52,963 bases of DNA from an uncultured Clostridium sp. Its GTDB lineage: Bacteria; Bacillota; Clostridia; TANB77; CAG-508. The notes under the pieces were generated by a model. That model saw only the letters and a list, made by a program, of their open reading frames with translations. It ran no database searches and was not told where the DNA came from. A program made the position numbers and the translations under genes. The DNA lies in NCBI GenBank assembly GCA_946409935.1, contig CAMJYG010000010.1, positions 1 through 52,963 of the forward strand, given 5' to 3'. Every line of letters starts with the position of its first letter. Position 1 is the stretch's first letter. Shown one piece after another: positions 1 to 52,963 of the stretch.

Positions 1-1092
1 ATTGCAAAAGAATGTGCAGATAGAAAAGGAATAAATGTTGTAGGAATAATAGATTGTGCCTCTCCATATGTAATAGAAGATATTGAAGAATTTCTAAAAA
101 CAGGAGAAGCGTATGAATTAAAAGATGGAGGAATCATTTATAAAGATAAGGTATGCATATTATTAGGAAGTGAAGTAGAAACATCAGAAAATGGTAGAAA
201 TGGAAAAAGTGGAAGTGCACATAATATTTGCTTTTTTCCATATTTAAAAAATATAAAAGAATTTTCTAACGAAATGAGTAAACACATAAAAAATATAGCT
301 TTAAGTACACAAAGGTCAGATTTGTCTGGATATGAATTAATAGATATTGTTGAAAAATATAATGGTATACTAATTCCTGCACATGTATTTACACCATTTA
401 AAAGCTATTATGGTAATTGTACCGATAGAATAGAAAATATATTTAAGGAAAAATTTGAAAAAATTTTTGCAATAGAACTAGGTTTGAGTTCAGACACATT
501 TTTAGCAGATACTATCTCCGAATTAGAAGGTAAAACTTTTGTAACTAATTCAGATGCACATTCTCTTCCAAAAATAGCAAGAGAATACAATAAAATGTTA
601 GTAGAAGATATATCTTTTAAAGAGATTGTAAAAGCATTAAAAAATGAAGATGGCAGAAAGATAATTGCAAACTATGGATTAGATCCTAAATTAGGAAAAT
701 ACCATAGAACATATTGTGATGATTGTGAAAAATCAATAGAAACAAGCATGCCAGTGGAAACTTGTCCAATATGTGGTGGCAAAAATGTGACATTCGGAGT
801 TTTTGACAGAATAGAATTAATAAAAGATAAAAAAGAAACGAAAAGCCCAGAACATAGGCCTCCATACATATATCAAGTACCATTAGGTTTTATACCTGGA
901 GTTGGAGGAAAAACAATAGATAAATTATTGGAAACTTTTGAGACAGAAATGAATATTTTACATAAATTGTCTAAAGATGATATAGAAGCTGTTGTTGGAG
1001 AAAAGGTAGCTAACAGTATAGAAAAAGCAAGAAGTGGAGAATGTAAAGTACAATCAGGTGGTGGAGGAAACTACGGAAAAATTTGCCATTAA
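1..1092 (+). CDS. Endonuclease Q-like PHP-domain protein, 5' end outside window
   Basis: The frame is open from base 1, so the N-terminus lies upstream; 363 residues are visible. The visible part has a PHP-type metal-dependent phosphoesterase segment (the stretches IPAHVFTPF and TNSDAHS are typical metal-ligand regions), then a zinc ribbon with paired cysteines (CDDC ... CPICGG), then a helix-hairpin-helix (GFIPGVGGKTIDKLL). This order is that of the EndoQ/TIGR00375 family, which in known members cleaves DNA 5' of deaminated bases. The DNA repair role is family knowledge. The extreme C-terminus (SGGGGNYGKICH) runs into a repeat element at 1096-1148 and may have been altered by it. Confident on family, less so on the exact substrate. 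Confidence 0.85.
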   Translation: MAKECADRKGINVVGIIDCASPYVIEDIEEFLKTGEAYELKDGGIIYKDKVCILLGSEVETSENGRNGKSGSAHNICFFPYLKNIKEFSNEMSKHIKNIALSTQRSDLSGYELIDIVEKYNGILIPAHVFTPFKSYYGNCTDRIENIFKEKFEKIFAIELGLSSDTFLADTISELEGKTFVTNSDAHSLPKIAREYNKMLVEDISFKEIVKALKNEDGRKIIANYGLDPKLGKYHRTYCDDCEKSIETSMPVETCPICGGKNVTFGVFDRIELIKDKKETKSPEHRPPYIYQVPLGFIPGVGGKTIDKLLETFETEMNILHKLSKDDIEAVVGEKVANSIEKARSGECKVQSGGGGNYGKICH

Positions 1093-1095
1093 AAA

Positions 1096-1148
1096 TTGCC
1101 AAGGGGACGCCCCTTTTAGCAATTTTTTGCCATAGGGACACCCTTTTG
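1096..1148. repeat. REP-like repeat, GGGAC family, copy 1
   Basis: Two TTGCC...GGGAC(G/A)C modules lie in tandem directly after the EndoQ-like gene. The same modules occur at 21067-21127 and, inverted, at 21200-21260. This copy is slightly diverged. I see no coding function. Confidence 0.75.
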
Positions 1149-1234
1149 TTAAACTTTGACTTTCTAATTTTGGTTCTAAATATCTTATAATGGAATACAC
1201 ATTGTATATATAAGATAAGGAGAACTAAAAGAAT

Positions 1235-1873
1235 ATGAACAAAAACAAGAGTTTAAAATTAATAACTGCAATTAGAGGACATGTATTAAATAATAGCAAA
1301 GAATATGCCATTGTTGCATTAATATTTATAATTGGCATATTTTTAGGTGTTTTATTTGTAAATAATATGCAAGAAGCATCAAAAACTGATTTGAATTCAT
1401 ATTTAAATAATTTTATAAATAAATTTAAGAATCTAGAAGATATTAATAATATGAATCTATTAAAGCAAAGTATTGTACAAAACATATTATTAGCTGTAGC
1501 AATATGGTTTTTTGGAACAACTGTTATAGGAATTCCAATTGTGTGGGGAATTGTTTTATATAGAGGCTTTTGTTTTGGATATGCAATTTCAATTTGTGTA
1601 TGTGTTTTAGGATTTACAAAAGGCTTAATATTTGTTTTAACATCATTATTACTACAAAATATTATATTTATACCAGTTTTATTAGCTTTAGCTGTAAGCG
1701 GTTTTAAACTGTATAAATCTATAATAAAAAATAAGGAAAAAGAAAATATAAAATTAGAAGTTTTAAGGCATACCATATTTTCACTTATAATGTCAATAAC
1801 ATTAATATTCTCATCTATAATTGAAGTTTTTATATCAAATAATATATTAAAAATAATAATAAAATATTTTTGA
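1235..1873 (+). CDS. spoIIM: Stage II sporulation protein M
   Basis: This 212-residue polytopic membrane protein has the SpoIIM layout: a short basic N-terminus, a first membrane span (about 24-42), an extracytoplasmic stretch, then several hydrophobic spans from about 85 to 205 with the conserved region GIPIVWGIVLYRGFCFGYAI. In sporulating Firmicutes SpoIIM works with SpoIID and SpoIIP in the peptidoglycan-remodelling machine that drives forespore engulfment. The ATG is preceded by AAGGAGAA. The gene sits just before xerD, as it does in many Clostridia. It is strong evidence for an endospore former. Confidence 0.9.
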   Translation: MNKNKSLKLITAIRGHVLNNSKEYAIVALIFIIGIFLGVLFVNNMQEASKTDLNSYLNNFINKFKNLEDINNMNLLKQSIVQNILLAVAIWFFGTTVIGIPIVWGIVLYRGFCFGYAISICVCVLGFTKGLIFVLTSLLLQNIIFIPVLLALAVSGFKLYKSIIKNKEKENIKLEVLRHTIFSLIMSITLIFSSIIEVFISNNILKIIIKYF

Positions 1874-1890
1874 AAAAATAGCAAAATGTA

Positions 1891-1919
1891 TTTACAATTT
1901 CGAAATTGTTTGATATAAC
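1891..1919 (+). promoter_or_regulatory. Sigma-A-type promoter upstream of xerD
   Basis: TTTACA, 17-nt spacer, TATAAC, about 55 bp before the xerD start. Called from consensus match only. Confidence 0.5.
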
Positions 1920-1973
1920 ATATATGGTTTATGTAAATGGATTATAAAAAATAGAATTGAGGTAGGAAAATAA

Positions 1974-2855
1974 ATGGAAAGACAATTAAAATACTTTTTT
2001 GATTTTTTAGAAAATGATAAAAAATTATCAGATAACACATTACAATCTTATAAGAGAGATTTAAAACAATTTAGAAATTATATAATAGATTGTGAAATTC
2101 CTTATAATAGAGTAAGAGAAGAAGATATAAAAGATTATATAAAAGAACTACAGGACGATGGAAAAAAAGCTTCAAGTATCTCAAGATGTATAGCATCAAT
2201 TCGTTCTTTTTATCAATTTGTATTAAAGAGAAATAAAGTAAAAGTAGATCCAACAGCTAATATACAATCACCAAAGATTCAAAAAAGAGTTCCAAGTGTG
2301 TTAACATCAAAAGAAGTTGAATTATTATTAGAACAACCTAAAGATGTAGATTTAAAAGGAATTAGAGACAAAGCAATGTTAGAATTTGCATATGCTACTG
2401 GAATGAGAGTAACAGAAATTATTTCATTAAATATAGAGGACGTTAATTTAGAAGAGGGATATGTAGTATGCAATAATTCAGGCAAACAAAGAAATATACC
2501 ATTAGGAACATTATCATTAAAAGCATTAAAAGAATATATAGATGAAGCAAGAAATATATTAATAAAAACAGAAGATGAAAAGGCTTTATTTGTTAATATA
2601 AATGGTACTAGATTAACAAGACAAGGCTTCTGGAAAATTATAAAATATTACAAAGAACAAGCACATATTACTAAAGATATAACACCACATGTGTTAAGAC
2701 ACTCTTTTGCAACACATTTATTACAAAACGGGGCAGATTTAAAAGCAATACAAACAATGCTAGGACATTCAGATATATCTTCAACTCAAGTCTATATGCA
2801 GTTTCAGGATGAAGGAATAAAGAATATATATAAAAAAGCTCATCCAAGAGCTTAA
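1974..2855 (+). CDS. xerD: Site-specific tyrosine recombinase XerD
   Basis: At 293 residues this is the usual size for chromosomal XerD. An N-terminal SAM-like core-binding domain (about 1-95) is followed by the catalytic domain. The catalytic set is complete: Arg145 (GMRVTE), Lys171, His239-x-x-Arg242 (HVLRHSF), His265 (LGHSD) and the nucleophile Tyr274. The protein resolves chromosome dimers at dif together with XerC in known systems. It has its own candidate promoter and a hairpin terminator at 2865-2889. The lack of an N-terminal arm domain, and the setting among housekeeping genes, argue for Xer rather than a mobile-element integrase. Confidence 0.9.
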   Translation: MERQLKYFFDFLENDKKLSDNTLQSYKRDLKQFRNYIIDCEIPYNRVREEDIKDYIKELQDDGKKASSISRCIASIRSFYQFVLKRNKVKVDPTANIQSPKIQKRVPSVLTSKEVELLLEQPKDVDLKGIRDKAMLEFAYATGMRVTEIISLNIEDVNLEEGYVVCNNSGKQRNIPLGTLSLKALKEYIDEARNILIKTEDEKALFVNINGTRLTRQGFWKIIKYYKEQAHITKDITPHVLRHSFATHLLQNGADLKAIQTMLGHSDISSTQVYMQFQDEGIKNIYKKAHPRA

Positions 2856-2864
2856 ATAATAAAG

Positions 2865-2889
2865 AACTCCAAACATGGAGTTTTTTTTA
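2865..2889 (+). terminator. Rho-independent terminator after xerD
   Basis: AACTCC and GGAGTT form a short stem around AAACAT and are followed by a T tract, 10 bp after the xerD stop. Confidence 0.75.
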
Positions 2890-2901
2890 TCTCCGTATTA
2901 C

Positions 2902-2930
2902 TAGACATATTACTAAAAAAAGGATATAAT
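2902..2930 (+). promoter_or_regulatory. Sigma-A-type promoter for the glycosyltransferase genes
   Basis: TAGACA, exactly 17 nt, then a perfect TATAAT. It lies just after the xerD terminator and before the next gene, so it probably starts the transcript running into the pssD/pssE-like pair and onward to ruvB. Confidence 0.7.
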
Positions 2931-3019
2931 GGTATAGAAAAAAAGGAACGTGAATGTTGAAAATAATTAGGATTCTTTTCCAACCAGATTTGTGCCTTAA
3001 GAAAGGAATGGTACTAATA

Positions 3020-3493
3020 GTGAAAAAAAAAGTATTATTTATTTCAAGTACAGGAGGACATTTAAGCGAATTATTGCAATTAAAACCCTTGTTTGAAAAA
3101 TATGATTATTATATAATAACCGAGAAAGATAAGTCAAACGAGAGCCTAAAAAAAGAATACAAAGAAAAGCTTTATTTTTTACCTTATGGAACGAGGTCAA
3201 AAATATTTACATATATTTTTAAATATTTTTATTTATGTTTAAAAACTATTTATTATTATTTTAAAATTAGACCAAAAGTAATAGTAACAACAGGAACGCA
3301 CACAGCTGGGCCAATGTGCTATTTAGGAAAAGTATTTGGAAGTAAGATAATTTATATAGAAACATTTGCAAATACAAATACAAAAACAGCTACAGGAAAA
3401 TTAATATATCCAATTGCAGATTTATTTATTGTGCAATGGGAAGAAATGTTAAAATTATATCCTAAAGCGGTATATGGAGGTTCAATTTATTAA
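3020..3493 (+). CDS. Alg14/PssD-like glycosyltransferase subunit
   Basis: I chose the GTG at 3020, preceded by GAAAGGAA, giving a 157-residue protein that begins MKKKVLFISSTGGHLSELLQ. The TGGHLSEL motif near the N-terminus and the TTGTHTAGP segment are typical of the Alg14/PssD/Cps14F family, which anchors the catalytic Alg13-type subunit to the membrane and helps bind the acceptor lipid. The following gene supplies that second half and overlaps by one base at TAATG, so the two form a split GT28-like enzyme. It likely adds a sugar to an undecaprenyl-linked intermediate for a surface polysaccharide. The exact sugar cannot be read from the sequence. Confidence 0.85.
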   Translation: MKKKVLFISSTGGHLSELLQLKPLFEKYDYYIITEKDKSNESLKKEYKEKLYFLPYGTRSKIFTYIFKYFYLCLKTIYYYFKIRPKVIVTTGTHTAGPMCYLGKVFGSKIIYIETFANTNTKTATGKLIYPIADLFIVQWEEMLKLYPKAVYGGSIY

Positions 3494-3972
3494 TGATTTT
3501 AGTATTATTAGGTACTCAAAATAATAGTTTTATCAGGTTATTAAAAGAAATAGATAAATTAATAGATAATGGTATTATAAAAGATGAAGTAATTATTCAA
3601 GCGGGATATACTAAATACGAGTCTACAAATATGAAAATTATGGATTTAATATCTAAAGAAGAATTAGAAAAATATAGAAATGCTGCAGATATTATAGTTA
3701 CTCATGGAGGTGTTGGTTCAATAATTTCATCTATTAAAGATGGAAAAAAAGTAATAGCTATTCCAAGACTTCATAAATATGGAGAACATGTTAATGACCA
3801 CCAAACTCAAATTGTACAAATGTTTAATAAAAAAGGATACATAATAGGATTAAATGAAGTTAACGAATTAGAAGAAGCAATCAAAAGAATAAGAGATTTT
3901 AAGCCAATAAAATACGAACAGAATAATGAAAGAATATTAAAAGTAATAAGTGAATTTATAGATAAAACATAG
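3493..3972 (+). CDS. Alg13/PssE-like glycosyltransferase subunit
   Basis: A protein of 159 residues with the GT28 C-terminal Rossmann fold. The nucleotide-sugar-binding signature THGGVGSI is present near residue 77, followed by PRLHKYGEHVNDHQ, both typical of PssE/Cps14G and eukaryotic Alg13. It is translationally coupled to the Alg14-like gene (start overlaps its stop). The pair should work as a membrane-associated UDP-sugar transferase. The neighbour downstream is an LtaS-like enzyme, so a cell-envelope polymer is the likely pathway. Confidence 0.85.
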   Translation: MILVLLGTQNNSFIRLLKEIDKLIDNGIIKDEVIIQAGYTKYESTNMKIMDLISKEELEKYRNAADIIVTHGGVGSIISSIKDGKKVIAIPRLHKYGEHVNDHQTQIVQMFNKKGYIIGLNEVNELEEAIKRIRDFKPIKYEQNNERILKVISEFIDKT

Positions 3973-3993
3973 AAAAGGAATGAAATAGTTAAA

Positions 3994-5901
3994 GTGAAAA
4001 TGAATGAAATATTGGAAAAATCTAAAACTTATATAAATAAATTGGTTAATTCAGTATGGTTTGTGGTAATAGTGTGTGTAGTGATTTTTTTAAAATTACT
4101 TATGTTTTATAATAATACTGTAGCAATAACAGAAAGCTTAAATGAAAATACAATAATAGGAACATTATGCTTTATTTCAGTAATAGTAGCTTTACTGTTA
4201 TCTTTACCAAATCGTTCAAGAATAATTACATCTATTTGCATAAATCTGTTAGTTAGCATTATATTATTTGGAGACCATGTTTATTACACGTTTTCAAACA
4301 ATGTGCTGTCAATCGCTCAAGTTTCAAATCTTCAATATGGAGAATCAATAATAAGCACGCTCCCTATGGTAATACACTTAAAACAAATACTATATTTTTT
4401 AGACATAATAATACTTGCATTAATATTTATATTTAAATTTGCAAAGATAGAAAAAAAAGAAAAGAGTATAAAAAAAGTTTTAATAGCAAGAGCAGTATCG
4501 TTTGCAGTAGGAATTTTGATTTTTGGCATTGTAGGAATAGGATATGTAGAAAAAGGAAAAGAAAAATCGTATAATAAAAATTTGCAAATAAGAGAAGCAA
4601 CAATTTTTGGATATCACATTTATGATATAAAAAACGAATTTACTAAAAAAGGACAAAGCAAATATAAAACTTATGATGAGATGATAGATGATTATAATGA
4701 GTTAAAGAATGATTATGAAACAAAATATGGAAAAGAAATGTATCCATTTAAGGGAATATTGGAAGGAAAAAATGTAATTATTCTTCAGTTGGAATCAGTA
4801 CAAGAATTTGTAGTAAATAAGGAAATAAATGGAAAACAAATTACGCCAAATTTAAATAAATTCTTAAGAGATAATATTGAATTTACAAATATGCACATGC
4901 AAAGTTATTCAACTACAGCAGATTCTGAGCATACAACAATAAATTCTATTTATCCAATGGAAAACGGGATGTCATTTAGCAAATATTATACAAATACATA
5001 TGATGATATATTTAAATTATTTAATGAAAAAGGTTATCATACATCATATATGCATGGAAATTATCCATATTTTTGGAATCGTGGAAATGTGTATGGAAGA
5101 TTAAATTTGGACAGATTAGAACTAAAAGAACAGTTTGAAGACTTATCTGAAAATATAAATGGAGATTTATCAGATGAATTATTGTATAGACAAGCTGTAC
5201 AAAAAATTAAAAAATATGAACAGCCTTTTTTCTCATATATAGTTGCTGCATCATCTCATACTCCATTTGTATTAGAAGGTTTGCAAGATAGAAGTAAAGT
5301 TAGTATAGATGTTGGCAAATATAAAGATACATATTTTGGATATTACTTAGAAGCTGTAAATTATGCGGATTATGCATTTGGAGTATTTTTAGAAGAATTA
5401 CAAAAAGAAGGATTATATGAGAATACTGCAATTCTAGTTTTTGGTGACCATAATGGACTTAATATGTATAATGAGGAAATGATGGATTTTCTAAAACAAG
5501 TAAATCCTAAACTAACAGATGTGGATTTAAAGTTAAATTATACTAGAGTCTTATGTGGATTTAAAATACCGGGTATGTCAAATATAAAAATAGAAAAACC
5601 AATAAATAAATTAGATGTTAAGCCTACATTAGCTAATACGTGTAATTTAAAAGATACTTTTTCTTTAGGAACAAATATGTTTGCAAGTAAGGATTTTGTT
5701 TGCTTGAACAATGAGAGAATTATTACAAGTAGATATTATTTTGATGAAAATTGGTATGAAATAAAAAATGGTGAAATTGTAAATATAGATAATGTTGATT
5801 CTGATACTAAAAAATTGTTAGAACAATATTATGAATACATGAAAGTAGAATTAGATATTTCAAATTCTGTTAGTATTAATAATTTGCTTCAGAAATACTA
5901 A
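3994..5901 (+). CDS. LtaS-like phosphoglycerol transferase (sulfatase fold)
   Basis: The protein has 635 residues from a GTG start with AGAAAAGGAA upstream. About five membrane helices (residues 15-190) precede an extracellular alkaline-phosphatase/sulfatase domain (about 255-560). The nucleophile region reads STTADSEHTT, and the metal-binding GDHNG motif is present. This is the LtaS/MdoB architecture: lipoteichoic acid synthase or a related enzyme that polymerises or transfers phosphoglycerol from phosphatidylglycerol outside the membrane. Which substrate this paralogue uses cannot be decided. It follows the split glycosyltransferase by 21 bp and probably shares its transcript. Confidence 0.85.
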   Translation: MKMNEILEKSKTYINKLVNSVWFVVIVCVVIFLKLLMFYNNTVAITESLNENTIIGTLCFISVIVALLLSLPNRSRIITSICINLLVSIILFGDHVYYTFSNNVLSIAQVSNLQYGESIISTLPMVIHLKQILYFLDIIILALIFIFKFAKIEKKEKSIKKVLIARAVSFAVGILIFGIVGIGYVEKGKEKSYNKNLQIREATIFGYHIYDIKNEFTKKGQSKYKTYDEMIDDYNELKNDYETKYGKEMYPFKGILEGKNVIILQLESVQEFVVNKEINGKQITPNLNKFLRDNIEFTNMHMQSYSTTADSEHTTINSIYPMENGMSFSKYYTNTYDDIFKLFNEKGYHTSYMHGNYPYFWNRGNVYGRLNLDRLELKEQFEDLSENINGDLSDELLYRQAVQKIKKYEQPFFSYIVAASSHTPFVLEGLQDRSKVSIDVGKYKDTYFGYYLEAVNYADYAFGVFLEELQKEGLYENTAILVFGDHNGLNMYNEEMMDFLKQVNPKLTDVDLKLNYTRVLCGFKIPGMSNIKIEKPINKLDVKPTLANTCNLKDTFSLGTNMFASKDFVCLNNERIITSRYYFDENWYEIKNGEIVNIDNVDSDTKKLLEQYYEYMKVELDISNSVSINNLLQKY

Positions 5902-5935
5902 TTTAAATTATAACCAGAGAGGATAGAATTTCAAT

Positions 5936-6967
5936 ATGGAAGATGAAAGAATAATTAACCCAGAATTAGAAAATCAAGGGGAAGAAAGATTAGAAAATTC
6001 TTTGAGACCTAAAGTGTTAGATGAATATATTGGACAAGATAAAGTTAAGGAAAATATGAAAATATATATAGAAGCTGCAAAAAAAAGAGGAGAACCATTA
6101 GACCATGTTTTACTTTATGGCCCTCCAGGATTAGGAAAAACGACGCTATCAAATATTATAGCTAATGAAATGGAATCTAAAATAAAAATAACTTCTGGAC
6201 CAGCTATAGAAAAGCCAGGAGATTTGGCAGCTTTGCTTACAAATTTATCTGAGTTTGATGTTTTATTTATTGATGAAATTCATAGATTAAGCAAAAGTGT
6301 AGAAGAAATTTTATATCCTGCTTTAGAAGATTTTACATTAGATATAATGATAGGAAAAGGTCCGAGTGCAAGGTCAATAAGATTGGACTTACCTAAATTT
6401 ACGCTAATAGGTGCTACAACAAAAGCAGGTTCACTTACAACACCTTTAAGAGATCGTTTTGGAATAGTACATAGATTAGAATTATATTCAGTAGACAATT
6501 TGAAAAAAATAATAAATAGGTCAAGTAAAATATTAGAAGTAAATATAGAAGAACAAGCATCAGAAGAAATTGCAAGAAGATCTAGAGGAACACCGAGAAT
6601 TGCCAATAGATTATTAAAAAGAGTAAGAGATTATGCGCTTGTTCTAGGAGATGGAGACATAACCTTAAAAATTGCAAAACATGCTTTAAATAAGTTAGAA
6701 ATAGATGAATTAGGATTAGATGAAATAGATAGAAAACTATTAGAAACAATGATTGTTCAATATGGAGGTAGACCAGTCGGAATAGAAGCTTTAGCAGCAA
6801 CAGTAGGAGAAGAATTGGATACAATAGAAGATGTTTATGAACCATATTTAATTCAAATTGGTTTTATTGCAAGAACATTAAGAGGAAGAAGAGTACTTCC
6901 ACCAGCTTACAAACACCTGGGATATAGCTTTAATGGAGAAGATGAATCGGGACAGATGTCTTTTTAA
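5936..6967 (+). CDS. ruvB: Holliday junction branch migration ATPase RuvB
   Basis: At 343 residues this is full length. Walker [10 protein letters not shown], Walker B DEIHRL, sensor GATTKAG and the arginine-finger region RDRFG are all visible, and the C-terminal winged-helix region ([16 protein letters not shown]) is typical. RuvB is the hexameric motor of RuvABC. No ruvA or ruvC is adjacent, unlike the common ruvAB arrangement. The RBS is GAGAGGA, 12 nt before ATG. Confidence 0.97.
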
Positions 6968-6995
6968 AAGCAAAAATTAGAAAGGATGAACACGT

Positions 6996-7595
6996 ATGAA
7001 TAATAATATTCCAATTAGAAGATTATTTAGAGTACAAGGAGGAATAGCACCGAATCGTAGCAGAGATATGATTAGGTTTAATAAAAAAGGTGAGATAATA
7101 TTATCATTTACAAGATTAATACATATTGGAGATATGGAGCATATGAGATATTTTGTCTTAAAAAGATTAGGAATAGAAAATATAACAGAGTTTAATGAAG
7201 ATAGTAAAAATAGAGATGTACATATTATTGAAATGGTTATGCCTTATTGGTTTACCTATCTATTAGAAAAATATTCTGTTAGACAATTTGATTCACGCGG
7301 TGAGAAACGTCCTTTGCTTGTGGATAAAACAACTCCAGGAGGATCTTATGCTATAAAACAAAATTGGAGCAATTTATTGAAGGAATGTTGTTTACATGCC
7401 TCAGATACTAAAATTGAATCTCCTGAAAACATGTACAGTATTATTTTTTCTAATCAAGACTATAACTTAAGAGAGATAGATTATAATAAGATAAATGAAT
7501 TATTAATAAAATGCGAAATTAGTGAAGAGGATATAAAAAAATTACATGATATATGGGAGCTTCCGTTATTTGGAAAGGAGAATATTATATTATGA
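6996..7595 (+). CDS. Hypothetical protein, possible toxin domain
   Basis: A protein of 199 residues without a signal peptide or membrane span. The N-terminal stretch RRLFRVQGGIAPNRSRDMI and the later TTPGGSYAIKQNW resemble, from memory, the C-terminal domains of some Rhs-type polymorphic toxins, which carry a RVQGG...P-x-x-SR segment and a TPG-x-SY segment near their end. That comparison is recall, not a search. The gene overlaps the next one by 4 bp (ATGA), the coupling expected of a toxin and its immunity protein. No large delivery protein is adjacent, so this would be a free-standing or orphan cassette. The function is otherwise unknown. Confidence 0.5.
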   Translation: MNNNIPIRRLFRVQGGIAPNRSRDMIRFNKKGEIILSFTRLIHIGDMEHMRYFVLKRLGIENITEFNEDSKNRDVHIIEMVMPYWFTYLLEKYSVRQFDSRGEKRPLLVDKTTPGGSYAIKQNWSNLLKECCLHASDTKIESPENMYSIIFSNQDYNLREIDYNKINELLIKCEISEEDIKKLHDIWELPLFGKENIIL

Positions 7596-8083
7596 TAGAA
7601 CCAATCTATGATGAAAATATAATTATTGCAATAAAGAAAAACAAAGAATTAAATTGGTATATTGCAGACAAATTTTTATGGATAATGAATCTTGAATTAT
7701 TATCAAAAAAAGAATTAGAAGGATATTTTTTAAATGAAGAATTAAGAAAAGTTAGAAATAATTGTAAAATTGTATCAAATGAAAATATAGAAATATTTTT
7801 AGATAATATAAAAAAGTATAAAGTAAGCATAGATTTGCTAAAATTGAAAATACTTGAAAGAATTTCTAAAAAAGGTATTGACGATGAAGAATTAGATGAT
7901 TTTAGTCCATCATTATTAATAGATTTTGATAATAACATATTATATTCTCAATATCCAGAACCATTTTCATTTGAGAATTATGTTCCAAAAAACTGGATTG
8001 GAAAATATGCCTCATTTATAGAATTAATAGATTTAAAAGATAGATACTGGATGCATAAAGGAAAAAATTTATTAGGTTTTTAG
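7592..8083 (+). CDS. Hypothetical acidic protein, possible immunity partner
   Basis: I chose the ATG at 7592, which has GGAAAGGAG upstream and overlaps the preceding stop, giving 163 residues. The protein is soluble and acidic in its second half (DDEELDDFSPSLLIDFDNN), ending with a YPEPFSFENYVPKNW region and RYW near the C-terminus. Similar endings are common in small immunity proteins, but I cannot name a family. Translational coupling to the possible toxin gene is the main argument. It could equally be an unrelated accessory protein. Confidence 0.55.
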   Translation: MIEPIYDENIIIAIKKNKELNWYIADKFLWIMNLELLSKKELEGYFLNEELRKVRNNCKIVSNENIEIFLDNIKKYKVSIDLLKLKILERISKKGIDDEELDDFSPSLLIDFDNNILYSQYPEPFSFENYVPKNWIGKYASFIELIDLKDRYWMHKGKNLLGF

Positions 8084-8162
8084 TTTGATTTGAAGAAATG
8101 TTATTATTTTTTCAAACACTATGCGTACCTTCTAGAAAAGTGGGAAAGGATTGATTTTTAAC

Positions 8163-9200
8163 GTGAAATTATTATTGCATACATGCTGTGCACCATGTAG
8201 TGTATATTGCATAGATACATTAAGAAAAGAAGGAATTGAGCCAACGTTGTATTGGTATAACCCGAATATTCATCCATATAAAGAATATGAAGCAAGAAGA
8301 AATTGTTTAATTGAATATGCAAAATCTATAAATATTGAATGTATTGTTGAAGATGAATATGGATTAGATGAGTTTTGTAAAAATGTTTCTAATAAATTAG
8401 AAACAAGATGTGTAGATTATTGTTATTCAGTTCGCTTAAAGAAAACATTTGAATATGCAAAACAAAATGGGTATGATGCTGTTTCTACAACACTTTTATA
8501 TAGTATATATCAAAAGCATGATTTCATAAAACATTATTGTGAAAAATTATCTAAAGAATATGGAATTGAATTTTTGTATAGAGATTTTAGGTATGGCTTC
8601 TGGGAAGGACATGAAAAAGCAAAAGAACTAGGATTGTATATGCAGAAATACTGTGGATGTGTATTTTCAGAACAAAGCATAAAAATAACCCACACAAATG
8701 ATAAGCCACTATTACCAGATGGTTTCGAGTTCTTGCCAGTAAAGAGAAGTATTGTGATAAAAAAGGAAAAAGAAAACAAAGAGCAATATATGGATTTATT
8801 ATTAGAAGCTGACCCAAGTAAGAAAATGATAAAGAAATATTTATCAAATGGAGATGTATTCGTTTTAACATATAAAGATGAAGTAGCTAGTATAGCTGTT
8901 GTAACGAAAGTAGATGATGAAACAGTAGAATTAAAGAATATAGTAACTAAAGAAGAATATAGAGGAAAAGGATATGGACAAAAAATGATAAAATATTTAG
9001 CTGATAATTATAAACAAAAATATAAAAAGATGTTAGTAGGAACATCAGAAAATAATATTCCTTTTCTTGTTAAGCAAGGTTTTGATAAATATGAGAAAAC
9101 AATTAAAAACTACTTTATAGATAATTATGACAAAGAAATTATAGACGGAGATTTACTATTTACAGATATGTATTATTATTCTAAGGAGTTAAAGAAATAG
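8163..9200 (+). CDS. queH: Epoxyqueuosine reductase QueH fused to a GNAT-like domain
   Basis: I chose the GTG at 8163, 12 nt after GGGAAAGGA, giving 345 residues. Residues 1-170 are QueH (formerly DUF208): Cys8-Cys9 in HTCCAPC, Cys83/Cys87, and the late pair YCGC near 164-166. These positions match the metal-binding and redox cysteines of the family. QueH reduces epoxyqueuosine to queuosine in tRNA. Residues about 225-335 look like a GNAT acetyltransferase: an acetyl-CoA loop RGKGYG at 267-272 and a following NNIPFLVKQGF segment. No preQ1 riboswitch was recognised upstream. The substrate of the second domain is unknown. Confidence 0.85.
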   Translation: MKLLLHTCCAPCSVYCIDTLRKEGIEPTLYWYNPNIHPYKEYEARRNCLIEYAKSINIECIVEDEYGLDEFCKNVSNKLETRCVDYCYSVRLKKTFEYAKQNGYDAVSTTLLYSIYQKHDFIKHYCEKLSKEYGIEFLYRDFRYGFWEGHEKAKELGLYMQKYCGCVFSEQSIKITHTNDKPLLPDGFEFLPVKRSIVIKKEKENKEQYMDLLLEADPSKKMIKKYLSNGDVFVLTYKDEVASIAVVTKVDDETVELKNIVTKEEYRGKGYGQKMIKYLADNYKQKYKKMLVGTSENNIPFLVKQGFDKYEKTIKNYFIDNYDKEIIDGDLLFTDMYYYSKELKK

Positions 9201-9315
9201 GATATTAATAGATGTAGCTCATGAAAAAAATACTGGAACTTGATATTAAAGAACAAATAAAACTGTTAATAGATTATTTGAATCATAAATTCTTCTAATA
9301 TTACTTGCGATAATG

Positions 9316-9375
9316 TTTTAGGGTAATTTCATAAAATATTACAATTTTGCAATATTTTATGAAATTACCCTAAAA
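9316..9375. repeat. Perfect 25-bp inverted repeat, 10-nt loop
   Basis: Arms at 9316-9340 and 9351-9375 are exact complements. They lie between queH-GNAT and the promoter of the next gene, and could act as a bidirectional terminator. The arms are AT-rich with one GGG/CCC triplet, and there is only a short T run after the arm. Confidence 0.7.
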
Positions 9376-9378
9376 TGT

Positions 9379-9407
9379 TTGACAAAACAAATATAATTAT
9401 TTATTAT
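9379..9407 (+). promoter_or_regulatory. Sigma-A-type promoter of the 802-residue repeat protein gene
   Basis: TTGACA (perfect -35), 17 nt, TATTAT. It lies just after the 25-bp inverted repeat and about 67 bp before the start codon. Confidence 0.65.
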
Positions 9408-9473
9408 ATATATAAGAAGTTGATTTATATAAAAACTAGTATATCAAAGTATAATATAAGGAGGAAAATAATA

Positions 9474-11882
9474 ATGGGTTTGTTTTCAAATTTATTTAAT
9501 TCTGATCAAAAAAAGATTAGTGAATGTATAGAAGGATGCTGTGAAAAATTAAGGGATGCAGGATATGGTGAAATAGAAATACAAAAGTTTAAAAGAGAGC
9601 AAGAGGAATATTCTAAAAAAACTTTAGAAGAAGATAAGAAAAATAAAAGAGATAAAAATAGAACTATAGAATACATATGTAAAAGAATTGAAGATTGGGA
9701 ATGCCAATCTATGATAAATAATATTGAAAGAAAAAGAAAATTTTTAAAAGATAGAATAGAAGAGAATACAAAGGAATACAAAAATGAAAGTGAAGAAGTT
9801 CAAAAACTATTAAAAGAACTGGAAGAAATAAAATTTAATGAAGATAATGGATATCCTATTGATTTTGAGAGAAGAATAGATTTATATTTTGAAATTTTAG
9901 AGAAAGCAGGAGGTAAAAAAGAAAAAATTAATAAATTCCGTGAAAAGGTAATGAAAGGTAAACAAACTCTTCCAAGAAAAGCAGACGAAGAAAGTAAAAA
10001 AGATGTGTTAAGAGGTATAGATTTTTCTTTTTGGGGAGAATTGAGTGTGATTCAAAAAATGAAAGAATATGGTTTATATTCTGACCATCCTATTGATGTA
10101 GATTCCTTAATAAGAGATTGTTTATTAAAGTTAGAAAATGAAGGATATGGAGAAAAAGAGATTCAAGAGTTTGAAAAAACAGCTAATCGTACTAAAAATA
10201 TAGTTGCTGAGAGTGGAATAGAAGAATTTATTGAAAAAGATTTAAAAGAAAAAATTGATAAAATAAGAAAAGATAAAGAAGAATTAAAAAAAGAATTAAA
10301 AGAAAAGAATAATAACCTTGGTCCTGAAGAACAAGAAATTGTAGTAAAAAGAATGAATTTAAGATTTAATTGGATGCATGGACATAAAATTAATCTTAAA
10401 GATTTGATATCGACTGCAATAGAAGAAATGAATGTATTGGGATATGGAAAAGAAAAAATTGAAGAATTTCAAAAATATTCAGAAGGTTTAATAAAAAAAA
10501 TTCCTCCCCAAAATAATAGTATAGAAGTAAGTAGTACTTTTGATTTAATATATAATCAAATAGATATGCTTACTGAAACAATGATGAAAGATAGAGATGC
10601 ATTAGGTAGAGAGATAGAAGAAATTAAGAATAGCTATGAAGGTAAGGAACAAGAATTAAGAATAAAGGAAATAAATTTGGATTTTCAAGAAAGCCATGGT
10701 AAACCAATTGATAAAAAATCAAGGGTTCAAATTTATATTGATAGATTAAAAGATGCAGGATATGGGGATAAAAAAACTGTAAAATTTCAAGGCGAGTTTT
10801 ATAGAGCTTTTGATGAGAACGGAATATCGAAAAAAACAGTATCTAATATTGGTTTAGAAGTTGCAGGTTATTTAGGTGTTATAAAGAAAGGAAAGGAAAT
10901 ATTAAATCAACAAATAGAAGAAACTCGTAATTTAGAGAATTTGTCAGATTGTGATAAAAGAATGGTGATTTTGTATAGTAATGAAGATAATAAAGAAGAA
11001 TATATACAAAAACTTATTAATAATTCTATAAAAATGGAAATAATTAAATTTGATATTAAAAATGGTCATGATAGATTTAAAGAATTACAAGGTGTACTTA
11101 TTGAAAGATTAAAATTATATGGATATAGTGATGAAATTATTGAAGAAGCAAAAAGTCAGATGATTAGAATAGAACTTATGGGAATAAAAAATCATAAATC
11201 TGTAGAAGAAAGAATAGAAAGGATGGATTCGATAATAAATCCATATATTTCAAGGAATCAAAGAAATATCGTTTTATACACAAATGAAGGTGTTAATGAA
11301 CTTATGGAAAGTATTTCAATTCAAATGGGATATCAGAGTAAAGATGATTTTATTAAAAAGCTTTTAAGCTGTAGCGATGCTGAATTAAAGCAAATTTATT
11401 CAACAATAGATGAAGATATACTTTTGCCAAAAGATAGATCGGAAGAAATTAAAGAATCGTATAGTAGTTCGATTAAATATTGGCAAGATATGGAACAGTT
11501 CCAAGAGTCTAGGCGTGTTGAAATACATAATAAAATAATGGGAGCTAAAGATATATCTCCAGATGAAAAATTAAATGATTTAAGTGAATTAAATGATGCA
11601 TATAATAAAATTGAACATGCAAAAACTATGTCAAATAGTCTAACAGTTGACTCTTTTATAGAACAATTAAATTCAAAGATGAATCATATGAATGCTTTTA
11701 CATTTGAGGAAGTCTTAAACTTTGTGGATATGCTAAATAGATTTAATGTAATTTCATTTGATAGTTTAGCAAAAAATGCACTACAACAAGGAATACGCAA
11801 ATCAGAAGATGATAAATTTAATGAAATAGTACATTCATATTTTGTTGCAAAAAACATGAAGGGGGAATATTATGAACAATAG
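9474..11882 (+). CDS. Large soluble coiled-coil protein with internal GYG repeats
   Basis: The ATG at 9474 has a perfect AAGGAGG, giving 802 residues. There is no signal peptide or membrane span, and the protein is highly charged and rich in Lys/Glu helix. A unit of roughly 80-115 residues recurs. Each has a helix ending in L-x-x-x-GYG followed by E/D-K-x-x-E/K-F, seen near residues 29, 224, 323, 429 and, weaker, 549, with a diverged form (AGG) near 145. Between them a ...HG-x-x-I- segment also recurs. The C-terminal 200 residues are not repeated. I do not recognise the family. It overlaps the next gene by 11 bp, so the two are co-translated. A scaffold or structural role is only a guess. Confidence 0.75.
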   Translation: MGLFSNLFNSDQKKISECIEGCCEKLRDAGYGEIEIQKFKREQEEYSKKTLEEDKKNKRDKNRTIEYICKRIEDWECQSMINNIERKRKFLKDRIEENTKEYKNESEEVQKLLKELEEIKFNEDNGYPIDFERRIDLYFEILEKAGGKKEKINKFREKVMKGKQTLPRKADEESKKDVLRGIDFSFWGELSVIQKMKEYGLYSDHPIDVDSLIRDCLLKLENEGYGEKEIQEFEKTANRTKNIVAESGIEEFIEKDLKEKIDKIRKDKEELKKELKEKNNNLGPEEQEIVVKRMNLRFNWMHGHKINLKDLISTAIEEMNVLGYGKEKIEEFQKYSEGLIKKIPPQNNSIEVSSTFDLIYNQIDMLTETMMKDRDALGREIEEIKNSYEGKEQELRIKEINLDFQESHGKPIDKKSRVQIYIDRLKDAGYGDKKTVKFQGEFYRAFDENGISKKTVSNIGLEVAGYLGVIKKGKEILNQQIEETRNLENLSDCDKRMVILYSNEDNKEEYIQKLINNSIKMEIIKFDIKNGHDRFKELQGVLIERLKLYGYSDEIIEEAKSQMIRIELMGIKNHKSVEERIERMDSIINPYISRNQRNIVLYTNEGVNELMESISIQMGYQSKDDFIKKLLSCSDAELKQIYSTIDEDILLPKDRSEEIKESYSSSIKYWQDMEQFQESRRVEIHNKIMGAKDISPDEKLNDLSELNDAYNKIEHAKTMSNSLTVDSFIEQLNSKMNHMNAFTFEEVLNFVDMLNRFNVISFDSLAKNALQQGIRKSEDDKFNEIVHSYFVAKNMKGEYYEQ

Positions 11883-12318
11883 TTACGCACAAGCTTATTG
11901 TGAAATATTGGAAATATTAAAATATTTACCGATTAATCAAATTAATAAAATTCCTAAGGAAATAATAAATTTTTTTAAAGAAAATAAAGATAAAAATTAT
12001 TCATTTACTTTTAATCCAAAAGAAGATTTAAATAAACAAAATATATCAAGAGAAACAAATGTAATTATTGTTTCTTTGTATAAAGATTATTTTGCAACAG
12101 AAATTCAAAAAGAAAAAATTAATAAAATTTTAATTAATAATGAGATAGATTATCAAAATGAATTAAGAGAAAAATATAATCCAAAGAATCTTTTTGAGGA
12201 TAAAAAGGTAAATAAAAATACAGAACAAAAATTAGAATCAAATTTAACTGTGATTAATAGTAAAAAAACATTATTTGAGAAAATATTAGATAAAATAAAA
12301 GTTTTTTTAAAAAAGTAA
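11872..12318 (+). CDS. Small hypothetical protein coupled to the repeat protein
   Basis: This 148-residue basic protein starts inside the end of the upstream gene, preceded by GAAGGGGGAATATT. The N-terminal half (EILEILKYLP, KIPKEIINFF, NKDKNYSFTF, SRETNVIIVSLYKDYF) has the look of a small helical family I recall from gut Clostridia with no assigned function. The C-terminus is a basic helix. Overlap with the repeat-protein gene suggests a complex or shared task. The function is unknown. Confidence 0.7.
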   Translation: MNNSYAQAYCEILEILKYLPINQINKIPKEIINFFKENKDKNYSFTFNPKEDLNKQNISRETNVIIVSLYKDYFATEIQKEKINKILINNEIDYQNELREKYNPKNLFEDKKVNKNTEQKLESNLTVINSKKTLFEKILDKIKVFLKK

Positions 12319-12360
12319 AAAAAATTAATAATATAACAAGAAAACAAGTTTAAGAAGTAT

Positions 12361-12612
12361 TTGAAAAAATTTCAGGTTTATTTTGCACATACATATGCAT
12401 CGTATCTTTGTGAAAGATGTGAAAAAACTAAATTTGATGCGTTTTTTAAAAGATACTGTGTAAGACATCCGAGCAAGTATTCAAAAAGTGATTGTGCAGA
12501 ACTTCCGGATGAATATAAAGGTTATGTTCATTCAAAAAGTACAAAAATCAGGGAATTTAAAGGTTCTATGAAAGTTGGTGTAGATATATACAAAGATGTA
12601 AGTTCTAGTTAA
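12361..12612 (+). CDS. Small Cys-containing hypothetical protein
   Basis: An 83-residue frame with a TTG start and only a weak upstream AAGAAG. It has cysteines in CERCEK plus two more (YCVRH, DCAEL), which might bind a metal. The residue composition is more balanced than random AT-rich frames here (His, Cys, Pro, Trp-free), which favours a real or recently real gene. The start is uncertain, so it may be the remnant of a longer gene. Confidence 0.4.
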   Translation: MKKFQVYFAHTYASYLCERCEKTKFDAFFKRYCVRHPSKYSKSDCAELPDEYKGYVHSKSTKIREFKGSMKVGVDIYKDVSSS

Positions 12613-12635
12613 AATACAGGATAGCAACATAATAA

Positions 12636-12996
12636 TTCAAGAGATTCACACTCAAATCTTTCAGATATTACATTATAATTTAATAAATAGGTAGAAATAA
12701 GGTGGATTTACTTTATGTGTGAATTCACTTTTTTTCTACAATAGGAAAATCTATGAAGCTTCTAAAGTAGCTACGCAACTCGAAGTGAAAATAAAATAGT
12801 TTTATTTTCAAAGGAAAGTCATACTGACTTTTCTATTGTAGAACAGGCTACGGCTAAGTTTGCACAGAAATTTTCTGACGAAAATTTCGTGCTAGAATAA
12901 ATTTACGGAAAGCTTTGCTATTTATAATTTGTTAATAATTTAAATTTATAGTTTAAAATAACATACTACAAGTTTATTAGCTTTCCGATTTGTTCT
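12636..12996. repeat. Intergenic block with several inverted repeats
   Basis: This gene-free stretch holds stacked hairpins. CTACAATAGG... (12736-12751) pairs with ...CTATTGTAG (12826-12841), enclosing a GAAAATAAAA/TTTTATTTTC stem (12787-12809). CACAGAAATTTT pairs with AAAATTTCGTG around 12856-12886. CGGAAAGCT (about 12905) pairs with AGCTTTCCG (about 12980-12988). Its last 42 bp (12955-12996) are a dispersed repeat also found at 44851-44892 and, inverted, at 47031-47067. I see no gene here. Confidence 0.55.
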
Positions 12997-13241
12997 TACT
13001 GTCAATGTTGAATTTAATTTGTCAGAAATTATTTGAGCATTTTTTTTATAATTTAAATTTAGATGAGCATATCTTTATGTAGTAGTAATAGTAGAATGTC
13101 TCCATTTTTTGTGGTAATTTTTTAAAATATGTGATATGATATTGGAAATCGAGTAAAAGATAAAACTTGTTATAAGAAAATTCGGAAATTCCGATTTTTC
13201 TATATAATCTAAAATATTAAAACTATAAAAGGAGATGTTCA

Positions 13242-14379
13242 ATGGAAGATTTAAATAGATGGAAAAACTATTCTATATATAAATGTACAAGATTCTTCAG
13301 AAGTATATAGATGCAATGGAAGAATTTTTGACAGAAATGAAGATGGAGATTTTGATATTACAGATAATAGTAATTTGGTTGCAGATATGTATATAAGAAA
13401 AAGGGAAATACATATAGAAGATAAGATATTTCCGTATGCTACCATGAAAAATTTAAGGGATGATTTATTTGAAAAGGCTGTAAAATGGGCAATTCTAAGA
13501 AACAGCAATCATCCTTGGAAAAATATGTCCAATGAAGAAATTATTAAGAGTTCAGGATTATATAGAGAAGATACAATTACAAAACAAAAAGGAATAACAT
13601 TAGCTGCTATATTATTGTTTGGAACAGATGAAACTATTATGTCATGTTTATCGAATTTTAAAACAGATGCTATATACAGAAATGAAAATATGGACAGATA
13701 TGATGATAGAGATGTTATAATTACAAATTTAATTGATAGTTATGAAAGACTAATGCAATTTATACAAAAACATACAGATGACAAATTTTTTCTTGAAGGC
13801 TCTCATAGTGTTAGCATTAGAGATAAAATAGCAAGAGAATTATGCAGTAATTTGTTAATTCACAGAGAATTTTCAAGTGGAATAACATCAAGAATAATAA
13901 TAACAAAAGAATCAATTTATACGGAAAATCCTAATATGCCAAGAATGAGAGGCTTTATAACTATCAATAATTGTATACCATATTCAAAAAATCCGAAAAT
14001 TGCTAAAATTTTTAGAGAAATTGGATTTGCTGATGAATTAGGAAGCGGTGTTAGAAATATTACAAATTATTCGGAAATCTATTCTGGAAAACAGCCTGTA
14101 TTTGAAGAAGGAGATATTTTTAAAGCTACAGTATTACTTAAGGCACAAGATAAGGCACAAGATAAGGCACAAGATAAGGCACAAGATGAATTAATTACAA
14201 AGATAATAAGTTTTTGCAAAGTTGAAAAAAATATTTTTGAAATAATGGAAAATGTTGGATATAAAAACAGAACTAGATTTAGAAGAGACTATATAAAGCC
14301 ATTAGTGGAAAAAGGTATATTAAAAATGACTATACCAGACAAGCCAACAAGCAAAAATCAAAAATATATAGCAAAATAA
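13242..14379 (+). pseudogene. Decayed AlbA_2/ATP-binding (COG2865-like) transcription regulator
   Basis: The coding match starts in the frame of 13255 (GKTILYINVQDSSEVYR) without a proper start: the upstream frame has a stop at 13252, while the RBS-linked ATG at 13242 is in another frame and stops after 22 codons. The usual N-terminal 100 or so residues of the family are missing. What remains includes the end of the AlbA_2 domain (YDR/DGDFDIT region), the segment LAAILLFG, an HATPase-like segment with IHREFSSG and GSGVRN, and a C-terminal helix-turn-helix. A linker of KAQD repeats comes from four copies of a 12-bp unit at 14140-14187. An internal start at 13375 could still give a 334-residue product. 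Confidence 0.7.
14140..14187 (+). repeat. 12-bp tandem repeat, four perfect copies
   Basis: AAGGCACAAGAT is repeated four times, in frame, coding for (KAQD)4 in the linker before the C-terminal helix-turn-helix. The perfect copies suggest recent slippage. Confidence 0.9.
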
Positions 14380-14492
14380 TAGATGCAAAAAGTGTGGGTT
14401 TAAGTGCTTTATGCAGAAGAAGATAGATATTTAAAGAAAAAGAAAGATGTAGAAAAAAATTCTATATATGAAGTGTTAGGAGTTGAGAGAAT

Positions 14493-14960
14493 ATGAAATT
14501 AAGTGGAAAAAATAGTATAGGAAGTATTTTAAAGATTTTCTTACAGGTGTGTTGTTATGTTGGAATAATAATATTAATAGTATTACCAGTTCTTTTAAAA
14601 TATTTAGGATTTAATATAATAGCAAGCATGTTTGTTATCTATCCTAATGGAGTAGTACTATTATTAATTACACGAAATTTTATAAAACTATTTGATAGTT
14701 TAACAAAAAATAAACCTTTTTGCAAAGAAAATGTTAAAATATTAAAAAAGACAGGGAAAATTAGTTTTATTGGAGGAATATTTTGGCTAATCGATATTTT
14801 ATATCAAATATTATTTGTAATTAATAATGATATAGTTTTTATTGCAACTTTAGGATTTTTAAGTATATTATTCTTTGGTGTTGCAATTGCATTATATATT
14901 TTATCAGAGTTATTTGAGCAAGCTTATAATTATAAAGAGGAAAATGATTTAACAATATAA
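14493..14960 (+). CDS. DUF2975-type membrane protein
   Basis: A protein of 155 residues with four hydrophobic spans (about 15-35, 45-62, 88-108, 120-143) and the conserved cytoplasmic stretch KNKPFCKENVKILKK between spans 2 and 3. This is the DUF2975 pattern. Members are typically encoded next to a small YozG-like helix-turn-helix protein, which is exactly what follows at 15072. The molecular role is unknown. The pair is often suggested to be a membrane-linked regulatory unit (family context). Confidence 0.8.
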   Translation: MKLSGKNSIGSILKIFLQVCCYVGIIILIVLPVLLKYLGFNIIASMFVIYPNGVVLLLITRNFIKLFDSLTKNKPFCKENVKILKKTGKISFIGGIFWLIDILYQILFVINNDIVFIATLGFLSILFFGVAIALYILSELFEQAYNYKEENDLTI

Positions 14961-15071
14961 ATAAGGTTGAAAAATAATTAGAATTTTGACGTCGTTATAT
15001 TATATTTAAAACGCGGCTTACACAAGGTATACTGACGCTGTAGATTGTAAAAAACAAAATGGAGGTTGTTT

Positions 15072-15281
15072 ATGATAATTGTAAATTTAGATGTAATGAT
15101 GGCTAAAAGAAAGATGTCTTCAGGAGAATTATCAGAAAAAATAGGAATTACACCAGCAAATTTATCAATATTAAAAACTAATAAAGGAAAGGCAATAAGA
15201 TTTACAACTTTGGATAAAATTTGTAATGTGCTTAAATGTTCACCGGGAGATATATTAGAGTACAGAGAAGATGATAAATAA
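15072..15281 (+). CDS. Small Cro/C1-type HTH regulator (YozG-like)
   Basis: The ATG at 15072 lies 6 nt after GGAGG, giving 69 residues. Almost the whole protein is one helix-turn-helix: MAKRKMSSGELSEKIGI, then TPANLSILKTNKGKAIRF, then LDKICNVLKCSPGDILEY, the hallmark ending of the HTH_26 group. It likely regulates the upstream DUF2975 gene and possibly itself. A longer TTG start 6 bp upstream is less well placed. Confidence 0.9.
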   Translation: MIIVNLDVMMAKRKMSSGELSEKIGITPANLSILKTNKGKAIRFTTLDKICNVLKCSPGDILEYREDDK

Positions 15282-15302
15282 TAAAATAATATAGGAGAAA
15301 AA

Positions 15303-16754
15303 ATGTTAAATATAAAAAACAAAAAAATAGGTAATGTAATTTTATTTTTTTACATAATTACAGGAATTGCATTTGCAATGCCATCTATATTTTATTATAT
15401 AGAAAATAAAACAATATTAAAATTTGAACCATATTTCAAGTTTTTATTAAATGATTTTATAGATAGAGGAGAGCAAACCTTAATATATATAATATTATTA
15501 GCTATAATAACAATACTCTATTTTCTAATTTTAAAAAATAGAAAAGAAATATTTGAAAATAATAAAAAAATATTTTTATTTATATTAATAATTTCAATTA
15601 TATTTGTAATTGTTATACCATTTACATGTTCCGACGTATTTTATTATTTAGGAATTGGGAGAATAGATAGTAAGTATAATCAAAATCCTTACTATACAAC
15701 AATTAAAGAATTTGTTGAAAACAATAGCAACAGTAAATATTTAGAAGAAGACACAGTTTTATTACAGGGATATATAAATGATTGGTCAAATTCTACAGTT
15801 GTATATGGGCCAATATGGACAATAATATGCAAAATAGTTGCATTTCTATCTTGTGGAAATATAGATATAGGTTTATTGATATTTAAATTGATTAATGTTT
15901 TTGTACACCTATTAAACTGTTATTTAATTTATAAAATATCAAATAAAAAAATATTTACGCTTATATATGGAATAAATCCATTTATTTTGATGGAAGGAAT
16001 TGCATGTGTTCATAATGATATATTTATGGTTTTATTTATATTGTTATCCTTATATTTATTATTGAAAAAGAAAAATATTGTACTTGCAATTATAGCTTTA
16101 GCAATAGCTACATCAATAAAATATTTTACAATAATTTTATTGCCATTTATTATAATTTATTATTTTAGAAAAGAAAGAACAAGTAAAAGATTTTTAAAAT
16201 GTATTGAATATGGATTAATTTTCTTTATAACAATAGGAGTTTGCTATCTATTATATATAAGAGATTTTCAAGTATTTAGTGGCTTATTTATACAACAAGA
16301 AAAGTATGCTAAAAGCATTTATATAATTGTATTAGAATATTTCAATAATAATTCTAGTAATGCACCAATATTAAATAAAATGTTATTAGCAAGTTTTGCA
16401 ATTATCTATTTTTTCACGTGTATAGTGGAATTATACAAAAAAGAAATTAAATTTAGAAATGAAACAAGAAAAATAATTCTTTTTATACTGGCTTTTATAT
16501 TCTTACTTATTACTAATTTTCAGCCTTGGTATATAATGTGGATGTTTCCATTTTTAATTTGGCAAAAGTCAGATGATATAAAATTAATAGTTGGAATATC
16601 AATAATAAGTGAATTTGCAAATTCGGTATTTTTACAATATGGAGAAGGGTGGAGATATGGAACGCCATTTGTTTTTATGCTTTGGATAAGTATAGGAATT
16701 TATAAAATCATAATTGATATAAAGAGAATTAAGTTATTAAAACAAAAAGGTTAA
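15303..16754 (+). CDS. Polytopic GT-C-type glycosyltransferase
   Basis: A protein of 483 residues with about 11-12 membrane helices. The first large loop has SDVFYYLGIGRIDSKYNQNPYYT, then VVYGPIWTI, then ACVHNDIFMVLF. These resemble the acidic loop and following motifs of polyprenol-phosphate-sugar-dependent GT-C mannosyltransferases (MptA/B, GT87 relatives). It should transfer a sugar from a lipid carrier on the outer membrane face. The acceptor is unknown. The start has GGAGAAAAA, and a second membrane protein follows. Confidence 0.7.
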   Translation: MLNIKNKKIGNVILFFYIITGIAFAMPSIFYYIENKTILKFEPYFKFLLNDFIDRGEQTLIYIILLAIITILYFLILKNRKEIFENNKKIFLFILIISIIFVIVIPFTCSDVFYYLGIGRIDSKYNQNPYYTTIKEFVENNSNSKYLEEDTVLLQGYINDWSNSTVVYGPIWTIICKIVAFLSCGNIDIGLLIFKLINVFVHLLNCYLIYKISNKKIFTLIYGINPFILMEGIACVHNDIFMVLFILLSLYLLLKKKNIVLAIIALAIATSIKYFTIILLPFIIIYYFRKERTSKRFLKCIEYGLIFFITIGVCYLLYIRDFQVFSGLFIQQEKYAKSIYIIVLEYFNNNSSNAPILNKMLLASFAIIYFFTCIVELYKKEIKFRNETRKIILFILAFIFLLITNFQPWYIMWMFPFLIWQKSDDIKLIVGISIISEFANSVFLQYGEGWRYGTPFVFMLWISIGIYKIIIDIKRIKLLKQKG

Positions 16755-16755
16755 A

Positions 16756-16779
16756 GTTACATAGTTACTGAACTGTAAC
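16756..16779. repeat. REP-like palindrome, GTTACAGTTCAG family
   Basis: Contains GTTACTGAACTGTAAC (16764-16779), the exact reverse complement of the copy at 39098-39113, directly after the GT-C gene stop. Confidence 0.8.
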
Positions 16780-16807
16780 GCAAAGCAAGAAAGGAATATA
16801 ATTTTAA

Positions 16808-18310
16808 ATGAGAAAATTAAATAAAAATGATATAATGCTTTTTATTGTTTTATGTTGTTTTAGTTGTATTATATTTAATGGATATTTGAAAGAACATTAT
16901 TCTGCAGATACATTTATGATTTTAAATAAAGGTTATGAAAATTATGCAATTGGAAATTCATTATTAGATGGAAGAATTTTTATGTATATTATAGGAATTT
17001 TAGCTTATAAATCTGATTTTTCAATTGTATTATACGCAATTATATTGGAATTGTTAGCTATAATTGTTACATGTATTAATGTAATAATTTTAAAAAACAT
17101 CGTTATAAAATATAAAAAAATAAGTAAAACATGGCAAAACATTTTTCTTATAATTGTATGTTATTATACTTTATTTAATTATACATATATCGATAATATG
17201 TATTTTGTTGAATGCTTTGTCATGTCATTAAGTATGCTATTTTATCTGCTAGCAGCAAAAGAATTTACTGTAAAAGATAGAATAAACTATTTTAAAATAA
17301 TAAGTTTTGTTTTTTTAGGTTTAATTTCATATCAAGGTACTATATCAGCCTTTTTTATATTTACGTTTGTATTTAGTATGTTAAATGAAAAAAAAGTAGC
17401 TGATATTCTAAAAGATTTAGCAAGAGCATTATTATGTTTTATTATTGCTTTTATACCAGATTATTTATGCATTAGAATTACCGAAAAAATATTTAATATA
17501 GTACAAATAAGAGAATCTAATATTCATCAGATGTTTTTTAGCATTAGATTTTTAATTAGCAACTTTTTAGGAATATTAATAAAAACAAGTAATTTATTTC
17601 CTAAATATTTATACATAATATTTGTAATATCAATAGGTATAATAGTAACTATAAAAATTGTAAAACAAAACAATAAAGAATATAATAAACAAAATCAAAT
17701 AATATTATTTGAACAGTTTTTTATTATAATAGCCGGAATAATATTTGCTTTTATACCATCAATTTATAGTTTAACAGCATTTAATTCAGCTAGAATTAGA
17801 TTTTCGTTAGGAGCAATTGTTGGATTATTATTTATACATTTAATTACAAAAACAGATATTTTGGAATTAAAAGTAAAATTTGATAAAATTTTGATTGGAA
17901 TTTTTATTTTATATGGTATAATTAATTCCATAAATTATTTATATTTAATTAATTTAAATAATTGGACAAATGAATTAGATAAAAAAAGTGTAAAAGAAAT
18001 AGAAAATTATATAGAACGATATGAAAATGATAGTAGTATTAATGTAAAAAATATTGCAATCGTAATAGTACCAAAGAATATAGAAAAAGCTTATTATAAA
18101 CAAATGAATTGTAACAATACTGGGGTTGCGGTAAGTGCGGTTAGAACTAATTGGGCAGCTCAAGGTATAATAAATTATTATACTAAAAAAAATTTACAGA
18201 AAAAAGAATGTGCTCTTGAAGAAATAAAAACTTATGCAGAGAAGGTTGATGAGGATAAAGGCTATTTATGCATTGGAGATACTTTATATATTTCTGTATA
18301 TTGGTATTAA
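16808..18310 (+). CDS. Polytopic membrane protein, GtrII/GT-C-like
   Basis: A protein of 500 residues with about 11 hydrophobic helices and a short extracytoplasmic C-terminal domain. The opening segment (NGYLKEHYSADTFMILN, then LLDGRIFMYIIGIL) is like GtrII-family glucosyltransferase-domain proteins, where an acidic residue in the first loop is functional. The C-terminal part (NSARIRFSLGAIVGLL, later VPKNIEKAYYKQMN) is also seen in such proteins. The function is inferred, but a lipid-linked sugar transferase partner of the preceding gene is plausible. Confidence 0.55.
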   Translation: MRKLNKNDIMLFIVLCCFSCIIFNGYLKEHYSADTFMILNKGYENYAIGNSLLDGRIFMYIIGILAYKSDFSIVLYAIILELLAIIVTCINVIILKNIVIKYKKISKTWQNIFLIIVCYYTLFNYTYIDNMYFVECFVMSLSMLFYLLAAKEFTVKDRINYFKIISFVFLGLISYQGTISAFFIFTFVFSMLNEKKVADILKDLARALLCFIIAFIPDYLCIRITEKIFNIVQIRESNIHQMFFSIRFLISNFLGILIKTSNLFPKYLYIIFVISIGIIVTIKIVKQNNKEYNKQNQIILFEQFFIIIAGIIFAFIPSIYSLTAFNSARIRFSLGAIVGLLFIHLITKTDILELKVKFDKILIGIFILYGIINSINYLYLINLNNWTNELDKKSVKEIENYIERYENDSSINVKNIAIVIVPKNIEKAYYKQMNCNNTGVAVSAVRTNWAAQGIINYYTKKNLQKKECALEEIKTYAEKVDEDKGYLCIGDTLYISVYWY

Positions 18311-18350
18311 ATATGTTAGAAAAGTTAGCATGAAAAGGAGAAGAATAATT

Positions 18351-21059
18351 GTGAAAAAGTTAGTATTAATTGATGGAAACAGTATAATGAATAGAGCTTT
18401 TTATGGAATTATGGGAAGTAAAATGCTTACAACTAAAGACGGAAAATATACAAATGCAGTATATGGTTTTTTAGCAATTCTATTTAAATTGTTAGAAGAT
18501 ATAAATCCAGAATACATTGTTGTAGCATTTGATTTAAAAGCAGCTACTGCAAGGCATAAACTTTATGAAGGATATAAAGCAACAAGAAAGGGAATGCCAA
18601 ATGAGCTTGCAGAACAAATGCCAATAATAAAAGAAATATTAAGAGCAATGAACATAGATATTGTGGAAATGGAAGGATATGAAGCAGATGATGTTTTAGG
18701 CACATTATCAAGATATGGCGAAGAACAAGGCTTGCAAGTAACAATTCTTTCAGGGGATAGAGACACATTTCAACTTGCAACAGATAATGTAACAATTAGA
18801 ATACCTAGAACAAGAGCTGGAAAAACAGAAACAGAAGAATATAATAGAGAAAAAATAATAGAAACTTATGGAATAGAGCCAAAACAATTAATAGATGTAA
18901 AAGGATTGCAAGGTGATACATCAGATAATATTCCTGGGGTACCTGGAATAGGAGAAAAAACAGCGTTAAATCTAATAAAAAAATATGAAAGTATAGAAAA
19001 ACTATATGAGAAATTAGAAAATGGACAAGCAGACTTAAAAGGAAAGCAAAAAGAAAATATAGAAAATAATAAAGATTTAGCCTTTTTATCTAAAACATTA
19101 GGCACAATTAATTTAGAAGTTCCAATTTCAGATACTTTAGAAGATTTTAAAACAGAAGAATGGGATAAACCAAAAGTTTTAGAAATATTTAGAGAACTAA
19201 ATTTCAATAGATATATAGACCGTTTTTCTTTAAGAACAGAAACAAAATCTGAAAAACATGAAATAAAAGATTTATATAAAAAAGCAGATAAAACAAATGA
19301 GGAGATAATAAATCAGTTAAAAGAACAAAAGCAAATGTATTTTTATATAAATACTCAAAAAGACGAAAAAACTGAAAAGATTATTAAAGAAAAAATAATA
19401 GGAATTTCTATTTATAATCCTTCAAATAATGAAGTATATTATATAAATATTGAGAAAGAAAAATGTATAGCAGAATTTAAAGCTATTCTAGAAGATGAAG
19501 AAATAAAAAAAACAAGTATTAATTTAACAAACACATATATATTATTAAAACAAATTGGAATTGAGCTAAATGGAATTGAATATGATGTAGCAATAGCTAG
19601 TTATATATTAAACCCAACTGATAATAAATTTCAAATAGAAAAACTAATAGAACAATATTTAGAAATAAATATAGAAGACTCTATAAAAGAAGAAAAGCAA
19701 GAGCAAATCAATTTATTTGAAAGTATGGAAAAAAGTAGCAAAAATGATAATGAAGTTAATAATGAAAAATATTGCTTATATGCATATGCTATATACAAAT
19801 TAAAAGAAGTTACATTAAATAAACTAGTTGAAATAGGTGCAAAAGAGTTATTTTATAATATAGATATGCCAACAGTAGAAGTGTTATCAAATATGCAATG
19901 GAATGGAATGTATTTAGATGAAAATGAACTAAATGAATTTGGCAAGGAATTAACTAAAAAATTAGAAGACTTAACAAAGACAATTTATGACATGGCAGGA
20001 GAAGAATTTAATATAAATTCAACCAAACAGTTGGGTGAAATATTATTTGAGAAAATGAAATTACCAGTAATAAAGAAAACAAAAAGTGGATACTCAACAG
20101 ATGTAGATGTATTAGAAAAATTAAAAAAAGAAGACCCAATAATAGAGAAAATATTAGACTATAGACAAATTATGAAATTGAATTCTACTTATGTAGAAGG
20201 GTTAAAACCATATATAAATCCAAAAACAAAAAGAATACATTCATTTTTTCATCAAACAATTACTGCAACAGGAAGAATAAGTTCAACAGAACCTAATCTT
20301 CAAAATATACCTACAAGATTTGAATTTGGAAAAAGAGTAAGAAAGGTATTTAAACCAGAAGACGGAAAAGTATATTTAGATGCAGATTATTCTCAAATAG
20401 AATTAAGGGTATTAGCACATATTTCAAATGATACTCAAATGATAGAAGCGTTTAATGAAGGACAAGATATTCATAAACAAGCAGCATCAAAAGTTTTTAA
20501 AACACCTATAAATGAGGTTACAAAAGAACAAAGAAGTAATGCAAAAGCAGTAAATTTTGGTATAGTATATGGGATAAGTGATTTTGGACTAGGAGAACAA
20601 TTAGGAATATCAAGAAGACAGGCAAAACAATATATAGAAGAATATTTAGAACATTATGCTGGAATAAAAGGTTTTATGGAAAATATAACAAAAAAAGCAA
20701 CAGATGAAGGATATGTAGAAACATTATTTCATAGGAGAAGATACATTCCAGAATTAAAGTCTAATAATTATATGGTTAGACAATTTGGTTCTAGAGCAGC
20801 AATGAATACACCAATACAAGGAACAGCAGCAGATATAATGAAAATAGCAATGTTAAATGTATTAAAAGAAATAAAAAATAGAGGGTTAAAATCAAAAATA
20901 GTGCTTCAAGTACATGATGAAATGATGATAGAAGCTCCGGAAGAAGAAAAAGAAGAAATAAAAGAAATAATGAAACAATGTATGGAATCTGCAATAGAAT
21001 TAAAAGTTCCATTAATTGCAGAAATATCTGAAGCACAAAATTGGTATGATTGTAAATAA
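18351..21059 (+). CDS. polA: DNA polymerase I (no proofreading exonuclease site)
   Basis: The GTG at 18351 follows AAAGGAGAAG, giving 902 residues. The N-terminal 5'-3' exonuclease/FEN domain has GYEADDVLGT and the helix-hairpin-helix DNIPGVPGIGEKTA. The middle 3'-5' exonuclease-like domain lacks the DxE signature: the equivalent segment reads MYFYINTQKDE. Proofreading is therefore probably absent, as in other Firmicute PolI enzymes. The polymerase motifs are intact: A (DADYSQIELR), B (RSNAKAVNFGIVYG) and C (VHDEMMIEAP). It fills gaps in repair and Okazaki processing. An in-frame upstream extension overlapping the previous gene is unlikely. Confidence 0.95.
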   Translation: MKKLVLIDGNSIMNRAFYGIMGSKMLTTKDGKYTNAVYGFLAILFKLLEDINPEYIVVAFDLKAATARHKLYEGYKATRKGMPNELAEQMPIIKEILRAMNIDIVEMEGYEADDVLGTLSRYGEEQGLQVTILSGDRDTFQLATDNVTIRIPRTRAGKTETEEYNREKIIETYGIEPKQLIDVKGLQGDTSDNIPGVPGIGEKTALNLIKKYESIEKLYEKLENGQADLKGKQKENIENNKDLAFLSKTLGTINLEVPISDTLEDFKTEEWDKPKVLEIFRELNFNRYIDRFSLRTETKSEKHEIKDLYKKADKTNEEIINQLKEQKQMYFYINTQKDEKTEKIIKEKIIGISIYNPSNNEVYYINIEKEKCIAEFKAILEDEEIKKTSINLTNTYILLKQIGIELNGIEYDVAIASYILNPTDNKFQIEKLIEQYLEINIEDSIKEEKQEQINLFESMEKSSKNDNEVNNEKYCLYAYAIYKLKEVTLNKLVEIGAKELFYNIDMPTVEVLSNMQWNGMYLDENELNEFGKELTKKLEDLTKTIYDMAGEEFNINSTKQLGEILFEKMKLPVIKKTKSGYSTDVDVLEKLKKEDPIIEKILDYRQIMKLNSTYVEGLKPYINPKTKRIHSFFHQTITATGRISSTEPNLQNIPTRFEFGKRVRKVFKPEDGKVYLDADYSQIELRVLAHISNDTQMIEAFNEGQDIHKQAASKVFKTPINEVTKEQRSNAKAVNFGIVYGISDFGLGEQLGISRRQAKQYIEEYLEHYAGIKGFMENITKKATDEGYVETLFHRRRYIPELKSNNYMVRQFGSRAAMNTPIQGTAADIMKIAMLNVLKEIKNRGLKSKIVLQVHDEMMIEAPEEEKEEIKEIMKQCMESAIELKVPLIAEISEAQNWYDCK

Positions 21060-21066
21060 TTTTTGT

Positions 21067-21127
21067 GATTGCCAAATTGCCATAGGGACGCCCCTTTTGA
21101 CATTTTTTTGCCATAGGGACACCCCTT
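21067..21127. repeat. GGGAC-family repeat, left arm of a 61-bp perfect inverted repeat
   Basis: Exact reverse complement of 21200-21260, separated by 72 bp. It contains two TTGCCATAGGGAC modules like 1096-1148. Begins 7 bp after the polA stop. Confidence 0.95.
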
Positions 21128-21199
21128 GGGAATATTAATATATAATTTTTGTTAAGTCTTAAAACTTTATCATGTTATTTTAAATAAGTATATATATCA

Positions 21200-21260
21200 A
21201 AGGGGTGTCCCTATGGCAAAAAAATGTCAAAAGGGGCGTCCCTATGGCAATTTGGCAATC
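21200..21260. repeat. GGGAC-family repeat, right arm of the inverted repeat
   Basis: Exact reverse complement of 21067-21127. It ends 26 bp before the start of the lytic transglycosylase gene, so it lies in that gene's 5' leader. An in-frame GTG at 21205 would translate through it but has no RBS. Confidence 0.95.
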
Positions 21261-21285
21261 TTCCAAAAAAGAGAGGAGAGATATT

Positions 21286-21849
21286 TTGAAAAACAAAAAA
21301 ATAGCAATAGCAATTATTGCAACAATTTTTATTATATTTGTTTTTCTATTTATTTTTAAAACTAATATACTAAAGATTATGTATCCAAAAAAATATGAAG
21401 AAGTAGTTGCTACCTATTCACAAGAGAATAATATTGATGAAAATTTAGTTTATGCAGTTATAAAAGCAGAGAGTAATTTCGAAGCAAGTGCAATTTCAAA
21501 CAAAAATGCAATTGGACTTATGCAACTAATGGAAGAAACAGCTAAAGAAGTGGCTAAAAAAAATGACATTGAACTTGATTTGACAGATATAAAAAAAGAT
21601 TTATGTAATGTAAATAATAATATAAATATAGGAACTAAATATTTGTCAACATTAATAGAAAAGTATGAAAATAAAGAAGTAGCGCTTGCTGCATATAATG
21701 CGGGAATTGGAAATGTAGATAATTGGATTGAGAAAGGAATCATTAAAAAAGATGGCTCAGATATAGAAAACATTCCTTATAAGGAAACCAATAATTACGT
21801 AAGAAAGATACTAAGAGATTATAAAATTTATAAAGAGTTATATAAATAG
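21286..21849 (+). CDS. Membrane-anchored lytic transglycosylase
   Basis: The TTG at 21286 follows GAGAGGAGAG by 5 nt, giving 187 residues. An N-terminal anchor (about 6-25) precedes an SLT domain: catalytic Glu62 in AESNF, NAIGLMQLM, and the AAYNAGIGNV motif. This is the Slt70-like fold of family 1 lytic transglycosylases, which cleave the glycan strand of peptidoglycan to 1,6-anhydroMurNAc ends. Starting further upstream at a GTG would place repeat sequence inside the protein and is rejected. Close relatives in spore formers act in growth or spore cortex remodelling. The specific role is unknown. Confidence 0.88.
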   Translation: MKNKKIAIAIIATIFIIFVFLFIFKTNILKIMYPKKYEEVVATYSQENNIDENLVYAVIKAESNFEASAISNKNAIGLMQLMEETAKEVAKKNDIELDLTDIKKDLCNVNNNINIGTKYLSTLIEKYENKEVALAAYNAGIGNVDNWIEKGIIKKDGSDIENIPYKETNNYVRKILRDYKIYKELYK

Positions 21850-21918
21850 CTAGACAAATGATTAAAAATGAAATAAAATAATATCGACTTAATTCTAGAA
21901 TAAAGAGGAGAAGACGAG

Positions 21919-23151
21919 ATGATAATAGAACAATTAATTTTTACAGTAATTGCATTTGCTATATTTGTATATATGTTTTTCAGAATGATTAAAAGTAATG
22001 ATACTACTTATGTAGCAATACTAGTTTTAGAAGCGATTGGTATAGCATTAAATTTTGTAGAAGTCTTATTTGGAGTAAAATTAAACATAGTATTTGTTAT
22101 TTTAAAATACATTTTATCACTAATTTTACCAATATTAATATTAATTTTAGAAAAGAAAAATGCAGGTCTATTTGAATTAATAAAAATTCAAAAAACAAAA
22201 ATATATTTATTTTTCGGAGATAATAAAAAAGCAAAACAACAATTACTTGATATATTAGATAAAAACTCAAATAGTTATAAAGCACATAAAATGCTTGCAG
22301 AATTATATGAAAATGAAGGCGGAATTAGAAAATCAATTGACGAATATGTACAAGCTATTGATTTAAATAAAAAAGATTATGATTCTTATTACAAAGTTGC
22401 AGAATTGTTAAATAGTTTAGGAAAAAAAGATGAAGCCTCAGAAATGCTGTTTAATTTGGTAAATAAACAACCAGAAAATACTAATGCTGCCGAATTATTG
22501 GGTAATATTTTAATAGAAAGAGAAATGTACAAAGAAGCGGTAAATATATATCAAAATGCATTAAGATTAAACCCAACAAGTTATGAGCTAAACTATAGTT
22601 TGGGTATAGCATATACAATGTTAAATGATTTCCAAAGTGCCAAAATCTGTTACGAAAAGGCAGCAGAGATAAATTCTCTTTTATATAATGCTAAATACTC
22701 TTTAGCTGAAATTGCTTTAATATATAAAGATTTAGAAGAAGCGGAGAAAAGATTTCTAGAAGCTACCGAAGAAGAGGAATTATCTGCAGATAGTTATTAT
22801 GAACTTGCTAAAATATATTTAATTAAAGGTGATAAAGATACTGCTATAAAATACATAAATACAGCAATTGACAGCAATGCTAAGAAAATTGTAGAAAAAG
22901 TAAAAAAAGACCCAATATTTATACCAATTATGGCTAGAATATCAATACCTTTTAATTTAGAAGAATCTGAACAGGAACAAGACGAGAGTAAATTAAAAGA
23001 AAAAGATATTAAAGTAAAAGAACATTTAGAAAAAATGAGTGAAATAACTAGAAATTTAAGCTATAATGATATTAATTTATTAAAGCATACTAATAAAAGA
23101 GGACGAGCAGAGGTAGATAAGGAAGAATTTCAAAAAGAAATACAAGAATAA
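21919..23151 (+). CDS. Membrane-anchored TPR protein
   Basis: A protein of 410 residues. Two to three N-terminal membrane helices (about 5-22, 32-50, 57-78) precede a run of about six to seven TPR units from residue 100 to 330, for example NAAELLGNILIEREMYKEA and SYELNYSLGIAYTMLNDF. A charged, disordered tail (ESEQEQDESKLKEKDIK) follows. It is a protein-interaction scaffold facing the cytoplasm or outside, with partner unknown. The RBS AGAGGAGAAG precedes ATG. Confidence 0.8.
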   Translation: MIIEQLIFTVIAFAIFVYMFFRMIKSNDTTYVAILVLEAIGIALNFVEVLFGVKLNIVFVILKYILSLILPILILILEKKNAGLFELIKIQKTKIYLFFGDNKKAKQQLLDILDKNSNSYKAHKMLAELYENEGGIRKSIDEYVQAIDLNKKDYDSYYKVAELLNSLGKKDEASEMLFNLVNKQPENTNAAELLGNILIEREMYKEAVNIYQNALRLNPTSYELNYSLGIAYTMLNDFQSAKICYEKAAEINSLLYNAKYSLAEIALIYKDLEEAEKRFLEATEEEELSADSYYELAKIYLIKGDKDTAIKYINTAIDSNAKKIVEKVKKDPIFIPIMARISIPFNLEESEQEQDESKLKEKDIKVKEHLEKMSEITRNLSYNDINLLKHTNKRGRAEVDKEEFQKEIQE

Positions 23152-23158
23152 AGTTTTT

Positions 23159-23343
23159 AAGGTTGATATATAAATATTTCTTCAGTTTCTCGGCTCATTA
23201 CGAAGTTATAATCGTTTCTAAAATATAAATTAACGAGAGTCTTGCTACATATTTCGCGCTTCCTCATTAATTTATATTAAAGAAACGATTATAACTTCTC
23301 CAATCACATTCGAAACATTCATAAATATTTATATATCAACCTT
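23159..23343. repeat. Nested inverted-repeat element (MITE-like or structured RNA)
   Basis: The outer arms, 19-21 bp starting GGTTGATATATAAAT, lie at 23159-23179 and 23323-23343. The inner arms, 32 bp with 2 mismatches at 23202-23233 and 23267-23298, contain TTATAATCGTTTCT and its complement and can be extended by about 4 bp. Together they form one long hairpin of about 185 bp. It fills most of the gap before dpaA, and no open frame fits it. Confidence 0.75.
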
Positions 23344-23475
23344 TTTAGAATTTTTAGTATAAAACCATTAATTTGTAACTCTTTATATACTAACAAAGTT
23401 GACAGTCAATGTAGATATAAAATTAGAATTCATAAAATTTCAAAAAAGTAATATATTTAAAAAAGGAGGGATTTT

Positions 23476-24345
23476 ATGAGTTCGAATTATGCAATAATTG
23501 GTGGAGATTTAAGAATTGTTAAACTTACAAAAATGATGGCAGAGGATGGAAATTCAATGAATACATTTGGGTTAGAACAAGCAGAAGCGCTAAGCGAATG
23601 TAAAAATATTGTTTTTCATAATAGTTTAAGTAGTGCTGCCGAGAGTGCAGATATTGTAATAGCACCAATTCCATTTTCTAAAAATGGTGTTGAGATAAAT
23701 ACAACATTTAGTAATAAAAAAATTTCAATTCAAGAATTGTTAAATAATATAAAACATAAAAAACTAATTGCTGGAAGCATAAAACAAGAAATATATGATA
23801 TTGCCAAAGAAAATGATGTAGAAGTAATTGATATTATGAAAAATGAGGATGTTGCAATTTTAAATGCAATATCAACTGCAGAGGGAGCTATAGAGGTTGC
23901 TTTTGCTAATACTCAAAAGACATTGCATGGAGGTAATGTTTTAATATTAGGATTTGGAAGACTAGGAAAAGTACTGGCTAAAAAGCTAGAAGGTTTATCT
24001 GCAAAAGTTACTTGTGCAGTAAGGAAGAACGAAGATTTCGCATGGATTAAAGCATATGGATATGAAGCTACAAATATTAATAGTTTAAGTGAAAATCTGT
24101 ATAATTATGACATAATAATAAATACCGTTCCAGTTTTAATACTTAATAAAATGAAATTACAGAAGCTTAAAAAAGATTGCTTATTAATAGATTTAGCTTC
24201 AAATCCAGGTGGAATTGATTTTGAAGAAGCTAAAAGGTTAGGTATAAAATGTATTTGGGCACTTGCTTTACCAGGAAAGGTTGCACCTATTACAACTGCG
24301 GAGATTATAAGGGATTCTATATATAATATTATAAATGAATTTTAA
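23476..24345 (+). CDS. dpaA: Dipicolinate synthase subunit A
   Basis: A protein of 289 residues, close to SpoVFA/DpaA length. The N-terminus NYAIIGGDLRIVKLTKMM and the segment VIAPIPFSKNG are typical. The Rossmann motif GFGRLG and the C-terminal LDLASNPGGIDFEEAKRLG-like block are clear. With DpaB it makes dipicolinic acid from a lysine-pathway intermediate in the mother cell late in sporulation. The RBS AAGGAGGG is strong. dpaB normally follows directly. Here the next gene is an IS110 transposase and then uppP, so dpaA is orphaned at this locus. Confidence 0.93.
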   Translation: MSSNYAIIGGDLRIVKLTKMMAEDGNSMNTFGLEQAEALSECKNIVFHNSLSSAAESADIVIAPIPFSKNGVEINTTFSNKKISIQELLNNIKHKKLIAGSIKQEIYDIAKENDVEVIDIMKNEDVAILNAISTAEGAIEVAFANTQKTLHGGNVLILGFGRLGKVLAKKLEGLSAKVTCAVRKNEDFAWIKAYGYEATNINSLSENLYNYDIIINTVPVLILNKMKLQKLKKDCLLIDLASNPGGIDFEEAKRLGIKCIWALALPGKVAPITTAEIIRDSIYNIINEF

Positions 24346-24414
24346 GTTGCCTAAAAATAGTTACAGTTCAGACTCCCATGCTTATTCAAGCACCACGATA
24401 AACAAAAACATATA

Positions 24415-24441
24415 TTGACATACATGTTATAATTTTATGTA
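24415..24441 (+). promoter_or_regulatory. Promoter-like sequence in the IS110 left end
   Basis: TTGACA at 24415-24420 is followed at 17-19 nt by TGTATACA (TATACA-like -10). It would start a transcript near 24450, ahead of the hairpins proposed as a bridge RNA. Confidence 0.4.
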
Positions 24442-24444
24442 TAC

Positions 24445-24600
24445 AGCATAAGAGCGTTTTTTACTTGAATCTACGAGAGCGTAGTTCAGACTGCTATCTT
24501 ATCATTTTCGTTGAACCACAAATTGTCTATGGCAGAGGCCAATAAGGACGTATAGTAGTATAATAAAGAATAAAATGATTTGCTGTAAATATAAAATTGG
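24445..24600 (+). ncRNA. Candidate IS110 bridge RNA
   Basis: Two clear helices lie between the candidate promoter and the transposase RBS. The first is CTACG-AGAG-CGTAG (24471-24484), extended by TGAA/TTCA. The second is CTGCTAT (24491-24497) pairing with ATGGCAG (24529-24535) around a 31-nt internal loop. A 5' stem-loop followed by a stem with a large internal loop is the plan of the bridge RNAs described for the IS110 family, which are encoded in the left non-coding end. The guide loops could not be matched to the target with confidence. Ends are approximate. Confidence 0.5.
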
Positions 24601-24611
24601 AGGTCACAAAG

Positions 24612-25840
24612 ATGGATGTGATTTATAAAGTTTGTTGTGGGATAGACGTTCACAAGAACAAATTGGTTGTGTGTTTAAAAGTTAAAGGCAAGAAAGATGT
24701 AATCAAAGAGTATAGTGGACAAACAGAAGATATCAAGTCAATGGCAAATTGGTTAAAAGAAAACAAATGTGAAAAAATAGCAATGGAAAGTACAGCTTCA
24801 TATTGGAAACCATTAGTAAATATTTTTGAAATAACAAATTTAAAATATACTGTAATAAATGCAAGAGATTACAAAAATGTACCAGGTAAAAAGACAGATG
24901 TAATGGATGCTGAATGGATAGCTGATTTATTACAGCATGGACTTTTAAAAGATAGTTTTATTCCAACAAGACAGCAAAGAGAATTAAGAGAAGCAACAAG
25001 ATATAGAAAAAATTTAACAGAAGAAAGGGCAAGAGAACTAAATAGATTACAAAAAATGTTAGAAGGAGCAAATATAAAAATAACGACAATTTTATCAGAT
25101 GTAATGGGAGTTACAAGTAGAAATTTATTAGAATATGTTTTAGAAAATGAAGATGAAATAACCGAAGAAAAAGCAAAAGAACTTGTTGTGACCAAAATTC
25201 ATGCAAAATTAGAAGACGTTGTAAGAGCTATGAATGGAATAATTACACCATTTCAAAAAGTAATGATAAAAGAAGTAATAGAACATATAGATGAAATAAG
25301 CAAAAGAATACTAAATATGGACAAATTAATAGATAAATATATGGAAGAATATGAGGAAAATAAAAAAAAATTGAAAAGATACCTGGAATAGGAAAAAGAA
25401 GTAGTGAAATAATATTAGCAGAAATAGGTCAAGATATGAGTCGATTTCCAACTGCAGCACATATAAGTTCGTGGACTGGAATATGTCCAGGAAATAATGA
25501 AAGTGCTGGTAAAAGAAGGAATGGACGAACTCGAAAAGGAAATAAAATATTAAAATCAACATTGGTGGAATGTGCTCAATCTGTGATAAGAAAAAAAGAC
25601 TCATTTTTATATGCACAATACCAAAGAATAAGTATGAGAAAAGGGAAAAAAAGAGCAATTGTTGCAGTTGCCCATACAATGCTTATAGCAATATATCATA
25701 TGATAAATGAAAATAAAGAATATCAAGATTTAGGTGCAGATTTTTATAATAAATTCAATAAGGAAAAGAAAGCAAATGCATATATAAAAAAAATAAAAGA
25801 ATTAGGTTACGATGTACAACTATATGCACAAGCAAGCTAA
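24612..25840 (+). CDS. IS110-family transposase, -1 frameshift at an A9 run
   Basis: The ATG at 24612 follows GGAGG. The first frame runs to 25391 (DEDD RuvC-like domain: GIDVHKNKL, Glu in MESTASYW, DVMDAEWIADLL). The second frame ends at 25840 and carries the Transposase_20 domain with KIPGIGKRSSEI and SWTGICPGNNESAGKRR, including the expected catalytic serine region. Reading -1 at the nine adenines 25362-25370 joins them into NKKKIEKIPGIG and about 409 residues, the family's normal length. It could be programmed slippage, a recent inactivating mutation, or a homopolymer sequencing error. Confidence 0.85.
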
Positions 25841-25979
25841 TTCTCAAATTAAAACAACAAATATAATATACTATAAAAATTAAAAAAATACAAGTAATTA
25901 AAAAATTAAATTATTTTTTCTTGCCTTTAAAATAATTTTAATTCATAAAATTAAATTAGGTAATAGATATATCAAGTAG

Positions 25980-26030
25980 CAAAAGGGCGAAAAAGCATAT
26001 ATAAAGTGCCAGTAACTTTTTGCCCTTTTG
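25980..26030 (+). terminator. Hairpin at the IS110 right end
   Basis: CAAAAGGGCGAAAAAG (25980-25995) pairs with CTTTTTGCCCTTTTG (26016-26030), one unpaired G. It may terminate the transposase transcript or belong to the element's right end. The remaining 26031-26179 shows nothing further. Confidence 0.5.
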
Positions 26031-26179
26031 AAAGCAAGTTATTTAGTTTTTATAGTAGTAACAAGAATTTCTAATAATACTACATTTGCATTCGATTTAT
26101 CCTATAAATATTGATATATTAGAATTTTATTGATTTTTTATACAATAGATTAAAAATAAAAGTTTGAAAGGAAAAGATT

Positions 26180-27037
26180 ATGGAAATTATAAAAGCGATA
26201 ATATTTGGAATTGTAGAAGGAATAACAGAATGGCTACCAATTAGTAGTACAGGGCATTTAATACTTGTAGAACAATTTTTAAAATTTGAACAAGTTTCAC
26301 CTGATTTTTGGGAGATGTTTCAAGTTGTTATACAATTAGGTGCAATTTTAGCGGTTGTTTTGCTATATTTTAAAAAGATATGGCCATTTACTACAAAAAA
26401 AGAAAAAGCAATAAAGCAAAAAGGTATTCTTTCTTTTTTAGATAAAGATATTATGAATTTATGGGGGAAAATTTTAGTTGCATGCATACCTGCTGCAATA
26501 ATTGGATTGCTTTTTGACGATGTATTTGAAGCCTTATTTTACAATCCAGTATGTATAGCAATTGCATTAATTGTGTTTGGTGTTGCGTTTATAATTGTAG
26601 AAAATAGGAATAAAATGAAAAGTAAGCATAGCATAAAGCCAAAAGAAAAAGAAACTAAAGAAGAAATTACATATAAAGATGCATTAATAATTGGATTTTT
26701 TCAATTACTAGCTGCAATATTCCCTGGAACATCACGTTCAGGTTCAACAATTATAGGGAGTTTATTAATAGGATTATCAAGACCGAATGCTGCAGAATTT
26801 ACTTTTTATTTAGCGATTCCAACAATGTTTGGAGCAAGTCTTCTAAAAGTAGTAAAATTTGGTTTAGCATTTACTGGAATGGAACTTGCAATTTTATTGG
26901 TAGCAATGTTTGTTTCTTTTATAGTTTCAATGTTTGTTATAAAATTCTTAATGAATTATGTTAAGAAACATAATTTTAAAGTTTTTGGATATTACAGAAT
27001 TATACTTGGAATAATAGTGCTTTTTATTCATGGTTGA
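26180..27037 (+). CDS. uppP: Undecaprenyl-diphosphatase UppP/BacA
   Basis: A protein of 285 residues with about eight membrane helices. Both catalytic signatures are present: EGITEWLPISSTGHLIL near residue 13 and FPGTSRSGSTIIGSLLIGLSR near 180. The enzyme removes a phosphate from undecaprenyl diphosphate outside the membrane so that the lipid carrier can be reused for cell wall synthesis, and it can confer bacitracin tolerance. RBS AAAGGAAAAG. Confidence 0.97.
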   Translation: MEIIKAIIFGIVEGITEWLPISSTGHLILVEQFLKFEQVSPDFWEMFQVVIQLGAILAVVLLYFKKIWPFTTKKEKAIKQKGILSFLDKDIMNLWGKILVACIPAAIIGLLFDDVFEALFYNPVCIAIALIVFGVAFIIVENRNKMKSKHSIKPKEKETKEEITYKDALIIGFFQLLAAIFPGTSRSGSTIIGSLLIGLSRPNAAEFTFYLAIPTMFGASLLKVVKFGLAFTGMELAILLVAMFVSFIVSMFVIKFLMNYVKKHNFKVFGYYRIILGIIVLFIHG

Positions 27038-27076
27038 TAAGTAATGTATAAAATCAAATATTTGGTAATTAAATAA

Positions 27077-27105
27077 TTGACTTCTAAATGATACTATGGT
27101 ATACA
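27077..27105 (+). promoter_or_regulatory. Sigma-A promoter with extended -10
   Basis: TTGACT, 17 nt, TGG-TATACA, located 48 bp before the start of the metallopeptidase-like gene. Confidence 0.65.
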
Positions 27106-27152
27106 TTATATAACACATATTTAAAAAAATTATATAATTGGAGGATAAACAA

Positions 27153-28355
27153 ATGAATATATTTTATAAACTAAAGAACTTTTTTACCAGAGGCAAGATT
27201 AGACAAATACCAGAGCCTAAGCCAATCAAAAAAGATAAAATGTGTATGGATTATTTAAAAATAGAAGAGGATCCATTTTCTAAGCTATTGAAGGATGAAA
27301 ACATACAAAGAATAAATATTGACAAAGAATTAATTCCTATCTTTAAAGATTCAATTCGCAAAATTAGAGATTATTTTATAAAAAATGATTTTATGTCTGT
27401 AAAAAATTATGATGAATTTTTTGAAAAGTATCTATTAGATGGTAAATTAACCATTAGATTAAGTAATAAAGATGAGTTTAATAATAAAGGTACTGGTGGA
27501 GAATATAAAAAACAGCAAAATGAAATTGTGATTGATACTAAATCTATAAATGTTGGTGCTTTATGCCATGAGTTTATACATTTTTTGGTAATGGCTGATT
27601 CAAAAAAACTAGATTGGAGTCCATCACAAATATCTTTTATTAATGAGGGATTTACGGAACTTCTTACATCTGAAATAAATAACAGTTACCCACAATGCTA
27701 TTTTAAAAATGTATCTATGGTAAGATTTTTGAATTTATTGACAAAAAATTTAAGCATAAAGGCATTTTTAAGGGATGAGTTTACTATAGAAGATATTTAT
27801 ATGTGGTCAAGTATTAATAGTTTATCTAGTAATTTAGACATTGAGTCATATAGAATAATACAAAGAACGTTTATAGAAAAATTAATAGATAAAAATAACA
27901 TAAAAACAATAGAAGATTATATTCAGGTAATAAATTTATTAAAACAAAGACCAAGTTTTGATAAAGAATATATGGAAGCGTTTCTTGCGGATTTAAATAC
28001 AGAGTTTTTAAAAAATATGGGTTTACCAGTAAATGAAGAAACGTTAAAACTACTCAATCAATACTGTGATACATCATATAAAGCTGAAGAGTTTGGTAAT
28101 AGAGAAGTTATAGAGTTTAGCCTTAATGGTATAAATGGTTCATTTGATGAAGATGGAAAAGTATATGGAGACTTTCCAGATGGAGGGGTTACATCTCAAG
28201 CAACAGTATTTATTGAATTGAGACATAACGGTAAAAATAAAAGATATTCATTAAATAATTTTAAGGGTATAAATTGGGTAGAAGAGTTTAATAGAGCAAA
28301 AGAGGCATTGTATCTTTTATGCAGTTATAAAGAAAAAGAGGATATTATACGATAA
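27153..28355 (+). CDS. Putative zinc metallopeptidase-like protein
   Basis: The ATG at 27153 follows GGAGG, giving 400 residues with no obvious signal peptide. Residues 139-143 read HEFIH, a true HExxH motif, and Glu165 or Glu169 in NEGFTELLTSE could be the third zinc ligand 22-26 residues later, the spacing of gluzincins. The motif is preceded by a beta strand (EIVIDTK). The C-terminal 100 residues look like a separate small domain. The family is not recognised. A cytoplasmic protease or a pseudo-protease that binds a partner are both possible. It is transcribed alone: own promoter at 27077 and terminator at 28378. Confidence 0.65.
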   Translation: MNIFYKLKNFFTRGKIRQIPEPKPIKKDKMCMDYLKIEEDPFSKLLKDENIQRINIDKELIPIFKDSIRKIRDYFIKNDFMSVKNYDEFFEKYLLDGKLTIRLSNKDEFNNKGTGGEYKKQQNEIVIDTKSINVGALCHEFIHFLVMADSKKLDWSPSQISFINEGFTELLTSEINNSYPQCYFKNVSMVRFLNLLTKNLSIKAFLRDEFTIEDIYMWSSINSLSSNLDIESYRIIQRTFIEKLIDKNNIKTIEDYIQVINLLKQRPSFDKEYMEAFLADLNTEFLKNMGLPVNEETLKLLNQYCDTSYKAEEFGNREVIEFSLNGINGSFDEDGKVYGDFPDGGVTSQATVFIELRHNGKNKRYSLNNFKGINWVEEFNRAKEALYLLCSYKEKEDIIR

Positions 28356-28377
28356 ATTCAACAGTAATGACGAATAG

Positions 28378-28414
28378 AAAACATAGCAAAATGAAAATAA
28401 TTGCTATGTTTTTT
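28378..28414 (+). terminator. Rho-independent terminator
   Basis: AACATAGCAA (28380-28389) pairs with TTGCTATGTT (28401-28410), followed by Ts. The rest of the gap to dnaE (28415-28628) shows no gene. Confidence 0.8.
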
Positions 28415-28628
28415 ATGTATAAAATACTTTTAAATATATATAAAACAAGAAAAAAGCTGGAGTCTATAAAATAAAAGTAATAATATAAAAGCATAAATAA
28501 TAAGTAAAATGATAGGGAATATATTAAAATCTAATTTATTATAAATAAATATTTTAATATAAGAAAATAAGTGTTATAAGGATAGGTATTAACAAAATTC
28601 TTGTATCAGGAAAGGAATGAAACTAAAA

Positions 28629-31600
28629 ATGGGAAAATTTGTCCACTTACACATACATAGTGAATTTAGTTTATTAGATGGAGCAAATAGAATAAAAGAT
28701 TTACCAGTAAGAGCAAAGGAGCTTGGAATGGATGCAATGGCACTTACTGACCATGGTGTTATGTATGGTGCAATTGATTTTTATAAAGCGTGTAAAAAAG
28801 AAGGAGTAAAGCCAATAATAGGGTGCGAAGTTTATATAGCACCACGTTCAAGATTAAATAAAGAACCGGGGATTGATAATAAATATAATCACTTAATTTT
28901 ACTTGCTAAAAATAATGAAGGATATAAAAATTTAAGTAAATTAGTATCAATAGGATTCACTGAAGGTTATTATTATAAGCCTCGTATAGATTTAGAAGTA
29001 TTAGAAAAATATCATGAAGGATTAATATGTTTAAGTGCGTGTGCTGCTGGTGCTGTTCCGCAGGCACTTATAAGTGGAGAAGAAAAAAAAGCTGAAGAGA
29101 TTGCAGAATGGTATAGAAGCGTATTTGGAGATGATTATTATCTAGAAATTCAAAATAATGGATACAAAGACCAAGTTTTAATAAATCAAAAATTAATAGC
29201 TTTGTCAAGAAAATTAAATATTCCACTTGTTGCTACAAATGATGCACACTATTTGAAAAAAGAAGATAAGAATTTTCATGAAGTATTGTTATGCATTCAA
29301 ACTGGTAAGAGAATGAGTGACCCTGATAGGATGAGTTTTGAAGAGGGAGAATTATATATAAAATCACCTGAAGAAATGGCTGAATATTTTAAAGCGTTTC
29401 CAGAGGCAATAGAAAATACTGTTAAAATTGCAGAAAAATGTAATGTGGAATTTGAATTTGGTCATACAATTCTTCCAAATTATGATGTTCCGGAAGAGTT
29501 TGAAACACATTATGATTATTTTAAAAAGCTATGTGATGATGGAATAAAAAATAGATATGGTGAAAATCCATCGCAGGAAATATTAGATAGAGCAGAATAT
29601 GAAATCAGTATTATAAAGAAAATGGGATATGTTGATTATTTCTTAATAGTATGGGATTTTATTCACTATGCTAAAACACATAATATACCAGTAGGACCAG
29701 GGCGTGGTTCTGGTGCAGGTTCTATTATTGCATATGCTATAGAAATAACAGACATAGACCCTATAAAATATGGGCTACTATTTGAAAGATTTTTAAACCC
29801 TGAAAGAATTAGTATGCCTGACTTTGACGTTGATTTTTGTTATGAGCATAGGCAAGATGTAATAGACTATGTTTCTAAAAAATATGGCCATGACCATGTT
29901 TCACAGATTATTACTTTTGGTACTATGGCAGCTAAGATGGTAATTCGTGATGTTGCAAGAGTATTAGATGTCCCATATTCAGAAGCTGATAGCTTAGCTA
30001 AAATGATACCAAACGAATTGCATATTACTATAAAAAAAGCATTAGAGCAAAACAAAGAATTGCGTGATAGATATGAAAATGAAGAAACAGTAAAAAAAGT
30101 TTTAGACATAGCTATGGGATTAGAAGGAATGCCAAGACAGGCATCAACACATGCTTGCCGGAATAGTTATAACAAAAGAGCCAGTAGATACTTATGTACC
30201 ATTATATGTACGTGATGGTCAAATTTCAACTCAATATATAATGACAACATTAGAAGAACTTGGCCTATTAAAAATGGACTTTTTAGGCTTAAGAACGCTA
30301 ACAGTAATACAAGATACCATAAATTTAGTGAAAGAAAATAGAGGTATAGATGTAGAATTTGATAAAGATATGGAAGACCAAAAAGTTTATAAATTATGGC
30401 AAGATGGAAAAACCTGCGGAATATTCCAATTTGAATCTCAAGGAATGACTAATTTCATGAAGGAGCTTAAACCAGACTGTTTAGAAGATTTAATAGCAGG
30501 TGTATCTTTATATAGACCAGGACCAATGGATCAAATTCCTAGATATATTCGCGGAAAACTAAATCCTGGTCATAATGAATATACACATCCTAAACTAGAG
30601 CCAATACTAAATGTAACTTATGGATGTATGGTTTACCAAGAGCAAGTTATGCAAATAGTAAGAGATCTAGCAGGATATTCTTTAGGAAGAGCAGATTTAG
30701 TAAGGCGTGCAATGGGAAAGAAAAAGCTAGATGTAATGGCAAAAGAAAGAGAAATATTTATAAATGGACAAGTTGATGAAGATGGAAATATTGTTGTACC
30801 AGGTTGCGTAAGAAATGGAATAGATGAGCAGTCAGCTAACAAGATATTTGATGAAATGGCTGAATTTGCAAAATATGCTTTTAACAAATCACATGCCGCA
30901 TGTTACGCAGTAGTAGCCTATAGAACTGCATATTTAAAAGCTTATTATCCAGCAGAATTTATGGCTGCTACATTAAATAGCTTTTTAGGAAATTTGGATA
31001 AAATACCTCAGTATATAGATGAATGTAAAGAACTTGGAATTCAAATATTAAAACCTGATATAAATAAAAGTGAAACTAAATTCACAACTGAATACAATAA
31101 AGAAAATAGCAACACAAATTTAAATACGCATAAGATGAAAAATCAAAATATGAACATTAACTTAGAAAATTTAAAAGAAGATACAAATAATGAAGCGGAA
31201 AAAACGAAAATTGCTAAACTTCGTTTTGGGTTAGGTAGCATAAAAAATGTAGGTACTGTACCAGTAGATAATATCGTAAAAGAAAGAAAACAAAATGGAC
31301 CTTATAAATCTTTTACAGACTTTTGTGAAAGAATAGCAGATGAATCTGTTAATAAAAAATGTATAGAAAGTTTAATTAAAGCAGGTGCATTTGATGAATT
31401 TGAACAAACCAGAAGTACTTTGCTTGCATCTTTTGAAAACATTGTAGATAACATTCAAACTTCAAGAAAAAAAGCCTTTGCGGGACAAGTTTCAATGTTT
31501 GATTTAGGTTCAGATAAACAAAAAGAAGAAATGAACGACATAAAATATTCATTTGTGGAATGTGAAGAAATGTCTAATAAAGAATTACTATCAATAGAAA

Positions 31601-32244
31601 AGGAAATGCTTGGAATTTATATTTCAGGTCATCCATTAGAAAAAATAAGGAATAAAATAGAATCTGTTACAAATGTTAATACAATGCAATTAAGAAGACT
31701 AGATGAGCAAATGAATTCACAAATAGGCATGGAAGAAGCAAATGAAAAACCACAATTTGTAGATGGACAAAAAATAAAATATGCAGGAATTATAACGTCA
31801 ATAAAAAAGAAGTACACAAAAAACAATAAGATTATGGCATTTGTAACAATAGAGGATTTGTATGGAGTAGCAGAAGTATTGGTTTTTGAAAATGCGTATT
31901 TAAATGCAGGAAATAGTTTAGTAGAAGAAAATATTGTAATTGTGGATGGCAGACTAAGTATAAGAGAAGGTGAAACAACAACAATTATAGCAAATGAAAT
32001 AAAAACATTTGGTGAACAAAAACAAAAAATATTTACACTTGATATAACCGATTTAGATGAAGAAAAAAAACAAAAACTTAAAGGAGCCTTAAGATATTTT
32101 AATGGAGATAAAAATAATATAAATGTTCAAGTAAAGATTGGAGATGATTATAAACCTTGTGGTCAGATTTATTTAACAGAAGAAATAATAGGATGTTTTA
32201 AAAGTATTATAGGAGAAGAAAGGGTAATTATTATGGAATACTAA
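28629..32244 (+). CDS. dnaE: DNA polymerase III alpha subunit DnaE, interrupted by a one-base frameshift
   Basis: The ATG at 28629 follows GGAAAGGA by 12 nt. The N-terminal PHP domain (HLHIHSEFSLLDGANR), the polymerase core with GPGRGSGAGS and the acidic PDFDVDF motif, and the C-terminal OB-fold (KIKYAGIITSIKKKYTKNN) make about 1204 residues of a DnaE1-type enzyme. At 30153-30160 the sequence reads GCTTGCCG where the protein demands GCTGCCG: one extra T near 30155 moves the frame and ends the first part at 30215. Everything downstream continues intact in the shifted frame. A real knockout of a replicative polymerase is unlikely to be tolerated unless PolC suffices. A base-calling error or recoding are the alternatives. 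Confidence 0.93.
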
Positions 32245-32364
32245 GAATAAAACACATAAAGGAAACAAATTGGAAAACTAAAGAAACTGTAGTATTTTAT
32301 TAAATTCTTTATAAAAATATATGTATGCATTCAAAATAATGTATGAAAGGAATGTGAGTCTAAA

Positions 32365-33372
32365 ATGGAGAAAATAATAAGTTCAATACCAGAAGAATTG
32401 AGTGAAATCGAAATAATCAGATATATTTACCTAAAATGTGGTGATTTATTCACATACAATAGAGATGTTAGTAAAGTTAGTTGGGAAGAAGCGATAGAAT
32501 TGTATGATAAACCTTTTTCATGGCATAGAGTAGAAAAAAAGGAAGAAACTTCCAGAATAAAGGAAACCTGTAACCAGATTGCAACAGCATGCACAGAGGC
32601 TATAAATACTGCTATGAGAAAGATAGGAGCAAGTGGACGTATATGGGCAGAAAATATTGGATATAAGCCATCTGAAGAAACACATGTAGCTACATTATTA
32701 CATGTTGATGACAAAGTAATCTTTTTAGATTTATATAAAGACTTATTTAGAATACAAAATGGAATGAAAACCTGCTATTTTGCACCAAGTATTGAAAGAT
32801 TAAAAAAAGAAAAAGCTGAATATCCATATATTGGAGAATTATTAAAAGGAATTGAATGTACAACAATACCAGATGAAGAACTAATGAAAATGGACAAGAA
32901 ATGTGGATATAACAAAAATGGTATATATATGGATGATGCATTAGCTCAGCTAAAAAAAGAGTTGCAACAAATAAATGACATAAACGATGTGAAAAGATTT
33001 GTTGGAGATATTGAATGCGAAGATAGAGAGGTTTTTTTATTAAATTTTAAGTTAGAATTTATTAGTAGATATCTCATGAATTGTAATGAAGAAAAAAAAT
33101 TAGATATCAGTGAATTAACAAAATTTTATATGAAAGCGTATTACACTTTATTATCAGATAAAGAAATAAAAGAATGTAAGCTAAATCGCACAGATATTCA
33201 GTTTAAAGGAGAACCTTCGGTATTATTTAAAATAACAACCCAAAAAGAAGTAATATATTTTATATATAAAGGAAAAGATGAAGGCTTTAAAAGAATAACA
33301 GAAGAAGAACTTAATAGATTAAAAAATAATAAAATTATAATTGATAATTCAATAGTAATGATATGTAAATAA
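32365..33372 (+). CDS. Transglutaminase-like Cys-His-Asp hypothetical protein
   Basis: A protein of 335 residues, cytoplasmic by sequence. It starts with a helix (SEIEIIRYIYLKCGDLFTYNRD) typical of a transglutaminase-like family in Clostridia. The possible catalytic triad is Cys69 (or Cys76), His107 in EETHVATLLHV, and Asp122 in IFLDLYKDL, in the order of papain/transglutaminase folds. The C-terminal 100 residues form another domain. Two tandem genes at 42606 and 43717 share the Cys-His-Asp plan but not close sequence. Substrate and role are unknown. Confidence 0.6.
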   Translation: MEKIISSIPEELSEIEIIRYIYLKCGDLFTYNRDVSKVSWEEAIELYDKPFSWHRVEKKEETSRIKETCNQIATACTEAINTAMRKIGASGRIWAENIGYKPSEETHVATLLHVDDKVIFLDLYKDLFRIQNGMKTCYFAPSIERLKKEKAEYPYIGELLKGIECTTIPDEELMKMDKKCGYNKNGIYMDDALAQLKKELQQINDINDVKRFVGDIECEDREVFLLNFKLEFISRYLMNCNEEKKLDISELTKFYMKAYYTLLSDKEIKECKLNRTDIQFKGEPSVLFKITTQKEVIYFIYKGKDEGFKRITEEELNRLKNNKIIIDNSIVMICK

Positions 33373-33467
33373 AATTATATAGTAATTGCTAGCGCGGGCT
33401 TAAAGTTCTATTAGCTGTGAATTGTAACCAACCAAAAAACTTTTTAAAATATAATCTACAAAACCCC

Positions 33468-33496
33468 TTGCATTTTTTTTACAAATAGTGTATATT
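33468..33496 (+). promoter_or_regulatory. Sigma-A promoter of the 36-residue membrane protein gene
   Basis: TTGCAT, exactly 17 nt, TATATT, 18 bp before the ATG at 33514. Confidence 0.7.
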
Positions 33497-33513
33497 CTTT
33501 TAGGGTGTAAAAA

Positions 33514-33624
33514 ATGACAAGATTATTAAAAAAATTACAAAATAAAAGAATAGCAAAAGAAGCAGTTTATATAGCTGTTATTTTAGTAATTTTTGAATTT
33601 CTATTTATAAATATTGTAAATTAA
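33514..33624 (+). CDS. Small single-span membrane protein (36 residues)
   Basis: The frame MTRLLKKLQNKRIAKEAVYI... continues into one hydrophobic helix (about residues 17-35). It is basic at the N-terminus, so it should insert N-in. The gene has a promoter just upstream, AGGGTG ahead of the ATG, and a strong terminator starting at its stop codon, so it is a complete transcription unit of about 160 nt. Function unknown. It could be a regulator of a membrane complex or a type I toxin-like peptide. Confidence 0.65.
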   Translation: MTRLLKKLQNKRIAKEAVYIAVILVIFEFLFINIVN

Positions 33625-33661
33625 AGATATTAATTTTGATTTTAAAATTAATATCTTTTTT
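33623..33661 (+). terminator. Rho-independent terminator after the 36-residue gene
   Basis: AAAGATATTAATTTT (33623-33637) pairs with AAAATTAATATCTTT (33644-33658), then Ts. It separates the small gene from uraA. Confidence 0.85.
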
Positions 33662-33775
33662 GTTGGTATTCTAATTTGTTTTAGAAAAGATGTATTAATC
33701 TCAAAATTTACTAAAAACAAAAATTAATCTTTGTCATTAAATTACACAAAATAAAATTTAAAGGAGGATTTTCTA

Positions 33776-35128
33776 ATGAATCAAGAAAAATTACTTTTAG
33801 ATGTTAACGAAAAACCAAAAATTGCTAAATGGATTGTTTTAGCATTACAACATGTTTTTGCAATGTTCGGTGCTACAATATTAGTACCAATTTTAGTTAA
33901 TTCAGCAGCAGGAGAAACAGTTCTTACAATACCTGTTGCGCTAGTTACTTCAGGAATAGGAACTTTAATTTATATTTTATGTACAAGAGGTAAATCACCA
34001 GTATATTTAGGAAGCTCATTTGCATTTATTGCTCCATTATCAGCTGCATTTTTAAAGGGTGGAATTTCTGGAGCGATGACAGGAATAATGGCAGTAGGAT
34101 TAATATATGTAATATTTTCATTAATAATTAAATTAATAGGAAAAAATTGGATTGATAAATTATTACCACCAATTGTTATAGGACCTATGATAATGATAAT
34201 AGGTTTAGGATTAGCTCCAAGTGCAATTTCTCAAATTGGGTTGTTATCAGGTGCAGAAATAGAATGGAAATGCGTATTAGTTGCATTAATAACATTTTTA
34301 ACAACAGTTATTGTTATGGTAAAAGGAAAAGGATTTATAAAAATCATTCCATTTTTAATAGGTATAGTAGTTGGCTATATAGCTTCAATCTGCTTAGGGT
34401 TAGTTGATTTTACTCCAGTTTTAGAGGCTTCATTCTTTAGTATGCCAAGTTTTGTAATACCATTTTTAAGTTATACACCAAGCTTTACTGCAATTCTTAC
34501 AATAGCACCAATTGCATTAGTAACAATGGCTGAACATATAGGAGACCATACAGCGCTAGGAACAATAATTGGAAAAGATTTATTAAGGGAACCAGGATTA
34601 GATAAAACATTATTAGGAGATGGTATAGCAACATTTGTCGCCGGAATTTTAGGTGGACCTGCCAATACAACTTATGGAGAAAATACATCTGTAGTTGGAA
34701 TGACAAAAGTTGCTTCTGTATGGGTAATAGGATTGGCTGCAATTTTTGCTATCTGTTTAGGATTTTTAGGAAAATTTACAGCAATAGTTTCTACAATACC
34801 AAATGCTGTTTTAGGTGGAGTTTCTTTACTACTATATGGATTTATTTCAGTAAATGGATTAAAAGTATTAATTCAAAATCAAATTGATTTTGGTAAATCT
34901 AAAAATGTAATTGTTGCATCTACAATGCTTGTTTTAGGATTAGGAGGAGCTGCAATATCAATAGCTTCTGGAGATTTATCAATAACTATTTCTGGAATGA
35001 GTTTAGCTGCAATAGTTGGCATATTATTAAATCTTTTAGTACCAGACGAAAAGGAAGAAATTAAAGAGATATCTGAAAAAAATAATAATATTGAAGAAAA
35101 AAATGAAAAAACAAAAATTACAAATTAA
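33776..35128 (+). CDS. uraA: Uracil permease (NCS2 family)
   Basis: A protein of 450 residues with about 14 membrane segments. The start LALQHVFAMFGATILVPIL is the NCS2 signature, and the later EHIGDHTALG and GILGGPANTTYGENT blocks are characteristic of uracil/xanthine permeases. The GGPANTTYGEN segment and the adjacent upp gene favour uracil. It brings in uracil by proton symport. The C-terminal tail is Lys/Glu/Asn-rich. No PyrR binding loop was recognised upstream. RBS AAAGGAGG. Confidence 0.9.
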   Translation: MNQEKLLLDVNEKPKIAKWIVLALQHVFAMFGATILVPILVNSAAGETVLTIPVALVTSGIGTLIYILCTRGKSPVYLGSSFAFIAPLSAAFLKGGISGAMTGIMAVGLIYVIFSLIIKLIGKNWIDKLLPPIVIGPMIMIIGLGLAPSAISQIGLLSGAEIEWKCVLVALITFLTTVIVMVKGKGFIKIIPFLIGIVVGYIASICLGLVDFTPVLEASFFSMPSFVIPFLSYTPSFTAILTIAPIALVTMAEHIGDHTALGTIIGKDLLREPGLDKTLLGDGIATFVAGILGGPANTTYGENTSVVGMTKVASVWVIGLAAIFAICLGFLGKFTAIVSTIPNAVLGGVSLLLYGFISVNGLKVLIQNQIDFGKSKNVIVASTMLVLGLGGAAISIASGDLSITISGMSLAAIVGILLNLLVPDEKEEIKEISEKNNNIEEKNEKTKITN

Positions 35129-35253
35129 ATTTTATATAAATCATTGTAAATTTAATGAAATGCTACAATTATAGTGTATAAGGAATTTTATATTCAAAAA
35201 CTGTGAATTTGTAGCGATGAAATAAATATTGTTAGGAGAGGAAGAAAATATAA

Positions 35254-35883
35254 ATGAAACCATTTGTTTTGAATAATCCGTTAATAGAACATAAATTATC
35301 AATAATAAGAGATAAAAAAACTGGAACAAAAGAATTTAGAGAAATAATAGGAGAGATAGCTACATTTCTTTGTTACGAAGCATTGTCAGATGCTAAATTG
35401 GAAGAAGTAGAAATTGAAACACCAATATGTAAAACAAAAGCAAAAAAATTTAATGAAGACAAATATGCATTTGTTCCTATATTAAGAGCAGGAACAGGAA
35501 TGTTAGATGGCTTAATTAAAGTTATTCCTAATGCTAAAATAGGACATGTTGGTTTATATAGAAATGAAGAAACATTAAAACCTGTTCGTTACTATTATAA
35601 AATGCCAAAAGATATAGCAAATAGAGAAGTAATCGTTCTAGATCCAATGCTTGCAACAGGAGGGTCTGCATGTGATACAATTACAATGCTTAAAGAAGAT
35701 GGTGTTGAAAAAATTAAATTCTTGTGTATAATATCAGCACCAGAAGGATTAAAAAAAATTGAAGAGTTACATCCAGATGTTCAAGTATTCACCGCTTCTA
35801 TAGATGAAAAATTAAATGAAATAGGTTATATAGTTCCTGGACTTGGAGATGCAGGAGATAGAATATTTGGAACAAAAGAATAA
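35254..35883 (+). CDS. upp: Uracil phosphoribosyltransferase
   Basis: A protein of 209 residues, full length. The PRPP-binding motif [11 protein letters not shown] and the uracil-binding C-terminal loop [16 protein letters not shown] are intact. It converts uracil and PRPP to UMP. Its place 125 bp after the permease gene makes a uracil salvage unit. A hairpin terminator follows. Confidence 0.97.
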
Positions 35884-35888
35884 AAAAC

Positions 35889-35934
35889 AAAAAAGGTTTT
35901 AAAAATAAATAAAAATTTTAAAACCTTTTTTTTA
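35889..35934 (+). terminator. Rho-independent terminator after upp
   Basis: AAAAAAGGTTTTAAAA pairs with TTTTAAAACCTTTTTT, followed by more Ts. It could work in both directions, also ending the minus-strand gene at 35971. Confidence 0.85.
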
Positions 35935-35970
35935 TTTTGCTATATAATATATAAATTAGTATCTAAATGA

Positions 35971-36081
35971 CTATCTGCAGTTGTTGTTGTTTTGTTTTTC
36001 GTTATTATTGTTTTGAGTGTTTCTATTATTGTTATTGTTTTTGTTGTTATTATTATTTTTTTTACTTTCTTTATTTGACAT
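35971..36081 (-). CDS. Small asparagine-rich protein (36 residues)
   Basis: On the minus strand the start codon is preceded by GGAGGTGG, a near-perfect ribosome binding site. The 36-codon frame reads MSNKESKKNNNNNK... and ends ...NNNNCR, with more than half of the residues Asn. AAT and AAC codons are mixed, so it is not a simple triplet tract. Asn-rich low-complexity peptides occur among small spore proteins, but no family is recognised. It lies between upp and murD on the opposite strand, with the upp terminator just past its end. Confidence 0.55.
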   Translation of the reverse strand: MSNKESKKNNNNNKNNNNNRNTQNNNNEKQNNNNCR

Positions 36082-36266
36082 GAAAGCCACCTCCATTTCA
36101 ATTTGAAGCATAATTAATGCCTCTACTACTTTAATTATTTTTAACAGAAATATTTAAAATATACTTACAAAAATTGTTTTTTTCATAAAATTGATATATA
36201 ATAATTGAAAATTTAAGGAAAGCTTTATTGTTTTACTTAGAACTTAAAAGAGGAGTGTTATTGAAA

Positions 36267-37667
36267 ATGAATTTTAAAAATGAAAAATTAGAAAAATTTA
36301 ATGAATACATAAGATTTAGAAAAATAGCCATAATAGGATTAGGAGTAAGTAATTTACCATTATTAGATTATATGTATGAAAAAAAAGCAAATGTAACAAT
36401 TTTTGATGAAAGAAACATAGAGAAAATTCCAAAAGAAATAATGGATAAAATTACAAATTATGGTTACAAATTTTATTTAGGTGAAAAGTGTCTAGATAAT
36501 TTAAAAGGATTTGATATAGTTTTTCGTTCGCCAAGTTGTTTACCTACAAAGCCAGAATTAAAGGCAGAAGAAAAAAGAGGAGCATTAGTTACAACAGAAA
36601 TTGAAATGTTAATGAAAATGTGTCCATGTAAAATAATTGGAGTAACTGGAAGTGATGGAAAAACAACAACAACAAGTTTAATAAATGCAATTCTAAATGA
36701 CGCAGGATATAAAACATTTTTAGGTGGAAACATTGGAACACCTTTATTTACTAAACTTAATGAAATAAAACCAGAAGATATAGTTGTTTTAGAGTTAAGT
36801 AGTTTTCAATTAATGGGAATGGAAATCAGTCCTGATATAGCTCTAATTACTAATATAACTCCAAATCACTTAAATATACATAAAGACTATGAAGAATATA
36901 TAAATGCAAAGAAAAATATTTTTAAATACCAGAATGAAGATGGAATTTTAGTTTTAAATTATGATAATGAAATTACAAATGGTTGTGCTAAAGAAGCAAA
37001 TGGAAAAGTTGTTTTTTTCAGTGATAAAGAAAAATTAGATAATGGATTTATTGTAGATAACAAGGTTATAAAAGAATGTGAAGACAAAATTAGAAAGCAT
37101 ATTTTAAATACAAATGAAGTAACCTTAAGAGGAGAACACAACTATCAAAATATTGCGGCAGCTTTGGCAGTTACAAAAACGTTAGTAAATACAGAAGATG
37201 CTGTAAAAACAATAAAAAATTTCAAACCTGTAGAACATAGAATAGAATTAGTAAAAGAAATAGATGGTGTAAAATGGTATAATGATTCAGCAAGTTCTTC
37301 TCCAACAAGAACATTAGCAGGAATAAATGCATTTGACGAGCCTATTACATTAATTGCTGGTGGATATGATAAAAATCTAGATTATACGCCAATTGCTGAA
37401 CCAATAGTAGAAAAGGTTAAAAATTTGATATTAATTGGTCAAACAGCAGGAAAGATTTTTGACTGTGTAAAAGAAGAATTAGAAAAACAAAACAAAGATT
37501 TAGATATTTACATGTGTGAAAGTTTAGAAGAAACTGTTAAACTAGCGAAAAAGGTAACTAAGCAAGGAGAAATAGTGCTATTTTCACCTGCAAGTGCAAG
37601 TTTTGATATGTTTAAAAATGCGGTTGATAGGGGAAATCAATTTAAAAAATTAGTTATGCTTTTGTGA
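36267..37667 (+). CDS. murD: UDP-N-acetylmuramoylalanine-D-glutamate ligase MurD
   Basis: From the ATG at 36267, 11 nt after AAAAGAGGAG, the protein has 466 residues. A TTG 6 bp earlier is an alternative start. The N-terminal Rossmann-like UDP-binding domain (IAIIGLGVSNLPLLDYM), the ATP loop GVTGSDGKTTTTSL, the central TNITPNHLNIH and the C-terminal domain with WYNDSASSSPTRT are all characteristic. MurD adds D-Glu to UDP-MurNAc-L-Ala in the cytoplasm. It is monocistronic here rather than within a dcw cluster. Confidence 0.95.
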   Translation: MNFKNEKLEKFNEYIRFRKIAIIGLGVSNLPLLDYMYEKKANVTIFDERNIEKIPKEIMDKITNYGYKFYLGEKCLDNLKGFDIVFRSPSCLPTKPELKAEEKRGALVTTEIEMLMKMCPCKIIGVTGSDGKTTTTSLINAILNDAGYKTFLGGNIGTPLFTKLNEIKPEDIVVLELSSFQLMGMEISPDIALITNITPNHLNIHKDYEEYINAKKNIFKYQNEDGILVLNYDNEITNGCAKEANGKVVFFSDKEKLDNGFIVDNKVIKECEDKIRKHILNTNEVTLRGEHNYQNIAAALAVTKTLVNTEDAVKTIKNFKPVEHRIELVKEIDGVKWYNDSASSSPTRTLAGINAFDEPITLIAGGYDKNLDYTPIAEPIVEKVKNLILIGQTAGKIFDCVKEELEKQNKDLDIYMCESLEETVKLAKKVTKQGEIVLFSPASASFDMFKNAVDRGNQFKKLVMLL

Positions 37668-37764
37668 TATTTTTGATTGTTCAGTTGGAGGCTATGTATC
37701 TTCTGGAGAAACATATGAACATACTGCTTATAGAGAATTAGAAGAAGAACTAGGAAATAGTTGA
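37666..37764 (+). pseudogene. Nudix hydrolase fragment
   Basis: A stub of about 32 codons overlapping the murD stop encodes FDCSVGGYVSSGETYEHTAY then RELEEELG, a complete Nudix box (G-x5-E-x7-REx2EExG), and then stops. No start and no remaining domain is present, so it is the remnant of a Nudix gene, lost by deletion around the murD 3' end. Confidence 0.75.
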
Positions 37765-37813
37765 ACTATTTAGATAGATTATACATATAATAAAGAAAAA
37801 GGGAGGTTATTAT

Positions 37814-38488
37814 ATGTATAATGAATCATACGAAGAATACATAAGAAGCATATTAGGATATCCTAATTATCAAAATACTGATTTTATGAACACATACAAC
37901 AATGACTATATTGATAATAGACCGAGAAATGTATCAAATGCTGAAATAGAGGAATGTTATCCTGAAATTTATAAAATTATATATCCCATGGTAAGAAAAG
38001 CTTCTAATGATAATATTGAACCAATTAGTCCAGATTTAATAGAAAGAATGACAGATGAAATCTATTCTTCTATTGAAGCAGATAATATAATTAATGTTAA
38101 TAATAATGTAAATATTAATCTTACAAGTAATCCTAGAAATGAAGAAAACAGGAATACATCCAATATCAACAATAATCCAAGACCAGAATTTAAAAATTCA
38201 ACTGAAAATAGAGAAAATAGAAGTATCGAAGCCAGAAGAGAAGATAAAACTTTAGAAAATAGAGGAGAGGACAGACAATTTAGAAATCGAAACTTAAGGG
38301 ATTTGATAAAAATATTATTAATAAGAGAATTACTTGGAGGAATTAGAAATCCTGGTCGTCCACCAATGCCACCATCAAGACCGCCAATGAGACCACCATT
38401 TCCTGGAGGACCTGGAATGCCAGGAAGACCACCATTTGGACCTGGACCTAGACAAAATGATAGATATTATGATCTTTACGAATACTAA
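37814..38488 (+). CDS. Spore-coat-like protein with Pro/Gly-rich tail
   Basis: A protein of 224 residues. An N-terminal helical domain (about 1-95; ECYPEIYKIIYPMV and SPDLIERMTDEIY) is like short Clostridia proteins of unknown role. An Asn/Arg/Glu-rich disordered linker follows, and then a tail of PPMPPSRPPMRPPF and PGGPGMPGRPPFGPG type, ending in YYDLYEY. Such a collagen-like tail is common in spore surface proteins. RBS GGGAGG. A coat or exosporium location is an inference. Confidence 0.65.
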   Translation: MYNESYEEYIRSILGYPNYQNTDFMNTYNNDYIDNRPRNVSNAEIEECYPEIYKIIYPMVRKASNDNIEPISPDLIERMTDEIYSSIEADNIINVNNNVNINLTSNPRNEENRNTSNINNNPRPEFKNSTENRENRSIEARREDKTLENRGEDRQFRNRNLRDLIKILLIRELLGGIRNPGRPPMPPSRPPMRPPFPGGPGMPGRPPFGPGPRQNDRYYDLYEY

Positions 38489-38491
38489 AAT

Positions 38492-38546
38492 GTTACAGTT
38501 CAGTGACTTAAAATTTCATTGTCCTGCTTAACCGTGATTAGTTATA
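38492..38546 (+). repeat. REP-like repeat, GTTACAGTTCAG family, long copy
   Basis: GTTACAGTTCAGTGAC is followed by about 38 bp (TTAAAATTTCATTGTCC ...) that recur in inverted orientation at 47717-47754 with two differences. Confidence 0.8.
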
Positions 38547-38640
38547 AAAATTTTTCCATTTTTGTAAACAGAAATTTGTATATATAATCTTTTTTTGTAG
38601 AAAATATTAATGAGACATTTTTGAAAGGTGGTAAATATAT

Positions 38641-39090
38641 ATGAAAGTAAAAGATTGTATGTGCAATAATGTTTGTTTTGCAAAACCTGAAACAAATATA
38701 CAAGAAATAGCAAAAATGATGAGTGATAATCATATAGGTTCTATTCCTATTTGTGATAATAATAACCAAATTTGTGGTATAGTCACAGATAGGGATATTT
38801 TATTAAGATGTGTTGCTTGTGATAAAGATGCAAAGCAAACACCTGTTAGTGATATTATGACTTGTAATGTATGTACTTGTAATGAAAATGATGATATGAC
38901 AAGAGCAGAGGTACAAATGTCTAAAAATCAAATAAGAAGATTGCCAGTATGTGATAATAACAATAAAGTAATAGGAATGCTAACATTGGGAGATTTAGCG
39001 CAAAACGATATACAAATAGGAAAACAAGAAGTGTCTGCAACAATGCGAAATATTTGTAATTGCAATGGCCAAAATAAAAATGCAGAATAA
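38641..39090 (+). CDS. CBS-domain pair protein
   Basis: A protein of 149 residues made of two CBS domains. The repeats read IPICDNNNQICGIVTDRDIL and LPVCDNNNKVIGMLTLGDLA, each with the G-(I/M)-(V/L)-T-x-x-D signature. Twelve cysteines, including a C-terminal ICNCNG, make it unusually Cys-rich and open to metal or redox sensing. Tandem CBS units bind adenosyl nucleotides in known relatives. No effector domain is attached, so it may act as a stand-alone regulator. Confidence 0.9.
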   Translation: MKVKDCMCNNVCFAKPETNIQEIAKMMSDNHIGSIPICDNNNQICGIVTDRDILLRCVACDKDAKQTPVSDIMTCNVCTCNENDDMTRAEVQMSKNQIRRLPVCDNNNKVIGMLTLGDLAQNDIQIGKQEVSATMRNICNCNGQNKNAE

Positions 39091-39097
39091 AATATTA

Positions 39098-39113
39098 GTT
39101 ACAGTTCAGTAAC
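39098..39113. repeat. REP-like palindrome GTTACAGTTCAGTAAC
   Basis: Intact palindrome with stem GTTAC/GTAAC, 8 bp after the CBS gene stop and just before the terminator at 39121. Confidence 0.8.
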
Positions 39114-39120
39114 ATTTATT

Positions 39121-39152
39121 AAGAGGAAATATTATAATTTCCTCTTTTTTTA
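39121..39152 (+). terminator. Rho-independent terminator after the CBS gene
   Basis: AAGAGGAAAT pairs with ATTTCCTCTT, and the right arm runs into a T tract. Confidence 0.85.
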
Positions 39153-39171
39153 CATATAATAGAATAGATAT

Positions 39172-39201
39172 TTAACATTTTTATATCATCTAGAGTATAA
39201 A
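39172..39201 (+). promoter_or_regulatory. Sigma-A-type promoter of the ytvI-like gene
   Basis: TTAACA, 18 nt, TATAAA, 21 bp before the ATG. Confidence 0.5.
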
Positions 39202-39222
39202 ATATAAGAGAGGAAGGCGTAC

Positions 39223-40320
39223 ATGATAATTAACGTATCTTATTGGACAAGAGTGCTAAAAAATATATTATATGTTGTTTTATTACTATTAGGACTATTT
39301 ATAGCATTAAAATTATCTATCTTTTATATGCCGTTTTTAATTGCGTTTATTGTTTATCTAATAATAGAGCCTGCCATAAAATTCATTATGAAAAAAACAA
39401 ATTTAACTAGAAGGACAAGTTCAATTATTATTTTTGTAATAGCAATTGCAATTATTCTTGGAAGTCTAATATGGTTAATAGTAACATTGTTTTCAGAATC
39501 TTCTAGTTTACTACAAGGACTTAATGATTATTTTGATAAAGCATATTTACAATTTCAAAATCTAATTTCATCATTTAATTTTAATAAGATTCATTTATCA
39601 GATGAATTGTTAAATCTTATACAAAATTCAACAGGAGATATTTTGAAAACTGCTTCAAATTGGCTTAGAAATTCACTTACAGGTTTAATAAATGTTGTTA
39701 CTGGTTTGCCGTATATTGCTGTATGTATAGGAATAACACTTGTTGCATTATATTTTATATGTGTTGATAAAATATATATTTTAGACCAAATAGAACACCA
39801 TATACCACAAATATGGGCAAAAAAGATAAGTGTACACCTTAATGATTTAATAAAAACACTAGGTGGGTACTTAAAAGCTGAAGCTACATTAGTATTAGTT
39901 TCTTTTGTTGTTTCATTAATTGGTTTATACATTTTAAAGTTTACAGGGTTTAATATAAATTATCCATTATTAATGGCTTTATTTATCGGATTTGTAGATG
40001 CACTACCTATATTAGGTTCTGGAACTGTAATGATACCCTGGTCAATTTTGTGTGCAATTAACGGAGATATAAATTTAGGTATTGCAATAATTGTATTGCT
40101 AATTATAATGTCAATTTCAAGGCAAGTTTTAGAGCCTAAACTAGTTAGCAAAAATATTGGTGTTCATCCAATTTTTACGTTAGTTGCAATGTATACAGGA
40201 TTTAAATTTATAGGAGTAATTGGATTATTAATTGGCCCCATTGTTTTAATTATATTTAAAAATATATTTGCAAGTCTAATTGATCAGGGTGTATTTAAAA
40301 TGATTTTTGATAAAAAGTAA
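39223..40320 (+). CDS. AI-2E/YtvI-type membrane protein
   Basis: A protein of 365 residues. The layout of two pairs of helices, a large loop (about 85-145) and then four to five helices is that of the AI-2E transporter (PF01594) superfamily. The C-terminal signature LEPKLVSKNIGVHPIFTLVAMYTGFK and GLLIGPI are clear. The family includes the sporulation protein YtvI and PerM. In a genome with spoIIM and dpaA a YtvI role is plausible but not proven. Confidence 0.82.
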   Translation: MIINVSYWTRVLKNILYVVLLLLGLFIALKLSIFYMPFLIAFIVYLIIEPAIKFIMKKTNLTRRTSSIIIFVIAIAIILGSLIWLIVTLFSESSSLLQGLNDYFDKAYLQFQNLISSFNFNKIHLSDELLNLIQNSTGDILKTASNWLRNSLTGLINVVTGLPYIAVCIGITLVALYFICVDKIYILDQIEHHIPQIWAKKISVHLNDLIKTLGGYLKAEATLVLVSFVVSLIGLYILKFTGFNINYPLLMALFIGFVDALPILGSGTVMIPWSILCAINGDINLGIAIIVLLIIMSISRQVLEPKLVSKNIGVHPIFTLVAMYTGFKFIGVIGLLIGPIVLIIFKNIFASLIDQGVFKMIFDKK

Positions 40321-40341
40321 ACAATTACTAATTATATCTAT

Positions 40342-40520
40342 AAAAAATAGTAATAAAAAAATGAGAAAAGCGCATTGAGAGTAATCAAGTTAGAAATTCT
40401 TAATTAATTTGTGGAAAGAGTTCAAGATTTATCTTGGAAGGGTGCCACAAAATTAATATAGAATTTCTACGCAGATTAGCTCGAACGAGCATTTTTGAAA
40501 TTTTTTTATTACTATTTTTT
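40342..40520. repeat. Nested inverted-repeat element (179 bp)
   Basis: The outer arms are perfect 21-bp complements at 40342-40362 and 40500-40520. The inner arms, 40393-40414 and 40445-40467, pair almost fully (GAAATTCT...TTTGTGG with CCACAAA...GAATTTC). A 6-bp AGCTCG-like hairpin lies at 40478-40490 followed by TTTTT. It occupies nearly all of the space between the convergent ytvI-like and guaA genes. It may be a MITE, a bidirectional terminator or a structured RNA. Confidence 0.75.
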
Positions 40521-40533
40521 AAACGATTAAAAT

Positions 40534-42069
40534 TTATTCCCATTCTATTGTTGCAGGTGGTTTTGAAGTTATATCATACACAACTCTATTAACATGATTA
40601 ACTTCATTAACTATACGTGAAGAAACCTTTTCTAATATTTCATAAGGTATTTTGCTCCAAACACCTGTCATAAAATCAGTAGTTTCAACAGCACGAAGTG
40701 CTACTGTATAATCATAAGTTCTTTCATCACCCATAACTCCAACAGATTTTAAGTTTGTTAATACTGCAAAATATTGATTTATGCTTTTATGTAATCCAGC
40801 ATTTGCTATTTCTTCTCTGAAAATACTATCCGCTTCTTTTAATATTGTTAATTTGTCATCTGTGATGTCACCAATTATTCTAATTGCAAGTCCAGGACCA
40901 GGGAATGGTTGTCTATAAACTAAGTTTTCTGGAATACCTAGCTCTAAACCAGTTTTTCTAACTTCATCTTTAAATAAATCTCTTAATGGTTCAACTATTT
41001 CTTTGAAATCAACATAGTCTGGAAGACCTCCAACATTATGATGGCTTTTTATTACAGAGCTTTTACCCAATCCACTTTCAATAACATCTGGGTAGATAGT
41101 TCCTTGAACTAAGAAATCAACTGTTCCAATCTTTTTAGCTTCTTCTTCAAAAACTCTAATAAATTCTTCGCCAATTATTTTTCTTTTTCTTTCAGGATCT
41201 GTAACACCAGCAAGCTTAGCTAAAAATCTATCTTTAGCATTTACTCTAATTAAATTGATGTCAAATTGATTTCTAAAAATTTCTTCAACTTCATCACCTT
41301 CATTTTTACGAAGAAGACCATGGTCAACAAAAATACAAGTTAAATTTTTGCCTATTGCTTTAGAAAGAAGTACAGCAGCTACTGATGAATCAACACCTCC
41401 AGATAAAGCACATAAAGCTTTTTTATCTCCAATTTTTTCTTTTAATTTTTGTATACTTTCTTCAACAAATGAAGATATAATCCAGTCTCCTGTACATTTA
41501 CAAATATTAAATAAAAAGTTCTTAATAACTTTAGTTCCGTTAACAGAATTATTAACTTCTGGATGGAATTGAATACCATATAAATTTTTTGAAACATTAG
41601 CCATAGCAGCATTTGGACAAGATAGGGTAGAACCAGCATTTTTAAAGCCTTCTGGAACTACTTCTACAAAATCAGTATGACTCATCAAGAAATTATTTTT
41701 GCTTTCAAATCCTTGGAATATAGGAGTATTATTATCTATAGCTACTTCTGTTACACCATATTCTCTTTTATCTGCTCTTGCAACTTTTCCACCTAATGTA
41801 TATGTCATAAGTTGCATACCATAGCAAATACCAAGTACAGGTATTCCTAAATCGAAAATACCTTCTGCACATCTTGGGGAATCTTCACCATATACGCTTG
41901 CAGGACCTCCTGTAAAGATAATTCCTTTTGGATTTTTTTCTTTGATTTTTTCTAAAGAAATATTATAAGGAACTACTTCAGAATAAACATTACATTCTCT
42001 AACTCTTCTTGCTATAAGTTGATTGTATTGACCGCCAAAGTCTAAAATTAAAATTAGTTCATTTTTCAT
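40534..42069 (-). CDS. guaA: GMP synthase (glutamine-hydrolysing)
   Basis: The minus-strand ATG at 42069 is preceded by GGAGGT, giving 511 residues, the family norm. The glutamine amidotransferase domain has the nucleophile in GICYGMQ and the His/Glu pair in GIQFHPEV. The ATP-pyrophosphatase domain has [10 protein letters not shown]. The C-terminal dimerisation domain ends ...TIEWE. It converts XMP to GMP in the cytoplasm. No purine riboswitch was recognised in its leader. Confidence 0.97.
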
Positions 42070-42108
42070 TATATACCTCCAAAATTTGATTTTAAAATAT
42101 TTTATCAT

Positions 42109-42139
42109 ATTATACAAATAATTGTAACAAAAATTTCAA
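42109..42139 (-). promoter_or_regulatory. Possible guaA promoter
   Basis: On the minus strand TTGAAA, 19 nt, TATAAT, with the -10 about 40 bp before the start codon. The spacer is longer than ideal. Confidence 0.4.
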
Positions 42140-42176
42140 AAAAATGTCATTTTTTACTGTAAAATATTAAAAAATG

Positions 42177-42185
42177 TGTTATAAT
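42177..42185 (+). promoter_or_regulatory. Extended -10 element before the accessory island
   Basis: TGT-TATAAT at 42177-42185 with a weak TGTAAA 16 nt upstream. It probably starts the transcript for the 42254 gene and the tandem paralogues. Confidence 0.45.
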
Positions 42186-42253
42186 TATTCTTATAAAATT
42201 GCAAAGTTATACTTCCTTTAGGAATTATAAAAAATGTAAGAAAGGATTTTATT

Positions 42254-42556
42254 ATGGATGAATTTAAAGTTGTTGAGATAATGAATGAAACAATGTTAGA
42301 ATTGTTAAAAGAAAAAAATCAAAATTTTAATATTAATTTAAAAATCAGGGAATTTTTGAAAGATGAAGCTTTTTTCTTTAAAATTGATAAAATCAATGCG
42401 TATAAAATACTTACGAATGTAGGAGTTAAACAAGGTCAATTAGAAAGTGTTTACAAGAAATTAATATCTCCAGATATATTTTACAACTTAATATATAAAG
42501 GAAAAATAAACGAAGATGACAATAATTTAGTTGTTAAGTATAAAAAATATCGGTAA
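42254..42556 (+). CDS. Small hypothetical protein (100 residues)
   Basis: A mixed helical protein, MDEFKVVEIMNETMLELL..., with a central hydrophobic segment EAFFFKIDKINAYKILTNVGV and a basic C-terminus. RBS AGAAAGGA. It is the first gene of the accessory island, 49 bp before the next. It resembles a small helix-rich family seen in gut Clostridia but I cannot name one. Confidence 0.65.
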   Translation: MDEFKVVEIMNETMLELLKEKNQNFNINLKIREFLKDEAFFFKIDKINAYKILTNVGVKQGQLESVYKKLISPDIFYNLIYKGKINEDDNNLVVKYKKYR

Positions 42557-42605
42557 TAATGAGTTATTTAAAAAATCAAAAAAATAAAAAATGGAGGAAT
42601 CTTTG

Positions 42606-43619
42606 ATGAAAGACGATTACATACGAAAATTTTATAACGAAGTATGCGAAAATTTAGAGGGGAATTATAAAATAATACTAGAACCAGGTAGAAAATTTAC
42701 AGAAGAGTGGATTGAATATGATAAGGTAAAATGGGAATTAGAGGATTCAATTAATAAACTTGTAAAGAAATTATTAAAAGATAATGTACTAACTTTTGAA
42801 GAAAAAATTTTAGAAATATATAAATTTATTTGTTTAAATTATATATATGATGATAATGTATTGTATTTCTTTAAAAGAGATACAACAGATCCGGAAAATA
42901 TTAAATATATAGCAGTTGATTGGTATGGAAGAATAATAGATAATAAATGGAAAGAAAATAGAAAAAAACACAATAGAAGAGTATGTTATGAATTTGCCAG
43001 GTTTTATGCAAAAGCAATAAATGAATTACTAGATGGAAATGAAAATTTTGAGGCATTTATGCTTGGAGATAAAGAAAATACTCACTATGTTACAGGTTTA
43101 ACGGGAAGTGAATATAGTATTATTTTAGACTTAGACGATTTTAACAAAATAAAAGACTTAACAAGATTAAAACTTGGGTTAACAATTAATGGAATAACAA
43201 TATTAAGAGATGATTATGGAAAATTTCAAAATGTTGTTGATAGTTTTAATAAAACAAGAAATAAAGATCTTAAAGAAGTAATAGAATTAAAAGAAAATTC
43301 AAGAGATAAAAAAAATATTGAATATTTTACTGAAGTTGTTGAAATATTAAAAAAATATAAGATTGATTCCCAAGGTTTTATGGAATATATGAGAAAAATA
43401 ATTGAAGATGAAGAAATAGAAATAGAAAAAATTTGGAAAGAAATAAAAGGTGGTATAGAGAAAAGATATGTTCGATGTTTAATTTTTAATTTTAATGAAA
43501 AAACATATTTATTAGATAGTGTAGAACAAGAATTATGTGAAATCTCAAAAGATAATTTAGATAAAAAGATCTTTATATTTAATCCAGAAGAAAACGAATA
43601 CCCTTATTATGGAGGATAA
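42606..43619 (+). CDS. Transglutaminase-like Cys-His-Asp protein, paralogue 1
   Basis: I chose the ATG at 42606 because the GGAGGA at 42593 serves it, giving 337 residues. The core carries the shared block DWYGRIIDNKWKENRKKHNR followed by RVCYEFAR (Cys127), then NTHYVTGLTGSEY (His160) and ILDLDDF (Asp175 or Asp177), then KIKDLTRLKLGLTINGITIL. This Cys-His-Asp order fits a transglutaminase/papain-like fold. The C-terminal domain shares IDSQGFMEYMRKI with its neighbour. There is no signal peptide. The reaction is unknown: protease, amidase or transferase are all possible. Confidence 0.65.
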   Translation: MKDDYIRKFYNEVCENLEGNYKIILEPGRKFTEEWIEYDKVKWELEDSINKLVKKLLKDNVLTFEEKILEIYKFICLNYIYDDNVLYFFKRDTTDPENIKYIAVDWYGRIIDNKWKENRKKHNRRVCYEFARFYAKAINELLDGNENFEAFMLGDKENTHYVTGLTGSEYSIILDLDDFNKIKDLTRLKLGLTINGITILRDDYGKFQNVVDSFNKTRNKDLKEVIELKENSRDKKNIEYFTEVVEILKKYKIDSQGFMEYMRKIIEDEEIEIEKIWKEIKGGIEKRYVRCLIFNFNEKTYLLDSVEQELCEISKDNLDKKIFIFNPEENEYPYYGG

Positions 43620-43716
43620 TGTAATTATCTAAAAAATTTTTTCTGTGTAGTTGTATATACTAAAAAAATATAGTGATTGATATATTTAGGCTTAATTGGA
43701 AAGGATTGTATTGTAA

Positions 43717-44784
43717 ATGAGTATTGATATAGAAAAATTAAAAAAATTAAATGAATTAGCTTCATTATCTTCTAGAAATAAACTTAAAATGGTTCTAGAC
43801 CCTGAAGAACATGACGAACATAAGGAATTTTTAGATGAAGATATTATAGATGATGAAGTGACTTGGAAAATTCCAGAAACGCTTAATACACATGCTGATA
43901 TGTTATCTAAAAATAAAAACTTAAGTGATGAAGAAAAGATTATAAGTGTGCATGAGAAAATATGTAATGATTATGTTTATGATGACAATTTGATATCATA
44001 TTTAAGACAAATTGATAAAAATGTATTTTACGTACCTGATTGGTATGGTAGATCTGTTGATAAAGAATGGGAAGAAAATAGAAAAAAACATAATAGAAGG
44101 GTTTGCTATGAATTGGCTCGATATCTAGCTAAATCACTAACAAAAATATTTAAAGATAATGATGACTATAATATTTGTATTATTTGGAACAAAAATCTTA
44201 CTCATTATTTTGTTGGATTAACTTGTAGTAAATATACTTTAACTTTAGATACAGACGATTTCTTTAAAATAAAAGATTTAACAAGATTGAAGGCTGGGTT
44301 AACAGCTCAAGGTATAACTATTTTAGAAGACAATAATGGTATTTTTAAAAATGCCTTAGATAAATTTAATGATGGAAGAAGTGAATATGCTTATAAAAAA
44401 ATAGAAGAAGATATAAGTGCAGAAGATTCAAATATTAGTGAAATTAATGATATAGAATTTCTAAAAAAAGCTTTAAAAATAGCATCTGAAAAATATAATC
44501 TTGATTCTCAAGGACTATTTGAGTATATGAAAGAGATATCAGATATTAGAATAGGATCAGAAAAAAGAAAAAAAGTTTTAAAAAGAATAGATGGAAAAAA
44601 TAGAGAATCAACCAGAGAAATAAGATGTTTTTATGTTACTCTAGGTGATGAAAAATTTTTAATTGATGTTGATGAAAAGATAATAAGACCTTTTAGCGAA
44701 GAAGAATTTGAAGAAAAAAGACCTCGTTTTGTACCATATGCAGGGCATTATAGAGATGGATTTGATTTTTATGATGGTACATAA
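43717..44784 (+). CDS. Transglutaminase-like Cys-His-Asp protein, paralogue 2
   Basis: A protein of 355 residues. It is a tandem paralogue of the previous gene: DWYGRSVDKEWEENRKKHNR then RVCYELAR (Cys130), LTHYFVGLT (His163), LTLDTDDF (Asp178 or Asp180), KIKDLTRLKAGLTAQGITIL and LDSQGLFEYMKEI. The N-terminal 45 residues are extra and acidic. Conservation is strongest around the putative triad and the KIKDLTRLK block, which argues for retained catalysis. Tandem duplication with divergence elsewhere is typical of genes under diversifying pressure. Confidence 0.65.
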   Translation: MSIDIEKLKKLNELASLSSRNKLKMVLDPEEHDEHKEFLDEDIIDDEVTWKIPETLNTHADMLSKNKNLSDEEKIISVHEKICNDYVYDDNLISYLRQIDKNVFYVPDWYGRSVDKEWEENRKKHNRRVCYELARYLAKSLTKIFKDNDDYNICIIWNKNLTHYFVGLTCSKYTLTLDTDDFFKIKDLTRLKAGLTAQGITILEDNNGIFKNALDKFNDGRSEYAYKKIEEDISAEDSNISEINDIEFLKKALKIASEKYNLDSQGLFEYMKEISDIRIGSEKRKKVLKRIDGKNRESTREIRCFYVTLGDEKFLIDVDEKIIRPFSEEEFEEKRPRFVPYAGHYRDGFDFYDGT

Positions 44785-44850
44785 AAGCATACACAAATTA
44801 ACGAAAATCTTAATTTTTTAGAAGTGGCTACAAATTTGTATTTAGAGTTG

Positions 44851-44892
44851 AAAATAACATACTATAAATTTATTGGTGTTCCGATTTGTTCT
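44851..44892 (+). repeat. Dispersed 40-bp repeat, copy 2
   Basis: Begins AAAATAACATACTATAAATT and ends TTCCGATTTGTTCT. It matches 12955-12996 with few changes. Confidence 0.75.
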
Positions 44893-44923
44893 GTGTCTAT
44901 AAAAAAAGAAGGGAAGGTTTATT

Positions 44924-45523
44924 ATGAAAAAGAATATGACAATTGTAATTGCAACTACATCTATTGACAAGATAGAAGGGATAAAAGAAGCATTTCTTCA
45001 ATATTTCCCTGAAAGTGAATTTGAAGTTAAAATATATTCTGGAAAGGCTGAGTCTGGTGTTCCAGAACAACCTTTTGGAGATGATACATATCAAGGTGCA
45101 TATAATAGAATAACTAATATTAGAAAAAAATATGAAACTGTATTAAAAGAGCAAGGAATTTCCGCAGACTACTATGTAAGTTGTGAAGCTGGAATTGATA
45201 ACACAAATAAAACAATTATTAAAGGTATAGTAACTCCTATATATACAAGTGAGCAAATTGTATGTATCTACAATTCTGAAAGTGACTCATATCATTTTGG
45301 AAAAAGTAGTTCTTGGACTATTCCAGAGGAAGATATTGAGGAAATAAAAAATACAGATCTTGATCAATATCTTAGAAAAAGGAGTTGTACTGGATTGCAT
45401 GATGTAGGAAATGGAAAATATATTTCAAGAAGAGAGGCGGTTAAACAAGGTACAACTTCTGCAATCGCAAGTCTGTTTTTTAGAGAAAAAAAAATAAATA
45501 GAGATGAGCCTATTATTTTATAA
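44924..45523 (+). CDS. DUF84 family non-canonical purine NTP phosphatase (YjjX-like)
   Basis: A protein of 199 residues. The signature ESGVPEQPFGDDTYQGAYNR and the following YVSCEAGID are those of the YjjX/DUF84 inosine/xanthosine triphosphatase family. The C-terminus (KQGTTSAIASLFF) also fits. It hydrolyses ITP/XTP in characterised relatives. Its place in an accessory island, next to a HAD phosphatase, suggests nucleotide-based activity. Confidence 0.8.
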   Translation: MKKNMTIVIATTSIDKIEGIKEAFLQYFPESEFEVKIYSGKAESGVPEQPFGDDTYQGAYNRITNIRKKYETVLKEQGISADYYVSCEAGIDNTNKTIIKGIVTPIYTSEQIVCIYNSESDSYHFGKSSSWTIPEEDIEEIKNTDLDQYLRKRSCTGLHDVGNGKYISRREAVKQGTTSAIASLFFREKKINRDEPIIL

Positions 45524-45561
45524 TATTTCATTTGTTAGAATATAAAAGGGGAGATTAAAAA

Positions 45562-46020
45562 ATGTATATAAAAGATTTTTTTGAAAATTATAAAAATGAT
45601 AAAATTAAGCTATTTGTAGATATGGATGGAGTTATTGCTGACTATGATGTTGGAAAACCAAGCAATTATGATGAAAAAAGACCATTATTTTCAAATATTT
45701 CTAAGTTGAACGAAATTTCAAAAGAAAGTAATATTGAATTATATATTTTATCAGTATGTCGTATGACAGAAGGAATAGAACAAAAAAATTATTGGCTTGA
45801 CAAATATGCCCCCTTTTTTAAAAAAGAAAATAGAGTAATATTAGACAGAGAAAGCAATGATTTCCAACATTCAAAAGACTTAAAATTAAACTATATAAAA
45901 TCCTTAAATAATGAAAACTGTTTAATAGCTGTAATAGATGACGATTGTCAAATTTTAAAAGAGTTAAATGAAAATATTAAAAATATTATATTATTAAAAG
46001 ATACTGCATTAGTGGATTAA
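45562..46020 (+). CDS. HAD-superfamily phosphatase, 5'-nucleotidase-like
   Basis: A protein of 152 residues. HAD motif I is DMDGVIADYD near residue 20 (nucleophile Asp and general acid Asp). Motif II Ser is in LYILSVCR, and the motif III/IV region has KDLKLNYIK and IDDDCQIL. The short cap makes it like 5'(3')-deoxyribonucleotidase/NT5C proteins. The cytoplasmic substrate is unknown. RBS AAGGGGAG. Confidence 0.75.
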   Translation: MYIKDFFENYKNDKIKLFVDMDGVIADYDVGKPSNYDEKRPLFSNISKLNEISKESNIELYILSVCRMTEGIEQKNYWLDKYAPFFKKENRVILDRESNDFQHSKDLKLNYIKSLNNENCLIAVIDDDCQILKELNENIKNIILLKDTALVD

Positions 46021-46081
46021 AAAATACAGTGTTAAATTATATAAAAATATAGAAATTTTGTTATTTGGAGGACTATATAAC

Positions 46082-46963
46082 ATGATTGACTTTTCTAAAT
46101 CAATAGAAGAATTAAATAGCTATAAAGGTTCTGAAAAAAAGAAAACTTTAATTTATAACAATAAAAAATATTTGGTAAAATTTCCAGATCCAATAAGAGA
46201 AAAAAATAAAAATGTATCTTATATAAATAATACATTTTCAGAATATGTAGGAAGTAGTATATTCAAAGCAATAGGATTTAAAACACAAACTGTATTATTA
46301 GGAAAATATAACTATAAAGATAAGGAAAAAATAGTTTGCGCATGTGAAGATTTTACAAATGAGAATTATACTTTATATGAATTTGAAAATTTAGCATTAA
46401 GTGCAAATCCTGATAAAAAAATTCAAACAGAATTATCAGATATTATGGAAGTTATAGAAGAAATTAAAAGCATGAAACAAATTAATATAATGTTAAATGA
46501 TAATATCAGAGAAAAATTTTGGGATATGTTTATTATAGACAGTTTAATTGGAAATACAGATAGACATAATGGCAACTGGGGAATTTTGGTAGATACAAAA
46601 AATCATGGTGCACAATTTGCCCCAATTTATGATTGTGGTTCATGTTTGAATCCAATGCTAGAAGATAGCAAATTAGAAAATATAAGTGAAACAGAAATTA
46701 AAAATCTAGCAATTAATTGCTATTCCTGCATAAAAGAAAATGCAAAAAAAATAAATTATATGTCATATATCAATAGTATGAAAAATGAAGAATGTAATGG
46801 GGCTATAAAAAGAGTATTTAATAAAATAAATATAGATATAATCAATAATTTAATAGATGAAATAAAATGTATGACAGTTAGCAGAAAAGAGTTCTACAAA
46901 AAGATAATTTATTATAGATATGAAATAATAAAAAGTGTTTATATAAAGTTAAATAAAGGTTAA
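46082..46963 (+). CDS. HipA/CtkA-like protein kinase
   Basis: The ATG at 46082 follows GGAGGA, giving 293 residues. The N-lobe has KKYLVKFPDPIR. The catalytic segment DSLIGNTDRHNGNWGIL and the metal-binding PIYDCGSCL are those of HipA-C/CtkA kinases (H-x-N and D-x-G equivalents). HipA members phosphorylate Ser/Thr targets, such as an aminoacyl-tRNA synthetase. No HipB-like HTH antitoxin is adjacent, so it is nearer to stand-alone CtkA-type kinases. Confidence 0.75.
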   Translation: MIDFSKSIEELNSYKGSEKKKTLIYNNKKYLVKFPDPIREKNKNVSYINNTFSEYVGSSIFKAIGFKTQTVLLGKYNYKDKEKIVCACEDFTNENYTLYEFENLALSANPDKKIQTELSDIMEVIEEIKSMKQINIMLNDNIREKFWDMFIIDSLIGNTDRHNGNWGILVDTKNHGAQFAPIYDCGSCLNPMLEDSKLENISETEIKNLAINCYSCIKENAKKINYMSYINSMKNEECNGAIKRVFNKINIDIINNLIDEIKCMTVSRKEFYKKIIYYRYEIIKSVYIKLNKG

Positions 46964-47030
46964 TCTCTTATAAACACTCAAGTTAATGTTTATTTCATTT
47001 CATACAATAGGAAAATAACCATTTCCTATT

Positions 47031-47067
47031 GAACAAATCGGAAAGCTAATAAATTTGTAGTATGTTA
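47031..47067 (-). repeat. Dispersed 40-bp repeat, inverted copy 3
   Basis: GAACAAATCGGAAAGCTAAT... is the reverse complement of 12955-12996. It is preceded by a CAATAGGAAAAT/ATTTCCTATTG hairpin at about 47005-47030. Confidence 0.75.
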
Positions 47068-47079
47068 CTTTATACTATT

Positions 47080-47628
47080 TTATAATATTCCATTTGTAGG
47101 AATATAACTTTCATTAGGTGGATAAACAAATTCGTCATTTGGTTTATCCACTTTTTTTATTTCAGTTACTTTTACTATAGGCATATCGCCATGATACTCG
47201 CCTTTAGTAATTTCACCATTAATATTAACCCAAGTATCATTTTCAAAATTGCTAGCATTATCAGCTTCACATAAGAAACCAACAATAACAGACTGGAAAT
47301 CAGATGAAACAATCATATCTCTAGCTAAAACAAATTGATTTTCCTTTAAATCTAAAATTCTATATACATATCCTGTAAAATTAATTTTTAATCCTATATA
47401 ATCTTCAATATTATCATGAACATTTTTTAATACATTTGTATAATTTGAAGAGGAAATTTCTAGGATTTTATTTTTGGGTAAACATGATGAATTAGAAGAA
47501 GCGGCACTTGCACCATTAAAAATCTTAAAACATATAATTCCGATAATTAAAATAACTACAAATACAATTGAAATGAAAAAACATTTATAAACTTTACTGC
47601 CATTTATTTTTAAATTATAAATAAACAT
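47080..47628 (-). CDS. Membrane-anchored OB-like protein (YcgQ C-terminal type)
   Basis: A protein of 182 residues. An N-terminal membrane anchor (about 15-37) is followed by an extracytoplasmic domain with NIEDYIGLKINFTGYVYR, QFVLARDMIVSSDFQ, VGFLCEADNASNF, DTWVNINGEI. This pattern is like the C-terminal half of the YcgQ/TIGR03943 family, which normally follows four membrane helices and pairs with a permease (YraQ/DUF318). Here the multi-span half and the permease are missing, so this is a short variant or a remnant. It is transcribed against its neighbours. Confidence 0.65.
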   Translation of the reverse strand: MFIYNLKINGSKVYKCFFISIVFVVILIIGIICFKIFNGASAASSNSSCLPKNKILEISSSNYTNVLKNVHDNIEDYIGLKINFTGYVYRILDLKENQFVLARDMIVSSDFQSVIVGFLCEADNASNFENDTWVNINGEITKGEYHGDMPIVKVTEIKKVDKPNDEFVYPPNESYIPTNGIL

Positions 47629-47716
47629 AATAATTCCTCACTTTAAATTTCTATTTATTAAAATATATGAGTGTATTAATGATTATATGAACAAAATGGT
47701 TAATAGTCATCCATGA

Positions 47717-47768
47717 ATAACTAATCACGGTTAAGCAGGACAACGGAATTTTAAGGCTGACTGGTAAC
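47717..47768 (-). repeat. REP-like repeat, inverted copy of 38492-38546
   Basis: ATAACTAATCACGGTTAAGC... matches the reverse complement of the 38492 copy. The GTTACAGTTCAG end is diverged here. Confidence 0.75.
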
Positions 47769-47806
47769 GCAAAATGTTATAGTGATTGAATATTTTCTAA
47801 AAAAGC

Positions 47807-47835
47807 TTGATAAAAAAACATTTTAGTGATATAGT
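47807..47835 (+). promoter_or_regulatory. Sigma-A promoter of secA
   Basis: TTGATA, exactly 17 nt, TATAGT, 51 bp before the ATG. Confidence 0.65.
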
Positions 47836-47886
47836 AACAAATGTAAAAAAGGATTAAAAAAACTTAAGAAGGGATTGAATGCAAAA

Positions 47887-50643
47887 ATGAGTATATTAAA
47901 CAAAATATTCAAATCTTATAGTGAGAAAGAAGTAAAGAGAATAATGCCATTAGTAGAGAAAATTAATGGATTAGAAGAAGAAATGTCAAAATTAAGTGAC
48001 AGTGAATTAAGAGGAAAAACAGATTATTTTAAAAAGCAATTAGAAGAAGGTAAAACATTAGATGATATATTACCAGAAGCTTTTGCTGTTGTAAGAGAAG
48101 CTTCAAAAAGAGTATTAGGAATGAGACATTTTGATGTGCAATTAATAGGTGGTATTATATTACATCAGGGTAGAATTTCAGAAATGAAAACTGGTGAAGG
48201 AAAAACATTAGTTGCAACACTTCCAGTTTACCTAAATGCATTAGAAGGTAAAGGTGTTCATGTTATAACAGTAAATGATTATTTGGCTAAAAGAGATAGC
48301 GAATGGATGGGAAAACTATATAAATTTTTAGGGTTATCTGTTGGTTTAGTAATTGCTGGAATGGAACCTGTTCAAAAACAAGAAGCATATAATGCTGATG
48401 TAACTTATGGAACAAATAATGAATTTGGTTTTGATTATTTAAGAGATAACATGGTAATATACAAAAATCAATTAGTTCAAAGAGGATTACATTATGCAAT
48501 TGTAGACGAAATTGATAGTATTTTAATAGATGAAGCAAGAACACCACTTATTATATCTGGACGTGCAAATGAATCTTCAGATTTATACAAAAAAGCAGAT
48601 AACTTTGTAAAAAAACTTACTCCTAAAGTTATTGTTGAAGAAGATATTAAAGATTTTAACCAGGCAGAAGATAATGAAAATTATGATTATATAGTAGATT
48701 TAAAAGCAAAATCTGCATCATTAACAGGTAAGGGAATAAAAAAGGCAGAAGAATTCTTTGGACTTGAAAACTTTAACGATTTGGAAAACTCTAACTTAGT
48801 ACACCATGTAAACCAAGCTTTAAGAGCACACGGAGTTATGAAAAAGGATACTGATTATATAGTAAAAGATGGTGAAGTTCTAATTGTTGATGAATTTACA
48901 GGTCGTATTATGTATGGAAGAAGATATAATAACGGATTACATCAAGCAATAGAAGCAAAAGAACATGTGAAAATAGCAGATGAATCTAAAACACTTGCTA
49001 CAATTACATTCCAAAACTTCTTTAGAATGTATGACAAATTATCTGGTATGACAGGTACAGCTATGACAGAAGAGGCAGAATTCCAGGAAATATATAATTT
49101 AGATGTTATTGCTATTCCTACAAACAAACCAATGATTCGTAATGATGAAAATGATGTTATATACAAAAATGAAAATGCAAAATATAGAGCAATAGTAGAA
49201 AGCATTAAAGAAAGTAACAAAAAAGGACAACCAGTATTAGTTGGTACTGTATCTATTGAAAAGTCTGAAAAATTAAGCAAGCTTTTAAAACAAGAAGGAA
49301 TAAAACACGAAGTTTTAAATGCAAAATATCATGAGAAAGAAGCGGAAATTGTTGCTCAAGCTGGTAAATTTGGAGCTGTAACAATTGCTACAAACATGGC
49401 TGGTCGTGGTACCGATATTATGCTTGGTGGAAACAGCGAATTTTTAGCTAAAGAAGAAATGAGAAGAAATAAAGTTCCACATCAATTTATAGAAGAAGCG
49501 GATACATATTATGAAACAGATGACCAAGATATTCTAAGAGCTAGAGAACAATTCAGAAAACTAGTAGAAAAATACGATGAGCAAATTAAAGAAGAAAAAG
49601 AAAAAGTAATAAATGCTGGTGGTCTAAAAATAATTGGTACAGAAAGACATGAATCAAGAAGAATTGATAATCAGCTACGTGGTCGTTCTGGTCGTCAAGG
49701 AGATGTTGGTGAATCTAAATTTTATATTGGATTAGATGATGACTTAATGAAAATATTTGGTGGAGATACTATAACTAAAGTTTACAATACTTTAGGTGCA
49801 GATGAAAATATGCCAATTCAAACTAAAATTATATCTAATGCCGTAGAAAATGCTCAAAAGAAAGTTGAAGGAAGAAACTTCAGTATTCGTAAAAACGTAT
49901 TAAAATATGATGATGTAATGAATGCTCAAAGAGAAATAATTTACAAGCAAAGAAGACAAGTATTGGACGGAGAAAATATTCATGATAGTATAGTTTCTAT
50001 GATTGATTTTGTATCTAGCAATATTGTAGATATGTTTGTAAATGTTGAAACATCAGAAATAAACATAGAATCACTAAACACTGAAATATTAAACATCTTT
50101 GGAATAGAAATGTTAAACTATATTAAAGAAAATAAAAATGATTCTCAAGCTATTTCAGAAGAATTAAATAAAAAAGCTATGGAAATATACGAAAACAAAG
50201 AAAAAGAAATTGGTTCTGAAGAAATGAGAGAGCTTGAAAGAGTTGTAATGCTTAAGGTTGTAGACGAAAAATGGATGAATCATATCGATAGCATGGATGA
50301 ATTGAAAAATGGAATAGGACTTAGAGCATATGGACAAAAAGACCCAGTTGTACAATATAGACTAGAAGGATTTGATATGTTCGATGAAATGATAAATGAC
50401 ATAAAAGTAGATGTAACAAAAATATTAATGCATATTAGACAACAAGGAGAAGCTAAAAGACAAGAAACTGTAAAAATTACAGGTGCAGCATTAGAAGCTA
50501 TTCATAGTGTGGATGGTGGTTCTAAAATTGGCACAGATGTAGATAGAACTGTTAGAAATGAAGGACCTAAAGTAGGAAGAAATGATCCATGTCCATGTGG
50601 AAGTGGGAAGAAATATAAGAATTGCTGTGGAAGAAATCAATAA
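47887..50643 (+). CDS. secA: Preprotein translocase ATPase SecA
   Basis: From the ATG at 47887, 13 nt after AAGAAGGGA, the protein has 918 residues. Motor motifs [46 protein letters not shown] and the arginine-rich [11 protein letters not shown] are intact. The C-terminus has the SEC-C zinc motif [14 protein letters not shown] for SecB/lipid contact. It drives protein export through SecYEG. A TTG start 12 bp earlier is less well spaced. Confidence 0.97.
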
Positions 50644-50707
50644 TATCAAGGGCTGCAGAGATTTATACAAATTGACATAAATGCAAAAATCAAGCATTTG
50701 TTGCCAA

Positions 50708-50788
50708 TTTGTCGCCAAATCAATAAAATCTGTTGCCAAAAATGCTCGAAAGTACTTATTTATCAATAGATATAAACTTGGCGACAAA
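50708..50788. repeat. Inverted 11-bp pair before the integrase
   Basis: TTTGTCGCCAA (50708-50718) and TTGGCGACAAA (50778-50788), with further TTGCCAA copies between. They may be recombinase arm sites or the attachment region at the edge of the integrated element. No core direct repeat could be paired because the far end is outside the window. Confidence 0.5.
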
Positions 50789-50812
50789 ATAAAATATAAA
50801 AATATTTATATT

Positions 50813-50844
50813 GACTGACATTGTAAAAGATGCCAGTCTTTTTT
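50813..50844 (+). terminator. Rho-independent terminator upstream of the integrase
   Basis: GACTGACAT pairs with ATGCCAGTC (one mismatch), then six Ts. Confidence 0.7.
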
Positions 50845-50881
50845 CTTACAATCGTTATTTGCAGATTGGAGGAAAAATAAA

Positions 50882-52147
50882 ATGGTAAATGTAAGAAAAA
50901 GAGGTAATGTTTATGAGTACAGTTTTGATGTTGCTAAAATTGAAGGCAAAAGAAAAAGAGTAAGTAAGTCTGGTTTTAAAACAAAAGCTGAGGCTTTAAA
51001 GCAAGGAACGATAGCCTATAATGAATATTTGAATACAGGAAGAAATGTTAAGATTAATGAAATGAGTTATTCAGATTTTTTGGATTACTGGTTAGATAAT
51101 CATTGTAAAATCAATTTAAAATATCATACCATAGAAGCATATAGTAATATAGTTAAAAATCATTTAAAACCTAATTTGGGCTTTTATAAACTATCTCAAA
51201 TAACTAAAACAACTCTACAAGAATTTTTGAATAAGGTATATGTTGAAAAAGGATATAGTAAGAATTTTTTAAACAATATTAGAAAAGTATTAAAATGTTC
51301 ATTTAATTATGCAACAGACAATGAATATGTTAAAGTTAATCCCGCATTAAATTTAACATTACCAAAATATGATATTCCACCAAATGACCCAGCTCATATA
51401 TTTACAAATGAAGAAATAAATCTTATTTTAGATAGGTTTAAAAACAATCATTGTATATATTATGCTTTTTTAACTGCATATTGTACTGGATTAAGAGCTT
51501 CAGAAGTATTTGCACTTACTTGGAATGATATTGATTTTAAAAATAAGACAATCAGTGTAAATAAAAATATATTGAAGAAGAATCAAGTAGGTGGAACAAA
51601 GAAAAGACATATAAGTGGAAATTCAACTACAGTATGGTATTTTGGAACTTGTAAAACAGAAACAAGTTATAGAACTATAACAATAGGCGACACTTTACTA
51701 AATGCCCTAAAAACTTATAAGAAAGAACAAGAAGAAAATAAAAATAATTATGGTGATACATATATGAAACATTACAAAAAGAGTGTTATAAATCTATATA
51801 ATAACAAAACTGAAACAAAAATAGTAAATGCATATTCAGAAATTGATGTTGCATTGGAAGAAGTGGATTTTGTTTTTGTAAAGAAAAATGGAGTATATGA
51901 GGGGACGGATAGCTGTAAATACCCTTTTAAAGTTATTCACTATGAACTTGGTATTCCTTGTAGATTTCATGATTTTAGAGATACTCATGCAACAAAATTA
52001 ATTGAATCAGGAGCAGATATAAAATCTGTTTCAAAAAGATTAGGACACAGAAATATTGATATAACTTATAATATTTATGTAAGGGTAACAGAGAAAATGG
52101 AGAAAGAAACTGCTGATAAATTTGAAACGATTTGTAAATTTTTGTAA
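50882..52147 (+). CDS. Tyrosine-type integrase of an integrative element
   Basis: A protein of 421 residues. The N-terminal AP2-like arm-binding domain (VRKRGNVYEYSFDVAKIEGK) precedes a SAM-like domain and the catalytic domain. The catalytic residues are in GLRASEV (Arg), FHDFRDTHAT (HxxR), LGHRNID (His) and TYNIYV (Tyr). This is the Tn916/phage-type Int layout, unlike the shorter XerD at 1974. A roughly 50-residue insertion (ISGNSTTVWYFGTCKTETSYR) is family typical. RBS GGAGG. It marks the left end of a mobile element beyond secA. Confidence 0.9.
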   Translation: MVNVRKRGNVYEYSFDVAKIEGKRKRVSKSGFKTKAEALKQGTIAYNEYLNTGRNVKINEMSYSDFLDYWLDNHCKINLKYHTIEAYSNIVKNHLKPNLGFYKLSQITKTTLQEFLNKVYVEKGYSKNFLNNIRKVLKCSFNYATDNEYVKVNPALNLTLPKYDIPPNDPAHIFTNEEINLILDRFKNNHCIYYAFLTAYCTGLRASEVFALTWNDIDFKNKTISVNKNILKKNQVGGTKKRHISGNSTTVWYFGTCKTETSYRTITIGDTLLNALKTYKKEQEENKNNYGDTYMKHYKKSVINLYNNKTETKIVNAYSEIDVALEEVDFVFVKKNGVYEGTDSCKYPFKVIHYELGIPCRFHDFRDTHATKLIESGADIKSVSKRLGHRNIDITYNIYVRVTEKMEKETADKFETICKFL

Positions 52148-52153
52148 AAATGA

Positions 52154-52182
52154 TTGACAATCTGCGAAAATGATGGTATAAA
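52154..52182 (+). promoter_or_regulatory. Consensus sigma-A promoter of the large RNA
   Basis: TTGACA, exactly 17 nt, TATAAA, starting 7 bp after the integrase stop codon. The start of transcription is expected near 52189. Confidence 0.85.
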
Positions 52183-52188
52183 ATAAGT

Positions 52189-52771
52189 GTATTCAATAGG
52201 AATACAACTGAAAAATTAAATATAGATATTTCCCTGTTGTAGGTTGAGACATGAATTTGCATTATGATTAAGGTGGTTAACTATTAATAGTTAAAAAAGT
52301 ACTTCGCAAGAAAATACTTTACCCTACTGATCGGAAGCCAGAAGTATATGGAGCCCTTTTGTTAGTTTCGTAGGCTCGAGTTGGTTTTTATAATCACTAT
52401 GATTATAATATAATAATCTCCAACAAATAGATAGAAGTAATAGGAAGTCGTAAGTGCTACAGATGTCTTATTTAATTCACAGTAAACAAAAATATAATAA
52501 TGTCCAAAAACAGATATGTATTGGGCTTATTAAAAGATACTTTTTTAGAAAAGAAGTATGTTTGTTTATTGTGGATTAAATAGACTTCTAGATATCTCTT
52601 ATGACTTTTTTGATATTCAAAAAAGTTAAGAAAAATTTTATGCAAGTATGCAAAAATTTTTCAGTAAGAGTAAACGGAACTTCTGTATCATTTAATGGCT
52701 TTTATAGGGATTTATTTTGGTATATAGATATTGATATAAGGTTTCGTTTATAAAAAAGCGAAGCCTTTTTT
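52189..52771 (+). ncRNA. Large structured non-coding RNA (ROOL/GOLLD-like class)
   Basis: About 580 nt between a consensus promoter and a terminator, with no coding frame. Visible helices: an 18-nt palindrome at 52277-52294; AAAGTA/TACTTT (52297-52320); GAGCC/GGCTC (52351-52377); TTATAATCA/TGATTATAA with a 3-nt loop (52388-52408), enclosed by GTTGG/CCAAC (52380-52424); AAGTCGTAAG/CTTATGACTT (52445-52607), enclosing a 23-bp broken helix of 52465-52490 with 52561-52585; inside it ATACTT/AAGTAT (52537-52559); a hairpin with a 10-bp and a 4-bp helix at 52630-52662; and TATCA/TGATA (52686-52736). Scale, branching and location beside an integrase resemble ROOL, GOLLD and similar giant RNAs of phages and mobile elements. 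Family identity is not established. Confidence 0.75.
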
Positions 52772-52772
52772 T
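52739..52772 (+). terminator. Terminator of the large RNA
   Basis: AGGTTTCG (52739-52746) pairs with CGAAGCCT (52759-52766), with one G-T wobble, followed by seven Ts. Confidence 0.85.
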
Positions 52773-52805
52773 GATGTAATGCTACTTGCTAGAAAGGAGG
52801 AAAAT

Positions 52806-52963
52806 TTGGAAGATTTAAAAATTATTAATGCAGATAACTTATTATATACTTCATTAAATGAAAGTGAATTTATAATTGATGAAATATTGCCAGCAGGACT
52901 TCATATATTTTGTGGAGCTCCAAAAGTAGGCAAAAGTTGGCTTATGCTTGATTTATGTATTAA
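52806..52963 (+). CDS. AAA ATPase, RepA/AAA_25-like, 3' end outside window
   Basis: The TTG at 52806 follows AAAGGAGG by 5 nt. The 52 visible residues end with ILPAGLHIFCGAPKVGKSWL, a Walker A loop in the setting typical of RepA/AAA_25 replicative helicase-like ATPases of mobile elements. The gene directly follows the large RNA. Only the N-terminus is seen. Confidence 0.75.
   Translation, partial: MEDLKIINADNLLYTSLNESEFIIDEILPAGLHIFCGAPKVGKSWLMLDLCI

What the first reader, a model, noticed from the sequence alone, without database searches (positions are those of the whole stretch)
52189..52771. About 580-nt ornate non-coding RNA gene between an integrase and a RepA-like ATPase
A consensus promoter (TTGACA-N17-TATAAA) and a clear terminator bracket a stretch with no plausible frame but at least eight long helices, several nested across more than 100 nt (52445-52454 with 52598-52607; 52465-52490 with 52561-52585). 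This is the profile of giant structured RNAs of unknown function (ROOL, GOLLD, HEARO), which are known from phages and mobile elements. It may be a diverged member or a new class. Its position as the first transcript after the integrase suggests a role in the element's life cycle.
Basis: partly seen in the sequence, partly recalled or inferred. Interest (0 to 1): 0.88.

Follow-up and report, generated by a model that had tools for sequence, protein, structure and literature searches.

The report
Structured RNA leading mobile-element transfer genes
A roughly 580-base folded RNA with no counterpart in the RNA library we searched sits just before the replication gene of a small mobile DNA element in gut Clostridia, and one of its loops matches the stretch beside that gene's start signal, so it probably restrains how much the element copies and moves itself.

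Summary
52189-52775 is a strand-specific, conserved structured RNA with a conserved promoter and terminator and no conserved frame. It belongs to a family with at least five subgroups (A-E) in uncultured Clostridia, typically just upstream of a rep or MobV-type mob gene of small mobilizable elements. A group-D-like copy sits in an IncHI2 plasmid of Klebsiella. No Rfam 15 family matches, so nothing here files it under ROOL, GOLLD, HEARO or OLE.

New lead: a hairpin loop near the 3' end (AAGUAU in the window, AGGUAU or UAGGUA elsewhere) is complementary to the leader beside the Shine-Dalgarno of the NEXT gene, in 25 of 26 group A-D loci (the 26th lacks a leader) and 12 of 12 more; A to G changes in the loop go with U to C in the leader. 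Ten more distant RepA genes lack the leader motif, and eight of these have a coding frame where the RNA would be. Against: group E keeps only a 4-6-nt match, and three truncated copies have no such leader.

Best reading: an upstream, sense-oriented antisense/leader RNA that limits Rep or Mob synthesis. The RNA class is nearly certain; the mechanism is inferred, without expression data.

The parts
52154..52182 (+). promoter TTGACA-N17-TATAAA
   Evidence: read; 11/12 match with 17-nt spacer in 14 of 14 distinct group-A loci
52189..52775 (+). structured non-coding RNA, group A (about 580 nt, predicted start to terminator)
   Evidence: fold z -9.5; homologues with the same bounds; tree-aware covariation
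52189..52205 (+). 5' hairpin at the predicted transcription start
   Evidence: consensus fold, 98.6% of cells paired
52207..52217 (+). conserved 5' strand ACTGAAAAATT, complementary to 52655-52665; shared by groups A-D
52445..52607 (+). long arm: helix 52445-52454/52598-52607 (alternative partner 52683-52701), helix 52465-52489/52562-52585, inner helix 52502-52506/52522-52526
   Evidence: corresponding group-E helix
52630..52662 (+). anti-leader hairpin; loop AAGTAT 52644-52649 closed by GC/GC
   Evidence: 13 pairs, 98.1% of cells paired; complement of the rep leader
52738..52774 (+). intrinsic terminator of the RNA
   Evidence: conserved in groups A and B
52781..52789 (+). proposed target: GCTACTTGC in the rep leader, complementary to the hairpin loop
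   Evidence: duplex -14.7 kcal/mol, 0 of 129 background leaders as good; only occurrence of TACYTGCNRGAAAGG in the 2.1-Mb genome
52793..52800 (+). Shine-Dalgarno AAAGGAGG of rep
   Evidence: read
52806..52963 (+). RepA-like AAA_25 ATPase, first 52 residues (start TTG); continues on contig C68 (L163)
   Evidence: homologues PF13481
50882..52147 (+). tyrosine integrase, probably of a neighbouring or tandem element
   Evidence: PF00589; an integrase-like frame ends the element on C68

Best explanation
A new family of long structured RNAs that regulates the replication or mobilisation gene of small integrative mobilizable elements. A near-consensus promoter makes the RNA. A conserved hairpin near its 3' end displays a 5-6-nt loop that pairs (kissing or antisense) with the leader immediately upstream of the Shine-Dalgarno of the next gene: rep in group A, mob in groups B-D. 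Pairing would hinder ribosome loading, so Rep or Mob is made sparingly, and less as copies of the element multiply. In group A only a terminator and about 30 nt separate RNA and rep, so rep is most simply transcribed by read-through and the pairing can act in cis as well as in trans. Shown: strand-specific structure, covariation, conserved promoter, loop-leader complementarity and its co-variation in groups A-D, and absence of the leader motif in ten RepA relatives. Inferred: transcription, actual pairing, repression rather than activation, and dosage sensing.
For: Complement of the loop lies beside the GAAAGG Shine-Dalgarno in 25 of 26 group A-D loci examined (L041 has no leader; many are close relatives). 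A later, separately gathered set of mob loci: 12 of 12 with a C/D-type hairpin have a 7-10-nt Watson-Crick match. Window duplex -14.7 kcal/mol versus best -10.6 and median -4.8 for 129 other leaders, 0 as good. 18 chosen loop-leader pairs: matched mean -15.98 versus permuted -13.92 +- 0.58, 0 of 5000. Co-changes: loop AAG with leader CUU (A), AGG with CCU (B-D), UAGGUA with UACCU(A/G) (part of C). Motif TACYTGCNRGAAAGG occurs once in 2.1 Mb, at 52783. RepA loci with the RNA have the motif: 8 of 9, and the ninth, L139, was missed by my script and is shown as L083. 0 of 10 RepA relatives at 55-60% identity have it; eight of those ten have a 127-128-aa frame ending 134-138 nt before rep, where the RNA would be. 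Covariation: 0 of 1000 null simulations as high in groups A and C. G-U 152 versus A-C 20 in helices, and lower MFE than the reverse complement in 12 of 12.
Against: Group E keeps the mob-leader motif, but in 9 of 9 hairpins measured the longest match is 4-6 nt; a 7-nt match GUAGGUA lies instead in the arm (15 of 15 loci), where the fold pairs it. Three truncated copies (L020, L024, L014/L052) have the hairpin but no complementary leader. Own leader ranks first for only 4 of 18 loops; L007, L057 and L132 pair better with other leaders on average. A-type leaders bind A and non-A loops equally (-13.3 each). Loop and leader variants are few and related by descent. Groups C and D show no clear terminator by eye. 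L152, a RepA relative without the motif, has an uncharacterised non-coding stretch upstream. No transcript data.
Confidence: 0.5

Rival explanations
1. Cis-acting leader only: a riboswitch- or attenuator-like 5' UTR of the rep/mob operon that toggles between helices and decides read-through; the loop-leader contact is an intramolecular long-range pairing.
For: In group A about 30-40 nt separate the terminator from the rep start, leaving little room for another promoter. Helix 52445-52454 has two competing partners; by eye the arm's 3' strand runs into a U-tract in groups A, C, D, E.
Against: Groups B-D put an oriT-like repeat and 164-431 nt between hairpin and mob leader, an odd layout for a pure attenuator. 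No ligand pocket was looked for.
Confidence: 0.27
2. Single-stranded DNA function: the folded + strand is a lagging-strand origin or transfer-associated DNA structure next to oriT, as sso elements are in rolling-circle plasmids (recalled).
For: Groups B-E lie beside a MobV-like oriT (likeness to pMV158 recalled, not tested) and a relaxase gene; strand asymmetry would fit single-stranded DNA too.
Against: Promoter with the structure starting at the predicted start site, and a terminator in A and B; group A's RNA lies before rep, with mob further on; loop-leader complementarity is unexplained.
Confidence: 0.08
3. Positive factor needed for mobilisation, like the SGI1 sgm-sRNA; the loop match activates translation or guides the relaxosome.
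For: SGI1 needs a self-encoded RNA, primary transcript 650-700 bases, lying by its relaxase-like gene and oriT (PMC9299015: abstract and first part of the discussion read).
Against: The pairing abuts the Shine-Dalgarno, which more often blocks than helps (established knowledge of sRNAs, recalled); group A precedes rep, not mob.
Confidence: 0.12

Closest known systems
Plasmid copy-control antisense RNAs (RNAI/ColE1, CopA/R1 recalled; RNAII of pMV158 seen in a passage of PMC6540685)
   Same: hairpin loop complementary to the leader of a replication gene, near the Shine-Dalgarno
   Different: those are countertranscripts of the same DNA (recalled); here the RNA lies upstream on the same strand, is about 300-590 nt long, and also precedes mob genes
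sgm-sRNA of Salmonella Genomic Island 1 (PMC9299015, abstract and part of discussion)
   Same: long RNA of a mobilizable island, encoded near oriT and the relaxase-like gene
   Different: no sequence relation was tested; SGI1's RNA is required for transfer and its primary transcript can also serve as an mRNA
ROOL, GOLLD, OLE (PMC12286853, passages) and HEARO (recalled)
   Same: size class and ornate fold
   Different: no covariance-model match; no phage link seen; carries a loop complementary to the next gene's leader
Tn4451-type mobilizable elements (PMC5704250, passages; TnpW/TnpX roles recalled)
   Same: groups B-D: MobV relaxase, TnpW-like small protein, serine recombinase (one locus each of B, C, D looked at)
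   Different: the one 'RNA' hit in that review was not shown to be such an RNA; group A elements have RepA, mob, HTH and tyrosine integrase instead; group E flanks beyond mob were not examined

Membership tests
ROOL / GOLLD / HEARO / OLE (their presence in Rfam 15 is recalled) | match to the family's covariance model | tested here: not met
   0 at gathering in the window; none among 8 hits to E 10 in 50640-52963; none in 18 related loci to E 1
ROOL / GOLLD | oligomeric RNA cage | not testable with these tools
   needs cryo-EM or mass photometry
Plasmid copy-control antisense RNA | loop complementary to the leader of the initiator gene | tested here: met
   25 of 26 group A-D loci, the other without a leader; 12 of 12 further hairpins; 0 of 129 background leaders as good for the window. 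Not met in group E hairpins and three truncated copies
Plasmid copy-control antisense RNA | transcribed from the strand opposite the target | tested here: not met
   promoter, fold and terminator are on the same strand as rep
Plasmid copy-control antisense RNA | inhibits in trans and causes incompatibility | not tested
   needs a reporter assay
Integrative mobilizable element with MobV relaxase | integrase plus MobV relaxase, no conjugation pore of its own | tested here: met
   PF00589, PF01076, PF12728 in L064; gene orders of five loci; absence of a pore judged from ORF lists only
Rolling-circle lagging-strand origin (sso) | functions as folded single-stranded DNA | not testable with these tools
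   strand asymmetry fits RNA or + strand DNA

The most novel reading that the evidence does not exclude
A new class of modular regulatory RNA that acts as a copy-number and transfer governor of integrated elements: fixed ends (5' hairpin, anti-leader hairpin) frame a swappable, ornate domain (groups A-E) that senses a signal, such as a helper conjugative element or the excised state, and opens or closes the loop that controls rep or mob translation.
Probability: 0.25. Interest if true: 0.87.

Novelty: new variant of a known kind. Interest (0 to 1): 0.72.

Why it matters
How small mobilizable elements hold back their replication and transfer genes is poorly known. This gives a testable RNA device in front of rep or mob in many gut Clostridia and, in a related form, in an IncHI2 plasmid that carries a resistance gene nearby. 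It also offers an ornate long RNA with a plausible target, which ROOL and GOLLD still lack (passages of PMC12286853).

Tried and rejected
Rfam: chance-level hits only, apart from a tmRNA and a tRNA in L020. blastn of the group-A RNA region against phages and plasmids, and of a group-C region against E. coli genomes: none. IMG/VR exact-pattern scan: none. First alignment A1 had seven '-' loci in the wrong orientation and was replaced by A2/A3. Of the short matches, L021, L023, L026 and L025 were read and proved chance; most others were not looked at. L060 was judged a chance match by reading it. Att-site search by direct repeats in five loci: nothing convincing. Group E covariation: no double changes, too conserved to inform. 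Of 29 loci fetched with the leader pattern, 15 are mob or RepA genes; the other 14 are followed by a frame of 0-78 aa, or 302 aa (L087), and were not pursued. Literature: listings showed no such RNA; only open papers are held. No covariance model was built, since the full RNA exceeds the 400-column limit. The first duplex control was spoiled by other element leaders in the background and by the terminator inside the leader stretch; it was repeated, which stopped after 14 of 18 loci: 13 had 0 of 129 background leaders as good (L007 by only 0.1 kcal/mol), and L017 scored -5.0 because the script took the wrong GAAAGG (its true leader is). The group labels of the 18 pairs are mine; L106's was not checked.

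Full report
WHAT IS THERE. The stretch 52189-52775 begins 7 nt after a near-consensus promoter and ends in an intrinsic terminator. Folded as RNA it has z = -9.5 with 0 of 100 shuffles as low. blastn in 390 genomes of the family found homologues with the same two ends (query 1-583 or 1-587) at 66-91% identity in 9 other genomes (G148, G324, G172, G178, G352, G349, G146, G295, G106); a draw of 385 genomes of the order added 4 (G458, G492, G483, G464).

IS IT STRUCTURED RNA. On a 12-sequence alignment (A3; L012 and L043, near-duplicates, G464, not fetched, and partial copies were left out) the RNAalifold structure has 94.7% of cells paired and 21 of 149 pairs changed on both sides, against 10.1 in letter shuffles and 2-7 in slid controls; one measure, further pair types, went the other way (55 against 61.4 in shuffles). 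My tree-aware null (changes re-placed at random on a FastTree tree) gave 8.7 +- 2.3, 0 of 1000 as high. Group C (13 sequences, 142 pairs) gave 8 against 2.5 +- 1.3, 0 of 1000. Group E (9 sequences) gave 0 against 0.1: too conserved to tell. The structures were derived from the same alignments, which favours them. Strand: G-U pairs 152 against A-C 20, and the + strand folds better than its complement in 12 of 12. One member each of groups A, B, C and E and two of D have z from -5.6 to -9.1, 0 of 60 shuffles as low in each. No ATG frame runs through the 12 homologues.

A FAMILY WITH FIVE SUBGROUPS. An exact pattern for the 3' hairpin found 26 contigs in the 84,980-species collection, all titled Clostridia, Clostridium, Clostridiales or Clostridiaceae. 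25 fit the family by blastn to A, B or C references or by reading; L060 I judged chance. Several contigs carry the same copy. Groups: A, before an AAA_25 RepA; B, C and D, before an oriT-like repeat and a Mob_Pre relaxase; E, with other ends and interior, before the same kind of mob. A-D share a 5' hairpin followed by ACTGAAAAATT and a 3' hairpin with a TATGCARGTATGC-like loop; the middle differs. A, B and E share a core by eye (AAGTGC ... TTATTAAA), and the helix that encloses the arm changes in step between A and E. Truncated copies exist: L014/L052 (no 5' part), L020/L044 and L024 (hairpin without the interior).

THE ELEMENT. Five group-A loci with long flanks show RNA, RepA, MobV relaxase, HTH_17 protein, tyrosine integrase (by likeness; Pfam was run on L064's last three genes and on L065's mob). 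In this genome the window is contig C10; its last 55 bases are identical to the end of contig C68, which carries the rest of RepA, then by likeness mob, HTH and integrase. Groups B-D look like Tn4451 relatives: mob, a small TnpW-like protein and a serine recombinase (L046 by Pfam; L069 and L070 by likeness; TnpV and TnpW are annotated in the Klebsiella plasmid; Tn4451 facts from passages of PMC5704250). For E only the mob gene was seen. A group-C mob protein is 95% identical over 419 residues in five plasmids of Klebsiella, Citrobacter, Enterobacter and Salmonella (two); the hairpin-to-mob stretch matches in the same five at 91%. I read the stretch of one (L132): promoter, group-D-like RNA, hairpin, oriT-like repeat and leader are there.

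THE LEADER MATCH. Of 26 group A-D loci, 25 had a readable leader of the next gene, and all 25 hold a complement of the loop beside the GAAAGG Shine-Dalgarno, 6 or more nt by reading, with G-U pairs in L007 and L070 (many are close relatives). L057 and L070 were missed by my first strict pattern and found by reading. For the window: GCAAGTA against TACTTGC at 52783-52789. Among the 30 mob loci of a separate protein search, 12 have a C/D-type hairpin and all 12 show a 7-10-nt Watson-Crick match; 15 are group E (below); L102, L111 and L129 could not be judged. Against 129 other leaders, with 15 element-type leaders removed by their motif, the window's own pairing is best (-14.7 versus -10.6); 13 of the 14 loci tested there had none as good. 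Loop and leader change together: AAG/CUU in A, AGG/CCU in B-D, UAGGUA/UACCU(A or G) in part of C, GUAUAUCUGC in L070 pairing through two G-U. Permuting 18 chosen pairs gave 0 of 5000 as low. The motif TACYTGCNRGAAAGG occurs once in the own genome, and 46 times in 42 of 390 family genomes, with no hit for the reversed control. Of 29 loci fetched from that search, 15 are mob or RepA genes with the right spacing; 14 are not.

CONTROL. RepA relatives at 55-60% identity (10 loci, L143-L152) have another leader, without the motif (0 of 10). Eight of ten have a 127-128-aa frame ending 134-138 nt before rep (three read in full), so no such RNA is directly upstream; loop-like strings in three of them lie inside that frame. 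L151 has a frame ending 258 nt upstream. L152 has a non-coding stretch that folds better than its complement (-112 versus -92) and may hold some other RNA.

AGAINST. Group E keeps the leader TACCTRC, but in 9 of 9 hairpins measured the longest match to the leader is 4-6 nt. GTAGGTA, a 7-nt complement, lies in the long arm in 15 of 15 loci and is the best 14-mer in the five RNAs tested, but it is paired in the fold. So the leader may be conserved for a further reason, or E may have moved the site. L020, L024 and L014/L052 have the hairpin but no complementary leader. Own leaders rank first for 4 of 18 loops only; A-type leaders bind A and non-A loops equally (-13.3 each), while A loops bind non-A leaders less well (-11.2) and non-A loops bind their own best (-15.7).

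MECHANISM. I think pairing beside the Shine-Dalgarno lowers translation of rep or mob. In group A rep is probably made by read-through from the RNA's promoter, so the same RNA can act as a cis leader and as a trans inhibitor. In copy-control RNAs this yields negative feedback on dosage (established for plasmids; recalled). Sign, stage and trans action are inferred.

KNOWN OR NOT. No Rfam 15 family matches. Listings from open-paper searches showed no such RNA. The nearest precedent is the SGI1 sgm-sRNA (PMC9299015), an RNA required for mobilisation. The kind, antisense control in a mobile element, is known; the RNA class, its size, its sense-upstream layout and its modular interior are new to me.

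Noticed in passing
L132 5340-6060 (NZ_MG288680.1, Klebsiella pneumoniae plasmid pD610-HI2): A Clostridia-type mobilizable element with the group-D-like RNA sits in an IncHI2 plasmid, with a GNAT gene and an aminoglycoside resistance gene just upstream of the RNA; the mob gene is also in plasmids of Citrobacter, Enterobacter and Salmonella.
   Followed up: partly
L020/L044 and L024: The anti-leader hairpin occurs without the large interior: in L020 before an oriT-like repeat a few hundred nt from tmRNA, in L024 in another setting; possible deletion remnants.
   Followed up: no
window 52445-52454, 52598-52611, 52683-52701: Two mutually exclusive partners for one conserved strand, and the arm's 3' strand runs into a U-tract in groups A, C, D, E: a possible internal attenuator.
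   Followed up: partly
L143-L150 and L152, just before rep: RepA relatives without this leader motif have a different shared leader hairpin (CTAACTGAAAAG...CTTTTCTTCAGCTAG) before the Shine-Dalgarno, maybe another control device.
   Followed up: no
L152 850-1500: A non-coding stretch upstream of a RepA relative that folds better than its complement; possibly another structured RNA.
   Followed up: no
window 47875-52147: secA is followed at once by an integrase, so the 3' flank of secA may be an integration site; att repeats were sought only in five other group-A loci, without result.
   Followed up: partly
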